Shown here one piece after another: positions 1 to 64,000 of a stretch of 64,000 nucleotides of DNA. The stretch covers positions 1-64,000 of the forward strand of contig JBBDYQ010000009.1 of the NCBI GenBank assembly GCA_040901445.1, read 5' to 3'. The position numbers and the translations under genes were made by a program. The notes under the pieces are model-generated. The model saw only the letters and a list, made by a program, of their open reading frames with translations, was not told where the DNA came from and searched no databases. Source of the stretch: Thermoleophilaceae bacterium (GTDB lineage: Bacteria > Actinomycetota > Thermoleophilia > Solirubrobacterales > Thermoleophilaceae). Each line of letters starts with the position of its first letter. Position 1 is the stretch's first letter.

Positions 1-383
1 GCATGGTCGAAGCCATCAAACAGAACTACCCCCAACGCGAAATCGCCGACGCCTCGTTCCGCTTCCAGCAGGAAGTGGATCGCGGCGAGCGGATCATCGT
101 CGGCGTCAACCGCCACCAGCAGCTCGACGAGGAGCCCATCCCCACCCTGCGCATCGACGCCGCGCTCGAGCGCAAGCAGATCGACCGCCTCGAGGGTGCC
201 CGAGCCCGCCGCGACGGCGCCGCGGTGGAGGCCGCCCTCGCCGAGCTGCGCGCGGCCGCAGCCACCGACCGCAACCTGATGGACCCGCTGCTGCACTGCG
301 CGCGCGCCCACTGCTCGGAGGGCGAGATCGTCGAGTCGCTGCAGACCGTCTTCGGCAGCTACACCGAGACACCCGTTTTCTAG
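1..383 (+). CDS. mcmA1: Methylmalonyl-CoA mutase catalytic subunit, 3' end only
   Basis: The last ~127 codons of the TIM-barrel (substrate-binding) subunit of adenosylcobalamin-dependent methylmalonyl-CoA mutase, which interconverts methylmalonyl-CoA and succinyl-CoA in propionate metabolism. The 5' part lies outside the window. Recognisable family blocks are the IxQNYPQREIADASFRFQ helix, RIIVGVN, and the C-terminal EIVESLQTVFGSY end. The protein stops here with no B12-binding domain. That domain is encoded separately at 3850, so the enzyme is of the split two-polypeptide type. The TAG stop is part of a repeated 17-bp motif (380-396). Confidence 0.9.
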   Translation, partial: MVEAIKQNYPQREIADASFRFQQEVDRGERIIVGVNRHQQLDEEPIPTLRIDAALERKQIDRLEGARARRDGAAVEAALAELRAAAATDRNLMDPLLHCARAHCSEGEIVESLQTVFGSYTETPVF

Positions 384-424
384 TGTCCTGAGTCGCAAGT
401 TCGCGCGCACCTTCCGACTCAGGA
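380..424 (+). repeat. 17-bp repeat CTAGTGTCCTGAGTCGC inside an inverted repeat at the mutase gene end
   Basis: CTAGTGTCCTGAGTCGC at 380-396 is identical to 33043-33059. Its TAG (381-383) is the stop codon of the mutase gene. TCCTGAGTCG (386-395) pairs perfectly with CGACTCAGGA (415-424) across a 19-nt loop, so transcripts can form a 10-bp hairpin just after the stop. There is no U-tract. It may act as a terminator or a 3'-end stabiliser. Confidence 0.55.
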
Positions 425-441
425 AATTAGGCTGGCGTTGT

Positions 442-455
442 CACCCGTACGGGTG
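442..455. promoter_or_regulatory. Perfect 14-bp palindrome CACCCGTACGGGTG, candidate operator
   Basis: CACCCGTACGGGTG is self-complementary over its full length and ends 12 bp before the start codon of the cupredoxin gene. Its G/C-tract symmetry resembles operators of metal-sensing CsoR-type repressors, but no such regulator is in the window. The metal link is an inference from the downstream copper-protein fold. Confidence 0.4.
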
Positions 456-467
456 TAGGGTCGCGCC

Positions 468-818
468 ATGGTCCGCAGGCTCGTGGTGCTCACCGCTCTC
501 GGGGGCCTCGCCGCGATGCTCGGCGGCGGACAGGGGGCCGCGGCCGGGGGGCCCGAAGCGGACGCGGCGCGCACCCGCTCCGTCACCGTCGGCGACGACT
601 TCTTCCGCCCGCGCCGCATCACGGTGTCGCGGCGAGACACGGTCCGCTTCGTCTGGCGGCGCACGCGGCATCTCCACAACGTCACCGCGCGCGGCCGCGA
701 CTCGCGGACCACGCGCCGCCGCGGCTACGTCTTCCGGCGCCGCTTCAGCCGCACCACGCGGCTCGTCTGCACGGTCCATCCGGACACGATGCGGATGACC
801 GTCAGGGTGCGCCGCTGA
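468..818 (+). CDS. Secreted cupredoxin-like (plastocyanin-type) protein
   Basis: 116 residues. An N-terminal hydrophobic segment (about residues 4-26) looks like a signal peptide, followed by a single small beta domain. The pattern is typical of a type 1 copper site: the C-terminal CTVHPDTM supplies Cys, His and Met ligands (C-x2-H-x4-M), and His in the upstream RHLHNV would be the fourth. The mature protein is very Arg-rich. Its role is probably extracellular electron transfer or copper binding. The 3' end overlaps the convergent glycosidase gene by 17 bp. A palindrome sits directly upstream. A second cupredoxin-domain gene lies at the right edge of the window. Confidence 0.7.
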   Translation: MVRRLVVLTALGGLAAMLGGGQGAAAGGPEADAARTRSVTVGDDFFRPRRITVSRRDTVRFVWRRTRHLHNVTARGRDSRTTRRRGYVFRRRFSRTTRLVCTVHPDTMRMTVRVRR

Positions 819-2400
819 CCGGCGTCGTCTCCGCCTCGTCCGCCGGCCCGCTGGTCACCGGCAGCCCGTACTCCACGCCGCCGTCGGCGCGCAGCCAGCG
901 CGCCCGGTAGGCGCGCTCGCCGCGCCACGGCAGCACGCGCAGGTAGAAGCCGGCCGAGTCGGTGAGGAATGAGCGGCCCTCCGTCTCGCACGAGGTGTCG
1001 GCGTTGGGCCGCGCCTCGAACGAGCGCGCCTCGCGCCACGCGCCGTCCGGGTCCTGGAGCTCGAGCACCACGGCTTGGCGCCCGGCGCCCGGGCGGATCT
1101 GCCCGAACACCAGTGTGAGCGGATGCCCGTGCACCTTCCGCGTCTCCACCCAGAACGGCAGCTTGAAGGCCTGCAGCGCCGGCTTCTCCTCCCCGTCATG
1201 GGTGTAGAGCCCCGACTGCCAGTCGCGCCAGCGCCGCCCCGAGCCCACGGCGAAGCGGGGGTCCGGGCCGATGTCGCGCAGGAGGAACTGGGCGAACATC
1301 TCCGTGTCGCCGCGCTGCCAGGCCAGGAAGGTGGCCTGCCCGAGGTAGCGGGCCTGGTCCTCCGGTGAGACTCCGCGCTTGGGGTCGGGCGGGTTGGTCT
1401 CGTAGCCGTACTCCGTCACGAACAGCGGCAGCTCCTGCGCCAGCCGCCCGTTGGCGTGCAGGCGCTCGAGCAGCCCGGCCAGGCGGTCGAGGTCGCCGAT
1501 CTGGGTGGTGTCGAGGTTGGGGTTGGAGGCGTCGGGCGTGGAGTCCAGCGAGTAGGGGTGGATGGCGAAGCCGTCGGCGCGCAGCGGCCGGTAGTTGCGG
1601 CACTCGGGGATCCGCAGCGGCCGCATCTCCTCATCCACGCAGGCGAGCTCGCGCGTGAAGCGCAGCGGCGGGAGGCTCACGCGCTCGCCGCGGCCCGAGG
1701 AGCCCTTGGCCGCCAGGCCGCCCACGAGCACACGATTGTCCGGGCTCACGCGCTTGAGGACGTCGTAGGCCGCCTGGTGCATCCGGCGGTAGACGTGCGG
1801 GGCGGCGGGGCGCCAGCCCGTGCGCGTGCGCCGCCACTGCGGGAGCAGGAAGCCCTGGTGGTTGGGCTCGTTCCAGGTGGTCCACAACCGCACCGCTGGC
1901 AGCGGGCGGTCGGGGTCGTCGGGATCCGGGAAGACGCCGCTGTAGCGGCGCGCCACCGCCTCGGCGAAGTGACCGTAGTCGCGCCAGGAGGGAGCCCAGC
2001 GCTGGCGCGCGGGCAGCCCGCGCTCGAGCCCCCGGCTCACCGCCCAGCGCGGGGCCCAGAAGGCGATGTCGATCATCACGTCCAGGTCGCGCGTGTGCGC
2101 CGCCTTGACCGCGCGGTCCAGCCGGCGCCAGCCCCCCTCGGGGTAGGCAGCGGGGTCGGTGGCGTCGAAGTGCGGGCGCCGGCGGCTGCGAGGGCTTGGG
2201 GCGATCGTGGACCAGCCCGCCGTGATGCGCACGCGGTCGGCGCCCGCGGAGGCGATCTGGCCGGCCGCCTCGCCCACCTGGGCGGGCGTGCCGTGCAGGA
2301 GGTGGGCGTCGTCCTGCAGCACCACCTCGAGCGGCCGCGGAGCATTCCCGCCGGCTCCGGCGGCGAACGTCAAGGCCAGCAGACATGCCAGCGAGCTCAC
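802..2400 (-). CDS. Secreted clan GH-A glycoside hydrolase-like protein
   Basis: 532 residues from a GTG start. A short hydrophobic leader precedes a (beta/alpha)8 glycosidase domain. WTTWNEPNH carries the expected acid/base Glu of clan GH-A, and FVTEYGYETNPPDP carries the nucleophile Glu; FAIHPYS is a further active-site strand. The C-terminal ~110 residues look like a beta-rich accessory domain. The substrate is not predictable from sequence. The glycosyltransferase gene ends 43 bp upstream, suggesting a two-gene operon for polysaccharide synthesis and trimming. It is a paralogue of the gene at 11241-12737, sharing the Cys-containing segment before HPYS. The family number (GH5/GH39-like) is uncertain. 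Confidence 0.65.
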   Translation of the reverse strand: MSSLACLLALTFAAGAGGNAPRPLEVVLQDDAHLLHGTPAQVGEAAGQIASAGADRVRITAGWSTIAPSPRSRRRPHFDATDPAAYPEGGWRRLDRAVKAAHTRDLDVMIDIAFWAPRWAVSRGLERGLPARQRWAPSWRDYGHFAEAVARRYSGVFPDPDDPDRPLPAVRLWTTWNEPNHQGFLLPQWRRTRTGWRPAAPHVYRRMHQAAYDVLKRVSPDNRVLVGGLAAKGSSGRGERVSLPPLRFTRELACVDEEMRPLRIPECRNYRPLRADGFAIHPYSLDSTPDASNPNLDTTQIGDLDRLAGLLERLHANGRLAQELPLFVTEYGYETNPPDPKRGVSPEDQARYLGQATFLAWQRGDTEMFAQFLLRDIGPDPRFAVGSGRRWRDWQSGLYTHDGEEKPALQAFKLPFWVETRKVHGHPLTLVFGQIRPGAGRQAVVLELQDPDGAWREARSFEARPNADTSCETEGRSFLTDSAGFYLRVLPWRGERAYRARWLRADGGVEYGLPVTSGPADEAETTPVSGAP

Positions 2401-2443
2401 CCGAGTGCCCCCACTGCGTTCCCTCTCTCCCGACCTCCGGTCG

Positions 2444-3823
2444 TTACCCCGGCAGGGCCAGCGGAAACCCTTCCGCCGCCGGGGTCACCAGCGTGACGGT
2501 GATCGGCCCGACATGCAAGGTCCCACCGCGGACATCGCGCGCGCCGCCGGCCACGCGCGTGTCATCCACCGCGACCACGAGGCACTCCGGCCCGCACGGC
2601 ACCGCAGGGCGCTCCAGGCCGAAGGGGCGGTCGAGCGCCACGCGGAAGTCGCGCAGGTGGTAGGCCACGACGGCGCTGTTGGTGACGACGAGGTCGGGCT
2701 GCACGCGCTCCACCGCCGCCACGACCGGTTCCGGATCCGGCTCCAGCTCGCGCCCGTGGCGTGTGGCGAAGACGGCCACGCCGAGCAGGCACAGCCCGGC
2801 GGCCGCCACAGGCACGGCACGGCGCCAGGGCAGCAGCGCGACGAAGCCGCCGGCCAGGGCCGCGCCGAGCGGGATGAGCACGGTGAGATAGCGCTGGGCG
2901 AAGACGTCGGGCCCGGCCAGGGCCACGATCCCCGACAGGACGATCACTCCGAGGCCGGTTCCGGCCAGCAGCGCAGACGCGCGCCGGTCGTGGCGGCGCA
3001 CCACCACGGCGGCTGCCGCCACCAGCCCGGCCACGAGGAGGAACTGCAGCCAGCGCCCGCCCGCCGATTCCGCCGCCCCGTGCTCGCCGAAGGCCAGCGG
3101 CACCGCGACGTCGCGCAGAGCCGTCAGCGAGGGCTCGGGGTAGATGGGCGACACCTTCGTCACGTCGAGCCGGTCGAGCGAGCGCTCGAGCTGTCCCAGC
3201 CAGGGCACGATCGCGAGCGCGGGCAGCGTGCCGAAGAGCAGCGTCTCGCGCCGTGGCGGCGTGCCGAGCGCCAGCAGCACCCCGACGAGCGCGACGAGGA
3301 ACAGCCCCGCGTCGTACTCGGAGTAGATCGCCACCACGGCGCCGGCGGCGTACAGGCACCACCAGCGCCGCCGCCCGCCCTGCGCCAGCCGCGACGCCGC
3401 CCACAGCGCCAGCAGCAGCCCGAGGCCGGCGAGCATGAACGCGCGCGAGTAGTTGGAGAACGACACGTGGTACGGGGCCACGGCCAGCAGCAGGGCCGCG
3501 AGCAGCGCAGCCGGGGTGCCCAGCAGCGGGCGCACGATCGCGTACAGCACGGGCACGGCCGCCACCGACGCCAGCAGCGAGGGCAGGCGCAGCCACGCCT
3601 CGTCGTCCAGCGGCAGCGCGCTCAGCAGCAGGTAGAAGAGGGGAGGGGTGTTCTCGTACGCGGCCAGGCGGTCCAGGAACGCGTCCGCGTCCGGGGCCGA
3701 GGCCACCAGCCAGGAATAGCCCTCGTCGGCCGACAGCCGGTCGCCGATCCCGGCAAGACGGACGGCCACGGCCAGCGCCACGATCCCGGCCAGCGCGAGG
3801 CGGCGTCTGGCCACGGGACTCAC
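2444..3823 (-). CDS. GT39/ArnT-like polytopic membrane glycosyltransferase
   Basis: 459 residues from a GTG start, with roughly 10-11 hydrophobic segments. The first extracytoplasmic loop contains SADEGYSW, matching the acidic DE motif used for lipid-phosphate sugar donors in the PMT/ArnT (GT-C) superfamily. [11 protein letters not shown] and the SFSNYSRAF loop are also typical. It probably transfers a sugar from a polyprenyl-phosphate carrier to an envelope acceptor. It sits upstream of a secreted glycosidase on the same strand and is divergent from the B12-binding subunit gene, with only 26 bp between the two starts, so the promoters overlap. Confidence 0.75.
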
Positions 3824-3849
3824 GGTTTCAGCGTATCCTCCCGCGCCGC

Positions 3850-4266
3850 ATGCCCGAGACGGCAGAGAGAACCGGCCGCAAGATCCGCGTCGTCGTCGCC
3901 AAGCCGGGACTCGACGGGCACGACCGCGGCGCCAAGATCATCGCCCGCGCGCTGCGCGACGCGGGCATGGAGGTCATCTACACGGGCCTCCACCAGACCC
4001 CCGCCCAGATCGCGGAGACCGTCATCCAGGAGGACGCCGACGCCGTCGGCCTCTCCATCCTCTCGGGCGCGCACATGACGCTCGTGCCGAAAGTGGTTGC
4101 CCTTCTCAAGGAGCAGGGCATCGAGGACGTGATCGTCACGGTCGGGGGCACGATCCCGGCGGAGGACATCCCGGAGTTGAAGAAGCTCGGCGTGGCCGAG
4201 GTCTTCACGCCCGGCTCGTCCACGCAGGAGATCATCGACTTCATCCAGGGCGCCGTCGCGGCGTAG
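3850..4266 (+). CDS. mcmA2: Methylmalonyl-CoA mutase B12-binding (small) subunit
   Basis: 138 residues. [12 protein letters not shown] contains the DxHxxG cobalamin-binding signature whose His coordinates cobalt in the base-off/His-on mode. It is followed by the family segments GLHQTP, LSGAH and VGGTIP, and the protein ends at the [11 protein letters not shown] helix. Length and content match the free-standing B12 domain of two-subunit mutases. The catalytic subunit ends at 383, so the two halves are separated by three unrelated genes. The ETF genes follow 88 bp downstream on the same strand, linking propionate and acyl-CoA oxidation. Confidence 0.9.
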
Positions 4267-4290
4267 CGCCCGCCCGCTTCGGACCGGGCG

Positions 4291-4318
4291 ATTGACTCGT
4301 CAGTCAATTCGGTAGAAT
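4291..4318 (+). promoter_or_regulatory. Promoter with overlapping palindromic operator before etfB
   Basis: ATTGACT-cgtc-AGTCAAT (4291-4308) is a perfect 7-bp inverted repeat that contains the -35-like TTGACT (4292-4297). TAGAAT (4313-4318) is a good -10, with a rather short 15-bp spacer. The symmetry and overlap with the promoter suggest repression by a TetR-type regulator of acyl-CoA metabolism; the regulator is not identified. Confidence 0.5.
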
Positions 4319-4354
4319 CCCGCGCCGCCCAGAGCGACCCAAGGAGAAGCTCCG

Positions 4355-5149
4355 TTGAAGATTTGCGTCCTGGTGAAAGAGGTGCCGGACGCCGCCGTCG
4401 AGAAGCGCATGGATCCAGGGTCCAAGCGCCTCGACCGGAGCGGCGAGAAGAACCTCAACCCCTTCGACACGCACGCCATCGAGGCCGCCATGCAGATCAA
4501 GGAGGGCGGGAAGGTCGACGTCTCCGAGATCGTGGCCGTCACGATGGGCCCCGACAGCGCGGAGCGCGCACTGCACAAGGCCGTCTCGCTCGGGGCCGAC
4601 CGCTCGGTCCACCTGACCGACGACTCGCTGGCCGGCTCGGACGTCTGCGCCACCGGCTACGCCCTCGCCAAGGTGCTGGAGTCCGAGTCGCCCGACCTGG
4701 TGCTGCTCGGCCAGCAGTCCGACGACGGCGAGTGCTACACGATCGGCGCCGTGGTGGCCGACCACCTGAAGATGCCCTCCCTCACGCAGGTCATCGAGAT
4801 GGACACCCAGGAGGGCAAGCTCACGTGTCGCCGCCAGGCCGAGTACGGCTACGACACGGTGGAGGTGGACCTCCCCGCGGTCATCTCGGTCGGCGACGCC
4901 ATCAACGAGCCGCGCTACCCGTCGCTCAAGGCGATCATGGGCGCCAAGAAGAAGCAGCTCGACAAGCGGAGCGCCGGCGACGTCGGCATCGAGGACGGCA
5001 AGGTCGGCGAGCAGGGCTCCCGCACCGCCGTCCTCGCCATCAACCCGCCACCGGAGAAGCAGGCCGGCGAGATCATCGAGGACGAGGACACCAACGAGAC
5101 GGTCGAGAAGATCGTTGCGTGGCTCGACGAAAGGAAGCTTCTCGCATGA
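4355..5149 (+). CDS. etfB: Electron transfer flavoprotein beta subunit
   Basis: 264 residues. EtfB forms a heterodimer with EtfA, binds AMP, and docks to acyl-CoA dehydrogenases through its recognition loop. The start MKICVLVKEVPD is the family signature, and the TTG start is supported by AAGGAG at 4341-4346, eight bases upstream. DDGECYTIGAVVADHL and CRRQAEYGYDTVEVDLPAVISV are conserved blocks. The 3' end overlaps etfA by 4 bp (ATGA), indicating translational coupling. It is the first gene of etfB-etfA-ETF-QO. Confidence 0.95.
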   Translation: MKICVLVKEVPDAAVEKRMDPGSKRLDRSGEKNLNPFDTHAIEAAMQIKEGGKVDVSEIVAVTMGPDSAERALHKAVSLGADRSVHLTDDSLAGSDVCATGYALAKVLESESPDLVLLGQQSDDGECYTIGAVVADHLKMPSLTQVIEMDTQEGKLTCRRQAEYGYDTVEVDLPAVISVGDAINEPRYPSLKAIMGAKKKQLDKRSAGDVGIEDGKVGEQGSRTAVLAINPPPEKQAGEIIEDEDTNETVEKIVAWLDERKLLA

Positions 5150-6120
5150 GCATCCTCACCTACGCACTCCACTTCGAGGGCGAGTTCAACAAGAACTCGC
5201 TCGGCGCGGTCTCCGAGGCCGGCAAGCTCGCCTCCGAGATCGGCGGCGAGGCAGCCGCGATCGTGATCGGCGGCGACGACCTCACCGACGACCTCTGCAA
5301 GTCGCTGGGCTCCTACGGCGCGTCGAAGGTCTACCGCGTCAGGGGCGAGGAGGGCCTCGCCCAGCCTGTGGTCGACGCCATGGCCAAGGTCATCTCCGAC
5401 AACGGCTTCAAGTACGCGCTGTTCGGCGGCGGCCTGCTGGGCTTCGAGATCGGCGCCGGGCTCACCGCGCGCCTCAACGCGGGCGTGACCATGGAGGTCA
5501 CCGCCGTCAAGGCGCAGGACGGCAAGCTCGTGGCCGAGCGGCCCATCCTGCAGGACTCCGCCATCGTCGACGTGGACTACGTCGGCGAGCCGGGCATCAT
5601 CATCGGCCGCCTCAACGCGTTCGAGATCGCCGAGGGCGGCTCGGGCGACGCCGAGGTGGTGGACGTCGAGGTCGAGTTCTCGGACTTCTCCAACAAGTGC
5701 CGCGTGGTCAAGCGCGGCGAGCAGGGCGAGTCGGAGATCAACATCGAGGATGCCGAGATCCTCGTGGCCGGCGGCCGCGGCCTGGGCAAGGCCGAGGGCT
5801 TCGGTCTCTGCGAGGAGCTCGCCCAGTCGCTGGGCGGCGCCGTGGCCGCCACCCGCGCGGTGGTGGACGCCGGCTGGTATCCCTACGCCGCGCAGATCGG
5901 CCAGACCGGCAAGACGGTCGCGCCGAAGCTGTACCTGGCGGCGGGCATCTCCGGCGCCATCCAGCACAAGGTCGGCATGCAGAGCTCCGAGAACATCGTG
6001 GCCATCAACAAGGACCCCAACGCCCCGATCTTCGAGTTCTCCGACCTCGGCATCGTCGGCGACCTCAACAAGATCCTGCCCAAGCTCACGGAGGCCGTGA
6101 AGGCCAAGAAGGGGGCGTAG
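5146..6120 (+). CDS. etfA: Electron transfer flavoprotein alpha subunit (FAD-binding)
   Basis: 324 residues. EtfA carries the FAD that accepts electrons from acyl-CoA dehydrogenases and passes them to ETF-ubiquinone oxidoreductase. The N-terminal domain (1-~190) is followed by the FAD domain with GGRGLG, the [19 protein letters not shown] region, [11 protein letters not shown], and the final [21 protein letters not shown] motif. The start overlaps the etfB stop (ATGA), and the next gene begins 7 bp after the stop. Acyl-CoA dehydrogenases that could feed it are at 57759 and 61586. Confidence 0.95.
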
Positions 6121-6127
6121 GACGGCC

Positions 6128-7855
6128 ATGGCCATCGCCCCCGCCGAGTTCCCGCCGCCGGTCGACTCGGCCAAGGAGTTCGTCGCCGCGCCGACGGACC
6201 CCGAGGACGAGCGCATCGAGGTGGGCGTCGTGATCGTGGGCGGAGGGCCCGCGGGCCTGGCGTGCGCCATCCGGCTGACCCAGCTCCTCGAGGACGACCC
6301 GAAGCTGGCCGAGTCGCTCGGCGAGGTGCCGGTGGCGCTCGTGGAGAAGGGCAAGAGCACGGGCTCGCACCTGATGTCGGGGGCGATGATGGAGCCCTCG
6401 GCCATGAAGAAGCTGTTCCCGGACCTGCCGGAGGAGGACTGGCCCACCTTCGGCACGGTGCCCAAGGACACGGTCTACTTCATGACCTCGAAGCGGGCCA
6501 TTCCGCTGGTGCCCACCCCGCCGCCGTTCCGCAACCACGGCAACCACGTCACCTCCATCGCCCAGCTCGGGCGCTTCCTCGGTCAGAAGGCGGAGGAGGC
6601 CGGCGTCTACATCCTGCCCGAGACCGCCGCCTACAAGCTGCTCGTGGAGGACGGCGCCGTGCGCGGCGTGCGCACCGGCGACAAGGGCCGTGACCGCGAG
6701 GGCGGGGAGCTCTCGAACTTCGAGCCGGGCTCAGACCTCATCGGCAAGGCCACGGTGCTCGCCGAGGGCACCCAGGGCCACCTCGCCGGCGCCGCCATCC
6801 GCCACTTCGACCTGGGCTCGGGAGAGCCGCAGCAGTGGGAGATCGGCGTGAAGGAGGTCTGGGAGGTCACCAAGCCGCTCGACCGCGTGGTCCACACGAT
6901 GGGCTGGCCGCTGCGGCTGCGCGCCAAGTACCGCGAGTTCGGCGGCTCGTTCATCTACCCGATGGGCGACGACAAGGTGTCGATCGGCCTCGTGGCGGGA
7001 CTCGACTATCGCGACGCCACCTTCTCGATCCACGACGTGCTTCAGGAGTTCAAGACCCACCCGATGGTCAGGAAGATCCTCGAGGGCGGCAAGCGGGTGG
7101 CGTGGGGCGCCAAGACGCTCCCGTCGGGCGGCTACTGGGCCATGCCCAGGCAGCTCTGGGCGCCGGGCATGATCCTGGCGGGCGACTCCGCGGGCATGGT
7201 CAACGTGCCCAAGCTCAAGGGCGTCCACCTCGCCATGCACGCGGGCATCTACGCCGCCGAGGCCATCTACGACGGGCTCAAGAAGGGCGACACCTCGGAC
7301 CTGTCGGCCTACGAGGACGCGGTCCGCGGCTCGGTCATCGACAAGGACATCCACCGCTCGCGCAACATGCGCCAGGTGTTCACCCGCGGCTTCTTCGTAG
7401 GCGGCGCGCTGGCCAACATGCTCGAGATCTCCGGCGGGCGCTTCCCCGGCGGGAAGATGCACACCCACGACGACGCCGACGTGGACGTGTTCATCGGCAA
7501 CCGCCACAAGCGCTATCCCAAGCCGGACGGCAAGTACACGTTCGACAAGCTGTCGTCGGTGTTCGCCACCGGCAACGCCACGCGCGACGACGCGCCCAAC
7601 CACATCCGGGTGCAGAAGGAAGTCCCGCTCGAGGTCGCGCTGATGTGGGAGAACATGTGCCCCGCGCAGGTCTACGAGGTGCCGGACGAGATCAAGGAGC
7701 AGATGGCCTCGGGCAACGGCAGCGAGCTGCACGGGACGCAGGTGGACGTCCAGATCACTCCGTCCAACTGCGTGCAGTGCGGTGCGATCACCGCCAAGGG
7801 CGGGCGCCTCACCCCGCCCGAGGGCGGCGACGGGCCGAACTACCAGACGACGTAG
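6128..7855 (+). CDS. Electron transfer flavoprotein-ubiquinone/menaquinone oxidoreductase
   Basis: 575 residues. It oxidises reduced ETF and reduces membrane quinone. [13 protein letters not shown] (about 34-46) is the FAD dinucleotide-binding fold, [12 protein letters not shown] the FAD-proximal segment, and [20 protein letters not shown] the conserved C-terminal FAD/quinone region. The ferredoxin-like end retains MCPAQVYE (Cys511) and NCVQC (Cys548, Cys551) but reads GAIT where the usual CxxCxxC has its last Cys. Only three of the four classical 4Fe-4S ligands are therefore visible. It is the third gene of the ETF operon. Confidence 0.9.
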
Positions 7856-7939
7856 GCGTTCTCCGCCGCCACCCACGGCACGGGCGTCTGTGCTGTGCGG
7901 CAGGGCTCGGTGGAGGGGAGGGGTCTACGGTGGTGGTGT

Positions 7940-8280
7940 CTAGCGGCGCGGAGCGACCGGCTCCCCGGCCAGCCACTGCGCGATCCGCGGCGGCAGCACC
8001 TGCTGGTCGTCGGCCATCAGCGCGACGAGCTGCTCGCGCTGGATCTCGATCACGCCGTGGTCAGCGGCGGCTCGCTGTAGCGCTTGTGCGTCGAGTAGGC
8101 GAAGTCCTGCACGCCGCCGTCGGCCGCGGCCGCGGCGAGCTGCGCGATCGGGACGGCCGCGCTCGATCCGCTCTTCACCGACACGACCGCCAGCCGCCCT
8201 TCGGGCCGACGCAGCGCGGCCTCGTAGATCGGAGTGTCGTGCGGCCGATATCCTCACGACTCCGGCAGCCCGGCGATCTC
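7940..8280 (-). pseudogene. Decayed gene of unknown family, frameshift and stop
   Basis: Protein-like sequence on the minus strand is split over two reading frames. One frame gives PHDTPIYEAALRRPEGRLAVVSVKSG and runs into DFAYSTHKRYSEPPL before a stop near 8060. The other frame continues with VIEIQREQLVALMADDQQVLPP up to a TAG at 7940-7942. An in-frame stop also separates an upstream DSLEIAGLPES stretch. Composition is that of a real protein rather than an antisense shadow. No family is recognised; VVSVKSG recalls a nuclease-core strand, but too little remains. Together with 7856-7939, which holds nothing recognisable, this fills the gap between ETF-QO and the VOC gene. Confidence 0.45.
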
Positions 8281-8300
8281 GAGCGAGTCGTTTGACCTCA

Positions 8301-8765
8301 ATGGACAGCCATCGCCCCGGCGTCACCAACTTCGTCCACGTCGGTCTTGTCGTCGAGGACCTCGACGAGACAGTCCGGTTTCTTGCGCTGCTCGGCTTGG
8401 ACTGCGGCGAGTCCGGGGTGTTCAGCGGCGAGTGGATCGATCGGATCATCGGTCTCGAGAACGTGACGGTCGAGATCGTGATGGCTCGCGCCGCCGACGG
8501 CAGCGACATGTTCGAGGTGGTGCGCTTCCACTCGCCTTCCGCCGGCGCTCAAGAGCCGGCGCCGGCCGCGAACCGTCCTGGGCTCCGGCACATCGCCTTC
8601 ACCGTCGACGACGTGCGTGGCGTCGTCGACCGCGTCCGAGAGGCCGGCTGGGAAACGGTCGGGGAGATCGTCGACTTCGAGAACACGTTCCTCCTCTGCT
8701 ACGTCCGCGGACCCGAAGGCCTGATCGTCGAACTCGCCGAGCGGCTCGACGGCGCGCCGGGCTGA
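8301..8765 (+). CDS. VOC (glyoxalase/dioxygenase) superfamily protein
   Basis: 154 residues with two beta-alpha-beta-beta-beta halves. VHVGLVVEDLDETVRFLALLGLD opens the first half and HIAFTVDDVRGVVDRVREAGW the second; GPEGLIVELAERL is the closing strand. The His in FVHVG, the His in RHIAF and the Glu in VELAE are positioned as the usual metal ligands. The reaction is unknown, since the family spans lyases, epimerases and dioxygenases. ATG at 8301 is preferred over an in-frame TTG at 8292; neither has a clear ribosome-binding site. It lies in an accessory pocket beside a decayed gene and a toxin-antitoxin pair. Confidence 0.75.
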   Translation: MDSHRPGVTNFVHVGLVVEDLDETVRFLALLGLDCGESGVFSGEWIDRIIGLENVTVEIVMARAADGSDMFEVVRFHSPSAGAQEPAPAANRPGLRHIAFTVDDVRGVVDRVREAGWETVGEIVDFENTFLLCYVRGPEGLIVELAERLDGAPG

Positions 8766-8841
8766 ACGGCCAGACTGAACCGCCCCGGGTTTGAGGGAGG
8801 CGGCGGGTTAGTGGCTGGACACGGCCGACCGCATCTAGAAT

Positions 8842-8857
8842 CGCCTGAGCCCAGGCG
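8842..8857. terminator. Small hairpin between convergent genes
   Basis: CGCCTG-agcc-CAGGCG forms a 6-bp stem in the 242-bp region between the VOC gene and the convergent HTH gene. There is no U-tract. It could serve as a weak bidirectional terminator. Nothing else is recognisable in 8766-9007. Confidence 0.3.
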
Positions 8858-9007
8858 CAGAGCGGCGTCGCGGTTCTGCGCGGAGAGGCCCTTGTACAAG
8901 CACCAAGCAGGACGCTGGGCACTCGGCTTGCTGCGCCACGGGAGCAGCGGTGGAGCGCGCGTGGCGGACGCTCGCGCGCCGCGGCGCCTGTCGGTCAGGC
9001 CTGATGC

Positions 9008-9586
9008 CTAGCGGCGGATGAGAGGGTTGTCGCCGAGCGCCTCGGCAACGAGAGCCAAGTCGCGCTTGCGGCTGAGGTGGCGGGTGTGCTCGCGGAGGTC
9101 GTAGGCGGCGTTGAGTGAAGCGACGAGGTCTGCAGCCTGCGCGTCGACCTCCACGCTGGCCTTGCCGTGTTCGGCCAGCCAGTGAGCGACATCCGGCCAG
9201 TGCCAGAGACGGGTCTTGTGGTCAGCGTAAGCGACAGGCGCCGGGAAGCCGCCGGGGCCTCGCTCGCCGGTCGAAAGCAGGCGAATGGACTCACGAGAGC
9301 GGCCGCTGCGCTCGGCGATGGCGGCCAGGGTCACGAGCTCGTCGGGTGCGACCCGCACGACTTCGAGTCCTGGCAGCGCGCCGGTGATTGCATGGATGGC
9401 GCTCGCGAGCGCCTCGCTGAAGCTGCGCGCCTCGCGGTCAAACGCGGCGTACTGGGCGCCATCGCGCTCGCCGAATAGGGCATCCGCGCAGCCGGCCTCG
9501 TACAAGGCGTCCATGTGTGCGTCGTCGAGCACGTCCGGTCCGCTAAGAAAAAGCGTGAAGCTGTGGGTCTTTGTCGTCGTGTTCAT
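9008..9586 (-). CDS. HTH-containing antitoxin-like protein, partner of a HicA-like toxin
   Basis: 192 residues. The N-terminal ~75 residues (FTLFLSGPDVLDDAHMDALYEAG..., then a FSEALASAIHAI helix) look like a small alpha/beta partner domain. The middle (about 75-100, LVTLAAIAERSGRSRESIRLL) is a convincing helix-turn-helix, followed by PGGFPAPV and a WHWPDVAHWL segment typical of MerR/excisionase-like recognition domains. The ATG at 9586 overlaps the upstream 80-residue gene's stop by 4 bp, so translation is coupled. Gene order and sizes fit an antitoxin-regulator of a two-gene toxin-antitoxin unit. The exact family is not recognised. Confidence 0.55.
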   Translation of the reverse strand: MNTTTKTHSFTLFLSGPDVLDDAHMDALYEAGCADALFGERDGAQYAAFDREARSFSEALASAIHAITGALPGLEVVRVAPDELVTLAAIAERSGRSRESIRLLSTGERGPGGFPAPVAYADHKTRLWHWPDVAHWLAEHGKASVEVDAQAADLVASLNAAYDLREHTRHLSRKRDLALVAEALGDNPLIRR

Positions 9587-9825
9587 GGTCGTGTCTTGGT
9601 GCTCAGGTCGTGCGGGCACTTCTTCACCGCTTCGCGGATGCGCTTAGCGAAGGTCGTGCCTTGCCCTGGCGTTCCCCAGATGCCGAGCTTGCAGCCGTGT
9701 CCGCAGCGCAGCGTGCCCCAGCGGTGGCCCCTGCCTGTGTTCTTTTCCACCTGCCAGCCTGCGTCCTGAGCCTCCTTGATGGCCTTGCGTATGTCCTTGT
9801 CCGGGTGTCGGTCCCCAGCCGCCAT
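9583..9825 (-). CDS. HicA/YcfA-like small RNA-interferase toxin candidate
   Basis: 80 residues, basic. KDIRKAIKEAQDAGWQVEKNTGRGHRWGTLRC has the helix-strand-strand shape of the HicA/YcfA double-stranded RNA-binding fold, with GRGH holding the expected catalytic His region. Cys/His residues in RCGHGCKLGIWGTPG and KKCPH may bind metal, a variant seen in an actinobacterial subgroup. The final Cys-Pro-His tail follows a basic helix. It overlaps the downstream HTH gene by ATGA. The gene is inferred to be a toxin from fold, size and pairing; classical HicA is shorter and lacks the Cys cluster. Confidence 0.55.
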   Translation of the reverse strand: MAAGDRHPDKDIRKAIKEAQDAGWQVEKNTGRGHRWGTLRCGHGCKLGIWGTPGQGTTFAKRIREAVKKCPHDLSTKTRP

Positions 9826-10051
9826 CAGCTTAGCGAGGCGTTGGAGTTTGTCAACACTCGTACGAGAAGAGTAGGCGCACGGGCGCTTTTCGGCATGAGT
9901 CCGTCATAGCAAGCACCGCGGACTGCCACCGACCCAGAAGCACATCAGCGAGAAGACGGCCGGCCACCACGTCAGCCCAGCTCTGCCGGAAAGGCGAGAG
10001 TCAGGCGGCGGACGGTGGCGCGGGTGGATCCCTCCGAGGGGCCTCGGCCTG

Positions 10052-10074
10052 GTGCGCGGGTCAGGCCCGCGCAC
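10052..10074 (-). terminator. 9-bp hairpin containing the stop codon of the membrane-protein gene
   Basis: GTGCGCGGG (10052-10060) and CCCGCGCAC (10066-10074) form a perfect 9-bp stem whose 5-nt loop holds the TGA stop of the minus-strand gene. No U-tract follows. It may be a terminator or 3'-end stabiliser. The remaining sequence 9826-10051 shows no gene. Confidence 0.35.
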
Positions 10075-11128
10075 GTAGCGCCAGGTAGGCCGCGCGGTCG
10101 CGGAAGGTGGCGCGCATGTCCTCGGTGAGGTCCTCCAGGAACTCCTCCCGGTAGGTGGAGTCGGTGAGCACCGCGATGGCGTAGTAGAGGCCCGAGAAGG
10201 CCGCGATGCCGCCGGAGACCCGCAGCAGCTCCGCGGTGATGTCGAGGCGCTCGCCGAGCAGGTGGAGGCTCACGAGCTCGTCGCCGGCCGAGCCGATCCA
10301 CGACTCGCGCACCTCCGGGCCCACGGCCAGGGCGCCGAACGCCACGAAGAAGCCGCCGACGGCCGCGCTCACCACCAGCACCTGGAGCGCCTGGCTGACG
10401 AACATCACGAGCCCGACGTTCACCCGCTGCGAGCGCGTGAGCGGCGGCCCGCCGCCGCCCGCGTCGCGCTCGAGCTCGCGCACCTCGCGCGGCAGCCGGG
10501 CGACGAGGAAGAGCGCGCCGAGCACCACGAACAGCGCGGCCACGAGCGCGAGGTAGGCCTCCGACACCGTGGCGAACACCTGCCACATCTCCGTGTTCAC
10601 GAACAGCACGAGCGCGAACACCAGCAGGAGCGGCACCGCCCGCGAGAGCGCCACGAACGCCACGGCCAGCTGGCCGAGCAGGTGCGTTGACGCCCAGCGG
10701 ACCATGGACAGCAGGGCGAAGCCGAAGCCGAGCCAGAACAGCAGCAGGAGCAGCGCGTTGCCGCCCGCCGTGACCAGCGCGCTCGTGACCTGCCCCCCGA
10801 AGATCGCCGGCAGCAGGGCGGGGCCGAGGACGAACGTGGCGAGCTCCCCGGCGCCCACCCGGCGGGGCACGGAGAAGAAGGGCCGCCGGCGCGCGAGGTT
10901 CAACAGGCCGAACACGGCCACGAGCAGCGTGAGCCCGCCGGTGACCGCGGCGGCGTTGGCGGCCAGTGACCAGTCGAGGTTGGTGGCGCCGAGCAGCTCC
11001 GCCACGAACACGAAGGCGAGCAGCGGCGCGGCCCGCGTGAAGACGTCCTCGCTGGCCGTGTAGTCCTCGATGAAGAGCGGCAGGCCCGCTCGGCGGAAGC
11101 CGCGCTCGTACGCGCCCAGCTCGTCCAT
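10061..11128 (-). CDS. Conserved polytopic membrane protein of unknown function
   Basis: 355 residues from ATG 11128 (MDELGAYERGF). About eight hydrophobic segments occur between residues 25 and 310: FTRAAPLLAFVFVAELLG, VTGGLTLLVAVFGLL, LLLLLFWLGFGFALL, VPLLLVFALVLFV, YLALVAALFVVLGALFLVA, the VGLVMFVSQALQVLVV group and a YYAIAVLTDS segment. The C-terminal ~35 residues are charged and cytoplasmic. A loop near 205-220 (REVRELERDAGGGG) separates the two membrane halves. No known transporter or enzyme motif is visible. Its neighbours are envelope genes, but it is separated from them by a terminator. Longer in-frame starts exist upstream but add low-complexity sequence. Confidence 0.6.
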   Translation of the reverse strand: MDELGAYERGFRRAGLPLFIEDYTASEDVFTRAAPLLAFVFVAELLGATNLDWSLAANAAAVTGGLTLLVAVFGLLNLARRRPFFSVPRRVGAGELATFVLGPALLPAIFGGQVTSALVTAGGNALLLLLFWLGFGFALLSMVRWASTHLLGQLAVAFVALSRAVPLLLVFALVLFVNTEMWQVFATVSEAYLALVAALFVVLGALFLVARLPREVRELERDAGGGGPPLTRSQRVNVGLVMFVSQALQVLVVSAAVGGFFVAFGALAVGPEVRESWIGSAGDELVSLHLLGERLDITAELLRVSGGIAAFSGLYYAIAVLTDSTYREEFLEDLTEDMRATFRDRAAYLALRARA

Positions 11129-11183
11129 ACCGGGGATTCCAGCCGTCGCGCCGGACGGTGGCGTGGGAACCCCGGCGCTCGAG

Positions 11184-11217
11184 AAAACCGAGACGGCCCG
11201 GCCGTCCTGGCCGGGCC
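11184..11217 (-). terminator. Rho-independent terminator of the envelope operon
   Basis: On the minus strand GGCCCGGCC-aggac-GGCCGGGCC (11217-11195), a perfect 9-bp stem, is followed by GTCTCGGTTTTCTC with a T-run. It lies 24 bp after the stop of the glycosidase gene and would end the amidase-SpoIID-glycosidase transcript. Confidence 0.7.
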
Positions 11218-11240
11218 CTCTCACCCCCACGGCACTCAGG

Positions 11241-12737
11241 TCAGCGGCGCGCCACCCGGGTCGAGCGGCTGACGATGTCCACGCCGTCCTCGCGGGTGTA
11301 GATCAACCGGAAGATCTTGTCTCCGGGGTCGGAGACCCGGAAGCGCTCGCGGATGTAGCCGCGGTAGTTGCGGATCGTGATCGGGTCGCCCAGGTCGCGG
11401 TACTCCTCACCGCGCTCGCGCACCTGCACCTGCACCTGGCGTCCACGGCTCTCCGCCAGGCGCACGCCGCCCCACACCTCGGTCGAGAGGCCGCTCTGGG
11501 TCACGAAGATCGGCATCCGGTAGGCCTCGTAGACCTCGTCCTTCCTCGCCCCGTTCGCGAAGTAGAGGCCGCTCTGGAAGCCCTCGAGGCTCGTGTCGTC
11601 GATGTAGGCGTACTGCGACCAGGTCTTCACCCGGCGATTCTCGTACGTCATCCACTCGGCCTCGTTGAGAAAGGCCGGGATGTCCGAGAGCTCGGCGCCG
11701 AAGCGCTCGTCCGGCGGGTCGCTCTGGAACCCGTACTCGGTGTTGTAGACGCCCAGGCCGCGGCGCACCCGGTCGCGATCGGCCGCGCGGTCCAGCGCGT
11801 CCTCCACGCGGTTGAGCGCCCGGATCGTCGCGTCGTAGCGGCTGGGCTCGACGGTGCGCGGGCCGCTCGGCCGCGAGTAGGGGTGCATCGCGAAGCCGGT
11901 CACGCCGTTCAGCTCGCGGTAGCGGTCGCAGTCGCGTGCGCGGGCGGCGCTGCCACGGTAGGGGCGCCAGTCCTCGTCCAGGCAGAAGAACTCACGGATG
12001 AAGTGGATCGGCTTGATCGTGTTGCGCGGGCCCTTGCGGCTGTGGCCGATGGGCAGCAGCTCGCCGAACAGGATCGAGTCGTTCTCGCGGCCCTCGCGGT
12101 GGAGCCCGTTCACGGCCCAGCGCACGAGGTCGCGGTTGATGTGGGGGGCGTTGGGGGCGGCGCGGGCCCGCGACCCCAGCGGCTGCAGGAAGTCCGGGTG
12201 GTTGGGCTCGTTCCAGATCGACCAGAAGCGCACACGGGGAAGCTCGCGGCCGTCGGCGGCACGATGCGCGCCGTCATAGCGCACGGCCAGGGCGCGCACG
12301 AAGCGCGAGTACTCGCGGGCGTCGGGCCGCCAGACGCCGAAGTCGTCGCCGTCCCCACCGGTGGCCCAGCCGGGCGCGGGGCCGGTCGGCGCCATCAGCA
12401 CGCGCATGTCGCGCGCGTGGGCGCCGATCACGAGGTCGTCGATCTGGGCGAAGCGGGCCTGGTCGTAGCTCGAGGGCTCCCAGCCGCGGAAGCCGTCGGG
12501 CTTCTCCTCGCCGCGGGGGGCGATGTTGTACCAGTAGGCATGGATCTTGATGACGTCCACGCCGATGCGCTGGAGCTCGTCGAGGGTGCGGCCGCGCACG
12601 TCGCTTCCGGAGTGCATGAGCTGGCCGTCGGCCTGGAAGATCGCGAGCTGGGCGGCGCTCGCGTGGGCGGCGGCGGGCACGGCCAGCAGGCCGGCCAGGC
12701 AGGCCGCGAGGGTCGTGAGTCGTCGTCGGATGGGCAT
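11241..12737 (-). CDS. Secreted clan GH-A glycoside hydrolase-like protein
   Basis: 498 residues. An N-terminal signal peptide (about 1-27, ending AAAHASA) precedes a TIM-barrel domain. WSIWNEPNHPDFLQPL holds the acid/base Glu and VYNTEYGFQSDPPDE the nucleophile Glu; FAMHPYSRPSGP is the central strand. Two Cys in EFFCLDEDW and ARDCDRYREL match positions in the paralogue at 802-2400 and could form a disulphide. The C-terminal ~100 residues form a beta-rich tail. It starts 62 bp after the SpoIID gene on the same strand and is followed by a terminator, so it is likely the last gene of a cell-envelope hydrolase operon. The substrate is unknown. Confidence 0.7.
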   Translation of the reverse strand: MPIRRRLTTLAACLAGLLAVPAAAHASAAQLAIFQADGQLMHSGSDVRGRTLDELQRIGVDVIKIHAYWYNIAPRGEEKPDGFRGWEPSSYDQARFAQIDDLVIGAHARDMRVLMAPTGPAPGWATGGDGDDFGVWRPDAREYSRFVRALAVRYDGAHRAADGRELPRVRFWSIWNEPNHPDFLQPLGSRARAAPNAPHINRDLVRWAVNGLHREGRENDSILFGELLPIGHSRKGPRNTIKPIHFIREFFCLDEDWRPYRGSAARARDCDRYRELNGVTGFAMHPYSRPSGPRTVEPSRYDATIRALNRVEDALDRAADRDRVRRGLGVYNTEYGFQSDPPDERFGAELSDIPAFLNEAEWMTYENRRVKTWSQYAYIDDTSLEGFQSGLYFANGARKDEVYEAYRMPIFVTQSGLSTEVWGGVRLAESRGRQVQVQVRERGEEYRDLGDPITIRNYRGYIRERFRVSDPGDKIFRLIYTREDGVDIVSRSTRVARR

Positions 12738-12799
12738 ACATACCCCAACAGGGGCTCCATCACCGAGTTGCGGTACGGAACCCGGTGGGCGCCCCGCCG

Positions 12800-13927
12800 C
12801 TACGGCCCTTCGGCGGTGAACCAGCTCGAGCGCAGGCCGAGCCGGCTGCGCAGCTCCGTGCCGCTGGCGCTGCGCGTGCCGCCGCTGCCGCGGATCTCCA
12901 CGGTCTTGGCCCGGCCGGAGGCCGTGCGCTCGGTCACGCGGACGTCCTCGAGCGTGCCGCGCACGAACGAGCCCAGCCGGCGCTCGGCCTCCGAGCGGCT
13001 GAGCGACTCGGTCCAGGTGTGCACGGGGGAGAGGTGGTCGTACTCGTCCTCCACCGAGCGCAGATAGGGCACGGGCGCGGCGTTCCAGATCTCCTCGTTG
13101 CCCGCGGTGCGCCCGCCGGAGGTGGAGAAGAAGAACGTGTCGGCCAGGTCGCCGCGATAGGTCACCACGAGCTCGCGCGTGTCGCGGACCGCCTCGCGCC
13201 CGCGCGTGTTCTCGGCGGTCACGCCGCGATACACCTGCGAGCGGGTGTCGGCGAAGACGTCGTGGTCCTGGTCGGGGAGCAGGCGCTTGAAGGCGTAGGT
13301 GCGCGCCGCCACCGCCTGGGCCTTGACGGCCTCCATCGGCCACGAGGTGGGCACCTCGGCGGGCACGACGCCGTACAGGTAATGGCGGCTGTGCACGCGG
13401 TTGATCACCCGCACCCGCGAGCCGTCGCGGTCGAGCACGAAGGTCCCGCGGTACTTGCCGTTGCGCACCCCGTTCTCCGCCCGCCCGCGCAGGCACACGG
13501 TGGCGTCGCCCGAAACGCGCACCGGCGCCCGGAGCCGGCCGATGGTGCGGTTGCGCGTGTCGTCGTACACGCGCAGGCTGTCGCGCCCGGAGCGGTAGAA
13601 GCGGTAGGAGCGCCGGGACGAGAGCCGCTCGCGGCGGCCGTCGGCGCCGCGGGCGCGGGTGGCGCCGCAGATCTTCTGCGAGCTCGACTGCTTGAGGAGC
13701 ACGCGCACGATCCGCGCGCGCGTGTCGGTGACCTCGGTGCCCTGGTAGTAGTGGGCGAGGATCCAGCGGAAGTCGCGGTTCTCCCGCAGCGCATAGCCGT
13801 AGGCGCCGTACTGGGACATGCCGATGCCGTGCCCGAAGCCGCGTCCCTCGATCCGGAGGTCGGCGGAGGCCGTCGCGGGCGCGAGCAGCGCGACGGCGAC
13901 GGCGATCAGGGCGGGTCGGCGGATCAT
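12800..13927 (-). CDS. SpoIID/LytB-domain protein (putative lytic transglycosylase)
   Basis: 375 residues with a signal peptide (about 1-22). GRGFGHGIGMSQYGAYGYA (about 28-46) is an unusual N-terminal copy of the motif that normally closes SpoIID domains. VVPAEVPTSWPMEAVKAQAVAARTYA is the core SpoIID signature, including the catalytic-region Glu. FFSTSGGRTAGNEEIW follows with the conserved post-core block. SpoIID proteins cleave glycan strands stripped of stem peptides by an amidase. Here the upstream gene is an amidase, overlapping by 4 bp (ATGA), so the two enzymes are probably made together. No other sporulation genes are present. Confidence 0.85.
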   Translation of the reverse strand: MIRRPALIAVAVALLAPATASADLRIEGRGFGHGIGMSQYGAYGYALRENRDFRWILAHYYQGTEVTDTRARIVRVLLKQSSSQKICGATRARGADGRRERLSSRRSYRFYRSGRDSLRVYDDTRNRTIGRLRAPVRVSGDATVCLRGRAENGVRNGKYRGTFVLDRDGSRVRVINRVHSRHYLYGVVPAEVPTSWPMEAVKAQAVAARTYAFKRLLPDQDHDVFADTRSQVYRGVTAENTRGREAVRDTRELVVTYRGDLADTFFFSTSGGRTAGNEEIWNAAPVPYLRSVEDEYDHLSPVHTWTESLSRSEAERRLGSFVRGTLEDVRVTERTASGRAKTVEIRGSGGTRSASGTELRSRLGLRSSWFTAEGP

Positions 13928-15609
13928 TCGGTGACCTCCACGGTTCGGATGTGGCTGCGGCCCGACGCGTGGCGGGAATCGCCGAACGACAGCGACCGCA
14001 CACGGTAGAGCCCGGGGTCGTCGAGCCGGAACGATGCCCAGGCCCGTCCGCGCTCGGTGTCCACGACCTCGCGCACGACGGTGTGCCAGTTCCCGTCCTC
14101 GCCGATGCGCTCGGCGCGGACCACGATCCGGCTCTTCATCGGGGTGATGCGCGAGTAGAAGCGCAGGCGCTCACCGGCCCCGGCCGCGTAGCGCGTGCCC
14201 TCGATGCGGCGGGCGCCGCGGAAGAGCGTGGCGATGCGCGGGCGGACCTGCACGCGCGCGGCCGGGCCGGGACGGTCGTCGAAGACGGCCCGGTAGCGGT
14301 GCGTGGAACCGACCCTGAAGTCGAGCTTGAAGGTTCCGTCGGGCGCGCTCGTGAGCTTCTCCAGCTCCCGCCAGCGTCCGCCGCGGTCGTATTCGACCGT
14401 GACCCCGGCGCTGCCCCGCGGCGCCTTCCCCGCCAGCTCGAGGCGCCCGCGGTAGGCGATGGCGCCGCGGCCGGGGTCGAGGGTGGCCTCCGGGCCCAGG
14501 GCGGCTCCGAGCGGGAAGTCGAACTGCGCGGCGCGGCGCCGCAGCTCGGGAAGCTGTGCGTAGAGGGCGCTGCCCGGACACGCCGTGCTGTCGCCGTCGC
14601 GGTGCCCGGAGACGGTGTTGAAGCGCACGTGCTCGCCTGCGGGGTATCGGTTGGCGGAGCCGCCCGCGGATTCGAGCACCACCGTGTCGTCCGGCCGCAC
14701 ACCGTGGAGGGCGAGCTTCCAGGCGAGCAGCCGCGACAGCGAGGCGGCCGCGGCCTCGGAGATGCCCGCCGTGCCGTACGAGCCGATCACGGCGATGCCG
14801 GTGGAATGGGAGTTCCAGCCCTGGGCGTGCGCGCCGATCACCGGGCGGTCGACGCCGCCCGCGCGCCCCTCGAACACCTGCCCGTAGGCGTCGACGACGA
14901 AGTTGTAGCCGAGGTCGTTCCAGCGGTTGCTGTTGCGGTGGTAGCGGCACATGGCGAGCACCACGTCGGGCGAGTCCGCGCGCGTGTACGCGGCGCCGTC
15001 CGCGGTGTGGTGGACGAAGGCGGCCCGCACGGCGCCCTCGGCCGGGGCGCGCCGGGGCGTGCACTCCCCGCGCTCCCATTCGGAGCGGGGGACGACGTCC
15101 GGTGCCGTGTCTGCCGCCTCGGCGTCGGCCACACCGATCAGGGCGAGGCCGGCAACCGCGGCGTCGCGCATGGCGGTGCGGGCGCGGTCGCCCGCGGTGG
15201 CGGTGCCGGTGGTGTTCTCGAACGCCGCGCGCAGCCCGGGGAGCGAGCGGTCGGCCCGCACCTCGAGCGCCTCGGCCTCGCCCACCCACACCGGGTCGGT
15301 CACGACCCGCCGGGCGGAGCGGTCCTCGCCGCCCTCGCCCTGGTCGGAGTCCACGCGCGAGGCGTGCATCCACGGACCCCAGTCGCCCCCGCGGCGGACG
15401 CGCAGCGCCACGCGGGCGTCGGGCTGCCCGCGCCATTGGAGGCCGACCATGTTGAAGCGCTTGTCGGAGGTCAGCACGTCCGCGAGCGACAGCGGCAGGT
15501 CGAAGCTGCGCGCGGGCGGAGGCGCCAGCACGGACCAGGCCGGGGCGGCGACCAGGGCACAGAGCGCGGCCAGCGCGGCGGCCCAGGCCGCCTGTCGACG
15601 GAGACGCAT
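13924..15609 (-). CDS. Secreted N-acetylmuramoyl-L-alanine amidase (PGRP/Amidase_2 type)
   Basis: 561 residues. A signal peptide (about 1-28) is followed by a ~150-residue N-terminal beta domain. The zinc amidase domain lies at about 175-345: FVHHTADG gives the first His ligand, VSGHRDGDSTACPG gives the second His and the Cys ligand, and YNFVVDAYGQVFEGRAGG is the PGRP strand. The C-terminal ~200 residues are Ig-like beta repeats probably used for wall attachment. It would cut the bond between muramic acid and the stem peptide. The stop overlaps the SpoIID start (ATGA). It is divergent from gpsA across 77 bp. Confidence 0.9.
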   Translation of the reverse strand: MRLRRQAAWAAALAALCALVAAPAWSVLAPPPARSFDLPLSLADVLTSDKRFNMVGLQWRGQPDARVALRVRRGGDWGPWMHASRVDSDQGEGGEDRSARRVVTDPVWVGEAEALEVRADRSLPGLRAAFENTTGTATAGDRARTAMRDAAVAGLALIGVADAEAADTAPDVVPRSEWERGECTPRRAPAEGAVRAAFVHHTADGAAYTRADSPDVVLAMCRYHRNSNRWNDLGYNFVVDAYGQVFEGRAGGVDRPVIGAHAQGWNSHSTGIAVIGSYGTAGISEAAAASLSRLLAWKLALHGVRPDDTVVLESAGGSANRYPAGEHVRFNTVSGHRDGDSTACPGSALYAQLPELRRRAAQFDFPLGAALGPEATLDPGRGAIAYRGRLELAGKAPRGSAGVTVEYDRGGRWRELEKLTSAPDGTFKLDFRVGSTHRYRAVFDDRPGPAARVQVRPRIATLFRGARRIEGTRYAAGAGERLRFYSRITPMKSRIVVRAERIGEDGNWHTVVREVVDTERGRAWASFRLDDPGLYRVRSLSFGDSRHASGRSHIRTVEVTE

Positions 15610-15650
15610 CACCCGTTCGCAACAGCCGCCACCGGTCTGGGTTGCGGTGT

Positions 15651-15664
15651 GCAGGATCTCCTGC
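15651..15664. promoter_or_regulatory. Palindrome GCAGGA-tc-TCCTGC in the amidase/gpsA divergent promoter region
   Basis: Perfect 6-bp arms with a 2-bp spacer in the 77-bp region between two divergent genes. It could be an operator serving either side, but no matching regulator is known and one such short palindrome could arise by chance. Confidence 0.25.
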
Positions 15665-15686
15665 GGAAACGGGTACGGTCCCGCCG

Positions 15687-16766
15687 TTGCCGTCGTCCCG
15701 CCATCATCCCCGCCGCGCGTCGGTCGTCGGCGCCGGGTCCTTCGGCACGGCCGTCGCCCTCCTGCTGGTGCGCGCCGGGCTGCGCACCACGCTGCTGTGC
15801 CGCACCGAGGAGCAAGCGCGGCTGCTGCTCGAAGCGCGTGAGAACGAGCGCTACCTGCCCGGCGTGGAGCTGCCCGAGCGGCTGAAGGTCCGTGTGCTGG
15901 GGGCGCACGACGACCAGTTCCACCGCGCCGACCTCGTCTTCCTCGCGGTGCCATCGGCCGGGCTCGTGCCGGCCGTGGCCGAGCTCGTGCGCCAGGGCGT
16001 GGCGCGCCACGCGGGGGTCGTCTCCCTGGCCAAGGGCCTGGTGCCACCCCAGGGCACGCCGCCCACCATCGCCCTCGTGAAGGAGTTCGACCCGCTGCGG
16101 GTGGCGTGCGTCGGCGGCCCCGCGCACGCGCGCGAGATGGTGGAGCACGGCGGCGGTCTCGTGTGCGCTTCGCAGTCCGAGACGCTGGCCCATCGCGTGG
16201 CGGAGGTGTTCCAGCGCTCCGGCGTTGTCTGCGAGGCCTCCTCGGACCCGGTGGGGGTCGAGCTGGCCGGCTGCGCCAAGAACGCCGCGGCGCTTGCGGC
16301 GGGCGCCACCGAGGCCCAGGGCCTCAACGCCGCCGGCATGGCCGCGGCCGACATCTTCCTCGAGGTGCTGGCCCTTGCCGAGCGCAGCGGCGCGCGGGCG
16401 CGCACCTTCGTGGGCCGGGCCGGGACCGGTGATCTCGTGGCCACCGCGCTCGCCCCCACCTCGCGCAACCGCAGCGCCGGCGAGCTGCTCGGCCAGGGCG
16501 TGGCGGCGGCCGACATCCCCGAGCGGGTCGGGCAGGCGGTGGAGGCCTTGGAGACAGTGCCGTTGCTGGCCAAGGCGGTGCGCAGCGCCGGCATCGAGGC
16601 CCCGATCCTCAGCGCGCTGGCGGGCCTGATCGACGGCTCGCTGTCCATCGACCGCTGGGTCGAGCTGATCCGTGCCGAGCAGCCCGCGCCAGAGCGCTTC
16701 CGCGGCCGCCTGGCCGCGTGGTGGCGCAAGCTCGTGGCGCGGCTGCGGCCGCCACGGCGCCGCTAG
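15687..16766 (+). CDS. gpsA: NAD(P)H-dependent glycerol-3-phosphate dehydrogenase
   Basis: 359 residues if the TTG at 15687 is used (an in-frame ATG at 15642 would add 15 unconserved residues). It makes sn-glycerol-3-phosphate for phospholipids. [15 protein letters not shown] is the Rossmann GxGxx[29 protein letters not shown], the [18 protein letters not shown] catalytic-Lys region and [11 protein letters not shown] are family blocks in the expected order. Length is slightly above the usual ~335 because of an Arg/Pro-rich tail. rpmE follows after 10 bp. Confidence 0.9.
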
Positions 16767-16776
16767 ACTCGGGGAC

Positions 16777-16989
16777 GTGAAGACGGAAACCCATCCCGAG
16801 TACGTCCAGGCCCGCGTGTGGTGCACCTGCGGCAACGAGTTCACCACCCGCTCCACCAAGGCCGAGCTGCACGTCGAGATCTGCTCGAACTGCCACCCGT
16901 TCTACACCGGCAAGCAGAAGCTGGTCGACACCGGGGGCCGCGTCGAGCGCTTCCAGCGCCGCGCCGCCCGCGCCGCCCGCGGCAAGTAG
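16777..16989 (+). CDS. rpmE: 50S ribosomal protein L31, zinc-binding (C+) form
   Basis: 70 residues from a GTG start. WCTCGNEF and [14 protein letters not shown] supply the paired Cys residues of the C+ form, which binds zinc and is normally the paralogue used under zinc-replete conditions. The tail is Arg/Ala-rich. In many Gram-positives rpmE sits next to prfA and prmC; here those genes are 5 kb downstream, with accessory genes between. Confidence 0.97.
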
Positions 16990-16998
16990 CCGAAACTC

Positions 16999-17024
16999 CC
17001 GGCGCCCCGAACTGTTCTTCGGGC
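16999..17024 (+). terminator. Imperfect hairpin after rpmE
   Basis: GCGCCcCGAA and TTCGGGCGC can pair with one bulged base, ten bases after the rpmE stop and immediately before the next start codon. It lacks a U-tract and could instead be a processing or attenuation structure. Confidence 0.3.
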
Positions 17025-17026
17025 GC

Positions 17027-17746
17027 ATGCATCGCACCGGACTCGCACTCGGACTGCTCTGCGCCGCGCTCGCGGTCGCGCCGCAGGCCGCCGCACGCGA
17101 TCGCGCGCCGGCCTCGGTCCGCGTGGCCGAGTGCCAGCCGGGTGGGGAGACCGAAACCCGCACAGGTGCGTTCCAGACGAGCATGCGCCGCGTGCGCGGC
17201 ACCCGCTCGATGCAGGTGCGCCTCTACCTGCTGGAGCGGCTCGGCGACGGGCGGTTCACGCGCATGGAGGCACCCGGCCTGGGCGCCTGGCGCAGCTCGC
17301 GCAGAGGCGTCAGGCGCTTCGTCTACACCCAGCGCATCGAGGGGCTGAAGGCGCGGGCCGCCTACCGCGTGGTGGTCCACCACCGCTGGATCGGCGCCGA
17401 CGGCAAGCGCATCCGCTTCGCGCGCCGGCGCTCCGATGTGTGCGAGGTGCAGGGCGCCCTGCCCAATCTCAGGATCGTGAAGATCTCCGCGCGGGACGGG
17501 CTCTACTCCGTCGTCGTGCGCAACTCCGGCGGCGCGGACGCCCGCGACGTCCCCGTCGCCCTCTCGGTCGACGGGGTGCCCCTCCCGGCCGTCACCCTGG
17601 CTTCGCTGGCCGCGCTCGAAACCCGATCCGTGCGCTTCACCGGCGCCCCCTGCAGGTCCGGTCTGAGTGCGGCCATCGACCCCGACGATGCCCTGCGCGA
17701 GTCGTCGGAGGCCGACAACGTCCGGGTGCTCCGCTGTCGCCGCTGA
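17027..17746 (+). CDS. Secreted CARDB-like beta-sandwich protein
   Basis: 239 residues with a signal peptide (about 1-24). The C-terminal ~85 residues (PNLRIVKISARDGLYSVVVRNSGGADARDVPVAL... to DNVRVLRCRR) match the CARDB/Ig-like adhesion fold: a PDL-type start, the NSG turn and a closing SEADN. The N-terminal half is a second beta domain with Cys residues that could form disulphides. Function unknown; probably a surface or adhesion module. It is inserted between rpmE and the DUF1385 gene, which are adjacent in many relatives. Confidence 0.6.
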   Translation: MHRTGLALGLLCAALAVAPQAAARDRAPASVRVAECQPGGETETRTGAFQTSMRRVRGTRSMQVRLYLLERLGDGRFTRMEAPGLGAWRSSRRGVRRFVYTQRIEGLKARAAYRVVVHHRWIGADGKRIRFARRRSDVCEVQGALPNLRIVKISARDGLYSVVVRNSGGADARDVPVALSVDGVPLPAVTLASLAALETRSVRFTGAPCRSGLSAAIDPDDALRESSEADNVRVLRCRR

Positions 17747-17771
17747 CCCCATGCCCGTCTAGCATGGGCGG

Positions 17772-18806
17772 ATGACCCAGGCCCGCGAATCCACCAACGG
17801 CGCCGGCCCGAGCGCCGCGCCCGACGGGCTGCGGGAGGCCCGCAAGGACGCGCCGATCGGCGGTCAGGCGGTGCTCGAGGGCGTGATGATGCGCGGCGTC
17901 TCCACATGGGCGGTGGCGGTGCGCAAGCCCGCCGCCGACCAGCTCGAGGGCCGCGACCATCTCGAGCCCACGGAAGCGGCGCTGGGCGAGATCGAGATCA
18001 CCTCCGAGCCGCTCGTCTCCTTCAGCAGGCGCCACCGGCTTGCCCGCCTGCCCGTCGTGCGCGGAGTGGTGGCGCTCGGCGAGTCGCTCAAGATCGGCTT
18101 CAAGGCGCTCGGCATCTCCGCCAACGCGCAGGTGCCGGAGGGCGAGAAGGAGATCGGCGGCGGCGCCTGGGCCGGCACGATCGTGCTCTCCATGGCGCTG
18201 GCCATCGGGCTCTTCTTCATCCTGCCCGCCGGCCTCACCAACATCTTCCGCGACGACATCCCCAACTCGATCGCCTTCGTGGTGATCGAGAAGATCGTGC
18301 GGATCTCGATCTTCCTCGCCTACCTGTGGCTGATCTCGCGCATGCGCGACCTCCAGCGCGTCTTCGAGTACCACGGGGCAGAGCACAAGACCATCTCGTG
18401 CTACGAGGCAGGGCTCCCGCTCACCCCCGAGAACGCGCAGGGCTTCTCTCGCTTCCACCCGCGCTGCGGCACGAGCTTCCTGCTCATCGTGATGATCGTC
18501 TCGGTCTTCGTCTTCGCCCCGCTCGGCACGCCTGAGTGGTACTGGCTGTTCGCCTCGCGGGTCGTGGGCATCCCGCTCGTGGCCGGGCTCTCGTTCGAGG
18601 TGCTCAAGTGGTTCGGCCGCAACCGCACGAAGCTGTGGGCCCGGATCCTGATGTGGCCCGGCATCCAGCTGCAGCGCCTCACCACCCGCGAGCCCGACCT
18701 GTCGCAGCTCGCCGTGGCCATCGCCGCGCTCGAGGCCGTCCTCGCCGTGGAGACGCCGGAGGAGGCGTCGGACGAGGACCGCGTGGGCATGGAAGTCACC
18801 GCCTGA
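17772..18806 (+). CDS. DUF1385 (YqhQ-like) membrane protein
   Basis: 344 residues. GGQAVLEGVMMRG near residue 34 is the defining DUF1385 motif, followed by SRRHRLARLPVVRG, FEYHGAEHKTISCYE and RFHPRCGTSFL. The His/Glu/Cys set is conserved and may bind metal or be catalytic, but the biochemical role is not established. Four hydrophobic segments lie between about 135 and 275. The gene is commonly found near rpmE/prfA/prmC, as here. Confidence 0.85.
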   Translation: MTQARESTNGAGPSAAPDGLREARKDAPIGGQAVLEGVMMRGVSTWAVAVRKPAADQLEGRDHLEPTEAALGEIEITSEPLVSFSRRHRLARLPVVRGVVALGESLKIGFKALGISANAQVPEGEKEIGGGAWAGTIVLSMALAIGLFFILPAGLTNIFRDDIPNSIAFVVIEKIVRISIFLAYLWLISRMRDLQRVFEYHGAEHKTISCYEAGLPLTPENAQGFSRFHPRCGTSFLLIVMIVSVFVFAPLGTPEWYWLFASRVVGIPLVAGLSFEVLKWFGRNRTKLWARILMWPGIQLQRLTTREPDLSQLAVAIAALEAVLAVETPEEASDEDRVGMEVTA

Positions 18807-18817
18807 CCCGCCCCGGC

Positions 18818-18845
18818 TGTCACAGGGCACAGGGCCTATCTCGTC
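18818..18845 (+). promoter_or_regulatory. ECF41-type sigma factor promoter
   Basis: TGTCACA (18818-18824) and CGTC (18842-18845) with a 17-bp spacer match the -35/-10 pair described for ECF41 sigma factors. They lie upstream of the epimerase gene (start 18878) that precedes an ECF41 gene, so this is a likely autoregulatory promoter. Confidence 0.7.
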
Positions 18846-18877
18846 TCAGAGGGCGAACCCCCGACGAGAGGACGCCC

Positions 18878-19819
18878 ATGAAGGTCTTCGTCGCCGGCGC
18901 CACGGGAGCGCTCGGCAGGCAACTGGTCCCGCAGCTCGTGGCAAACGGGCACGACGTGGTGGGAATGACCCGCAGCGAGTCCAAGCGCGACCTGGTGCGC
19001 GGCCTAGGGGCGCGTCCGGCCGTGGCCGACGCTCTCGACCCCGACGCCGTGGCCCGTGTCGTGGCCGAGGCCGAGCCCGAGGTGATCGTGCACCAGCTCA
19101 CGGCGCTGTCGGACTCGCTCGACATGCGCCGCTTCGACGCCGACTTCGCTCTCACCAACCGGCTGCGCACGGAAGGCACCGACCATCTGCTGGCGGCGGG
19201 ACGCGCGGTCGCAGCCGGCCGCTTCGTGGCCCAGAGCTTCGCGGGCTGGAACTACGCCCACAGCGGCGGATGGGTGAAGAGCGAGGACGACCCGCTCGAC
19301 CCGTCGCCGGCGGAGCCCTTCCGCGCCGCGCTGGCGGCCATCCGCCACCTCGAGGACGCGGTGACCGGTGCGGACAGGGTGGAGGGCATCGTGCTCCGCT
19401 ACGGCGGGTTCTACGGGCCGGGCACGTCCGTGAGCCCCGAGGGCGAGCACGCCGAGCTGATCCGCAGGCGGAGGTTCCCGGTCGTCGGGAACGGAGCCGG
19501 GGTCTGGTCCTTCATCCATATAGAGGACGCGGCCTCCGCCACCGCCGCCGCTGTCGAGCGGGGCGCCACCGGCATCTACAACGTGGTGGACGACGAGCCC
19601 GCCCCGGTGCGCGAGTGGCTGCCGGAGCTGGCGAGCCGGCTCGGCGCCAAGGCGCCGCGCCACGTGCCCAGGTGGGTGGGTCGGCTGGCAGCCGGGGAGG
19701 CGGCGACCGTCATGATGACGGAGGTGCGTGGAGCATCGAACGCGAAGGCCAAGCGCGAGCTGGGCTGGCAGCCTCGGTACCCGAGCTGGCGGCAGGGCCT
19801 CGCCGCCGCGCTGGGCTGA
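18878..19819 (+). CDS. NAD-dependent epimerase/dehydratase (extended SDR) of an ECF41 unit
   Basis: 313 residues; ATG chosen because GAGAGGA lies just upstream. FVAGATGALGRQLV is the Rossmann glycine motif. YGGFYGPG stands in for the YxxxK region, and WSFIHIEDAASA, IYNVVDDEPAPVREW and NAKAKRELGWQPRYPSWRQGL are typical of the YfcH-like/atypical SDR group. ECF41 sigma factors are characteristically encoded beside a carboxymuconolactone decarboxylase, an oxidoreductase or an epimerase. This is the epimerase class, separated from the sigma gene by only 3 bp. The substrate is unknown. Confidence 0.85.
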   Translation: MKVFVAGATGALGRQLVPQLVANGHDVVGMTRSESKRDLVRGLGARPAVADALDPDAVARVVAEAEPEVIVHQLTALSDSLDMRRFDADFALTNRLRTEGTDHLLAAGRAVAAGRFVAQSFAGWNYAHSGGWVKSEDDPLDPSPAEPFRAALAAIRHLEDAVTGADRVEGIVLRYGGFYGPGTSVSPEGEHAELIRRRRFPVVGNGAGVWSFIHIEDAASATAAAVERGATGIYNVVDDEPAPVREWLPELASRLGAKAPRHVPRWVGRLAAGEAATVMMTEVRGASNAKAKRELGWQPRYPSWRQGLAAALG

Positions 19820-19822
19820 GCG

Positions 19823-20737
19823 ATGGCGGATCCGGGCGTCTTCGAGGAGTTGCGGCCGGTCGCATTCGGGATCGCCTACCGGATGCTCGGCAGCGTCAGC
19901 GCGGCCGAGGACGTCGTGCAGGAGGGCCTGCTGCGCCTGCACACGGCGCTGGAGGAGGGCGAGCGCATCGAGTCGCCGCGCGCGTACCTCTCGACCGTGG
20001 TCACGCGGCTCGGGATCGACGAGCTCCGCTCGGCGAGGGCGCGGCGCGAGCGCTACGTGGGCGAGTGGCTGCCCGAGCCGCTGCTCACGAGCTCGGATGA
20101 GGACCCCGCGCGCCACGCCGAGATGGCGGACTCGCTGTCGCTCGCCTTCCTCGGCCTGCTGGAGCGCCTGTCGCCCGAGCAGCGCGCCGTGTTCCTGTTG
20201 CGCGAGGTGTTCGACTACCCCTACGACAGGATCGCGGAGATCGTCGGGAAGAGTGAGGACAACTCCAGGCAGCTGGCCGCCCGGGCGCGCCGCCAGGTGG
20301 AGGACGGCAGGCAGCGGTTCGAGGCGTCCCGAGAGCAGAGCGAGGAGCTGGCCCGCCGGTTCTTCGCGGCCACCGAGCAGGGCGACCTCGAGGCGCTCGA
20401 GGAGCTGCTGGCCCACGACGTGGTGCTGCGCGGCGACGGCGGCGGAAAGGTGCCCGCGCTCGCCCGCGCCCTGCACGGCCGCACCCGGGTGGCCAAGACC
20501 CTGACCGCCTGGTCCAGGGCGGCCGCGCGCTTCGGAGGGGCCGCGGTGCGCAGGGCCGAGGTCAACGGCCAGCCCGGCGCGATGGTCCTCGATCCGGAGG
20601 GCAGGTTGATCAGCGTGATGACGCTCGACATCGCCGCGGGCAAGGTCCAGGCGGTGAGCTCGGTGGTCAACCCGGACAAGCTGCGGCATCTCGGGCCCGT
20701 GGCCGACATGGCGGCGCTGCTGCGCGAGCACTCGTAG
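19823..20737 (+). CDS. ECF41-family sigma factor with fused SnoaL-like domain (SigJ type)
   Basis: 304 residues. Sigma region 2 (about 8-75, FGIAYRMLGSVSAAEDVVQEGLLRL) and region 4 (about 110-165, LSPEQRAVFLLREVF...YDRIAEIVGKSEDNSRQLAARAR) flank a linker containing WLPEP. The C-terminal SnoaL-like domain (~175-300) carries DGGGK and NPDKL. WLPEP, DGGGK and NPDKL are the ECF41 hallmarks; the fused domain acts as a built-in regulator instead of a separate anti-sigma factor, and none is encoded nearby. A matching promoter lies upstream of the preceding epimerase gene. Confidence 0.93.
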   Translation: MADPGVFEELRPVAFGIAYRMLGSVSAAEDVVQEGLLRLHTALEEGERIESPRAYLSTVVTRLGIDELRSARARRERYVGEWLPEPLLTSSDEDPARHAEMADSLSLAFLGLLERLSPEQRAVFLLREVFDYPYDRIAEIVGKSEDNSRQLAARARRQVEDGRQRFEASREQSEELARRFFAATEQGDLEALEELLAHDVVLRGDGGGKVPALARALHGRTRVAKTLTAWSRAAARFGGAAVRRAEVNGQPGAMVLDPEGRLISVMTLDIAAGKVQAVSSVVNPDKLRHLGPVADMAALLREHS

Positions 20738-20806
20738 GGCGCCTTCCCCCTTGACGCGGGGGCCGCGACGGGGTTTCCTGGTCTTTCCATCACGGAGGGG
20801 CGGGAG

Positions 20807-21796
20807 TTGGCAGGGATTCGTGCAGGTCTGGGGGTGTTCGTGGCGGCGATCGCATTGACGCCGGCCGCCGCATGGGCGTGTGAGGAGCACGATCCCGACG
20901 AGCGGGAGCGCGTGGCGGGCCGGGCCGGCCAGACGCTGACCGTGGAGATCCCCAACACGCTCGCGGGCGCGGAATGGGTCATCCGCACCGCGGGCGACGA
21001 GGACGACGAGGACGGCGACGAGCTGGCCAAGGGCGAGGACGAGGCCGCCCCGGAGGGCGTGGAGGCCGAGTTCGAGGTCCCGGATCTCGGTGAGGACCAG
21101 AAGAGCGTGGAGCTCGTCGTCGAGGTCACCCACGAGGCCGACGGCGCCGACTGGTCCTACGAGCTGGAGCTGGACTATCGCGGCCGTCCCGCGCCCGAGC
21201 CGCCAAAGGAGCCAAAGCCCGAACCCGAGCCGGATCCGGAGCCCACGCCCGAGCCGAAGGCCGACAAGCCCCCGCCGCCATCCGCGCCCGACCGCTCTTC
21301 CGACGCCCAGCCCGCCCCGGCTCCGGCCGCCGCCAAGCCGCCGCCGCCCCCGCCGCCCCCGGCCCCGGTGGTGCCCGTCGAGCGCGCGGCCCCGCCGCCC
21401 CCGCCGCCGGCCGCGCTTCTCCTGACGGGCGGAAAGGCGCCGCCGGCCGTGAGCGACCTGCTGGACGGAGTCGCCGCGGTCGGCACCGCGATCCCCGATG
21501 TGCTGGCCGGCGCATCGCCCGCTCAGCCCGCCACCGAGCAGCGCTCCCGCCGCCGCTCACGCCGGCGGAGCGAGAAGCCCGAGCCGCAGGCCTTTGCGCC
21601 CGCCCGGCGCCGCCGGCCGCCCGCCGCCCCCGCCGAGGAGGGCGGCATCCGCCTGCCCCAGGTGGATCTGCCCGGCTTCGGCTCGGGCCTGGCGTGGAGC
21701 CTGATAGGCGGCGGCACCCTCGCCTTCGCGCTCGCGGGCCTCGGCGTGGCCGGCCTCGGCCGCCATCGCCGGCGGCGCGGCCTCGCCCTGCGCTAG
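20807..21796 (+). CDS. Proline-rich, membrane-anchored surface protein
   Basis: 329 residues from a TTG start preceded by GGAGGGG. A signal segment (about 1-24) is followed by an acidic domain with runs of Asp/Glu (50-70). A long extended region (~125-205) consists of PEP/PKPEPEP and poly-Pro tracts, which could span the cell wall. A basic Arg/Ser-rich stretch (~245-275) precedes a C-terminal transmembrane helix and a RHRRRR cytoplasmic tail. No canonical LPXTG was seen, although the overall layout is like a wall-spanning anchor protein. Function unknown. The two Cys residues in the N-terminal region are not in a lipobox. Confidence 0.6.
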   Translation: MAGIRAGLGVFVAAIALTPAAAWACEEHDPDERERVAGRAGQTLTVEIPNTLAGAEWVIRTAGDEDDEDGDELAKGEDEAAPEGVEAEFEVPDLGEDQKSVELVVEVTHEADGADWSYELELDYRGRPAPEPPKEPKPEPEPDPEPTPEPKADKPPPPSAPDRSSDAQPAPAPAAAKPPPPPPPPAPVVPVERAAPPPPPPAALLLTGGKAPPAVSDLLDGVAAVGTAIPDVLAGASPAQPATEQRSRRRSRRRSEKPEPQAFAPARRRRPPAAPAEEGGIRLPQVDLPGFGSGLAWSLIGGGTLAFALAGLGVAGLGRHRRRRGLALR

Positions 21797-21985
21797 TAGG
21801 CGTGTCCGGAAGTTCCGCGTGGAACCCGGCGAGGGGCTGGGCGTGACTGACGTTGGACGCGGGATGAGTCGATGCAGAGCATCGGCGATTCCCGCGGCCG
21901 GCGTCAGGCGCGTCCAGACGCCGCCGGTTCCCGCCGGAACTTGCGGATGCGTCTACCTAGAGAGCGGGCACGTAACCTCTTCCCC

Positions 21986-23044
21986 GTGATCGACAAGCTC
22001 GTCGAGCAGATCGAGAGCCGCTTCCGCGAGCTCTCGGAGCAGATGTCCGACCCCGAGGTCATCGGGGATCGCGACCGCTACGCCGAGGTGGGGCGGGCGT
22101 ACCGGCAGCTCGAGCCCGCCCACGAGCTCGCGCTGGAGTACCGGCGCGCGGCCGACGACGCGGCCGGTGCCCGCGAGCTGCTGTCCGAGGACGGCGACGA
22201 TCCGGAGCTGCGCGACCTGCTGCGCACGAGCGAGGCGCGGCTGGCGGAGCTGGAGGAGGAGATCCGGCTCGCGATGGTCGAGCGCGACCCCAGCGACGAG
22301 AAGAACGTGATCGTGGAGATCCGCCCCGGCACGGGCGGCGAAGAGGCCGGCCTGTTCGCCGCCGACCTCTACCGGATGCTCACGCGCTACGCCGAGCGGA
22401 GGGGCCTCAAGACCGAGGACATGGCCGTCTCCGAGGGCCACTACACGTTCGCGATCAAGGGCGAGGGCGCCTACAGCGTGTTCAAGTTCGAGGGCGGCAC
22501 CCATCGCGTGCAGCGCGTGCCGCAGACGGAGTCCCAGGGCCGCATCCACACCTCCACCGCCACCGTCGCGGTGCTGCCGGAGGCCGAGGAGGTGGAGGTG
22601 CAGATCGATCCCGGCGACCTCGAGGTGGACGTCTATCGCAGCTCCGGCCCGGGCGGGCAGTCCGTGAACACCACCGACTCGGCCGTGCGCATCACCCACA
22701 AGCCCACCGGCATCGTGGTGTCCATGCAGGACGAGAAGTCGCAGCTGCAGAACAAGGAGCGCGCCCTGCGCGTGCTGCGCGCGCGCCTGTACGAGCGGCA
22801 GCGGGCCGCGCAGCAGGCCGAGCTGTCGGCCGAGCGCCGCGCGCAGGTGGGCACGGGCGAGCGCGCGGAGAAGATCCGCACCTACAACTTCCCCCAGGAC
22901 CGCGTCACCGACCACCGCGTGAACCTCACGAAGGGCAACCTGCCGGCGGTGGTGGCCGGCGAGCTCGACGAGTTCACGGCCGCGCTCGAGGCGGACGAGA
23001 AGCGCGTCAAGCTCGAGCGCCAGGCCGAGCCACTCGCCCCGTGA
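21986..23044 (+). CDS. prfA: Peptide chain release factor 1
   Basis: 352 residues from GTG 21986, which matches the usual RF1 length; an in-frame ATG at 21872 would add 38 non-family residues. [18 protein letters not shown] contains the GGQ loop that triggers peptidyl-tRNA hydrolysis. [20 protein letters not shown] contains the RF1-type PxT codon-recognition tripeptide (here PQT), distinguishing it from RF2. The 3' end overlaps prmC by GTGA, pairing the factor with the methyltransferase that modifies its GGQ glutamine. Confidence 0.95.
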
Positions 23045-23850
23045 CGGTGACCGTCGGCAGCGTGCGCGACGCGCTCGCCGCCGCGGAGGACGCCCTGCGC
23101 GCGGCGGGCTGCGACACCCCGCGCCTCGATGCCGAGGTCATGCTCGCCGACGCCATGGGCGTGGACCGCGGGGCGCTCGTGACCGATTCCGGCCGCGGCA
23201 TCGAGCCCGCCGTCGCGCGCATCATGGGCGAGCGCGTGCGCCGTCGCACCACGCGCGAGCCCGTGGCCTACGTGCTCGGCCGGCGTGGCTTCCGGCGCAT
23301 CGAGCTGGCGGTGGACGGGCGCGTGCTCGTCCCGCGGCCGGAGACCGAGCTGCTGGTGGAGCTGGCTCTCGGCTTGCCCGAGGGGGCGCGCGTGCACGAC
23401 GTGGGCACCGGGTCGGGGGCGGTGGCCCTGGCGCTGGCCCACGAGCGGCCCGACCTGCGGGTGAGCGCGTCCGATGCCTCGCCGGCGGCGGCGCAGGCGG
23501 CGCGCGAGAACGCGGCGCGGCTCGGGCTGGACGTGCCCGTCACCGTCGCCCAGGGGCTTCCCGCGGGAGACTTCGAGCTCGTGCTGGCCAACCTCCCGTA
23601 CGTGCGTGAGGACGAGTGGGCCGGCCTGGCGCCGGAGATCACTCGCTGGGAGCCGCGCGACGCGCTGCTCGCGGGCGAGGACGGCCTGGACGCCATCCGC
23701 GCGCTGGTGGCGGAGGCGACGGCGGGGCTGCGGCTCGCCCTGGAGCACGGCCCGGGGCAGGCGGCGGCGGTGCGCGGGCTGCTGAACGGCTCCGCGACGC
23801 TGCGCGACCTGGCGGGGCGCGAGCGCGTGACCCTGGGGGCGGCGCCGTGA
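23041..23850 (+). CDS. prmC: Peptide chain release factor N5-glutamine methyltransferase
   Basis: 269 residues. The N-terminal helical recognition domain (1-~80) is followed by the SAM-dependent methyltransferase domain: VHDVGTGSGAVALALA (motif I), ASDASPAAAQAARENA, and LANLPYVREDEW. The catalytic tetrapeptide reads NLPY rather than the common NPPY, a variation to note at the glutamine-binding turn. RPETELLVE precedes motif I as usual. It is coupled to prfA upstream and sua5 downstream by 4-bp GTGA overlaps. Confidence 0.92.
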   Translation: MTVTVGSVRDALAAAEDALRAAGCDTPRLDAEVMLADAMGVDRGALVTDSGRGIEPAVARIMGERVRRRTTREPVAYVLGRRGFRRIELAVDGRVLVPRPETELLVELALGLPEGARVHDVGTGSGAVALALAHERPDLRVSASDASPAAAQAARENAARLGLDVPVTVAQGLPAGDFELVLANLPYVREDEWAGLAPEITRWEPRDALLAGEDGLDAIRALVAEATAGLRLALEHGPGQAAAVRGLLNGSATLRDLAGRERVTLGAAP

Positions 23851-24467
23851 CCGCCGAGGACGTGGCCACCTTCGAGCGCTGCATGTCGGTGGGCGGCGTG
23901 GCCGTCTTCCCGGCGGACACGGTGTACGGCCTGGCCACCGACCCCGAGTCCGACGAGGGCGTCGCGCGCATCCTGCGGATGAAGGGCCGGTCGCCGCGCC
24001 GCCCCTCCGCGGTGATGTTCTTCCGCCTCGACCTCGCTCTGGCTGCGCTGCCGGAGCTCGGAGAGCGCACGCGCTCGGCACTCGGGCGGCTCCTGCCCGG
24101 CCCGCTCACGCTGCTGCTCCCGAACCCCACCGGCCGCTGGCCGCTGGCCTGCGGGCCGCAGGAGGGACGTCTCGGCGTGCGTGTGCCGCGACTCGACGGC
24201 GAGCTCGCGCCGCTGGCGGCCGTCCGCTGGCCCGTGCTGCAGACCAGTGCCAACCCGAGCGGCGGGGCGGACGCGCGCCGGCTGGGGGCCGTGGACCAGC
24301 GCATCAGGTCCGAGGCCGACCTCGTGCTGGACGGCGGCGAGCTGCCCGGCACGCCGTCCACGGTGGTGGACCTCACGGGCTACGAGGCGGACGGCGTCCA
24401 CGCGATCGTCCGCGAGGGAGCCGTCCCCGCCGTCGCCGTCGCGGCCTCCCTCGGGGACGGGTCGTGA
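23847..24467 (+). CDS. L-threonylcarbamoyladenylate synthase (Sua5/YrdC family)
   Basis: 206 residues. It forms threonylcarbamoyl-AMP for the t6A modification of tRNAs reading ANN codons. GGVAVFPADTVYGLATDPES is the family entry motif, MKGRSPRRPSAVMFF the KxR-type substrate-binding stretch, and LQTSANPSGG the conserved SxNxSG loop. PSTVVDLT closes the domain. Length corresponds to the YrdC-only type without the extra Sua5 domain. The GTG start overlaps prmC and the gene overlaps the MFS gene, each by GTGA. Confidence 0.9.
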   Translation: MTAEDVATFERCMSVGGVAVFPADTVYGLATDPESDEGVARILRMKGRSPRRPSAVMFFRLDLALAALPELGERTRSALGRLLPGPLTLLLPNPTGRWPLACGPQEGRLGVRVPRLDGELAPLAAVRWPVLQTSANPSGGADARRLGAVDQRIRSEADLVLDGGELPGTPSTVVDLTGYEADGVHAIVREGAVPAVAVAASLGDGS

Positions 24468-26131
24468 GTCACCGCCTGGCGGCCATCCTGCTCGCGGCCG
24501 GCGCCGGGCTGGCGCTCGCCGACGGTTCGATCGTCGTGCTCGCCCTGCCGGAGCTGCTCGACGCGCTCGACACCAGCGTCGAGGGCGTCGCGGCGGTCAT
24601 CGGCGTCTACACGGCCGTGCTCGCCGTCGCGCTGCTCCCGGCGGAGGCGCTGCGCCGCGCCGTCGGCGCCCGGCGCCTGGGGGCGGGCGGGCTGGTGCTG
24701 TTCGCGGCCGCGTCGCTCGCCGCGGGCCTCGCCGGATCGCTGCCTCTGATGCTCGTGCTGAGGGCCGCCCAGGCGCTCGGCGGGGCGGCCGCCCTCGTGG
24801 CGGCGTTCGCGCTGCTGGACGCCGGGCGGCGGCCGGGTGGGGGCGGCCGGCTGTGGTCACTCGCGGCCATCGGGGGCGCCGCGGCCGGGCCGGCGCTCGG
24901 CGGCGCGCTCACCCAGGCGCTCGACTGGCGGGCGATCTTCCTCGTTCAGGTGCCGATCGCGCTCGCGGCGGCGGTCGCCGCGCTCCGCGGCCCCGCCGCG
25001 CACGTGGTGCCTGCCGGGGACGAGCTCGCATCGGCGCCGGCGCCGGCGCCGGGCCGGCGCACGCGGGCGGCGGCCGCGCTCGCGCTGGTCTCCGCCGCGC
25101 TCACCGCCGTGCTCTTCCTGCTCGTCCTGGTGCTCGTGGCGGGCTGGAGCCTGGACCCGCTGGCCGGGGCGGCCGCGGTCACCATCCTTCCGGTCACCGC
25201 GATCGCCGCGACGCGCATCAGGGGCGACGCGACCGTGCGCGCCGGGGTGGGCTGCCTGCTCGTGGCCGGCGGGGTGGCCGCCCTGGCGGCCCTGGGCACC
25301 GCCTCGGTGTGGTGGACGGTGGCCCCCCAGGTGCTCGCAGGCGTGGGCATGGGCCTGGCCCTCCCGGCGCTCGGCGGCGCCCTGCTGCCCGAGCGCACGG
25401 CTGCCGACGCCGCCCGCGTGCTCACTCTGCGCCACGCGGGCATCGCGGTCGCGCTCGCCCTGCTCGCGCCGGTGATCGCGGGGCAGCTCGACGAGGCGGT
25501 CGAGAAGGCCCGCGAGCGCGGCGCGGCGCTCGTGCTCGATGCGCGGCTCGACCCCACGGAGAAGCTGCAGCTGGCCCCGGCGCTGGTGGGCGATGTGAAC
25601 GAGAGCGACGCTCGCGGGGAGCTGGCACGCTCCTTCGACGAGCGGGCCGGTGAGTTCGAGGACGAGGAGCGGGTGGAGTTCGAGCGGCTGCGCGAGCGCA
25701 CCGACCAGGTGCTCACCGCCGCGGTGGGCGACGGCTTCAGGCTTGCCTTCCTGCTCACCGCGGCGTTCGCCGCGCTGGCCGCTCTCGCGCTGCTGCCGGT
25801 GCCGCGGCCTGCCGTGCTGGCGGTGGCGGCGGCGCTGGCGGCGGCGGTCCCGCTCGGCACATGGGCCGTGTCGGAGGCCACGGCGCCGGAGCCGGTGGAG
25901 ATCGCCGACCCGTGCCAGGAGCGCGAGCTGCCCGACACCGGCGGCATCAGCGGCTTCATCCAGGACGCCGCTCTCGTGGCGCTCGACCGCGCCGCCTGCC
26001 GCTTCGGCTCCTCCCGCGAGGAGCTCGTGCTGGCCCTGTCCGACGAGGACGTCGCACGCGAGTACGAGCAGGAGCACGGGGTGGACCCGCGCTCGCTCGG
26101 GAACCTGGTGCAGGGTGTGCTGGGCTTCTGA
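24464..26131 (+). CDS. MFS transporter with an extra C-terminal domain
   Basis: 555 residues. The first ~180 residues form six helices with DGSIVVLALPEL (MFS motif D1-like, as in drug/proton antiporters of the 14-helix group) and RAAQALGGAAAL. Further helices occur to ~345, then a long cytoplasmic or extracellular charged insert (~345-425, rich in Glu/Arg), then two helices. The last ~75 residues, starting PCQERELPDTGGI and containing QDAALVALDRAACRFGSSREELVLALSD, are a distinct soluble domain not usual in MFS proteins. It is GTGA-coupled to sua5. The transported substrate is unknown. Confidence 0.7.
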   Translation: MSHRLAAILLAAGAGLALADGSIVVLALPELLDALDTSVEGVAAVIGVYTAVLAVALLPAEALRRAVGARRLGAGGLVLFAAASLAAGLAGSLPLMLVLRAAQALGGAAALVAAFALLDAGRRPGGGGRLWSLAAIGGAAAGPALGGALTQALDWRAIFLVQVPIALAAAVAALRGPAAHVVPAGDELASAPAPAPGRRTRAAAALALVSAALTAVLFLLVLVLVAGWSLDPLAGAAAVTILPVTAIAATRIRGDATVRAGVGCLLVAGGVAALAALGTASVWWTVAPQVLAGVGMGLALPALGGALLPERTAADAARVLTLRHAGIAVALALLAPVIAGQLDEAVEKARERGAALVLDARLDPTEKLQLAPALVGDVNESDARGELARSFDERAGEFEDEERVEFERLRERTDQVLTAAVGDGFRLAFLLTAAFAALAALALLPVPRPAVLAVAAALAAAVPLGTWAVSEATAPEPVEIADPCQERELPDTGGISGFIQDAALVALDRAACRFGSSREELVLALSDEDVAREYEQEHGVDPRSLGNLVQGVLGF

Positions 26132-26140
26132 CCGGGCTGC

Positions 26141-26515
26141 TCAGACAGGCAGCAGCGGGATGTCCCAGACGACTGCCGCGGCCAGCCCGGCTGCGATGGC
26201 GGCGGCCGTGGCGAGCGCGCCGAAGAGCTTCTGCAGGCGGCTGGCCTCCGTCGCCGTGCGCCTGGCCGCCTCGGCGCGCTCGACGGCGCGCTCGAGCATT
26301 TCCTCCGCCCAGGCGAACTCCAGCGCGAGCATGGCCAGGCCGATCGGGACGACCACGAGCGCGGGCCCGGGCGTGACGAGCATGATCAGGCCGGCCAGCG
26401 TGACCGTGGCCCCGGCGACGGCGAACATCACGCGGTAGACGCGCGAGCGCAGCTTGTGGCGCTCGCGCCGCTGTTCCAGGCTCGCGATGAGCGGGTGCTT
26501 CTCGCGCTCTGCCAT
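26141..26515 (-). CDS. Small PGPGW/TIGR02611-like membrane protein
   Basis: 124 residues. A charged N-terminus (1-~25) is followed by two adjacent hydrophobic segments ([18 protein letters not shown] and [19 protein letters not shown]) linked by VTPGPA, the family signature. A charged helical stretch ([18 protein letters not shown]) and a final hydrophobic segment complete the protein. Function unknown. It is the only minus-strand gene in this stretch, lying convergent to the MFS gene and divergent from glyA, with 43 bp to the glyA start. Confidence 0.65.
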
Positions 26516-26558
26516 CCGCCTCCAAGGTACCGGCAGCCGGCGCTGGTACGGTGGCGAT

Positions 26559-27848
26559 GTGACCGATCTCAGCCCCGACTACTTCACCAAGCACGTCGCC
26601 GAAGTCGACCCGGAGATCGCGCAGGTGCTCGAGGACGAGCTCCAGCGTCAGGAGGCCACGCTGGAGATGATCGCCTCCGAGAACTTCGTCCCGCAGGCGG
26701 TGCTCGACTGCCAGGGCTCCGTGCTCACCAACAAGTACGCCGAGGGCTACCCCGGCAAGCGCTACTACGGCGGCTGCGAGCACGTGGACGTGGCCGAGAA
26801 CCTCGCCATCGCCCGCGCCAGGGAGCTGTTCGGCGCGGAGCACGTCAACGTCCAGCCGCACGCCGGCGCGCAGGCCAACGCGGCCGTCTACCACGCGCTG
26901 TGCGAGCCCGGGGACACGGTGCTCGGCATGAGGCTCGACCACGGCGGTCACCTCACGCACGGCATGAAGATCAACTTCTCGGGCCGCCTCTACGACATCG
27001 TGGCCTACGGCGTGCGCGAGGACGACTCGCTGCTCGACTACGACGAGCTCGAGCGCCTGGCCAAGGAGCACCGGCCCAAGATGATCCTCGCGGGCTGGTC
27101 CGCCTACCCGCGGCAGCTCGACTTCGCGCGTTTCCGAGCTATCGCCGACGAGGTGGGCGCGTACCTGTTCGCGGACATGGCGCACTTCGCCGGGCTCGTG
27201 GCCGCGGGCGAGCACCCCAACCCCGTGCCGCACGCGGATGTCGTATCCACCACCATCCACAAGACTCTCGGCGGCGCGCGCAGCGGCATGATCCTCTGCA
27301 AGGAGGAGTTCGCCAAGAAGATCAACTCGGCGGTGTTCCCCGGGCAGCAGGGCGGGCCGCTCATGCACGCCGTCGCCGCCAAGGCCGTCTCGCTCAAGAT
27401 CGCGCAGTCGGAGATCTTCCGGGAGCGCCAGCGGCGCACCCGCGCGGGCGCGTCCATCCTGGCCGAGGAGCTGCTCCCGGCCGGCATCAACGTGCTCACC
27501 GGCGGCACCGACGTCCACCTCGTCCTGGTGGATCTGCGCGAGTCCGAGCTCGACGGTCAGCAGGCCGAGGACCGCCTGCACGAGATCGGCATCACGGTCA
27601 ACCGCAACGCCGTGCCGTTCGACCCGCGCCCGCCGGCGGTCTCCAGCGGGCTGCGCATCGGCACGCCGGCGCTCGCCACCCGCGGGTTCGGCGAGGCGGA
27701 GTTCCGCGAGGTCGGCAGGATCATCGCGCAGGCGCTCACCGCGCCTTTCGACGACGCCGCCAAGGCCGAGCTGTCCGAGCGCTCCCGCGCCCTCGCGGAG
27801 CGCCACCCGCTCTACCCACAGCTACAGGGCACCCCCACCGCGGCCTGA
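26559..27848 (+). CDS. glyA: Serine hydroxymethyltransferase
   Basis: 429 residues. This PLP enzyme converts serine and tetrahydrofolate to glycine and methylene-THF. [61 protein letters not shown] and the PLP-Lys motif [18 protein letters not shown] are all present. The GTG at 26559 gives VTDLSPDYF, a sensible N-terminus. glyA lies between sua5 and wecA/atp genes in the same order as in many Gram-positive genomes. The stop overlaps a possible CTG start of the next gene. Confidence 0.97.
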
Positions 27849-28480
27849 GCACGCCGGTCTTCCAGCTCGAGGGCGTCACCGCCTCGCGCGGCGGGCGCCG
27901 CGTGCTGGACGGGCTGTCGCTGGAGATCGGCGGCGGCGCCACAGCGCTCGCCGGGCCGTCGGGCAGCGGCAAGTCCACGCTGCTGCGCCTCATCAACCGG
28001 CTGGCGGAACCGGACGAGGGCGCGGTGCGCTTCCACGGCGAGGACGTTCGCTCCCTCGACCCGCTCGAGCTGCGGCGCCGGGCCTGCCTCGTCCCGCAGC
28101 TGCCGGCGCCCCTCCCCGGCAGCGTGGCGGACAACGTGGCCTACGGGCCCGGCCTGTGCGGGCGCAGCGCCGACGTCGAGCGCGCGTTGGGCCTGGCCGG
28201 CCTCGGCGCGGGGTACGCCGGGCGCGATGCCGGCGGGCTGTCGGTGGGCGAGCAGCAGCGGGTGATGCTGGCGCGGGCGCTGGCGCTCGAGCCGGAGGTC
28301 CTGCTGCTGGACGAGCCCACCTCCGCGCTCGATGAGGACGCCCGCGCGGGTGTGGAGCGCACGCTTTCCGAGCTGGCCGGCGAGGTGTCCGCCGTGGTGC
28401 TCGTGACCCATGACCGCGGCCAGGCGGAGCGGCTGGCGAGCCGCACCGTGGAGCTGCGGGACGGGCGGGTGCGCGGATGA
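27845..28480 (+). CDS. fetA: ABC transporter ATP-binding protein, FetA (YbbL)-like
   Basis: 211 residues. [17 protein letters not shown] is Walker [16 protein letters not shown] the ABC signature, [11 protein letters not shown] Walker B, and LVTHD the H-loop. [20 protein letters not shown] is the Q-loop stretch. The upstream frame has no ATG/GTG/TTG at a sensible place; CTG at 27845 overlaps the glyA stop as CTGA, mimicking the GTGA/ATGA couplings of neighbouring genes. The alternative GTG at RRVLDG would remove the first strands. It pairs with fetB downstream, and the pair is expected to export iron or a related metal. Confidence 0.85.
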
Positions 28481-29238
28481 CCTCGATCGAGGTCACGCTC
28501 GGGGAGGTGGCCGCCACGCTCGTGCTCGTGGCGGTCGCGGCGGCGGTATCGATGTGGCGCCGGGCCGACCTCGAGTCAGACATCGGGCTGGCGGTGCTGC
28601 GCTCGTTCCTCCAGCTCACCGCGGTGGGCTTCGTGATCCAGGCGATCTTCGACTCGGACAGCCTGTGGCTCGTGGCTGCCCTGCTCGCCGGCATGGTGGG
28701 CTTCGGGGCGTTCACGGCGCGCTCACGCGCGCGTGGAGTGCCGGGCGCGTTCGTACCGCTGCTGCTCGCGCTGTCGGCGGCGGCCGCCGTCACGCTCGGC
28801 CTGGTGCTCGTGCTCGGGGTCTTCGAGGCGGAGCCGCGCTATCTCGTGCCGGTCGGCGGCATGGTCATCGGCAACGCGATGACCGCCGCGGCCGTGGCGC
28901 TCAACCGCCTGGCCGACGAGGTGAAGTCCTCCGCCGCCGTCATCGAGGCCACGCTCTCGCTCGGCGCCACCGCGCGCCAGGCATCCGCCGGCATCGTCAC
29001 CCGCAGCCTGCGCTCGGGCATGATCCCGCTCGTGGATTCCACGAAGACCACCGGCGTCGTGTTCTTTCCGGGCACGATGGTGGGGATGCTGCTCGCGGGA
29101 GCCGATCCGGTGGACGCGGTCCGGCTGCAGCTCATCCTGCTGTGGGCGCTGCTCGGGAGCGTGGCGCTCTCCTCCGTGCTCGCCGTGTCCCTCGCGCAGG
29201 GCCGTTTCTTCACGCGGGCCCACCAGCTGCGCGTCTAG
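28477..29238 (+). CDS. fetB: ABC transporter permease, FetB/YbbM family
   Basis: 253 residues with about seven hydrophobic segments. LRSFLQLTAVGFVIQAIF, PVGGMVIGNAMTAAAVALNRL, EATLSLGATARQA and RSGMIPLVDSTKTTGVVFFPGTMVGMLLAGADP are the well-conserved family blocks. In Escherichia coli FetAB confers resistance to iron-driven oxidative stress; that function is transferred here by homology only. It overlaps the ATPase gene by ATGA. Confidence 0.9.
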   Translation: MTSIEVTLGEVAATLVLVAVAAAVSMWRRADLESDIGLAVLRSFLQLTAVGFVIQAIFDSDSLWLVAALLAGMVGFGAFTARSRARGVPGAFVPLLLALSAAAAVTLGLVLVLGVFEAEPRYLVPVGGMVIGNAMTAAAVALNRLADEVKSSAAVIEATLSLGATARQASAGIVTRSLRSGMIPLVDSTKTTGVVFFPGTMVGMLLAGADPVDAVRLQLILLWALLGSVALSSVLAVSLAQGRFFTRAHQLRV

Positions 29239-29682
29239 ATGCACGTCGCTCCGATCACCGACGAGCAGTTCGAGGCGGTCCTGCCGCTGATCGCCGGCTA
29301 CCAGCGCTTCTACGGGGGCCTTCCGGACGCCGGCCGCAACGCCTCCTTCTTCCGCCGCTTCCTCGAGCCCAGCGACGAGGGGCTGCTGCTCGGCGCCTGG
29401 CGCGACGGCGAGCTGCTGGGCCACGCCTGCCTCTACTGGACCTTCAGCTCGGTGAGCGCGGCGGAGGTGGTGCTGCTCAACGACCTGTTCGTGCTCGCGG
29501 AGCACCGCGGCTCCGGCGTGGCACGGGGGCTGATCGACGCCACGGTGGACGTGGCGCGCTCCCGCGGCGCCCGCGCCGTGCGCTGGTTCACGGCGCTCGA
29601 CAACCGCGAGGCGCAGCGTGCCTACGAGCGAACGGGGGCGTCGCGGTCGGCCTGGTTCGAGTACGAGCTGCCGGCGGGGTAG
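29239..29682 (+). CDS. GNAT-family N-acetyltransferase
   Basis: 147 residues. DEQFEAVLPLIAGYQRFYG opens the domain, LLGAWRDGELLGHACLYW gives the central strands, and LNDLFVLAEHRGSGVARGLID contains the acetyl-CoA pyrophosphate-binding RGxGxA-type loop. ARAVRWFTALDNREAQRAYERTGA is the typical C-terminal motif. The ATG directly abuts the fetB stop codon. The acceptor is unknown, since the family acetylates amines, antibiotics and protein N-termini. Confidence 0.88.
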   Translation: MHVAPITDEQFEAVLPLIAGYQRFYGGLPDAGRNASFFRRFLEPSDEGLLLGAWRDGELLGHACLYWTFSSVSAAEVVLLNDLFVLAEHRGSGVARGLIDATVDVARSRGARAVRWFTALDNREAQRAYERTGASRSAWFEYELPAG

Positions 29683-29686
29683 CCGC

Positions 29687-30595
29687 GTGCACGCGCACGA
29701 CCATCCCGGCCGCGGGCCCGGCCGCCTGGCAAACCGCCGCCGCATGGCCGCGGCGCTGGCCATCAACGTCGCGCTGCTCGTGGCGGGCATCGCGGGTGCC
29801 CTCCTGTTCGACTCGGTGGCCCTGCTGGCCGACGCGGGCCACGTGCTCTCGGACCTCGGGGCCATCGGGCTGGGCCTCGCGGCCGCCACGATCGCGGTCA
29901 GGCCCGCCGCCGGCCGGCGCACGTTCGGGTCCGGCCGCACGGAGATCCTCGCGGCGCTCGCGAACGGCGTCACGCTCGTCGTCGTCGCCGTGCTCGTGAT
30001 CGTGGAGGCGGCCGGGCGCCTGTCGGACCCTCCCGACGTGGAGGGCCTCGGCGTCCTGGTCGTCGGCGTGCTCGGCCTCGCCGGCAACGCGGCCGCCACC
30101 TTGCTGCTCGCGGGGGGCGACCGGGAGGACCTCAACCTCGAAGGGGTCCTGCGCCACTCCGCCGCCGACGCGCTGGGATCGCTGGGGGTGATCGTGGCCG
30201 GCGTGCTGGTGCTCGCCACGGGCTGGCGCGAGGCGGACGCGGTGGTGGGCATCCTGATCGGCGCGCTCATTCTCGCGGGTTCCTGGCGGCTGGTGCGCGA
30301 GCCGGTGGACGTGCTCATGGAGGCCGCGCCACGGGGGGTCGACGTGGAGCAGGTGGGCGAGGCGATGGCCGGCGTGACGGGCGTGCGCGAGGTGCACGAC
30401 CTGCACGTGTGGACTGTCACGTCCGGCTTCCCGGCTCTCGCCGCGCACGTGGTGTGCGATCCGCACGACGAGGTCGACGCGGTGCGCGGCCGGCTCGAGC
30501 TGCTGCTGCGCGAGCGCTTCGGGATCGAGCACACCACGCTGCAGGCCACGGCCGCGCCGCTGCTCGAGCTCGAGGACCGGCGAGGGGGCGGCTGA
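29687..30595 (+). CDS. Cation diffusion facilitator (CzcD-like) metal efflux protein
   Basis: 302 residues from GTG 29687. Six hydrophobic segments form the membrane domain. DSVALLADAGHVLSDLGAIGLGL carries the HxxxD zinc site in TM2, and HSAADALGSLGVI carries the HxxxD of TM5. An N-terminal HAHDHPGRG adds possible metal-handling His residues. The C-terminal cytoplasmic domain (~205-290), with VHDLHVWTVTSGF, is the metallochaperone-like dimerisation domain. It likely exchanges Zn/Co/Cd/Fe for protons and sits beside a metal-export ABC pair. Confidence 0.92.
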   Translation: MHAHDHPGRGPGRLANRRRMAAALAINVALLVAGIAGALLFDSVALLADAGHVLSDLGAIGLGLAAATIAVRPAAGRRTFGSGRTEILAALANGVTLVVVAVLVIVEAAGRLSDPPDVEGLGVLVVGVLGLAGNAAATLLLAGGDREDLNLEGVLRHSAADALGSLGVIVAGVLVLATGWREADAVVGILIGALILAGSWRLVREPVDVLMEAAPRGVDVEQVGEAMAGVTGVREVHDLHVWTVTSGFPALAAHVVCDPHDEVDAVRGRLELLLRERFGIEHTTLQATAAPLLELEDRRGGG

Positions 30596-30598
30596 CCC

Positions 30599-30617
30599 GC
30601 TCCGGCCACGCCGGAGC
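30599..30617 (+). terminator. 8-bp GC hairpin after the CDF gene
   Basis: GCTCCGGC-cac-GCCGGAGC is a perfect stem starting 4 bp after the CDF stop and 22 bp before the wecA start. No U-tract follows, so partial termination or mRNA stabilisation is more likely than full termination. Confidence 0.45.
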
Positions 30618-30638
30618 ACCTGGATACGCTGCGCGGCG

Positions 30639-31841
30639 ATGAGCGAACTCGACGCGCTCTGGGCGTTCCTCGTGGCGGGCGCCGTCTCCTTCGCGCTCAC
30701 GCCGCTCGCCGGGCGGCTCGCCCGGCGGGTGGGGGCGGTGGACCATCCGAAGGAGCGCGGCCTGCACGACAGCGCCACGCCCTTCCTCGGCGGGCTGGCC
30801 ATCCTTGCCGGCACGCTCGCGGCGGGGCTGCTGTTCATGCCGGCGGGCGATCAGACCACGGCGATCCTCGCGGGCGCCGTCGTCATCACCGCGGTGGGCG
30901 CGATCGACGACGCCGTGGACCTCTCGGCTCAGTGGAAGCTCCTGGGCCAGATCGCGGCTGCGCTGATCCTCGTGCTCTCCGACGTCCGGGTGGAGAACGT
31001 CACGCTGCCGTTCCTCGGGGCGCTGGACCTCGGCCCGGAGCTGGGCGGTGCGCTCACGGTCGTGGGCGTGGTCGCGGTGATGAACGTCGTGAACTTCACC
31101 GACGGCGTGGACGGGCTCGCGGCGGGGGTGTGCACGATCGGCGCCGCCACGTTCGCCGGCATCGCGCTGTCGCTGGACCGCGTGGACGCCGGCATCCTCG
31201 CCGCCCTCACGGCCGGCGCCGCCGTGGGCTTCCTCTGGCACAACTTCCACCCGGCGTCGATCTTCATGGGCGACGCCGGCGCCAACCTGCTCGGCTTCCT
31301 GCTGGCGGCGGTGGCCATCCAGGGCGTGCTGAAGACGGCCGCGGTCGTGGCTCTCGTGTTCCCGCTGGTGATTCTCGCGGTGCCGATCCTCGACTTCAGC
31401 TTCGTGGTGCTCAAGCGGCTGAAGTACCGCCGCCCCGTGTACTCCGCGGATCGATGGCACTTCCACCACCGGTTCGCCAACATCGGCTTCTCGCAGCGGC
31501 GCACCGTGCTCTACCTCTACGCGTGGACGCTGTCGCTCGCGGCGCTCGCGCTCGCGCTTCGCTTCGTGCCCTACTCGGACGACAGCGGCAGCTTCCGCGC
31601 CGGCTGGACGATCGTGATCGCGGCGTTCGGGATCGCGGCCGTGGCGGCCAGTCTCTACCTCGTCTACGTGCTCGAGATCCTCAAGTTCCGGCGCTTCCGC
31701 GAACGCGAACTGCGCCGCGACGCGGCCGCGCTCGGCGACCCGGCACCGAGCCAGGAGGAGCTGGATGCGGAGATCGAACGCGAGGTGGAGACAGGTGAGT
31801 TCGAGGCCGTCCCGCGCGAGCCGTCTTCAGATTCGGTTTAG
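30639..31841 (+). CDS. wecA: MraY/WecA-family undecaprenyl-phosphate sugar-1-phosphate transferase
   Basis: 400 residues, polytopic (about ten hydrophobic segments). AVDHPKERGLHDSATPFLGG is the family entry motif, AIDDAVDLS the Mg-binding DD, NFTDGVDGLAAG the catalytic Asp loop, FMGDAGANLLG the next conserved loop, and RWHFHHRFANIGFSQR the HxH motif of the sugar-recognition loop. It would start synthesis of a lipid-linked glycan such as wall teichoic-like polymer or arabinogalactan linker. The C-terminal ~60 residues are charged and cytoplasmic. Its position before the atp genes matches the conserved Gram-positive order. Confidence 0.9.
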   Translation: MSELDALWAFLVAGAVSFALTPLAGRLARRVGAVDHPKERGLHDSATPFLGGLAILAGTLAAGLLFMPAGDQTTAILAGAVVITAVGAIDDAVDLSAQWKLLGQIAAALILVLSDVRVENVTLPFLGALDLGPELGGALTVVGVVAVMNVVNFTDGVDGLAAGVCTIGAATFAGIALSLDRVDAGILAALTAGAAVGFLWHNFHPASIFMGDAGANLLGFLLAAVAIQGVLKTAAVVALVFPLVILAVPILDFSFVVLKRLKYRRPVYSADRWHFHHRFANIGFSQRRTVLYLYAWTLSLAALALALRFVPYSDDSGSFRAGWTIVIAAFGIAAVAASLYLVYVLEILKFRRFRERELRRDAAALGDPAPSQEELDAEIEREVETGEFEAVPREPSSDSV

Positions 31842-31867
31842 GGCGCCCCGGGTACAGTCATCCGTCG

Positions 31868-33040
31868 ATGAGCCCGACCGAGCGGGCCAGACGTGCGGCG
31901 GGGCTCGACGGCATGCGCGGCGTCGCGTCTCTCTGCGTCTTCCTGGTCCACATCTGGATCTACACGAATCCGTCGCGCCCCCCGCGGGACGACTTCTGGG
32001 ACTTCCTGGTCTTCGAGCTGCGCCTGAGCGTGGTCTTCTTCTTCGCGCTCTCGGGCTTCCTGCTGTTCCGGGATTTCGCGCGCGCCGCCGTCCGCCGCGA
32101 AGGCCGCGCGGACGCCCGCGGTTACGGCGTGCGCCGCGTCGCGCGCATTGCTCCCGCCTACTATGTGGCACTGGCCGGTGCGGTGGCGCTGCTGTGGGGC
32201 GGCGACATCGCCGGCTTCCGCCCGATCTCGGTCGAGGAGCTCGGGATCTTCGCCCTGTTCGGCCAGAACTACTCCGAGGCCACCCAGCTGCGCTTCAACC
32301 CGGTGCTGTGGACGCTCGCGCTCGAGGTGGCCTTCTACATCGCGCTGCCCTTCATCGGGATGCTCGCCTACCGCCTCGGCAACGTGCGCCGCGTGGCGCT
32401 GCTGCTCGCTTCGACGGTGCCGCTGGGCATCGCCTGGAACGCGTTCGTCCACTACGACGGGCAGAGCAGCGTGGTCGCGTATCTCCTTCCGTCGTACCTG
32501 CCCTACTTCGCGCTCGGCATGCTGCTCTCGCTCGGGCTCGAATACCAGCTGGCCCACCGCGGGCGGCGTCCGGAGCTCTCGGCGTGGCCGACCGCCGCGC
32601 TCATGGCGGGCGGCTTCGCGGTCGTGGCGCTCAACGGCTGGTGGCACGCCGCCGAGCTCGAGCCCGCCACCAACGACTCGATCGGCCTGTTCCAGGACCT
32701 GCCCGCGGCGTTCGGCTTCACCGCGATGATCGCGGCGGCCACGTTCGGGGCCGGCGCCGCCGTGTCGTGGACGCGCTTTCGCCCGTTCGTCTACGCGGGC
32801 GTGGTCTCGTACGGCTTCTACCTCTGGCACGTGCCGCTGATCCTGTTCTTCAAGCGCCTCGGCCTGCTGCCGGACAACTTCTTCGCCGCCGCGGCCGTCA
32901 CGCTGCCGGTGGCGCTCGCGGTCGCCGCGGCCAGCTGGCACTTCATGGAGAAGCCGGTGATCGAGCGGGCGGCGCGTCGCCACCGCGCGCGGCGCGACGT
33001 GCCCGAGCGCGCGCGCCTCGAGGCGCGGACGGCTCCGTAG
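31868..33040 (+). CDS. Acyltransferase family 3 (OafA/YrhL-like) membrane O-acyltransferase
   Basis: 390 residues with about ten hydrophobic segments. GLDGMRGVASLCVFLVHIW is the RGxAxxxVxxxH start motif containing the catalytic-region His. VVFFFALSGFLLFRDF is the FFxxSGF block, and YGVRRVARIAPAYY the RxxRIxPxY motif; VLWTLALEVAFYIALP and SYGFYLWHVPLILF are also present. It would transfer acetyl or other acyl groups onto envelope glycans and follows wecA by 26 bp. A hairpin after the stop separates it from the convergent phosphatase gene. Confidence 0.9.
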   Translation: MSPTERARRAAGLDGMRGVASLCVFLVHIWIYTNPSRPPRDDFWDFLVFELRLSVVFFFALSGFLLFRDFARAAVRREGRADARGYGVRRVARIAPAYYVALAGAVALLWGGDIAGFRPISVEELGIFALFGQNYSEATQLRFNPVLWTLALEVAFYIALPFIGMLAYRLGNVRRVALLLASTVPLGIAWNAFVHYDGQSSVVAYLLPSYLPYFALGMLLSLGLEYQLAHRGRRPELSAWPTAALMAGGFAVVALNGWWHAAELEPATNDSIGLFQDLPAAFGFTAMIAAATFGAGAAVSWTRFRPFVYAGVVSYGFYLWHVPLILFFKRLGLLPDNFFAAAAVTLPVALAVAAASWHFMEKPVIERAARRHRARRDVPERARLEARTAP

Positions 33041-33042
33041 CG

Positions 33043-33069
33043 CTAGTGTCCTGAGTCGCGGGACACTAG
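33043..33069. terminator. Hairpin containing the 17-bp repeat, between convergent genes
   Basis: CTAGTGTCC (33043-33051) and GGACACTAG (33061-33069) form a perfect 9-bp stem around TGAGTCGCG. The left part, CTAGTGTCCTGAGTCGC, is identical to 380-396. The right arm contains the TAG stop of the minus-strand PhoD gene. It is a likely bidirectional terminator. Confidence 0.65.
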
Positions 33070-34658
33070 AGCACCTGCACCCGGGCGCTGCCGCGCGGCA
33101 CGCGGAAGCGGCGCAGCGTGCGCGCCTCGGTGGACCGCCGCACGGCGTCCACGCCCCTGAACGTCACGAGCAGCTCGTCCTCCGATGCCTCGAGGATCCC
33201 GTAGCCCCGCGAGGACTGCTCGTCGTACTTGATGTGCGGGTTGACCAGCCGGATGTTGCCGGTCACGAGTGCCGAGCCCTCCGGGGACAGCGCCCCGCCG
33301 GCCGTGTCGCTGATGGCCTCCGGGATCCCGAGCGCGGTGATGGACCCGCCCACGAACTCGGTGGCCACGCTGTCGGGCCCGCGCCCGCTCACGCCCACCT
33401 CGCCGGCGAAGAACGTGTGGATGTCACCGGTGATCGCCGTGACGTCCCTCACGCCGTTGCGGCGGACGTGCTCCAGGACCTCGCGGCGCTCGTCCGCATA
33501 GCCGTCCCAGGAGTCCTTGTTGATCGGCACGCCGGGCGCCTCGTCGAGCGACATCAGCATGAGCTGGCTGGCGATCACCTTCCAGGTGGCGCGTGAGCGC
33601 ACCAGCTCGTCCTTGAGCCACTCCCTCTGTTCCCGGCCGAGGTAGGTGCGCCCCGGGTCGCCGGCCTCGAGGCAGGGGACGAAGAGATCGTCGCCGCAGG
33701 GCTGGTCGTCGCGGAACTGGCGCTGGTCGGTGAGGAAGAGCTCGACGGTGCGGCCGAGCGGGACGGTGCGGTGGAGGCGGTAGCCCAAGCCGCGCAGGCG
33801 CCGGAAGGGCATGTACTCGTAGAAGGAGCGGTAGCCCGCAAGACGGCGCTCGCCGAATGGCACCCGCGCGTCGATGGTGGCCTCCCCGGGCAGCTCGCCG
33901 GCATAGTTGTCCTCGACCTCGTGGTCGTCCCAGATGGCCATGAACGGATGCGCGGCGTGCATGGCCTGGAGGTCGGCGTCGCCCTTGTAGAGGCGGTACT
34001 TGGCGCGGTACTCGTCCAGCGTCTGCACCTCGCCGTCGCCGTTGGCGCCGAGCGTGTCGCGCCGCTCATCGGGGCCCTCGTAGAACGTGCGCTCGTAGAT
34101 GTAGTCGCCGAGGCACACCACCAGGTCCACGTCGTCGAGCTCCGCGATCGTGCTGTGGGCCCCGTAGTAGCCCGCCTGGTAGTCCTGGCAGGAGAAGAAG
34201 GCGATACGCACCGGCTCGCGCGAGTCGGCGGGGCGGGCCAGCTTGAAGCGGCCGACCGGCGACGCGGCGTCGCCCGCGCCGAACCGGTACCAGTAGCGCT
34301 CGCCCGGCCGCAGGAAGCGCTTGCCCTGCAGGCGCACCTCGACGGTGTGGTCCTTCGCGGCCCGGGCCACCACGTCGCGCTCGTAGAGCACGCGGCCGAA
34401 TCCGGGGTCGCTCGCGATCTCCAGGCGCAGCTTGCGGTCGGCGGTGTGGCCACCGAGGCGGGTCCAGAGCGTGACGCCCCCGGGCGCGGGCTCGCCGCTC
34501 GCCACGCCCTGGACGAACTCGCCGCCGCGGGCGAACGGGACGCCGCGGCGCCGTTGCGCGCCGGCGCCCACCGGCACGCCGCCGAGGATGAGCGCCCCGG
34601 CTCCAGCTCCCAGCCCCGCCTGACGGAGGAAGGTGCGGCGATCCATGCCCTGCCCCAT
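33066..34658 (-). CDS. Tat-exported PhoD-like alkaline phosphatase/phosphodiesterase
   Basis: 530 residues. The N-terminus MDRRTFLRQAG has the twin-arginine RRxFL motif, followed by a hydrophobic Gly/Ala stretch, so the enzyme is exported folded. VQGVASGEPAPGGVTLWTRL starts the PhoD N-terminal domain. FFSCQDYQAGY, LVVCLGDYIYE, MAIWDDHEVEDNYAGE and TAITGDIHTFFAGEV are the metal-binding blocks in order (Fe/Ca-type metallophosphatase). It probably scavenges phosphate from phosphomonoesters or teichoic-like polymers. Two start Met are possible (MGQGMDRRT); both keep the Tat motif. Confidence 0.92.
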   Translation of the reverse strand: MGQGMDRRTFLRQAGLGAGAGALILGGVPVGAGAQRRRGVPFARGGEFVQGVASGEPAPGGVTLWTRLGGHTADRKLRLEIASDPGFGRVLYERDVVARAAKDHTVEVRLQGKRFLRPGERYWYRFGAGDAASPVGRFKLARPADSREPVRIAFFSCQDYQAGYYGAHSTIAELDDVDLVVCLGDYIYERTFYEGPDERRDTLGANGDGEVQTLDEYRAKYRLYKGDADLQAMHAAHPFMAIWDDHEVEDNYAGELPGEATIDARVPFGERRLAGYRSFYEYMPFRRLRGLGYRLHRTVPLGRTVELFLTDQRQFRDDQPCGDDLFVPCLEAGDPGRTYLGREQREWLKDELVRSRATWKVIASQLMLMSLDEAPGVPINKDSWDGYADERREVLEHVRRNGVRDVTAITGDIHTFFAGEVGVSGRGPDSVATEFVGGSITALGIPEAISDTAGGALSPEGSALVTGNIRLVNPHIKYDEQSSRGYGILEASEDELLVTFRGVDAVRRSTEARTLRRFRVPRGSARVQVL

Positions 34659-34716
34659 GCCGTGGCCAGGGTACCCGCTCCTGGCCGCTTCGCGTGCAGG
34701 TCCGGTGAAGCGGCGG

Positions 34717-35721
34717 TCAGCCGTCGCCGTCGCCGAAGGCGCCCGGCCCCGCGGCCGCGCCGTCGCCGCGCACCCGCTCCGGCGGCTCGCGGGTGAACTG
34801 CTCCACGGCTGCCAGCACCTCGTCGGCGAGCTTCGGCCCGTCCTCCTCGTTCACGGGCGTGGCCGCGATGCGGACGATGACCTCGGCGTCGTCGACCTCC
34901 TCCAAGCCGATGTGGGGGCGCGCACGCACGGGCGTCTGCACGGACTCGTCGAGCAGGGCCTGGACCGCGCTTGGCTTGACGCCGGGCTGCAGCCGGGCGC
35001 GCAGGTCCACCGACGCGGGCTCGCGCAGGGGGATGATCGCGACGCCCAGCACCACGCTGTTGGGGACCATGATGCTGTCGGCCCCGCTGGCGAGCGTCGT
35101 GTGGAGCAGGCCGAGCGTTGCGACCTCGCCCTCCACGGTGCCCGCCAGGCCCCCGCCCTGAAGGCGGATGCGGTCGCCCAGCTTGAACGGCCGCGCGCTC
35201 AGGAGAACCGTGCCGGCCAGCACGTTGGCCAGCGTCTGCTGAGCCGCGAGGCCGATGACCACCGCCGTCACCGCGCCACCGACGGCGAGCGTCTCGGGGT
35301 TGAGCCCCGCGACCCTAAGCGCCACGAGGATCGCCAGCCCGAGGGTGGCCAGGCGGATGAGGAACTCGACCGTGCCCGCCGTGGCCGGCTCGAGCCGGCG
35401 CAGCAGCGTTGGGCCCATCAGCCTTCCGACGTCCCGCGCGAACGCCCAGCCGAGCACGATGAGCAGGATGGTCGTGCCGATCCGGATCGGCATGTTCGGC
35501 CCCGGGATGTCGTCGCGGTAGTTGTAGACGAGCAGGATCGCGACGATCAGCGGCACGATCAGCACGAGCTGACGGGCGGCCCTCCTGGCCTGGCGCGCGG
35601 CCTGGAGGCGCATGTGACGCAGGGCGTGCGGGCTGTAGCGGGGCGTGACCTGGGTGGGGGCGCCCGCCGCCTCCTCGGGCGTCACAGGGCGCTGCTGCTG
35701 TCGGCGTCTGAGCAGGGGCAT
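34717..35721 (-). CDS. MscS-family mechanosensitive channel
   Basis: 334 residues. Three hydrophobic segments (about 50-70, 85-105, 125-150) precede the pore helix TAVVIGLAAQQTLANVLAGTVLL (~155-177), which is the conserved MscS TM3. The beta domain then starts with RPFKLGDRIRLQG and continues EGEVATLGLLHTTLASGADSIMVPNSVVLG. The C-terminal domain (~255-320) is of the alpha/beta MscS type. It would relieve osmotic pressure. It is separated from PhoD by 58 bp and from yjbQ by 107 bp containing two small inverted repeats but no clear promoter. Confidence 0.9.
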   Translation of the reverse strand: MPLLRRRQQQRPVTPEEAAGAPTQVTPRYSPHALRHMRLQAARQARRAARQLVLIVPLIVAILLVYNYRDDIPGPNMPIRIGTTILLIVLGWAFARDVGRLMGPTLLRRLEPATAGTVEFLIRLATLGLAILVALRVAGLNPETLAVGGAVTAVVIGLAAQQTLANVLAGTVLLSARPFKLGDRIRLQGGGLAGTVEGEVATLGLLHTTLASGADSIMVPNSVVLGVAIIPLREPASVDLRARLQPGVKPSAVQALLDESVQTPVRARPHIGLEEVDDAEVIVRIAATPVNEEDGPKLADEVLAAVEQFTREPPERVRGDGAAAGPGAFGDGDG

Positions 35722-35828
35722 GGTGCGCGGGTCCCACCTACCCCGTTTCAGAATGGGGAAGCGCCAAGCGGGTGCTCAGAACAGGCTGCCCTGGGTGGGA
35801 CGCGGCTCGGGCTGGGGCCGCGGGCGTT

Positions 35829-36254
35829 CTAGCCCCCCTCGCCCCAGGCCGTCAGCACGAGCCGCCGCCCGCCGCCGTGGTCGCGGTGCTCGCAGAGGTA
35901 GATGCCCTGCCAGGTGCCCAGCGCCAGGCGCCCGTCGGACACGGGGAGCGTCAGCGAGCTGCCCAGCAGGGACGACTTCACGTGCGCCGGCATGTCGTCG
36001 GGCCCCTCGACGGTGTGCGTCCAGAACGGCGCGTCCTCGGGCACCGCCTCGTCGAACCATGAGCCGAAGTCGTGCCGGACGTCGGGGCTGGCGTTCTCGT
36101 TCAGTGTGAGCGAGGCCGAGGTGTGGGTGATGAAGACGTGCGCGACGCCCACGCGCATGCGGGCGAGCTCGGGCAGGGCGTCCTCGACCTCAGGCGTGAC
36201 GAGATGGAAGCCCCGCGGGCGCGGGCGCAGCGTCGTCTCGCGCTGAATCCACAT
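35829..36254 (-). CDS. yjbQ: YjbQ/UPF0047 family protein
   Basis: 141 residues from ATG 36254 (a GTG at 36263 would add three). GVAHVFITHTSASLTLNENASPDVRHDF contains the conserved HTSAxLxxNE block; HVKSSLLGSSLTLPVSDGRLALGTWQGIYLCEHRD contains the second metal-site His and the closing motif. The fold is the compact YjbQ trimer; some homologues have thiamine-phosphate synthase activity, but the physiological role is unsettled. Its start region lies inside the 3' end of the upstream zinc-ribbon gene on the same strand. Confidence 0.88.
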   Translation of the reverse strand: MWIQRETTLRPRPRGFHLVTPEVEDALPELARMRVGVAHVFITHTSASLTLNENASPDVRHDFGSWFDEAVPEDAPFWTHTVEGPDDMPAHVKSSLLGSSLTLPVSDGRLALGTWQGIYLCEHRDHGGGRRLVLTAWGEGG

Positions 36255-36600
36255 CGGGGCCACCGTAGCGGCCGGGCACCGCGATCGGCACCGCGAACAG
36301 GCCGGCGATCCCGAACGCCACGATGGCGATGGCGGGGCCGCCCTCGCCGAAGCCCCAGCGCGCGGCGGCCGCCGTGATCAGGACCACGAAGGCAAGGCGC
36401 AGCGCATGCTTGATCTCGGGTCCAACCCGCGGCAGGAGCCTCTGGAGCTCCTCGAGGTCGGAGGGGAGCGGCACGGGGATGTCGCTGCGGCGAAGCGACG
36501 TGAGCCCGCAGCCGCACGCGTCGCAGCGCGGCGCGGTCATTGCCGCCGAGCCGGCGTTGCGGCTCCAGCCGCAGAAGTCGCATCGGTGCACGTACTCCAT
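36190..36600 (-). CDS. Small zinc-ribbon membrane protein
   Basis: 136 residues. The first ~35 residues carry two CxxC pairs (RCDFCGWSRN and RCDACGCGL), a zinc-ribbon pattern. A charged linker with LPSDLEELQRLLPRVG leads to two hydrophobic segments (ALRLAFVVLITAAAARW and IAIVAFGIAGLFAVPIAV). The tail of ~25 residues is low complexity and overlaps the start of yjbQ by 65 bp, so the exact end is less certain than the Cys and membrane parts. No known family. It is divergent from the GGDEF/HD-GYP gene, 81 bp apart. Confidence 0.55.
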   Translation of the reverse strand: MEYVHRCDFCGWSRNAGSAAMTAPRCDACGCGLTSLRRSDIPVPLPSDLEELQRLLPRVGPEIKHALRLAFVVLITAAAARWGFGEGGPAIAIVAFGIAGLFAVPIAVPGRYGGPDVDSARDDAAPAPAGLPSRHA

Positions 36601-36681
36601 CCCGCAGCCCGCATCGGACGCCGGTCCCGGGCTCCTTGACCCAGGCTCAACATTTCCGGCCGTACGTCCGATAGCCAGACA

Positions 36682-39225
36682 ATGGCTACGCGCGCACGGA
36701 GGCGCAAGGATCAGCCCTGGAACCCGCCCTCGTCGGGGCCGGACATCTCGACGGTGTTCGTGCTCTTCGCGGCGGGGCCGCTGCTGCTGCCGGTCGTGGG
36801 GGCGAACGCGGCGACGCTCAGCCGGGGGATCGCTATCTCGGTCATGGCTTTCGCGGCGCTGGGCGCGCTCGGGGCCTCGCGCCGCGCGCCCGAGCGCCGC
36901 CGCGCGTGGCTGGCGGTCTGCGCCGCCGCGATCGTGGGGATCGCCGGAAGCCTCTCGGGGATGGCAGCCGATCTCGGCTGGGCTCCGGGCGGCTTGCGCA
37001 GCGGCCTGGGCGGTCTCGCCGCGCTCGGGTTGCTCGCGGGCGTTGCCATGCTCGCCTTCCAGTCGCTGCGCGGCATCCGCCTGGACCAGGCCGTCGACGC
37101 CCTGCTCCTCGGCCTGGTCGCGGTGGGAGCCGGTGTCTACATGGTCGCGATCCCCGGTTTCCGTGACGGGAGCGTGCTGACCACGACGGCGTTCGTCGTC
37201 GACCTCGTCGCGGTCTTCGCGGCTTCCCTGTCGGTCGTCGCGTCGGAGGGCTCGCGCCGGCGCATGACCTTGAGCTTGCTCGGCGCCGCCTGGTTCATCA
37301 CCGCGGGACACGCCATCGTCACCCTCACCTTCAGCGGCGCGATCTCACTCCCGGCCGGGGTGTCCACCCTCGTCTTCGCGGGAGCCGCGGCCTGCATCGG
37401 CGTGGCTGCCAGGTTCGAGACCGGCCGTCCGGCCACGCGCCGCGCCGCGCCCGAGGGCGACCGCTGGCTCTATGCGCGCGTGATCGCCCCGCTGGCAGCG
37501 GTGCTCGCCTTCCCGGCGATGGGCCTTGCAGTGTGGGCCGCGCGGGGCCTGGACCACTGGGAGCTGGCCTACTTCGGCACCCTGTCGGCGCTGCTGCTCG
37601 CGCTCGCCTTCGGCCGCCAGGCGCGCCTGCTCGTGGACAACCACGGAGCCATGACCCGCGAGCGCGGGCTGCGCGAAGAGGTCATGCGCCGCAACGAGGA
37701 CCTCGAGGCGGTCACGGGCCTCGCCACGACGATGACGCAGACACTCGATGAGACTCCGATCGTGGAGCGCGGCCTCGAGGTGCTTCACCTGGCCGCCCAC
37801 GCCACGAGCTCCGCCCTCACCGACGGCGGCCGGGCACACCTGCTCGCCTGCGCGGGCGACTGGAATCGCGACCGCATCTGGCTCGACGGGATACCGGAGC
37901 CCGACGGCGCCGGCGGTGCCGTGAGCCGTCGCGGCGGCCGCGAGATCGTGCAGCTCCCGCTGGCCGCCCGCGGCAGCGCCATCGGAACCGTCACGGTCAT
38001 GCGCGCCCAGCCGCAGCCGTTCGGCAGCGCCGAGGTGGACCTCCTGCGCGTCCTGGCCGACCAGCTCGCGATCGCCATCCAGAACGCCCGCGACTACCGC
38101 GAGAAGCTCGAGCAGGCCGTGCGCGACCCGCTCACGGGCCTCTACAACCGCCGCTACTTCTTCGAGGCGCTGGAGAAGGAGGTCCACAGGGCCCGCCGCT
38201 ATGGCTCGCACGCCTCGCTCGTGATCTTCGACGTCGACGACTTCAAGCAGATCAACGACACGCTGGGCCACAGCGCCGGCGACGAGGCGCTCCGCAAGAT
38301 CGCCGAGATCATGGCCGAGCTCATCCGCGAGGTGGACAGCGTCGCCCGCATCGGCGGGGAGGAGTTCGCCCTGCTGCTGCCCCAGGCACAGCAGCTCGAC
38401 GCCCTGCTCGTTGCCGAGCGCGTGCGTACCGCCATCTCCCGCGCCGGGATCCTGGCAGACCGCCGCGTGACCGTGAGCGGCGGCGTGAGCTCGTGCCCGC
38501 ACGACGCCGTGACCAGGGAGGCGCTGGAGCAGAAGGCGGACGCCGCCCTCTACTGGGCCAAGCGCAACGGCAAGAACATCTGCGCGCTCTCGAGCGAGGC
38601 CACCGAGCACGCGATGGAGATGGACGCGGACGGCATGCTCGCCCATCTCACCGCGCTCGTCTCCGTGATCGACGGAGGCAGCCAGCGGGCCCGCGACCAC
38701 TCCGAGAACGTGGCCGCCTACGCCGTGACGATCGCCCAGGAGCTCGGGCTCGATGCCGATCGCATCACGCAGCTGCGCCGCGCCGGCCTCCTGCACGACA
38801 TCGGGAAGATCGCCGTGCCCAGCGCGATCCTCACCAAGCCGGCCGCCCTCGACCCCGACGAGTACGAGCGCGTGAAGCTCCACGCCGCGGTCGGTGCGAC
38901 GATGCTGCTGCACGCCGGCCTGGAGCTGGAGGCGGCGTGGGTGCGCGCACACCACGAGCGCCTGGACGGCCTGGGCTACCCCGACGGGCTGGCGGGCGGC
39001 CAGATCCCCCTCGAGGCCCGGATCCTGCTCGTGGCCGACGCATTCGAGGCGATGACCTCGGACCGCCTCTACCGCGACGGCAGAGGGGTTGACGCAGCCG
39101 TCGAGGAGCTGAGGGCCTGCGCCGGGACCCAGTTCGACCCCGACGTGGTCGAGGCGCTCGTGCGGCTGCACGAGCGCGAGAACCTCGACGTGCTCGCGCT
39201 CCGCGCCGCCGGCGACGGCGACTGA
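36682..39225 (+). CDS. Membrane-bound GGDEF plus HD-GYP cyclic-di-GMP protein
   Basis: 847 residues. An N-terminal domain with about eight hydrophobic helices (residues ~20-320) is followed by a GAF-like sensor (~340-470). A GGDEF domain (~475-640) has LYNRRYFFEAL, FDVDDFKQINDTLGH and an intact RIGGEEF (~558-562). An HD-GYP phosphodiesterase domain (~665-845) has HDIGKIAVP (from 705) and HHERLDGLGYPDGL (from 757). Both synthetic and degradative motifs look intact, so it may switch between making and hydrolysing c-di-GMP in response to a membrane signal. Its TGA stop abuts the stop of the convergent PPK2 gene (TGATCA). Confidence 0.93.
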   Translation: MATRARRRKDQPWNPPSSGPDISTVFVLFAAGPLLLPVVGANAATLSRGIAISVMAFAALGALGASRRAPERRRAWLAVCAAAIVGIAGSLSGMAADLGWAPGGLRSGLGGLAALGLLAGVAMLAFQSLRGIRLDQAVDALLLGLVAVGAGVYMVAIPGFRDGSVLTTTAFVVDLVAVFAASLSVVASEGSRRRMTLSLLGAAWFITAGHAIVTLTFSGAISLPAGVSTLVFAGAAACIGVAARFETGRPATRRAAPEGDRWLYARVIAPLAAVLAFPAMGLAVWAARGLDHWELAYFGTLSALLLALAFGRQARLLVDNHGAMTRERGLREEVMRRNEDLEAVTGLATTMTQTLDETPIVERGLEVLHLAAHATSSALTDGGRAHLLACAGDWNRDRIWLDGIPEPDGAGGAVSRRGGREIVQLPLAARGSAIGTVTVMRAQPQPFGSAEVDLLRVLADQLAIAIQNARDYREKLEQAVRDPLTGLYNRRYFFEALEKEVHRARRYGSHASLVIFDVDDFKQINDTLGHSAGDEALRKIAEIMAELIREVDSVARIGGEEFALLLPQAQQLDALLVAERVRTAISRAGILADRRVTVSGGVSSCPHDAVTREALEQKADAALYWAKRNGKNICALSSEATEHAMEMDADGMLAHLTALVSVIDGGSQRARDHSENVAAYAVTIAQELGLDADRITQLRRAGLLHDIGKIAVPSAILTKPAALDPDEYERVKLHAAVGATMLLHAGLELEAAWVRAHHERLDGLGYPDGLAGGQIPLEARILLVADAFEAMTSDRLYRDGRGVDAAVEELRACAGTQFDPDVVEALVRLHERENLDVLALRAAGDGD

Positions 39226-39999
39226 TCAGCCGGCCGGCAGCGACGCCGGCGGCGGCTCGAAGCCGCGCGAGCGCATGCCGGTCTCGATCTCCGCGATCGT
39301 CGCCTCGAGCACCTTCACCCGGGCCCACCGCTTCGAATCCGCCTCCACGAGGTGCCAGCGGGCGTGCGGGTGGTCCGTGCGCTCGAGCATGTCCTCGACC
39401 GCCCCCTCGTAAACGCCGCGCCTGTCACGGTTGCGCCAGTCCTCGTCCGTGAGCTTCCAGCGCTTGAGCGGGTCGCCGCGGCGGCGCTCGAAGCGCTTCA
39501 GCTGCTCCTCCTCCGAGATGTGCAGCCAGAACTTCACGAGGATCATCCCCTCGAGCGCGAGCGTGCGCTCGAAGGCCACGATCTCCTCGTAGGCCCGGCT
39601 CCACTGGTCCACGCTGGCGAAGCCCTCCACGCGCTCGACGAGCACGCGCCCGTACCAGCTGCGGTCGAGCACGGCCATCCCGCCCCAGCCGGGCAGCGCC
39701 GGCCAGAAGCGCCACAGGAAGTGGTGGCGCTTCTCGTCCGGGGTGGGCGCGGCGAAGCTCACGACGCGCACATGGCGGGCGTCGAGGGGGGAGACGAGGC
39801 GCTTGATGGCGCCGCCCTTGCCGGAGGCGTCCCAGCCCTCGAACAGGACGGCCACGGGCGGGCCGATGCCCTCGGGCCCGAGCTTGCCTCCGAGCGAGAG
39901 CCTGAGCGCGGCGAGCCGATTCCAGCCGGCGTCCAGGCGTGCGGCCTCCTCGTCACGGGAGAGCCGCAGGGACAGGTCGAGCTCGCCGAGCCGGCCCAT
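39226..39999 (-). CDS. ppk2: Polyphosphate kinase 2 family protein
   Basis: 257 residues. VLFEGWDASGKGGAIKRL is the Walker A of the PPK2 fold. VLDRSWYGRVLVERVEGF is the Walker B and following helix, and RRGDPLKRWKLTDEDWRNRDRR is the lid region. PPK2 enzymes use polyphosphate to phosphorylate nucleotides. The class (NDP, NMP or both) cannot be assigned safely by eye, although the single-domain length fits class I or III. It starts 2 bp after the alpha/beta-hydrolase stop, so the two genes form an operon. Confidence 0.92.
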   Translation of the reverse strand: MGRLGELDLSLRLSRDEEAARLDAGWNRLAALRLSLGGKLGPEGIGPPVAVLFEGWDASGKGGAIKRLVSPLDARHVRVVSFAAPTPDEKRHHFLWRFWPALPGWGGMAVLDRSWYGRVLVERVEGFASVDQWSRAYEEIVAFERTLALEGMILVKFWLHISEEEQLKRFERRRGDPLKRWKLTDEDWRNRDRRGVYEGAVEDMLERTDHPHARWHLVEADSKRWARVKVLEATIAEIETGMRSRGFEPPPASLPAG

Positions 40000-40001
40000 G
40001 C

Positions 40002-40787
40002 CTACCGGCCCGCCGCGCTGAGCCGGCGCACCACCGCGGCCGTGATGTCGGGCCGCGACAGCGGGCCGTCCTCGACCACCTCGACGTGCGCCTCCGGCAG
40101 CGCCTCCCGGGTGGGCTCGACGATGTCGAGCGGGAACCAGGGGTTGTGGGGATGGTGGAGGAGCCAGAGCTTCTGGCCGGCCACCCGTGCCTCCTCGGCC
40201 GCGTCGTCCTCGATCCAGGCGAGCAGACGCGCCAGCGTCACGTCCTGCGGCGCGTAGTCGGCCATGGCGTCCACGCGCTCGCGGACCTGGTCGTCGTCCA
40301 TCTGCGGGTTGGTGGTGGACATGGTCGTGCGCAGCGCGGCGCGGTAGTCGGTGCGCAACATCTCGACCAGCGCCGAGAGCACCGACTGCGACGCCGCGAG
40401 GCCTTCCGAGGAGCCGAGCACGGAACGCCCCAGCGGGTTTCCGCCGGGGGTGACGATCGCGTGCACGAGCTCGGGGCGCCGGGCCGCGACGCGGACGGCG
40501 CGGTTGCAGCCGTCGCCGAGCGTCACGAGCACGGCGGGCCCGACCTCCTCCAGCAGCGCCTCGAGATCGCCGGCGTCGGTGGCCTGCTCGTACGGTCCGC
40601 GGCGGGTGGAGGCGCCGCTCCCGCGGGGGTCGTAGCTCACCAGCCTGTGCTCCTCGGCCAGCAGCGAGACGAGGTCCTCGAACACCGCGGGGAAGGACAT
40701 GCAGGCGCACACCAGCACCACGGGTGCGCCCTGGCCGCGCTCCTCCCAGTGGAGCTCGACCCCATCCGGACGAACGAGCATCGGCAT
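40002..40787 (-). CDS. Alpha/beta-hydrolase fold protein with altered catalytic residues
   Basis: 261 residues. The fold is clear: GVELHWEERGQGAPVVLVCA, then YDPRGSGAS, and a nucleophile-elbow strand. At the elbow the sequence is VTLGDGCNRAV, where the usual GxSxG serine is Gly93, followed by Cys94. At the expected His position near the C-terminus the sequence is EDGPLSRPD, i.e. Pro242. Two members of the triad are therefore missing and the protein is probably not a classical esterase; a binding or regulatory role, or Cys-based chemistry, are possibilities. It is co-transcribed with ppk2 and divergent (27 bp) from the SDR gene. Confidence 0.8.
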   Translation of the reverse strand: MPMLVRPDGVELHWEERGQGAPVVLVCACMSFPAVFEDLVSLLAEEHRLVSYDPRGSGASTRRGPYEQATDAGDLEALLEEVGPAVLVTLGDGCNRAVRVAARRPELVHAIVTPGGNPLGRSVLGSSEGLAASQSVLSALVEMLRTDYRAALRTTMSTTNPQMDDDQVRERVDAMADYAPQDVTLARLLAWIEDDAAEEARVAGQKLWLLHHPHNPWFPLDIVEPTREALPEAHVEVVEDGPLSRPDITAAVVRRLSAAGR

Positions 40788-40814
40788 GCCCGACGCACTA
40801 TAGGATCGCCGTCG

Positions 40815-41567
40815 ATGGAGTCCGATCTCTCCGGTCGCGCGGTCGCGATCACCGGCGCCTCCTCCGGCATCGGCGCGGCCTGCGCGCGAATGCTCGCGGG
40901 GGCGGGGGCGTCGGTCGCGCTCGGGGCCCGGCGCGCCGACAGGCTCGAGGAGCTGGCGGCCGAGATCGAGGGGGCGGGCGGCACGGCGCTGGCCATCGAG
41001 GTCGACATCGCCCAGGAGGAGCAGGCCGGCGCCTTCATCCGCGAGGCGCACGAGCGGCTCGGACGCCTCGACGTGCTCGTGAACAACGCCGGCGTGATGC
41101 TGCTCGGGCCGGTCACCGACGCGGACACCGAGCACTGGCGCCGGATGGTGGACGTGAACCTGCTCGGCCTCCTCTACTGCACCCATGCCGCGCTGCCGCT
41201 CATGCGCGACGGGGGCGGCGGCCACATCGTGAACCTCTCGTCGGTGGCGGGCCGCGTGGCGGCGCTCGGCTCGGCGGTCTACAACCTCACCAAGTGGGGG
41301 GTGGGCGGCTTCTCCGAGGGGTTGAGGCAGGAGGCGCTGCACATGGGCATCCGCGTCACCCTCATCGAGCCCGGCTTCGTGGACACCGAGCTGCAGGGCC
41401 ACAACACGCACCCGGCCGTCGTGGCCGGCACCCAGAAGATGCGGGAGGAGATCGGCCAGGTGCTCAGCGCCGACGACATCGCCCGCGGGGTCCTCTACGC
41501 GCTCTCGCAGCCCGAGCACGTGAGCGTGAACGAGGTCCTGATCCGCCCCACGCGCCAGCGCCGCTAG
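40815..41567 (+). CDS. Short-chain dehydrogenase/reductase
   Basis: 250 residues. AITGASSGIGAACARML is the TGxxxGxG cofactor motif; the following GARRADRLEEL suggests NADP preference. NNAGVMLLG is the NNAG motif, NLSSVAGRVAALGSAVYNLTKWGV gives the catalytic Ser, Tyr and Lys (SxnYxxxK), and IEPGFVDTEL follows. The classical SDR type acts on unknown alcohols or ketones. The start at 40815 is preceded by GATCGCCGTCG without a strong ribosome-binding site. The MMPL gene follows after 6 bp. Confidence 0.93.
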   Translation: MESDLSGRAVAITGASSGIGAACARMLAGAGASVALGARRADRLEELAAEIEGAGGTALAIEVDIAQEEQAGAFIREAHERLGRLDVLVNNAGVMLLGPVTDADTEHWRRMVDVNLLGLLYCTHAALPLMRDGGGGHIVNLSSVAGRVAALGSAVYNLTKWGVGGFSEGLRQEALHMGIRVTLIEPGFVDTELQGHNTHPAVVAGTQKMREEIGQVLSADDIARGVLYALSQPEHVSVNEVLIRPTRQRR

Positions 41568-41573
41568 GCAAGC

Positions 41574-43946
41574 ATGCGCCGGGTTCGCTGGCTGCTGGCC
41601 GGGCTCGCGCTCGCGTCGGCGGCCGTGTGGCGCGCCCGGCGCCGCGCCGCGCCTGGGCCTGCCCCGGCCCGGCCGGCGTCCGCGCGAGCCACGCCGCCTC
41701 CTCCCGCGGCGCCCCCGGCCCCACCGGCACGGCTTTCCACCGCCCGCCGCGCCGCCGGGCTGATCGTGGCGCTGCGCTGGCCGATCGTCGCCGCCTGGGT
41801 GGCGGCCGCGGTCGCCGTCACGCTCGCGCTGCCCACCATCCGCGAGGCCCAGGTGGGCGCCCTCGGCGACCTCGTGCCGGGGGACTCGGAGGCGATCGAG
41901 GCCGAGATCCGCTCGGCCGAGCTGTTCGGCTTTCCGGTGCTGAGCCGCACGGTCGTCGTGCAGCGCGACCCGGACGGGCTGTCCGCGCGGGCTCAGGCGC
42001 GCGTCTTCGAGCGGGTGGTCGGCCTCAACCGCGGCACCTACCCGGGGCTCGACGGCATCCCCGGCGCCCTGGCCGTCAACAACGTCTTCGGCGAGCCGCC
42101 GTTCTCGCGCGAGCGCTCCACCACCGCGTTGACCTATCTCTTCTTCCCCACCGACATCGGCCCGGTGGGGCGGGCCGGCCTGGCGGAGCGGCTGATCGAG
42201 CGCCGCATGGAGCCCGAGGACAGCCCGGTGGGCGTCACCGGCACGCTGCAGGCGCGCGCCGAGCAGTCCGACCTGATCACCGAGCGGCTGCCGCTGGTGG
42301 AGCTGGTCACGGCGCTGCTCGTGATCGGCGCCGTGGGGCTGCACTTCCGCTCGCTGGGCGCGCCGCTGCTCAACGCGATCGCGGTCGCCCTCGCCTACCT
42401 CGTCTCCATCCGGACCGTCGCGGCGATCGGCGAGCAGCTCGGCGTTTCCGTCCCGTCGGAGGTGGAGCCGGTGATGGTCGTGCTCCTGTTCGGGGTGCTC
42501 ACCGACTACTCGATCTTCTTCCTCTCGCGCTTTCGCGAGCGGCTGGCAGAGCCGGGCGGCGCGCGCGCCGCGGCGGCGGACACGATCGCCGAGCTGCTCC
42601 CGATCGTGCTCGCGGCCGGACTGACGGTGATCCTGGCGTCGGGGGCGCTGATCGTCGCCGAGCTCGGCTTCCTGCGCGCGTTCGGCCCGGGCCTGGCGCT
42701 GTCGATGCTGGTGGCGCTGCTCGTGGCGATCACGTTCGTTCCCGCGGCCCTCGCGATCGTCGGCGAGCGGCTGTTCTGGCCGCGCGGGCCCGAGCCCCGC
42801 CGCACGCGCCGGCGCAGCGAGCGCCCGCCGCTGCCGCTGCGGCTCGTGGGCCGTGCGCCGGTGGCCGTCGCCGTCGCCTGTCTCGTGGTGCTCCTGGCCG
42901 GGGCGTCCGGCCTGACGCGCACGGACCTCGGCAACCCGCTCATCCGCGGGCTGCCCGACAGCTCGGACACCAAGCAGGCCTATCTCGCGGCGAGCGAGGG
43001 GTTCGCGCCCGGCATCCTCGCGCCCACGGTGATCGTCGTGGAGGCGGAGGGGATCGCCCGGCGGCGCGCGGAGCTCGCCGAGCTCCAGCGGCTGATCGCG
43101 CTCCAGCAGGGCGTCGCGGAGGTGGCCGGCCCGGCGGACCAGCCGGTGAACATCGCACTCGGCGGCGCTCTGTCGCGCACCGGCGACGGCGCGCGCTACG
43201 TCGTGGTGTTCGGCTCCGACCCGCTCGGCAGCCGCGCGATCAACCGGCTCACGGCGCTGCGCGGGCGGCTGCCCGGCCTCCTCGGCGCGGCCGGACTTGG
43301 CGCCGCGCGCTTCTCGGTGGGCGGCGACACCGCGCTGTCGGAGGAGATCGTCACCGGCACCGTGGACGACCTCGGGCGGGTGGCGCCCGCCACCATGCTC
43401 GCGGTCTTCCTCGTACTCGCGGTGTTCCTGCGCGCGCTCGTGGCCCCGCTCTACCTGCTCGCCAGCAGCGTGCTCGGACTCCTCGCGGCGCTCGGGCTGG
43501 CCACCTACCTGTTCCAGGACGTGCTCGGCTACGGCGAGCTCACCTACTTCGTGCCGTTCGCGGCGGCCGTGCTGCTGGTCGCGCTCGGGTCGGACTACAA
43601 CGTGTTCCTCGTGGGCCGGGTCTGGCGCGAGGCGCGCGACGTGCCGCTGCGCGACGCGGTGATGACGGGCGCGGCGGATGCGGCGCGGCCGATCGCCGTG
43701 GCGGGGCTCGTGCTGGCCGGCTCGTTCGCGTTACTCGCGCTCGTGCCCGTGCGCGCCTTCGGCGAGCTGGCGTTCACGATGGCGCTCGGGCTGCTGCTCG
43801 ACGCGTTCCTGGTGCGGACCCTGCTGGTGCCCGCGCTGATCCTGATCGCGGGCCGGGCGAGCGGATGGCCCGGGCCGCGGCTACGGCGGCGCCCCGGCGC
43901 TCAGCAGCAGCGGTCCCAGGCCCGCAGCTTGTCGTACGGGTCGTAG
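41574..43946 (+). CDS. MMPL-family RND-type transporter
   Basis: 790 residues. After a Pro/Ala-rich cytoplasmic start, TM1 is at ~65-85. Two large extracytoplasmic loops (~90-240 and ~455-590) alternate with two blocks of five helices. The proton-relay motifs appear in each half: GVLTDYSIFFLSRFRE in the first and ALGSDYNVFLVGRVWRE in the second, matching the (S/T)DY signature of MmpL/HpnN-like proteins. It probably exports lipids or hydrophobic envelope components. The last 46 bp overlap the convergent M23 peptidase gene. Confidence 0.92.
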   Translation: MRRVRWLLAGLALASAAVWRARRRAAPGPAPARPASARATPPPPAAPPAPPARLSTARRAAGLIVALRWPIVAAWVAAAVAVTLALPTIREAQVGALGDLVPGDSEAIEAEIRSAELFGFPVLSRTVVVQRDPDGLSARAQARVFERVVGLNRGTYPGLDGIPGALAVNNVFGEPPFSRERSTTALTYLFFPTDIGPVGRAGLAERLIERRMEPEDSPVGVTGTLQARAEQSDLITERLPLVELVTALLVIGAVGLHFRSLGAPLLNAIAVALAYLVSIRTVAAIGEQLGVSVPSEVEPVMVVLLFGVLTDYSIFFLSRFRERLAEPGGARAAAADTIAELLPIVLAAGLTVILASGALIVAELGFLRAFGPGLALSMLVALLVAITFVPAALAIVGERLFWPRGPEPRRTRRRSERPPLPLRLVGRAPVAVAVACLVVLLAGASGLTRTDLGNPLIRGLPDSSDTKQAYLAASEGFAPGILAPTVIVVEAEGIARRRAELAELQRLIALQQGVAEVAGPADQPVNIALGGALSRTGDGARYVVVFGSDPLGSRAINRLTALRGRLPGLLGAAGLGAARFSVGGDTALSEEIVTGTVDDLGRVAPATMLAVFLVLAVFLRALVAPLYLLASSVLGLLAALGLATYLFQDVLGYGELTYFVPFAAAVLLVALGSDYNVFLVGRVWREARDVPLRDAVMTGAADAARPIAVAGLVLAGSFALLALVPVRAFGELAFTMALGLLLDAFLVRTLLVPALILIAGRASGWPGPRLRRRPGAQQQRSQARSLSYGS

Positions 43947-44953
43947 GGGTCGCCGCCGTCGTACCAGCCCGGAGCGCTCCAGAGCTCGAAGTGGAGGTGA
44001 CAGCCGCGCGCGTTGCCGGAGTCGCCCACGCTGCCGATCGAGCGCCCCGTGCTCACCACGTCGCCCGTCTGGAACGGGCTGGGCTGCTCGAGGTGCATGT
44101 AGGCGTAGTCCTCGCCGCTGCCCGCGCCGCGGATGACGATGTAGTGGCCGGCGGCCGCGTGGTAGCCGGCGAACGTGACGGTGCCGCCCTGGGCCGCCAC
44201 GAGGTTCGTGCCGCAGCGCGCGAACACGTCGTGGCCCTGATGGGAGTGGCCGTCGCGCCCGGCGCCGAAGCGCGCGCCCGACTCCCCGTAGTCGTGGCGG
44301 CCGCGCACCGGGAACTTGTGGTGGTGGAAGGAGAAGCGCTCGCCCTCGCTGGCCGCCGCGCGCGCCCGGGACTCGCCGGCCAGGCGCAGGAAGTAGATCG
44401 TCTCGGGCGCCGGCCCGGTGGCCACTACGCCGTCCCAGCTCAGCGCGTGTGCGCCCGCGGTGGCCGCCTGGTGGGAGATCACGTCCACGACCTGGCCATC
44501 GTCGGCCCGGACCACCTCGACCGCCACCGCCCCGGGCTGTGACACCTGCACCTCGAGCGTGGCGCCGCGCTGCGCGCCGAGATAGGCGCGGCGATCCGCG
44601 ACTGGGGCGTCCGCCGGCGGGCCGGCCTCGCCGAACTTGCGCGTCATCATCCGGCGCATGGAGCGGGCATTGCGGCGCGTGAGCCTGCCGTCCACCCGCC
44701 AGTCCTGCTCGCGCTCGAAGCGCCTCAGCTTGCGCTCCGTGCCGCGGCCGAAGACGCCGTCCACGCCGGTCTCGACACCGAGGTGGGTGAGCCATGACTG
44801 CAGCACCCGCACGTCGTGACCGCGCGACCCGCGCTTGAGCGTGCGGTCCCCGAAGCCCGCCTGCGCGGCCGCCGGCACGACCGCGAGCACGCAGCACGCG
44901 ACCGCCGCTACGGCGGCCGTCCTGCGCGAGCGCCCGCGGCGGGCGTGAGGCAT
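43901..44953 (-). CDS. Secreted M23 (LytM-type) endopeptidase with a peptidoglycan-binding domain
   Basis: 350 residues. A signal peptide (~1-33) is followed by a PG_binding_1 domain (~38-100; KRGSRGHDVRVLQSWLTHLG and GVFGRGTERKLRRFE). A beta linker (~125-200) precedes the M23 domain (~225-345). The Zn ligands are visible as HSHQGHDVFA (HxxxD) and GCHLHFELW (HxH), with YAYMHLEQPSPFQTGDVVSTG and GSVGDSGNA as further blocks. It would cut peptide cross-links. AGGGAGG lies 7-8 bases before the ATG. The leader carries a c-di-AMP riboswitch. Confidence 0.93.
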   Translation of the reverse strand: MPHARRGRSRRTAAVAAVACCVLAVVPAAAQAGFGDRTLKRGSRGHDVRVLQSWLTHLGVETGVDGVFGRGTERKLRRFEREQDWRVDGRLTRRNARSMRRMMTRKFGEAGPPADAPVADRRAYLGAQRGATLEVQVSQPGAVAVEVVRADDGQVVDVISHQAATAGAHALSWDGVVATGPAPETIYFLRLAGESRARAAASEGERFSFHHHKFPVRGRHDYGESGARFGAGRDGHSHQGHDVFARCGTNLVAAQGGTVTFAGYHAAAGHYIVIRGAGSGEDYAYMHLEQPSPFQTGDVVSTGRSIGSVGDSGNARGCHLHFELWSAPGWYDGGDPYDPYDKLRAWDRCC

Positions 44954-44965
44954 GGAGGGGACCTC

Positions 44966-45105
44966 CCTTTCAGGCGCCTCCGGGGTTAGCTGACGGGCTC
45001 GCGCGGAAGGGATCGCGCTACGCCTTGCGGCGATTCGCCCCGGACAACATGGGTCCCCCGGCCGCCTCCACCGGGGTCGATGGGGGCGGTTCGGCTGGGT
45101 CGGTG
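44966..45105 (-). promoter_or_regulatory. c-di-AMP riboswitch (ydaO/yuaA class) upstream of the M23 peptidase
   Basis: On the minus strand the leader contains, in order, GGGGGACCCA, GGGGCGAATC, CGCGATCCC and CCCGTCAGCTAACCCCGGAGG (split here as CCCGTCAGCTAACC plus CCGGAGGCG). These are the conserved blocks of the ydaO/yuaA aptamer, ending ~18 bases before the start codon. The class turns off expression when c-di-AMP is high and is frequent before wall hydrolases in actinobacteria. The 5' boundary is approximate. Confidence 0.85.
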
Positions 45106-45167
45106 ACGGCGGCAGTCTGGCAGGTCGGCCGGACGCGCGCCACCCCCGATGCGCCACGATGGACGTA

Positions 45168-45599
45168 ATGCGGATCGCCTTCCCGCTCGTTGCGCTCATC
45201 GCGCTCGCCGGCTGCGGCGCCGACGACGAGGAGCCCGCGGCCACCACGCCGCCGCCCTCCTCCCCGGAGGTGGTGCTCGACATCCGCTTCGACGACGGCG
45301 ACGGCGAGACGGACACGGCATCGCTGCGCTGCGCCGCCGGGGAGCCCGAGGCCGAGGGCTACCTCTCCGGTGCCGACGCGGCCGAGCTATGTGCCTCCGC
45401 GCTCGAGCTGGACTCGCTGCTCACCGAGGAGCCGCCTGCGCGCCGGGTGTGCACCCAGATCTTCGGCGGACCGCAGACGGCTCGGGTGACCGGCACCCTC
45501 GACGGCGAGGACGTGGACCGCCGCTTCTCGCGCGAGAACGGCTGCCGCATCGCGGAGTGGGACCGGCTCCAGCGCGCGGGCCTGCTCCCCGGCCCGTAA
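45168..45599 (+). CDS. Lipoprotein with a subtilisin-inhibitor-like domain
   Basis: 143 residues from ATG 45168 (an in-frame ATG at 45159 adds three). PLVALIALAGC is a lipoprotein signal with an LAGC lipobox, so the mature protein is lipid-anchored at Cys. After a Thr/Pro linker, the domain has three or four Cys, and RVCTQIFGGPQTARVTGTLDG...RRFSRENGCRIAEWD resembles the subtilisin inhibitor-like (SSI) family, in which paired Cys form disulphides. Inhibition of an extracellular protease is plausible but not shown. It is divergent from the riboswitch-controlled peptidase. Confidence 0.7.
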   Translation: MRIAFPLVALIALAGCGADDEEPAATTPPPSSPEVVLDIRFDDGDGETDTASLRCAAGEPEAEGYLSGADAAELCASALELDSLLTEEPPARRVCTQIFGGPQTARVTGTLDGEDVDRRFSRENGCRIAEWDRLQRAGLLPGP

Positions 45600-45674
45600 C
45601 CTGGCGCCGATGACCAACGACCGAGGGCCCGGCCCGCTTGCCGCCTTCGGGATCCACAGGGAGAATGCGGCCGA

Positions 45675-46601
45675 GTGCGCGGATTCGTGGCCCCAACCGA
45701 CCAAGGCTGGTACCAGTATCTGCGGGCGCGGCCTGAGTTGGAGGAGGTCAACTTCTGGCGGCCCGGCGCCGGTGGATTCTCGGCCCTGCGCCCAGGTGAG
45801 CCGTTCTTCTTCAAGCTGAAGGCGCCCCACAACGCGATCGGAGGCTTCGGCCAGTTCGCGCGGTTTGCGCGCCTCCCGCTCTGGATGGCGTGGGAGGTCT
45901 TCGGCGAGTCGAACGGCGTCAGCAGCATTGAGGGGCTGCGCAGCCGCCTCAATGTTCTCTCGTCTCGATCTGGGCCGTTCCAGCTCGACCATCAGATCGG
46001 ATGCATCGCGGTTGCGTTTCCCACCTTCTTCCCGCCGGACGACTGGGTACCGGTCCCGGCGGACTGGAAGCACAACATCGTCAGTGGCAGGACCTACGAC
46101 CTGGCTGCCGGCCCGGGGCGCGCGCTCTGGAATGCGTGCGTTGAAAGGGCGGTCGCCACGAGCGATCCAGACGAATGGACCTCGGAGCTGGCCGACACAC
46201 TCCGCCATGGGCAGCCACAGCTCGTCAAGCCTCGGCTTGGCCAGGGCAGTTTCCGTCTCGCCGTCATGGACGCCTACGGTCGCGCCTGCGCCGTGACCAC
46301 CGAGCATTCCCTGCCGGTGCTCGAGGCTGCGCACATCCGTCCCTTCAGCCAAGGTGGCCGGCATGAGGTCAAGAACGGCATCCCGTTGAGGCGCGATCTT
46401 CATCGCCTCTTCGATCTCGGCTATGTGACCGTACGGCCCGACCGCAGCTTCGCCGTGAGCCGCCAGCTGCGAGACGACTACGCCAACGGGCGCGTCTACT
46501 ACGAGCTCGATGGTCGGCGGATCGCAGTGCCCGCGAGGCCGGAGGAGCGGCCGGCACCCGAGTTCCTCGAATGGCACGGCGATGTCCTCTTCCGTGGCTG
46601 A
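45675..46601 (+). CDS. HNH endonuclease with an N-terminal recognition-type domain
   Basis: 308 residues from a GTG start. The N-terminal half (~1-150; FVAPTDQGWYQYL, NFWRPGAGGFSALRPGEPFFFKLKAPHNAIGGFG) resembles a PUA/EVE-like base-recognition module. The C-terminal half contains an HNH nuclease: LEAAHIRPFSQGGRHEVKNGIPLRRDLHRLFDLGYVTV, with AAHI for the first His, N in KNGIPL and DLHRLFD for the last His. This architecture matches stand-alone McrA-like restriction nucleases that act on modified DNA; no methyltransferase is adjacent. A defence role is inferred. Confidence 0.8.
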   Translation: MRGFVAPTDQGWYQYLRARPELEEVNFWRPGAGGFSALRPGEPFFFKLKAPHNAIGGFGQFARFARLPLWMAWEVFGESNGVSSIEGLRSRLNVLSSRSGPFQLDHQIGCIAVAFPTFFPPDDWVPVPADWKHNIVSGRTYDLAAGPGRALWNACVERAVATSDPDEWTSELADTLRHGQPQLVKPRLGQGSFRLAVMDAYGRACAVTTEHSLPVLEAAHIRPFSQGGRHEVKNGIPLRRDLHRLFDLGYVTVRPDRSFAVSRQLRDDYANGRVYYELDGRRIAVPARPEERPAPEFLEWHGDVLFRG

Positions 46602-46698
46602 TGCCCGGGACATCCGGCGGGCGAGGACAGGACCGCCCGGCAGTCGTCCATCGCCGCCGCCGGAGACAGGAGATCGAGATGACGTCGGTCCCCATGAG

Positions 46699-46890
46699 AT
46701 GAATCTGGACGAGGGCGAGCGGCTCGAGCCGGGTTGCAGCGTCGGCGTTGCCTTCACCGTCCCGTTCGACGAGGCGCAGCACGAGGCAATCGCTCGTGTT
46801 GCCCGCGAACACGGGGAGTCGCCGATAGAGGCCGTGCAGCGCCTCGTGGGCGAGGCGCTCGAACGTCGCAAGAGCGCCGGATCGCCTTGA
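46699..46890 (+). CDS. Small ribbon-helix-helix/antitoxin-like protein
   Basis: 63 residues. AFTVPFDEAQHEAIARVAREHGESPIEAVQRLVGEALERRK has the strand-helix-helix outline of small DNA-binding antitoxins, but it is too short to assign. The best ribosome-binding site (CAGGAG) serves an ATG at 46679 that encodes only seven codons, MTSVPMR. Its TGA overlaps the ATG at 46699, so initiation could be coupled to this mini-ORF. It lies 97 bp after the HNH gene. No toxin gene is visible next to it. Confidence 0.45.
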   Translation: MNLDEGERLEPGCSVGVAFTVPFDEAQHEAIARVAREHGESPIEAVQRLVGEALERRKSAGSP

Positions 46891-46908
46891 CGATTCAGAG
46901 AGTTGACC

Positions 46909-46940
46909 GTTACGCCGATCGGCGTAACGCCAACTGGCGT
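46909..46940. promoter_or_regulatory. Two overlapping palindromes, tandem operator candidate
   Basis: GTTACGCCGATCGGCGTAAC (46909-46928) is a perfect 20-bp palindrome. ACGCCA-ac-TGGCGT (46927-46940) overlaps it and repeats the ACGCC half-site. TTGACC (46903-46908) just upstream could be a -35 box. It looks like a high-affinity repressor site, but the gene now downstream is only a fragment. Confidence 0.5.
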
Positions 46941-46954
46941 GAAAGTGCGGACGT

Positions 46955-47098
46955 GTGCGCCATGGCCTCCCGGCCGCATCGACCGTGCAGAAGGCGCTCG
47001 AGGCCCTCGAGCGGGACGAGCTCGTCATGCGTGACGGTCCCTCAGCTCGTCTGGCCGAGCCGTTCCTGCCGCAGTGGATCCGCCGCATGCGGGGCTGA
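46955..47098 (+). pseudogene. C-terminal remnant of an archaeal-type AAA ATPase winged-helix domain
   Basis: 47 codons reading RHGLPAASTVQKALEALERDELVMRD...LAEPFLPQWIRR to a TGA. This is the standard end of AAA ATPases of the archaeal-ATPase group, whose C-terminal winged helix has STVQxALxxLExxxLV followed by DPFLxxWIRR. The rest of the protein is absent: an in-frame stop lies just upstream at the palindromic region. It marks a deletion or partial acquisition. Confidence 0.6.
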
Positions 47099-47138
47099 GT
47101 TGCGAGGGGCCGGCCGCCCTGAGCCAACTGTCACAAAG

Positions 47139-47166
47139 TTGTTACAAAGTCCGCCGCTGGTATAAG
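47139..47166 (+). promoter_or_regulatory. Promoter of the ATP synthase operon
   Basis: TTGTTA (47139-47144) and TATAAG (47161-47166) with a 16-bp spacer and an extended TG before the -10. The flanking direct repeat GTCACAAAGTT/GTTACAAAGT (from 47130) is unusually AT-rich for this genome. The leader of ~150 bases to the first start codon contains GC-rich inverted repeats but no recognised riboswitch. Confidence 0.55.
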
Positions 47167-47319
47167 GTTCGCGGCCCCGAGAGGAGCGCCGGGCAACGCC
47201 GCCGCCCCGCTCCAGCAACCGGGAGCCCTCACCATGCCGAACGATCACGAGCAGCATGACCGACCCCTCCCCGCGAGTCGCAATTGTCCACACACGCTCT
47301 GAGGACCGCTGACCAGCCC

Positions 47320-47700
47320 ATGGGCCTCCGCGCCGCCCGCCACATCGACGTGCTCGTGCTCGTGCTGGCGCTCGCGCTGTTCCTCGCCACCGGCATCACC
47401 ATGGTGGGCTGGGCCATCGGCGCCGGCGCCTGGGCGGCCCAGCGCATCGTGCAGGCGCTCATCATCCGCCGCGCCGAGGCCGCGCCCGACCCCCGCACCA
47501 CGGTCGGCCTGATGGCGGGCGGCATGATCGTGCGCGGCTGGCTGGCGGCCGGGATCATCTTCGGCGTCGGGCTGGCCACCACGGACGAGGCGGGCCTCTC
47601 CGGCGCGCTGCTGTTCATCGCCACCTTCACGCTCTGGTTCACCAGCTCGATGATCGTCCGCTCCTTCGACGACGTCCCCCCGCGGGAGGCCGGGCGATGA
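47320..47700 (+). CDS. AtpI-like small membrane protein heading the atp operon
   Basis: 126 residues with four hydrophobic segments (DVLVLVLALALFLATGITMVGWAIG, TVGLMAGGMIVRGWLAAGIIFGVGL and LSGALLFIATFTLWFTSSMIV). Position and topology fit the AtpI/Uncl-type accessory subunit that helps assemble the c-ring, although sequence similarity is weak. ATG 47320 is chosen; a TTG at 47284 is in frame. The stop overlaps atpB by ATGA. Confidence 0.6.
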   Translation: MGLRAARHIDVLVLVLALALFLATGITMVGWAIGAGAWAAQRIVQALIIRRAEAAPDPRTTVGLMAGGMIVRGWLAAGIIFGVGLATTDEAGLSGALLFIATFTLWFTSSMIVRSFDDVPPREAGR

Positions 47701-48662
47701 GCGCCGCCGAGGCCACCGCCGGCCAGGGGCCCGCGCCGCAGGCCGGCGGCGAGAAGAAGGGCCTCGGGCCCGGCGCCTGGACCGGCATCGTCGTCCTCGT
47801 GATGTTCGGGCTCGCGCTCGCCCTGCTGGGCATCTTCGGCAGCGCGGGCGAGAACGAGAGCTTCCAGCCGCAGGAGGAGTTCCGCCTGGAGCCGTGGATC
47901 TCACTCGAGATCGCGGGCATCGACATGAGCATCAACAAGGCGGTGCTCTACCTCTTCATCGCCTGTGTCCTCACCATCGGCGGGCTGATGTGGATCGCCA
48001 ACCGGATGCAGGCCAAGCCCAACCGCGTCCAGACCGCCGTCGAGGCCCTCTACGACCTCACGCGCAACAACATCGCGCACGGGAACATGGAGGCGAAGAC
48101 GGCGTCCAAGTGGTTCGCCTTCGTCGCCACCCTCTTCTTCTTCATCTGGACGTCGAACCTCATCGGCTACATCCCGCTGCCCACGAACACGGGGCACCCG
48201 GTCGAGATCTTCGGCGTCGAGGTGCCCGCGCTCGCGCTGTACGCCGCCACCGCCAACATCTCGGTGCCGCTCGTGCTCACGCTCATCGTCTGGTTCACCT
48301 ACCACGTGGAGGGCATCCGGGCGAGGGGGTTCGTGCCGTACCTCAAGAGCTGGGTCCCGGCGGGCGTCAGCGGCCCGGCGGCCGGCCCGATCTTCGTGAT
48401 CGAGGTCATCTCCCACTTCGTCCGGCTCATCTCGCTGTCGGTGCGACTGTTCGCGAACCTGCTCGCCGGCCACCTGCTCATCCTGTTCATGGGCGGCGGC
48501 CTGGTGGTGCTGCTCGGGCTCGCGGCGCTCGGGGTCTTCACGTTCCCCGTGGCCGTCGTCTTCTTCCTGTTCGAGGTGGTCCTGATCGCCACCCTGCAGG
48601 CATTCATCTTCGCCACCCTGGCGTCCATCTACATCGGCGGAGCCACCGCCGAGCATCACTAA
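47697..48662 (+). CDS. atpB: F0F1 ATP synthase subunit a
   Basis: 321 residues, polytopic. An unusually long hydrophilic/hydrophobic N-terminal part (~1-75) precedes the family core. FVATLFFFIWTSNLIGYIP is the conserved core helix and LSVRLFANLLAGHLLI (~255) carries the essential Arg facing the c-ring. LQAFIFATLASIYIGGA is the closing helix. It forms the proton half-channels. ATGA overlap with the upstream gene; atpE begins 12 bp downstream after AAGGAGG. Confidence 0.95.
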   Translation: MSAAEATAGQGPAPQAGGEKKGLGPGAWTGIVVLVMFGLALALLGIFGSAGENESFQPQEEFRLEPWISLEIAGIDMSINKAVLYLFIACVLTIGGLMWIANRMQAKPNRVQTAVEALYDLTRNNIAHGNMEAKTASKWFAFVATLFFFIWTSNLIGYIPLPTNTGHPVEIFGVEVPALALYAATANISVPLVLTLIVWFTYHVEGIRARGFVPYLKSWVPAGVSGPAAGPIFVIEVISHFVRLISLSVRLFANLLAGHLLILFMGGGLVVLLGLAALGVFTFPVAVVFFLFEVVLIATLQAFIFATLASIYIGGATAEHH

Positions 48663-48956
<294 letters not shown>

Positions 48957-48965
48957 GTCGAACGG

Positions 48966-49577
48966 ATGCTGGCCGAGCTTCACAACACCGCGCTCTTCCT
49001 CATCGCCCAGGCCCATGGCGAGGGCGAGGAGGGCGGCGCCGCGGAGGAGGAGGGCGGGAACTTCCTCGTCACGCCCGACGTCGGGCTGATGATCTGGACC
49101 GTCCTCGCCTTCCTCACCACCCTGTTCATCCTCAAGAAGCTCGCCTTCCCGCGGATCCAGGAGGCGCTCGACAAGCGCGCCAACGCGATCTCCGAGTCCA
49201 TCGACGCGGCCGACCGCACGCGCAGGGAGGCCGACGAGCTGCTGGCCGAGTACCGCGAGCGGCTCAAGGAGGCGCGCGAGCAGGCGGAGGACATCGTCAG
49301 CCGTGCGCGCAAGGCGGGCGACCGCTTCGAGGAGGAGTCCAAGTCGGGAGCCCGCGCCGAGCGCGAGGAGCTCATGGAGCGCACCCGCCGCGAGATCGAG
49401 CAGGAGACGCAGCGCGCCCTGGTCGAGATCCGCAAGGAGGTGGCCACCCTCACGCTGCTGGCCACCGAGAAGGTCACGCGCAAGTCGCTGGACTCCGACG
49501 ACCACAAGCGCCTGATCGAGGAGGCCCTGGGCGAGGTCGACTTCTCGGCGCTCGCGGGGGAGAAGAACGGCGGCTGA
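48966..49577 (+). CDS. atpF: F0F1 ATP synthase subunit b
   Basis: 203 residues. A short periplasmic N-terminus with an acidic Glu/Gly run is followed by one membrane helix ([24 protein letters not shown]). A long coiled coil (~65-190) rich in Glu/Arg/Ala follows, including [28 protein letters not shown]. This is the stator stalk. The coiled coil ends near [18 protein letters not shown]. The stop overlaps the atpH start by one base (TGATG). Confidence 0.95.
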
Positions 49578-50110
49578 TGGAAGAGATCGCCCAGGTCTAC
49601 GCGAAGTCCCTGTTCGAGGTGGCGTCCGAGCACGACGTCCTCGACCGGGTGCGCGACGAGCTCGGCCAGTGGGCCGACGAGCTCTCGGGCAACCGCGACC
49701 TGCAGGTGTTCTTCTTCTCGCCCTACTTCTCCTCGCAGGAGAAGAAGGAGGGCATCGCCAGGCTGGTCGAGGGCGCGGACGAGCGCTTCGTGCGCTTCCT
49801 CGAGCTGCTCGCCGAGCGCCACCGCATGCCCGTGGTGTTCCGCATGCGGCGGGCGTTCGACGCCCGCTGGCGCGAGGAGCGCAAGCTGTTGCCGGTGTCG
49901 GTCACGAGCGCGGTCGAGCTCGACCCGTCGCTGGTGGAGGACATCGGCAGGAAGATCGAGGAGCAGACCGGTCGCAAGGTCGAGCTCCAGAGCACGGTGG
50001 ACCCCGACGTGCTCGGGGGCATCGTGCTCCAGGTTGGCGACCGCGTGCTGGACGCCAGCGTCAGGAACAGACTCGACAGACTTCGCAAGCAGGTCGCGCG
50101 AGCGGCGTAA
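49577..50110 (+). CDS. atpH: F0F1 ATP synthase subunit delta
   Basis: 177 residues, the usual OSCP/delta length. [27 protein letters not shown] opens the N-terminal helical domain; [28 protein letters not shown] is the central helix. [39 protein letters not shown] is the conserved C-terminus linking the b stalk to the F1 head. It overlaps atpF by one base; AAGGAG for atpA begins in its stop region. Confidence 0.95.
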
Positions 50111-50124
50111 GGAGCTTCAACCAC

Positions 50125-51812
<1,688 letters not shown>

Positions 51813-51813
<1 letters not shown>

Positions 51814-51977
51814 GATGGTCAACCCCCGACCCCCGCACCCACGGATGACCCACCATCCCTTCGCTGCTCGGCGTCCTCGGGTTCGTCCATGCATACATGC
51901 ATGGACTTCACCCTGCGTCCTTGATCAGCTCGGTCTGGTGTGCCCCCGCGGGCACGCGGGCCAGGAGTTGACCATCT
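51813..51977 (+). repeat. Inverted-repeat-bounded spacer between atpA and atpG
   Basis: AGATGGTCAAC (51813-51823), beginning on the last base of the atpA stop, is perfectly complementary to GTTGACCATCT (51967-51977), which lies between the atpG ribosome-binding site (AGGAG 51963-51967) and its GTG start. Inside are TCCATGCAT-ac-ATGCATGGA (51886-51905) and GTGCCC-ccgc-GGGCAC (51940-51955). The outer stem would mask atpG initiation unless ribosomes ending atpA open it. An inserted miniature element with terminal inverted repeats is the alternative. Confidence 0.65.
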
Positions 51978-51978
51978 A

Positions 51979-52896
51979 GTGGCCTCGCAGAAGGACATCA
52001 AGGGCCGGATCGCGTCGGTCAAGAACATCCAGAAGATCACCCGCGCCATGGAGATGGTCGCCGCGGCGCGGCTGCGGCGGGCGGAGCAGCGCATCGAGGC
52101 GCTGCGCCCCTACGCCACGGCGATCCGGCGGATGACCGGCCAGGTGGTGGAGGCCGCCGAGTCCATGCCCAACTTTCCGATCCTCGAGGAGCGCGAGGAC
52201 GTCAAGAGCGTGGGCGTGCTGCTGGTCACCGCCGACCGCGGACTCGCCGGCGCCTTCAACTCGCAGATCGTGCGCGCGGGCAACCGCCGCCGCATCGAGC
52301 TCGAGGACGAGGGCAAGAGCCCGCTCTGGTATGCCTCGGGGCGCCGCGGCGTGTCCTCGGTCCAGTTCCGCGGCCTCGAGCTGGCCGGCGGCTACACGGG
52401 CTTCACCGAGCGCCCTGCCTACGCGGACGCGCGCAACATCGCGGACGACCTCACCTCGGCCTACATCGACGGCAAGGTGGACCGCGTGGAGATCTTCTAC
52501 AACGGCTACGTCTCGGCGCTCAACCAGGAGGTGCGTCACGAGACGCTGCTGCCCATCCAGCAGATCGAGGCGCTCGCCGGGGAGGACGGGCACGAGGAGG
52601 GCTCGCCCGAGAAGGAGGGCGCCGAGCAGCACGGGCGCGCGCTGTGGATCTACGAGCCCGAGCCGGAGGAGATCCTCCAGCGCCTCGTGCCCGACTACGT
52701 CGAGATCTCGATCTACCGGGCACTGCTCGAGTCCACCGCGTCCGAGCTCGGCGCTCGCATGACCGCCATGCGCAGCGCGTCCGACAACGCCGGCGAGATC
52801 ATCGAGGACCTCACGCTCGAGGCCAACCGCCAGCGCCAGGCCGAGATCACCCAGGAAATCATGGAAGTCGTCGCCGGGGCCGAGGGGCTCCGCTAA
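51979..52896 (+). CDS. atpG: F0F1 ATP synthase subunit gamma
   Basis: 305 residues from GTG. ASQKDIKGRIASVKNIQKITRAMEMVAAARLRRAEQRI is the N-terminal rotor helix, LLVTADRGLAGAFNSQI the central conserved loop, and ALLESTASELGARMTAMRSASDNAGEIIEDLTLEANRQRQAEITQEIMEVVAGA the C-terminal helix of the central shaft. Length is slightly above 290 because of an acidic insert (~212-226, EDGHEEGSPEKEG). Initiation is probably linked to atpA translation through the upstream stem. Confidence 0.96.
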   Translation: MASQKDIKGRIASVKNIQKITRAMEMVAAARLRRAEQRIEALRPYATAIRRMTGQVVEAAESMPNFPILEEREDVKSVGVLLVTADRGLAGAFNSQIVRAGNRRRIELEDEGKSPLWYASGRRGVSSVQFRGLELAGGYTGFTERPAYADARNIADDLTSAYIDGKVDRVEIFYNGYVSALNQEVRHETLLPIQQIEALAGEDGHEEGSPEKEGAEQHGRALWIYEPEPEEILQRLVPDYVEISIYRALLESTASELGARMTAMRSASDNAGEIIEDLTLEANRQRQAEITQEIMEVVAGAEGLR

Positions 52897-54333
<1,437 letters not shown>

Positions 54334-54341
54334 GGCCCGCG

Positions 54342-54755
54342 GTGGCGCGCTCCAGCTTCCCCGTCGAGGTCCTCACGCCGGAGGGCGAGGTCTGGAACGG
54401 CGAGGTCGAGATGCTCTCGACCCGCACCACCACCGGCTCGATCGGCGTGCGGGCCAACCACGCGCCGCTCATGGCCATCCTCGAGCCAACCGAGCTGCGG
54501 CTGTACCAGTCCGAGACGGAGGTCGTGCGCTACGCCCAGGGCGAGGGCTACCTCCAGGTGGTCAACAACTCGGCGCTCGTCCTGGTGGAGGACGCCATCG
54601 AGCCTGGCTCTTTGAACCGCTCTGATCTCGAGACCCGCCTGAGCGAGGCGCGCTCGGCGCTGGAGCGCTCCGAGGAGGGCTCGGAGGAGCGGGCGCGCTA
54701 CGAGCGCGATGTGCGGCGCTACGAGCGCTTCCTGGAGGTCGCGGGCAGCTCGTAG
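54342..54755 (+). CDS. atpC: F0F1 ATP synthase subunit epsilon
   Basis: 137 residues from GTG 54342. SFPVEVLTPEGEVWNGEVEMLSTRTTTGSIGVRANHAPLMAIL is the beta-sandwich domain with the GxxGVxxxHAP motif. The C-terminal two-helix hairpin (~90-135, LSEARSALERSEEGSEERARYERDVRRYERFLEV) could inhibit ATP hydrolysis. It is the last gene of the operon, followed directly by GC-rich hairpins that may terminate it. Confidence 0.94.
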   Translation: MARSSFPVEVLTPEGEVWNGEVEMLSTRTTTGSIGVRANHAPLMAILEPTELRLYQSETEVVRYAQGEGYLQVVNNSALVLVEDAIEPGSLNRSDLETRLSEARSALERSEEGSEERARYERDVRRYERFLEVAGSS

Positions 54756-54757
54756 CC

Positions 54758-54807
54758 CCCAGGGGGGCGAACGTCCCGCGCGCCCAGGGGGGCGAACGTC
54801 CCGCGCG
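54758..54807 (+). repeat. Two exact tandem copies of a 25-bp unit
   Basis: CCCAGGGGGGCGAACGTCCC plus GCGCG occurs at 54758-54782 and again at 54783-54807 without change. Each unit contains a CCC/GGG hairpin and the CGAACGTCCCG core that starts the flanking hairpin repeat. It sits 3 bp after the atpC stop and could terminate the atp transcript. Confidence 0.8.
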
Positions 54808-54840
54808 CCCCCCTTATACGGGGTGATGCGGGACGTTGAG
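54793..54840 (+). repeat. 48-bp hairpin repeat, left copy (overlaps the DUF559 start)
   Basis: Begins CGAACGTCCCG and ends TGCGGGACGTTGAG. The outer arms AACGTCCCGC/GCGGGACGTT and the inner CCCC/GGGG pair to give a stem-loop. 38 of 48 positions match the right copy at 55698 with no gaps. The ATG of the enclosed gene (54826) and its GGGG ribosome-binding candidate lie in the 3' part of the hairpin. Confidence 0.75.
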
Positions 54841-55731
54841 GTGACCAAGTTGGCGGGTGTGCAGTTCAACCGCGTGTCGCGGGCGCAGCTGATGGAGCTG
54901 GGACTGAACGAGCGCGCGATCGAGCGCCGCGTGGCGGCGGGCCGGCTCGTGATAGTGGAGCAGGCCGTGTTCGCGTTGGCCCCCGTCCTCGAGCACGACG
55001 AATGGGGACGCTGGATGGGCGCCACCCTCACGGCGCCCGAGAGCGTGCTGAGCGGCGTAAGCGCCGCGGCAGCTCGGGGATGCTGGTCGCTGTCGCGGCG
55101 GTTCGAGACGGTCACCCGGCCCGGGAGTGGTGGTCCTCGGCGCCACGGCGGTGTGCTCGCCTATCGCAGCTCGACGTTGGAGGGCGAGTGCGAGGTGCTG
55201 CGCGGGATCCCGATCACCTCGGTGCCGCGGACGCTGCTCGATCTCGCCGCGCGTGGCGTGAGCACACGGGCACTGGCGAGAGCGGTCCGCGAGGCGGTTC
55301 GGTTGGGACTCACGACCGTCGGGGAGCTCGCCGACTGTATCGGCCGCCACCGCGGCCGCCGAGGGTCGGGCCGGCTTGCTCGCGTCGTCGCCCGCTACGC
55401 GGGGCTGCCGCTCGAACGGGCGCGCAGCGGCGCTGAGGTCCGGGCGTTGGAGGTCCTTCGCGACGCGGGCCGCCCGTTCCCCAGGTTGAACGCCCGCATC
55501 GCGGGTGAGGAGGCCGACCTCAGTTGGCGGGACGGGCGGCTGATCATCGAGATCGACGGCGGCCCGTTCCACCTCGACGTGGGCGAGGACGCTCGCAAGG
55601 AATCCTGCTGGCAGGCGGCGGGCTGGACCGTCCGGCGGCTGCCCTCCGACGACGTCTACGAGCACCCGGAGCGCCTCCTCGCCCTCGCCCCCCGCATCGA
55701 ACGTCCCGGAAGCCCCCCTTCGGCGGGGTAG
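54826..55731 (+). CDS. AbiEi-like wHTH plus DUF559 (Vsr-type nuclease fold) protein
   Basis: 301 residues. The N-terminal ~50 residues (FNRVSRAQLMELGLNERAIERRVAAGRLVIVEQAVFAL) form the winged-helix start shared with AbiEi antitoxins. The middle (GIPITSVPRTLLDLAARG) is the linker typical of this family. The C-terminal ~100 residues are a DUF559 domain: ARSGAEVRALEVLRDAG, then EADLSWRDGRLIIEIDGGPFH with the Asp and Glu-x-Asp of a PD-(D/E)xK/Vsr-like core, and WTVRRLPSDDVY. A GTG immediately before the ATG is also possible. Both ends of the gene lie inside copies of a 48-bp hairpin repeat. Actual nuclease activity is not established for this family. Confidence 0.8.
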   Translation: MRDVEVTKLAGVQFNRVSRAQLMELGLNERAIERRVAAGRLVIVEQAVFALAPVLEHDEWGRWMGATLTAPESVLSGVSAAAARGCWSLSRRFETVTRPGSGGPRRHGGVLAYRSSTLEGECEVLRGIPITSVPRTLLDLAARGVSTRALARAVREAVRLGLTTVGELADCIGRHRGRRGSGRLARVVARYAGLPLERARSGAEVRALEVLRDAGRPFPRLNARIAGEEADLSWRDGRLIIEIDGGPFHLDVGEDARKESCWQAAGWTVRRLPSDDVYEHPERLLALAPRIERPGSPPSAG

Positions 55732-55745
55732 TGCGGGACGTTCGG
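55698..55745 (+). repeat. 48-bp hairpin repeat, right copy (contains the DUF559 stop)
   Basis: Begins CGAACGTCCCG, ends TGCGGGACGTTCGG. The outer 11-bp stem CGAACGTCCCG/CGGGACGTTCG is perfect, and the inner stem CCCC-ttcggc-GGGG has a UUCG-like loop. The TAG stop of the enclosed gene is at 55729-55731, the same relative place as the ATG in the left copy. Same orientation as the left copy, 905 bp apart. Confidence 0.75.
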
Positions 55746-55774
55746 GTATGAGCGCGTCGGGGTAGCTCCCCAGG

Positions 55775-56758
<984 letters not shown>

Positions 56759-56856
56759 CGCCGTCGAAGGCCATCGCGAGGATCGCCTCGAGCACGCCCT
56801 CGCCCAGGTGGCGCGAGCGCAGGTACTCCGCCACCTCGGAGGACAGGTGAGAGCGG

Positions 56857-57762
56857 CTACCCCTTGAACGTGGAACGGCCCAGGTCGCCGAACGGCTCGT
56901 CGCGCTCGCGCACCGCCTCCTTGAAGCCGGCCTCGGCGGCGCGGCGCTGGAACCCGTAGCCCTCCTCGGTGTGGCGGGTGATGCCGTCGAAGACGGTCCC
57001 CAGCACCTGTGTGGCGTGCAGGCCCTGCGCGTGGACGGTCTCGTTGAGCAGCAGCTTCATCATCTGGAGCTGGTTCACGGGCACGCGGGCGATCCGCTCA
57101 ACCAGCGCCTCGGTGCGCTCGTCGAGCTCCGAAGCGGGCGGCGCCTCGATCGCCAGTCCCCACTCGAGCGCCTCGCGGCCCGAGAGGGAGTCGCCGGTGA
57201 ACAGCAGCCGCTTGGCTCGCTGCACACCGATCCGGTGGGTCCAGAGCGCGGTGGTGGGGGAGCCCCATACGCGCGCGGGCGGGTAGCCGATCTTGGCGTC
57301 CTCGGCGATCACGAGCAGGTCGGAGCAGAGCGCCATGTCCGTGCCGCCGGCCACGCAGAAGCCGTGCACCTTGCACACCACCGGCTTGCCGCAGTGGAAC
57401 AGCGACATGAAGGCGCGCACGTTGCGGCTCATCATCGAGTAGTCCACCATCGGGTCCCAGGTGCGCGCGGGGTCGTGGTTGGCGGCCATCACCGCCGGGT
57501 CGAGCGGGGAGCCGGGCGGAGCGTCGCTCGAGGAGTCGCGGCCGCCGCCCTCGGCGCTCTCCACCAGGTCGTAGCCGCCGCAGAAGCCCGGCCCGTTGCC
57601 GGCCAGCAGCAGCACGTGCACCGCGGGGTCGAGATCCGCTCGCTCGACGCAGGCGGCCAGGTCCTCCACGAGGCCGCGGGTGATGCCGTTGCCGCGCTCG
57701 GGGCGGTCCAGGGTGAGCCGGGCCACCCGCCCGTCGACCTCGTAGAGGAGGGGCGGGCTCAT
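56857..57762 (-). CDS. Enoyl-CoA hydratase/isomerase family protein
   Basis: 301 residues. GRVARLTLDRPERGNGITRGLVEDL is the crotonase entry, LLLAGNGPGFCGGYDLVES contributes the first oxyanion-hole strand, and CKVHGFCVAGGTDMALCSDLLVIAEDAKIGYPPARVWG is the signature region. A ~35-residue insert (about 80-110, rich in Ser/Asp/Pro) distinguishes it from minimal family members. Other residues that normally supply the catalytic Glu pair are not clearly in place, so hydratase activity is not assured. ATGA overlap with the acyl-CoA dehydrogenase upstream indicates a shared pathway. Confidence 0.88.
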   Translation of the reverse strand: MSPPLLYEVDGRVARLTLDRPERGNGITRGLVEDLAACVERADLDPAVHVLLLAGNGPGFCGGYDLVESAEGGGRDSSSDAPPGSPLDPAVMAANHDPARTWDPMVDYSMMSRNVRAFMSLFHCGKPVVCKVHGFCVAGGTDMALCSDLLVIAEDAKIGYPPARVWGSPTTALWTHRIGVQRAKRLLFTGDSLSGREALEWGLAIEAPPASELDERTEALVERIARVPVNQLQMMKLLLNETVHAQGLHATQVLGTVFDGITRHTEEGYGFQRRAAEAGFKEAVRERDEPFGDLGRSTFKG

Positions 57763-59354
57763 GCGGCCAGCGCGCGCTCCACGATGGCGCCCGTGTCCAC
57801 GCCGGAGGGCAGCGTGCCGTACACGCGGCCGCCGCCACCGAGCCGGCCGGCGCAGAACGCGTCGGCCACCGCCGGCGGGGCGTGGCGCACGAGCAGCGAA
57901 GCCTGGAATGCGATCGCCAGCTCCTCGACCGCGCGCCGCGCCACGTGCTGGGGATCGGCCTCCGCGATCGACGCCAGCATGGGCTGCAGCGAATCGAGGT
58001 GGGCGTCCAGGCGGGCGTCGCCGCCGCGCGCGAGGTCGCACTCGGCGAGGAACGCGGGCAGGCCCTCAGGATCCTTGGCCATGGCGCGCAGCACGTCGAG
58101 CGCCGCCACGTTGCCCGAGCCCTCCCAGATCGAGTTGAGGGGGGAGTCGCGGTAGAGCAGAGGCATCCCGGATTCCTCCACATAGCCGTTGCCGCCCAGG
58201 CACTCCAGCGCCTCGGCCGCGTGCGCGGGGGCCCGCTTGCACACCCAGTACTTCATGACCGCGGTGGCGAAGCGGCGGAACGGGACGTCGTTCTCGTCGT
58301 ACGCGCGGGCCACGCGGAATGCCGCAGCCGTGGCGGCCTCGGACTCGATGGCCAGGTCGGCGAGCACGTTCTGCATGGCCGGCTGCTCGGCCAGCAGGGT
58401 GCCGAACGCCGAGCGGTGGCGCGCGTGGTGCACCGCCTCGGTCAGGCCGCGGCGCATGCCGGTGGCCGAGCCGATCAGGCAGTCCAGGCGCGTGTGGTTG
58501 ACCATCCGGATGATGGCGGGCACGCCGCGGCCCTCCTCGCCCACGAGCCGCCCGCGGATGCCGCGGAACTCGACCTCCGACGACGGCAGCGAGCGGGTGC
58601 CGAGCTTGTCCTTGAGGCGCTGGAACTCCATGCCGGGGCCGCGCTCGATGAGGAAGCAGGAGAGGCCGCCGGGCGCCTGCGCGAGCATCAGGAAGATGTC
58701 GCACGGCGGGTAGGAGCAGAACCACTTGTGGCCGGTGATCTCGTAGGCGCCGTCGCCCACCGGCACCGCCTGGGTGGTGTTGGCGCGCACGTCGGAGCCG
58801 CCCTGCTTCTCGGTCATCGCCATGCCGGCCAGCGAGCCGCTGTCGTAGTCGGGCTTGGTGAGCCGGGGCTCCCACTCGGCTGCGATGTCGGGCGCGCCGT
58901 CGCGCAGTGCGGGGATGATCGAGTAGGTCATCGACACCGGGCACATCACCCCGGCGTTCACCTGGCTCCACAGGTACATGAGCGCGGCCCGCACGGTGTG
59001 CGCGCCGGGCTTCTCGTCGCGCCAGGGCAGCGAGTGGATCTCGCGCTCCACGGCCGTGCGCAGCAGCCAGTGCCAGGACGGGTCGAGGTCCACGAGGTCC
59101 ACGCGGTTGCCGTAGCGGTCGTGGGTGACCAGCGTGGGCTCGTTGCGCTCGCAGCGGCGGGAGTGCTCGCGTGCCTCCGGCGTGCCGGCCACGGCGCCCA
59201 GGTCGCGCGCGCGGTCCACGCCCCAGCCGGCGTTCTCGCGCTCGAGCGCCTCGCGCAGCGGCAGGTCGATCTCGAACAGGTTGACGGGCTCGAGCGGGGG
59301 CGGCTGGTTCTCGACCTCGTGCGTGCGTGCGGTGGTTTGGTGGGCGGTGGCCAT
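57759..59354 (-). CDS. Acyl-CoA dehydrogenase (AidB-like branch)
   Basis: 531 residues from ATG 59354, with AGGAGAG 2-8 bases upstream. GMAMTEKQGGSDVRANTTQA (FAD-contact), YEITGHKWFCSYPPCDIFLMLAQAPGG, and ALECLGGNGYVEESGMPLLYRDSPLNSIWEGSGNVAALDVLRAM are the diagnostic AidB/isovaleryl-type blocks, the last ending in the catalytic-region Glu in WEGSGN. The N-terminal ~150 residues are longer than in standard ACADs, as in AidB. It could oxidise branched or aryl acyl-CoAs and pass electrons to EtfAB. Second gene of a tetR-ACAD-hydratase operon. Confidence 0.92.
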   Translation of the reverse strand: MATAHQTTARTHEVENQPPPLEPVNLFEIDLPLREALERENAGWGVDRARDLGAVAGTPEAREHSRRCERNEPTLVTHDRYGNRVDLVDLDPSWHWLLRTAVEREIHSLPWRDEKPGAHTVRAALMYLWSQVNAGVMCPVSMTYSIIPALRDGAPDIAAEWEPRLTKPDYDSGSLAGMAMTEKQGGSDVRANTTQAVPVGDGAYEITGHKWFCSYPPCDIFLMLAQAPGGLSCFLIERGPGMEFQRLKDKLGTRSLPSSEVEFRGIRGRLVGEEGRGVPAIIRMVNHTRLDCLIGSATGMRRGLTEAVHHARHRSAFGTLLAEQPAMQNVLADLAIESEAATAAAFRVARAYDENDVPFRRFATAVMKYWVCKRAPAHAAEALECLGGNGYVEESGMPLLYRDSPLNSIWEGSGNVAALDVLRAMAKDPEGLPAFLAECDLARGGDARLDAHLDSLQPMLASIAEADPQHVARRAVEELAIAFQASLLVRHAPPAVADAFCAGRLGGGGRVYGTLPSGVDTGAIVERALAA

Positions 59355-59364
59355 GGCTCTCCTC

Positions 59365-59994
59365 TCAGGCCGCGAGGGCCCGGTTTGCGGGCAGCGCGCG
59401 GACCACGATCTGTACGAGGCCGGCGACGAGCGCCTCGCGGCGCGGTGCGCGCCCGTTCTGGGACGGTGACAGGGGGCCGACGAGCACCTCGGCGATGGCG
59501 CCCACCAGCGCGGCCGCGGCCAGCTCGGTGTCGTGCGGCGCGAGCTCGCCGGAGCGCACGCCCTCGTCGAGCAGCCCCTTGAAGACGTCGAGGTAGCCGC
59601 GGCGGTACACGAGCCGCTCGGCATCCACGGCCGGGTCCACCGGCTCGGCGATCAGGGCATAGGCGCGGGTGGGGGCGGCCAGGGCGCGGCGGGCGAACGT
59701 CTCGACTCCGGCGGCCACGCGCTCCACCACGGGCCGCTGGTCGTGGCGTGCCAGCTCGGCCAGCACGTCGATCTCGCGCTGTGTGGCGCGCCGGAAGACC
59801 TCGGCGAAGAGCTCGGACTTGGACGGGAAGTGGCGATAGACGCTGCCGGTGGCCACCCCCGCGCGGCCGGCCACGGCCTGCACGGTGGCCGACGCGTACC
59901 CGCCCTCCTCGAGCTGCGCGATGGCGGCGTCGAGGATGCGCTCGCGCGCGGCGGCCTTGCGGGCCTCGGTCATCGGGGTGGGGCGGTACGCCAT
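59365..59994 (-). CDS. TetR-family transcriptional regulator of the acyl-CoA operon
   Basis: 209 residues. The N-terminal HTH (about 10-60) reads ARERILDAAIAQLEEGGYASATVQAVAGRAGVATGSVYRHFPSKSELF, a standard TetR DNA-binding domain. The C-terminal helical domain would bind an acyl-CoA-type ligand, by analogy with FadR-like TetR regulators. The first of two close Met starts is used. A matching palindrome lies just upstream at 60006, and the acyl-CoA dehydrogenase gene starts 10 bp after the stop, so autoregulation of the operon is likely. Confidence 0.93.
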   Translation of the reverse strand: MAYRPTPMTEARKAAARERILDAAIAQLEEGGYASATVQAVAGRAGVATGSVYRHFPSKSELFAEVFRRATQREIDVLAELARHDQRPVVERVAAGVETFARRALAAPTRAYALIAEPVDPAVDAERLVYRRGYLDVFKGLLDEGVRSGELAPHDTELAAAALVGAIAEVLVGPLSPSQNGRAPRREALVAGLVQIVVRALPANRALAA

Positions 59995-60005
59995 CCGGGA
60001 AGAAG

Positions 60006-60019
60006 TGAACCACGGTTCA
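60006..60019. promoter_or_regulatory. TetR operator candidate TGAACC-ac-GGTTCA
   Basis: Perfect 6-bp arms with a 2-bp spacer, 11 bp upstream of the tetR start codon. Spacing and sequence style are typical of TetR-family autoregulatory sites. It may also influence the divergent RTX-like gene starting at 60112. Confidence 0.6.
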
Positions 60020-60040
60020 TCCCTTGCGTCAACCCGGCGC

Positions 60041-60079
60041 GATGCGGATTCGGGCCGGTATGCGACCCAAATCCGCATC
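60041..60079. promoter_or_regulatory. Long inverted repeat in the tetR/RTX divergent region
   Basis: GATGCGGATT (60041-60050) pairs with AATCCGCATC (60070-60079), and the pairing continues past one mismatch with GGG/CCC, giving 13 of 14 pairs around an 11-nt loop. It lies 32 bp before the RTX-like start and could be a hairpin in that leader or a second operator. Confidence 0.45.
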
Positions 60080-60111
60080 TCGCGTCGCTGCGGGGGTTCC
60101 AGCCACAGACG

Positions 60112-61629
60112 ATGCACCGCCGCGCCATCCCCGCCTCGCTCGCCCTCCTCGCCGTCCTGGCGGCCGGCGCCGCCGCGCAGCAGGGCAATCCGATCGACGG
60201 CACTCCCGGACGGGATTGCACGGCCGTGGGCGCCGCGGACCTCGCCGGCGGGGCCGGGCCCGACGTCATCAACGGCGGGCTGGGGGAGGACTGCATCGTC
60301 GGCGGCGGGGGCGACGACGTGATCTCCGGCGGCTCGGGCAGCGACACGCGGCTCGACGGCGGGGCGGGCAGCGACCAGATCGCGGGCGACGCCGGCAGCG
60401 ACCAGATCGAGGGCGGCGCGGAGCGCGACTTCATCACCGGCGACCAGGGCAACGATCGCATCGAGGGCGACAACAACGACGGCTCGGTGCGCCAGGGGGA
60501 GGGGGATCCCGGCTCGAACGTGATCGACGGCGGCTCGGGCAACGACTTCATCGGCGGCGGCCGGCCGGGCGACTCGCTCAACGGCGGGTCGGGCAACGAC
60601 CGCATCGAGGGCCGCGGCGGCGACGACGGCATCACCGGCGCGTCGGGCAACGACTCCCTCGAGGGCGACGACGGCGACGACCGCATCGAGGGCGGCCTGG
60701 GCCAGGACCGCATCTCCGGCGGCCCAGGCGGCGACAACATCGTCGCCATCGACGGCATCGCCGACTTCGTGCGCTGCGGCGCCGGGTCCGACGTGGTGCG
60801 CGCGGACGGCGACGACGAGGTGGCGAGCGACTGCGAGCGCGTGATCGCCCGTGCCGGGGACTTCGGCAAGGACGGGCCCGACGACATCGACCGCCGCTCG
60901 CCGGCGGCGCCGCCGTGGGGCCAGGGCGGGATGAGAGTCCAGACTGCTGAGGAGCATCCCACCTGTGCCCTGGGCTCACTCACCGGCGGGACCGGCAACG
61001 ACGCGCTGGACGGCCTGTCAGGCGGTCAGTGCATCCGCGGGATGCCGGGTTTCGACCTGCTCAACGGCGGCAGCGGCGACGACATCCTTTTCGGCAACAA
61101 CGGCGGTGGGGGCGCCCCCGCCGACGACGACCTCCTCGTCGGCGGCCCGGGGGACGACGTCCTCGTAGGCGACGACGACCCGGATGTCCTCCCGCCGCCC
61201 CTGGTCGGCGACGACGTGCTGGAGGGCGGGCTCGGCAACGACCGCCTGAACAACGATCTCTTCGACACCGGGACGGACGTGATCAACGGCGCCGTGGGTA
61301 ACGATCAGCTCGCAGGCCTCGGCTCGCTGAACGGTGGAGCGGGCGATGACCGGATCTACGGCGGGGGTGCGGGGATCACGGGCGCGTCGGGGAACGACTT
61401 CATCAACGGCGGCGACGGCGCCGACCGGATCGAGGGCGGTCTCGGCCGGGATGAGATCCGCGGCGGTCCGGGCGGCGACAACATCGTCGCCGCAGACGGG
61501 ATCCGGGACCGCATCATCTGCGGCAGCGGCTACGACGTGGTCCGCGCCGACGGCGGCGACATCGTCTCGCGCGACTGCGAGCTGCTCATCGCCCGCCGCG
61601 GCAACCGCTACGTGGTCGTTCGCCGCTGA
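60112..61629 (+). CDS. Secreted RTX-like calcium-binding repeat protein, internally duplicated
   Basis: 505 residues. A signal peptide (~1-22) is followed by many Gly/Asp-rich nonapeptide-like repeats (GGSGNDxIxGGxGDDxIxGG), the calcium-binding beta-roll motif. Residues from ~174 (ITGASGNDSLEGDDGDD...) recur from ~422 (ITGASGNDFINGGDGAD...), each copy ending with a Cys-x-DVVRAD-x-DCE segment that probably closes the roll. A Sec-type signal rather than a type I secretion tail is seen. It is likely a surface or matrix protein. The 3' end overlaps the convergent acyl-CoA dehydrogenase gene by 44 bp. Confidence 0.85.
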   Translation: MHRRAIPASLALLAVLAAGAAAQQGNPIDGTPGRDCTAVGAADLAGGAGPDVINGGLGEDCIVGGGGDDVISGGSGSDTRLDGGAGSDQIAGDAGSDQIEGGAERDFITGDQGNDRIEGDNNDGSVRQGEGDPGSNVIDGGSGNDFIGGGRPGDSLNGGSGNDRIEGRGGDDGITGASGNDSLEGDDGDDRIEGGLGQDRISGGPGGDNIVAIDGIADFVRCGAGSDVVRADGDDEVASDCERVIARAGDFGKDGPDDIDRRSPAAPPWGQGGMRVQTAEEHPTCALGSLTGGTGNDALDGLSGGQCIRGMPGFDLLNGGSGDDILFGNNGGGGAPADDDLLVGGPGDDVLVGDDDPDVLPPPLVGDDVLEGGLGNDRLNNDLFDTGTDVINGAVGNDQLAGLGSLNGGAGDDRIYGGGAGITGASGNDFINGGDGADRIEGGLGRDEIRGGPGGDNIVAADGIRDRIICGSGYDVVRADGGDIVSRDCELLIARRGNRYVVVRR

Positions 61630-62797
61630 CGTCCTCGTACCCGCTCAGGATCCGCCTCGCCACGCTGATGCGATGGACCTCGTCCGGCCCGTCGTAGAAG
61701 CGGGCGAGGCGGGCGCGGCGGTACATGCCCTCCAGCGGCGTGTCGCCGGAGACGCCGAGCGCGCCGTGGACCTGGATCGCGCGGTCGACCACGTCGTGCA
61801 GAACCTTCGCCCCGAAGAACTTGATGAGGGAGATCTCCACGCGCGCGTCGTCGCCGGCGTCGATGCGGGCAGCGGCATCCAGGGTCATCAGCCGCGCGGC
61901 GTGGATCTCGGCGGCGGAGTCCGCGATGAACGCCTGCACCAGCTGCTTGTGCGCCAGCCGCCCACCCGCCACCGAGCGCGCCAGCGCCCGCTCGCACATG
62001 AGGTCGAACGCCCGCTGCGCCTGCCCGAGCCAGCGCATGCAGTGGTAGATGCGCCCGGGGCCCAGCCGCGCCTGGGCGATCTTGAACGCCTGGCCGCGCG
62101 GGCCGAGCAGGCTGTCGGCAGGCACGCGGACGCCGTCGAGCCGCACCTCGCAGTGGGCGCCGCCGGTCTCGCCCATGACGGGGATCACCCGCTCGATCTC
62201 GTACCCGGGCGAGTCGGTGGGCACCATGATCAGGGAGCAGCGGCCGTGCGCGGGCGCGTCGGGGTCGGTGACGGCGAAGACCGTTGTGAAGGCGGCCACG
62301 TTCGCGCCGGTGGTGAACCACTTGCGGCCGTCGATAACCCACTCGCCGTCGTCGAGCACCGCCGTCGTGGCCACCTGTGTCGGGTCCGAGCCGGGCGCGT
62401 CGGGCTCTGTCATCCCGATCGAGGGGTAGATGTCCCCGGCCACCAGCGGCAGCAGCCAGCGCTCCTTCTGCTCGGGCGTGCCGAAGAGGTGGAGCATGGT
62501 GGCGTCCTGGGCGGAGTGGGTGCCCAGGGCGACCATCGCGTGCTCGGAGCGGCCCACCTCCTCGTTCACGTGGCAGTAGGGGAGGAAGTCGAGCCCGCCG
62601 CCGCCGATCTCCTCCGGCAGCCCCAGCGCCCACAGCCCGGCGTCCTTCGCCTGGCCCTGGAGATCGCGCATGGCCGCGGCTGCTTCGTCGTCGTGGCGGT
62701 CGAGCACGGGCTCGGCGGCGATCACGCGCTCGTCCACGAAGGCCCGCACGCGGCTGCGCAGCTCCACGACCTCGGGCGACGGATCGAGCCCGCTCAC
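61586..62797 (-). CDS. Acyl-CoA dehydrogenase
   Basis: 403 residues from a GTG start. GMTEPDAPGSDPTQVATTAV (FAD loop), VIDGRKWFTTGAN, CRSLIMVPTD-like sequence at 205 and LGPGRIYHCMRWLGQAQRAFDLMCERA are conserved. QVHGALGVSGDTPLEGMYRRARLARFYDGPDEVHRISVARRIL is the C-terminal substrate and FAD region. It shows closest resemblance to the ACAD10/11-like type acting on longer or 4-phospho-acyl chains, which is a weak inference. Electrons would go to EtfAB. A degenerate GGDEF gene lies 10 bp upstream on the same strand. Confidence 0.92.
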   Translation of the reverse strand: MSGLDPSPEVVELRSRVRAFVDERVIAAEPVLDRHDDEAAAAMRDLQGQAKDAGLWALGLPEEIGGGGLDFLPYCHVNEEVGRSEHAMVALGTHSAQDATMLHLFGTPEQKERWLLPLVAGDIYPSIGMTEPDAPGSDPTQVATTAVLDDGEWVIDGRKWFTTGANVAAFTTVFAVTDPDAPAHGRCSLIMVPTDSPGYEIERVIPVMGETGGAHCEVRLDGVRVPADSLLGPRGQAFKIAQARLGPGRIYHCMRWLGQAQRAFDLMCERALARSVAGGRLAHKQLVQAFIADSAAEIHAARLMTLDAAARIDAGDDARVEISLIKFFGAKVLHDVVDRAIQVHGALGVSGDTPLEGMYRRARLARFYDGPDEVHRISVARRILSGYEDVSGERPRSGCRGGR

Positions 62798-62807
62798 CCG
62801 GGGGAGG

Positions 62808-63446
62808 CTAACCGGCGGCCAGCTCTGCGAGTTGCGCGGCGGTCTCGTCGCTGTACACGACGGCGCGGTTGCGGCCCAGCTCCTTGGCGAGGAAGAGCGC
62901 CGACGCCGCAGCCTGCATGAGCGCGGCCGGCTGCTCGGCGTCCTTCGGGTAGGTGGCCACGCCGAAGCTCGCCGTGAGCTCGGCCATGCCTCCGGCGAAC
63001 GCCTCCCGGATCTCCACCCGCAGCCTCTCGGCCAGCGCGAGCGCGCCGCGCTCGTCGGTGTCGGGGAGGAGCACCGCGTACTCGCCGCCGTCGACCCGTG
63101 CCACGGAGTCCACGCGGCGCGCGGCGTCGCGCAGGATGCACCCCACCTGCTCGAGCGCCACGTCGCCCGCCCGGTTGCCCAGCAGCGCGTTGAGGTCGCG
63201 CAGCCCGTCCACGTCGGCCACCACGAGGGCGAGCCTGCGGCCGTGGCGGCGCGCTCGCTCCACCTCCTCGCCGAGGCGCTCCTCGAATCCCCGGCGCCCG
63301 AGCACCCCGGTCAGCGGGTCCAGCACGGCGCCGCGCTGCAGCGCCCTGGCCAGCTCGGCCTCGCGGCGGCGCAGCCTCAGCACGAGGAAGACGACGGCCG
63401 CGAGCGCGGCCGCGGTGACGATCCACGGGGCCATCGCCCACAGCAT
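62808..63446 (-). CDS. Single-TM GGDEF-domain protein with a degenerate active site
   Basis: 212 residues from ATG 63446 (a GTG at 63518 would add 24). One hydrophobic helix (~7-24) is followed by a GGDEF domain: LDPLTGVLGRRGFEERLGEEV, VVADVDGLRDLNALLGNRAGD and ASFGVATYPKDAEQPAALMQAAASALFLAKELGRN. The active-site loop reads VDGGEYAVL, so the GG(D/E)EF motif is DGGEY (119-123). It may be a c-di-GMP or nucleotide sensor rather than a cyclase. It is co-directional with the acyl-CoA dehydrogenase gene 10 bp downstream. Confidence 0.82.
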   Translation of the reverse strand: MLWAMAPWIVTAAALAAVVFLVLRLRRREAELARALQRGAVLDPLTGVLGRRGFEERLGEEVERARRHGRRLALVVADVDGLRDLNALLGNRAGDVALEQVGCILRDAARRVDSVARVDGGEYAVLLPDTDERGALALAERLRVEIREAFAGGMAELTASFGVATYPKDAEQPAALMQAAASALFLAKELGRNRAVVYSDETAAQLAELAAG

Positions 63447-63535
63447 CGGCACGTGGGGCCCGGACCCTGAGCCGGGCAAGTGTGCGGGATCATCCAGCCC
63501 ACGCCGGGGCAGATTCACACGCCTGGGTCGCGTGG

Positions 63536-64000
63536 CTAGGAGCGCAGCGTCCGGCGTGCCCGCACTGACGTGCCGTTGCCGGCCGCGTCCACGGCCCGCA
63601 CCTCCACCGTGACCACCGCGCGGCGCACGGACCCCAGCGTCCGCCGCGCCCGCCGCGACAGCCGCAGCGTCACGCGGCCGCGACCGTCGCCCAGGCGCAC
63701 TCCGGCCCGCCGCGCCAGGCGGACGGTGCGGCCGCGGATCCTCGTGGTCGCGCGGAGCGTGACGCGGGCGGCCTCGTCCAGGCGCACGTTCACGGTCAGG
63801 CGCCCGGACCGCGCCACGCGCGCGAGGGTGGTGCGCCGAACCGCGGCCGCCACCGACGGCGCCGTCGTGTCCGCCGCCGGACGCTGAAGCGGCGTCCCCG
63901 CGGAGCTCACGTTCAAGGTGCCCGTCATCGACGGGTGGATCGTGCAGAGGAAGGCGTACGAGCCGGTGGTGAGGAAGCGAACACCGTCCACCTCGGAGCT
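63536..64000 (-). CDS. Cupredoxin-domain protein with a C-terminal beta tail, 5' part missing
   Basis: The visible C-terminal ~155 residues belong to a gene that continues past the right edge. SYAFLCTIHPSMTGTLNV carries the Cys-x2-His-x4-Met ligands of a type 1 copper site. A linker (SSAGTPLQRPAADTTAP) leads to a ~100-residue Arg-rich beta domain with repeated ARVTLR/RVTLRL strands, similar to bacterial Ig-like domains. It probably functions outside the cell. It is the second cupredoxin gene in the window, after 468-818. Confidence 0.75.
   Translation of the reverse strand, partial: SSEVDGVRFLTTGSYAFLCTIHPSMTGTLNVSSAGTPLQRPAADTTAPSVAAAVRRTTLARVARSGRLTVNVRLDEAARVTLRATTRIRGRTVRLARRAGVRLGDGRGRVTLRLSRRARRTLGSVRRAVVTVEVRAVDAAGNGTSVRARRTLRS

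Follow-up and report, generated by a model that had tools for sequence, protein, structure and literature searches.

REP-type palindromes are among the commonest repeats of bacterial genomes, and no enzymes other than RAYTs have so far been tied to them. In REPtrons, REP/REPIN palindromes occur together with a TnpA_REP (RAYT) tyrosine transposase (PMC3733652, PMC8266576, PMC3116915). CGTC-tagged REPs, dRS3 and Rickettsia palindromic elements are likewise dispersed palindromes, with CGTC near their end, and the CGTC REPs, which form a large set, were reported in 2013 without a dedicated transposase gene (PMC3733652). A further point of comparison is the DUF559/Vsr-like endonucleases, such as VsrA of Caulobacter, where a DUF559 protein was shown to account in vivo for a response to DNA damage (PMC12907096).

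Here we analyze a locus in a 64-kb stretch of DNA from a Thermoleophilaceae bacterium (hereafter, the window, 64,000 nucleotides in all) in which a DUF559 gene carries a palindrome at each end. We found that the gene belongs to a restricted clade whose members are linked to palindromes of gene-specific sequence, that cognate copies of these palindromes are dispersed with a preference for gene 3' ends, and that the clade genes share a conserved 5' element. We found no description of such a gene-palindrome system in the literature searched, and our results suggest a previously undescribed partnership of gene and repeat that resembles REPs and their transposase but involves an unrelated enzyme.

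Results

A DUF559 gene and its two terminal palindromes

The DUF559 gene lies between atpC and an aldo/keto reductase gene, and the locus comprises the following features.

54793..54839, no strand assigned: left (5') palindrome, 47 bp, arms AACGTCCCG/CGGGACGTT, holding the start codon
54826..55731, + strand: DUF559 gene, 301 aa, AbiEi-like N-terminal region with wHTH, C-terminus of Vsr-like PD-(D/E)XK nuclease type
55698..55744, no strand assigned: right (3') palindrome, 47 bp, of the same family as the left one, holding the stop codon

As an earlier note on this DNA had stated, positions 54793-54840 and 55698-55745 form an ungapped direct repeat in which 38 of 48 bases agree, spaced 905 bp from start to start, with the ATG (54826) inside the left copy and the TAG (55729-55731) inside the right. 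Both copies also fold into hairpins far better than shuffled sequences (RNA z-scores of -6.5 and -4.4), and the first residues of the protein, MRDV, are coded by a palindrome arm. Five occurrences of the 9-mer AACGTCCCG were counted in the window where 0.54 would be expected, and since all five sit within elements of the DUF559 locus, we rejected a single motif of the DNA-uptake type. The codon-usage score of 54826-55731 is very low compared with adjacent genes (22 for 303 codons), consistent with recent acquisition or weak expression.

The same note's assignment of a wHTH plus a Vsr-like nuclease is consistent with Pfam, which places DUF559 at residues 231-285 (PF04480, 23.1 bits against a cut-off of 20.6) and a weak AbiEi_4 wHTH at residues 17-42; profile comparison likewise shows that the N-terminal region resembles AbiEi models. 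Thirteen of 14 clade members match Pfam as DUF559 nucleases, and the catalytic-type residues E204, D231, E242, D244 and H249 are invariant across all 14, which makes an active Vsr-like nuclease plausible. Pfam reported only DUF559 and AbiEi_4 in the window protein and no Y1 domain (PF01797), no AbiEii nucleotidyltransferase toxin adjoins the gene, and searches of plasmid and viral sequences gave no match to the protein. A profile search of solved structures returned only a weak endonuclease-like match (3hrl, E 0.16), and a structure model built from the single sequence was too poor for use (pLDDT 43).

Solitary palindromes across the host genome

We searched the host genome (3.54 Mb in 25 contigs) for the pattern AACGTCCCG-N-CGGGACGTT and obtained 25 copies with perfect arms, all of 42-43 bp, compared with none for the reversed control. 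A covariance model extended the family to about 28 close and about 16 divergent copies, many of the latter with arms GAACGTCGC(G/T). The aligned copies vary in the interior but not in their outer arms, and the inner half-site types are common to 5' and 3' arms in 16 of 24 cases against 5.0 expected, indicating that the element consists of two inverted, interchangeable halves, like a REPIN. Most copies follow a stop codon at a distance of 3-30 nt, with hardly any in divergent regions. Judged by gene calls from a simple home-made codon-usage caller, 20 of 44 are plainly flanked by convergent genes; the test compared 22 of 43 with a background of 15-16% (p ~1e-7).

None of the 25 aligned copies has GTAG at its ends, which nearly all read YGAACGT/ACGTTCR. 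No Y1_Tnp (RAYT) transposase was detected in the whole host genome, and mobilization by a RAYT was therefore rejected. Comparison with Rfam families gave chance matches only, and the exact arms, scanned in named genomes with the host genome itself left out, gave isolated single matches in unrelated taxa only.

Two side observations concern family structure. In the host, copies with arms GAACGTCGC(G/T) (loci L070-L081 and L025) make up a second family of roughly 12-16 copies of 45-46 bp, for which no cognate DUF559 gene was detected and which is possibly the leftover of a lost paralogue. In addition, tandem partial or second palindromes abut a full copy at L003 (~1501-1580) and in the flanks of L063 and L084, with another arm subtype (GAACGTGCATTTCT) in genome G005.

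The unit recurs in a restricted DUF559 clade

A second, independent unit was found in a genome from another family of the order (G041): a DUF559 gene (L247) is enclosed there by two palindromes that share their outer arms (CGAACGTCCC) with those of the window and are spaced 897 bp apart. This gene begins ATG-CGGGACGTTCG, so that MRDV is encoded by the palindrome arm as in the window, and its product is 54% identical to the window protein over the full length. The site is unrelated to that of the window and adjoins what reads from its sequence as a GMC-type oxidoreductase gene. Elsewhere in G041 (L241-L245, at ~1750-2150 of each) the palindrome lies within an intergenic repeat of about 400-500 bp, present in at least five copies that are mostly 87-92% identical; here the palindrome is part of a longer element, MITE-like or structured.

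Of 232 genomes of the order, only 15 gave close homologues with a profile built from the window and G041 proteins; a 14-member profile, run on 399 genomes of the class, found homologues in 14, every one of them in this order. Pooling the two profile searches gave 26 clade genes, including partial genes at contig ends; many of the compared genomes are fragmentary assemblies. In a phylogenetic tree the split between these 26 proteins and seven DUF559 paralogues of the host genome is fully supported. The window protein clusters with proteins of two other families (SH-aLRT 99) and not with those of its own family (G005, G018 and G012), which suggests horizontal transfer. The clade gene of G018 (L259) has two internal stop codons and is apparently a pseudogene; that genome still has many palindromes.

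At clade loci, palindromes 40-52 bp long span the start codon, lie close upstream of it and/or sit at the stop codon. Palindrome sequences vary by gene (e.g., CGAACGTCCATTT, CGAACGTGAGCGCTGCCGG, CGAACGTCGGAATGTGGTGGC and GAGCGTCCGATAGTGGTCGC), with ends of the form YGARCGT...ACGYTCR recurring.

Palindromes are linked to the clade and paired with their cognate genes

We called a palindrome near a start or stop strict when 11 or more of its 12 outer positions paired; 17 of 26 clade genes have one, compared with 22 of 373 control genes (Fisher p=3e-13). Three of the 26 clade genes have strict palindromes at both ends, compared with 0 of 373 controls; nine fail the strict test, and some have a palindrome at one end only. 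Across 201 genomes of the order, 11 contain at least six CGAACGT...ACGTTCG palindromes, a count that outside the host hinges on the GAACGT pattern, and 8 of these 11 have a clade gene, versus 15 of 201 overall (p=2e-8). Within the host genome, two of eight non-clade DUF559 paralogues pass the generic strict test and none of the eight carries a GAACGT palindrome. The expectation that DUF559 paralogues would carry the repeat thus fails for eight of the nine DUF559 genes in this genome, but the seven of them placed on the tree belong to another clade.

Protein identity and palindrome similarity are positively correlated across the clade (Mantel r=0.53, p=2e-4), and solitary copies tend to match the gene-borne palindrome of their own genome best. 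This holds for 26/26 copies of the main host family and 8/12 of the divergent one, and for 6/6 in G005, 6/7 in G041, 11/20 in G128 and 1/1 in G156, but for 0/8 compared in G134. Genome G128 has three clade paralogues, at least two of which match distinct dispersed families (GAACGTCTGATCACCGTCGC; GAACGTTGGTTCACCGGGG). Dispersed families with no detected cognate gene comprise part of the host GAACGTCGC copies, one family in G128 and all eight G134 copies compared. Large families with GAACGTCGAGGAGATGTCGC and GAACGTCGAGCGTGTGTCGC in G128 and G134 best match gene palindromes of a sister species and not those of their own genome; these are either orphan families or ones whose genes were missed. As in the host, dispersed copies in G128 (n=20) prefer 3' ends, with 11 between convergent genes, 7 between tandem genes, 1 in a divergent region and 1 inside a gene.

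Collectively, these comparisons demonstrate that this clade of genes is associated with palindromes and that gene and dispersed palindrome are paired as cognates. The likeness to REP-associated genes proposed in the earlier note is strengthened by independent recurrence of the unit, with gene-specific hairpins, in many genomes. The checks set out in that note gave a mixed outcome: among other things, the repeat is indeed widespread at gene 3' ends away from DUF559 genes.

A conserved 5' element and a putative promoter

Upstream of the start codon, three further features can be delineated in the window.

54762..54772, + strand: first copy of GGGGGGCGAAC, the clade-conserved 5' element, duplicated via a 25-bp tandem unit
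54787..54797, + strand: second copy of GGGGGGCGAAC, placed 39 nt upstream of the ATG, a position kept in 20 of 24 clade genes
54814..54819, + strand: TTATAC, a -10-like hexamer that falls 6 nt before the ATG within the left palindrome's loop, putatively part of a leaderless promoter

The element, GGGGGGCGA(A), usually stands 36-41 nt upstream of the ATG; 20 of 24 clade genes have it, compared with 3 of 374 controls (p=7e-27). The tandem units of the window are duplications of it: two 25-bp units do exist (54755-54779 and 54780-54804), yet the second overlaps the left arm, so that one unit is extra and not two as had been claimed. Clade genes also carry a CCTATAG/CCTAG-like hexamer about 6-10 nt before the ATG, other members having CTATAG/CCTAG where the window has TTATAC, and its position suggests a leaderless promoter. 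The original proposal that the left hairpin hides a ribosome-binding region was not supported; with this conserved element and hexamer, the left palindrome seems rather to belong to a promoter from which a leaderless transcript would start.

Occupied and empty sites in relatives

We compared the locus with relatives of the host. In two members of its family an acyl-CoA dehydrogenase gene, which in the window lies three genes away, adjoins the atpC end or is one small gene off. For two of the host's palindromes, the flanking genes are neighbors in genome G002 with no palindrome between them, one pair nearly abutting; no family palindrome was found in the 1.4 Mb of this genome examined, and G002 has no close clade gene. 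The single-hairpin empty site anticipated between atpC and the reductase gene did not materialize in any relative examined; these lack both the DUF559 gene and the reductase there. More generally, two usable comparisons of occupied and empty sites, both at family distance, yielded neither a clean target-site duplication nor a single-hairpin empty site, and in genus g48 the orthologous site was not found in 400 kb of G134.

Discussion

Several explanations for these observations can be weighed. One is that the palindromes are binding sites of a regulator, with the AbiEi/DUF559 protein autoregulating through the 5' palindrome and the dispersed sites forming a regulon or organizing the chromosome, all without mobility. 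AbiEi antitoxins, which the N-terminal region resembles, autoregulate via inverted repeats; moreover, the 5' palindrome overlaps the putative promoter, and co-variation of protein and palindrome is what one expects of a binding protein and its site. We nevertheless consider this explanation unlikely: the dispersed sites follow stop codons or lie between convergent genes and almost never in divergent promoter regions, the 3' end of clade genes often has a palindrome too, the nuclease residues are retained, and patchy, genome-specific, high-copy families fit spreading better than they fit a conserved regulon. An even less probable idea is that an unrelated transposase moves the palindromes, or recombination between flanking palindromes gains and loses the gene, with the 905-bp stretch a passive passenger. 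Direct 47-bp repeats could recombine, and relatives do lack the gene and the adjacent reductase after atpC, but the genome has no Y1 transposase and the cognate pairing is specific to the DUF559 clade rather than to random genes, leaving this explanation with very little weight.

Plain termination deserves separate attention, as the host-genome data taken by themselves favored ordinary terminators flanking a gene by chance, a reading that was dropped as a full explanation after the G041 unit came to light. Under it, the palindromes would be ordinary bidirectional terminators, one for the atp operon and one for the DUF559 gene, whose association is coincidental. The hairpins are strong, convergent genes flank at least 20 of 44 host copies, which mostly follow stops by 3-20 nt, and likewise 11 of 20 copies in G128. 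However, gene-specific palindromes are linked independently to one DUF559 clade in a dozen genomes, and coincidence leaves unexplained the co-divergence of gene and palindrome, the extreme conservation of the arms and the absence of the family from relatives such as G002, so that we regard pure termination as quite improbable. As an added role of the dispersed copies, termination is likely.

The explanation we prefer, with a probability of roughly 0.65, is that the locus is a REPtron-like unit, in which the gene of a palindrome-specific nuclease is bracketed by its cognate palindromes while solitary copies are scattered genome-wide. An AbiEi-type wHTH combined with a Vsr-like nuclease would here take the place of the tyrosine transposase, with recognition, cleavage and mobility being what the sequences lead us to propose. 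The N-terminal wHTH would bind the cognate palindrome, and the intact nuclease would nick or cut at or beside it, or cut where a hairpin extrudes. As the break is repaired or copied, this could then spread short palindromes of about 45 bp, each made of two inverted interchangeable half-sites, in the manner of non-autonomous REPs/REPINs, and the gene-bearing unit itself would spread rarely, partly by horizontal transfer. The 5' palindrome may double as promoter and operator, since it overlaps the putative leaderless promoter and protein bound there would also limit its own expression. Copies would persist mainly just after stops because inserting there does no damage and the hairpin can terminate transcription in both directions; many dispersed copies may serve, or be tolerated, in this function. 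A point against this REPtron-like reading is that the very consistent 3'-end position could mean that termination is the main selected function.

A broader proposal, on which we are evenly divided, is that the locus represents an unrecognized class of mobile palindromes, in which a DUF559 nuclease with its own DNA-binding domain spreads its cognate palindrome and might mobilize other 'orphan' REP families too. If true, a second, unrelated enzyme class would join the RAYTs, implying that the arrangement of a gene plus dispersed palindromes evolved more than once, and part of the DUF559/AbiEi family would gain a function.

Comparison with known systems

Each of the systems related to this locus shares some of its features. 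Caulobacter VsrA has a C-terminal nuclease of the same family, but is tied to cytosine methylation and mismatch repair, and the part of its description considered here does not mention an association with palindromes (PMC12907096). The N-terminal region of the window protein fits AbiEi models of the AbiE type IV toxin-antitoxin system, but the gene has no adjacent AbiEii toxin and the protein has a nuclease domain. CGTC-tagged REPs are likewise dispersed palindromes with CGTC near the end, although here the CGTC is paired inside the arm and the CCA tail is missing; four proteobacterial DUF559 loci, a weak and small test, showed no evident CGTC REP, and a link between DUF559 nucleases and CGTC REPs is only a lead.

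REPtrons share with this locus a gene bordered by cognate palindromes, few gene copies with many dispersed solitary palindromes, inverted half-sites, a position mainly 3' of genes (between convergent or co-directional ones) and genome-specific sequences tied to the protein. The DUF559 system differs in that its protein joins an AbiEi-wHTH to a DUF559 (Vsr-like) nuclease and has no HUH/Y1 domain, and in that its elements are 43-48-bp palindromes without a GTAG tag. The arrangement agrees with the published description of REPtrons (PMC8266576) apart from the unrelated enzyme and the missing GTAG, so that the DUF559 system would work like REP/RAYT without belonging to it.
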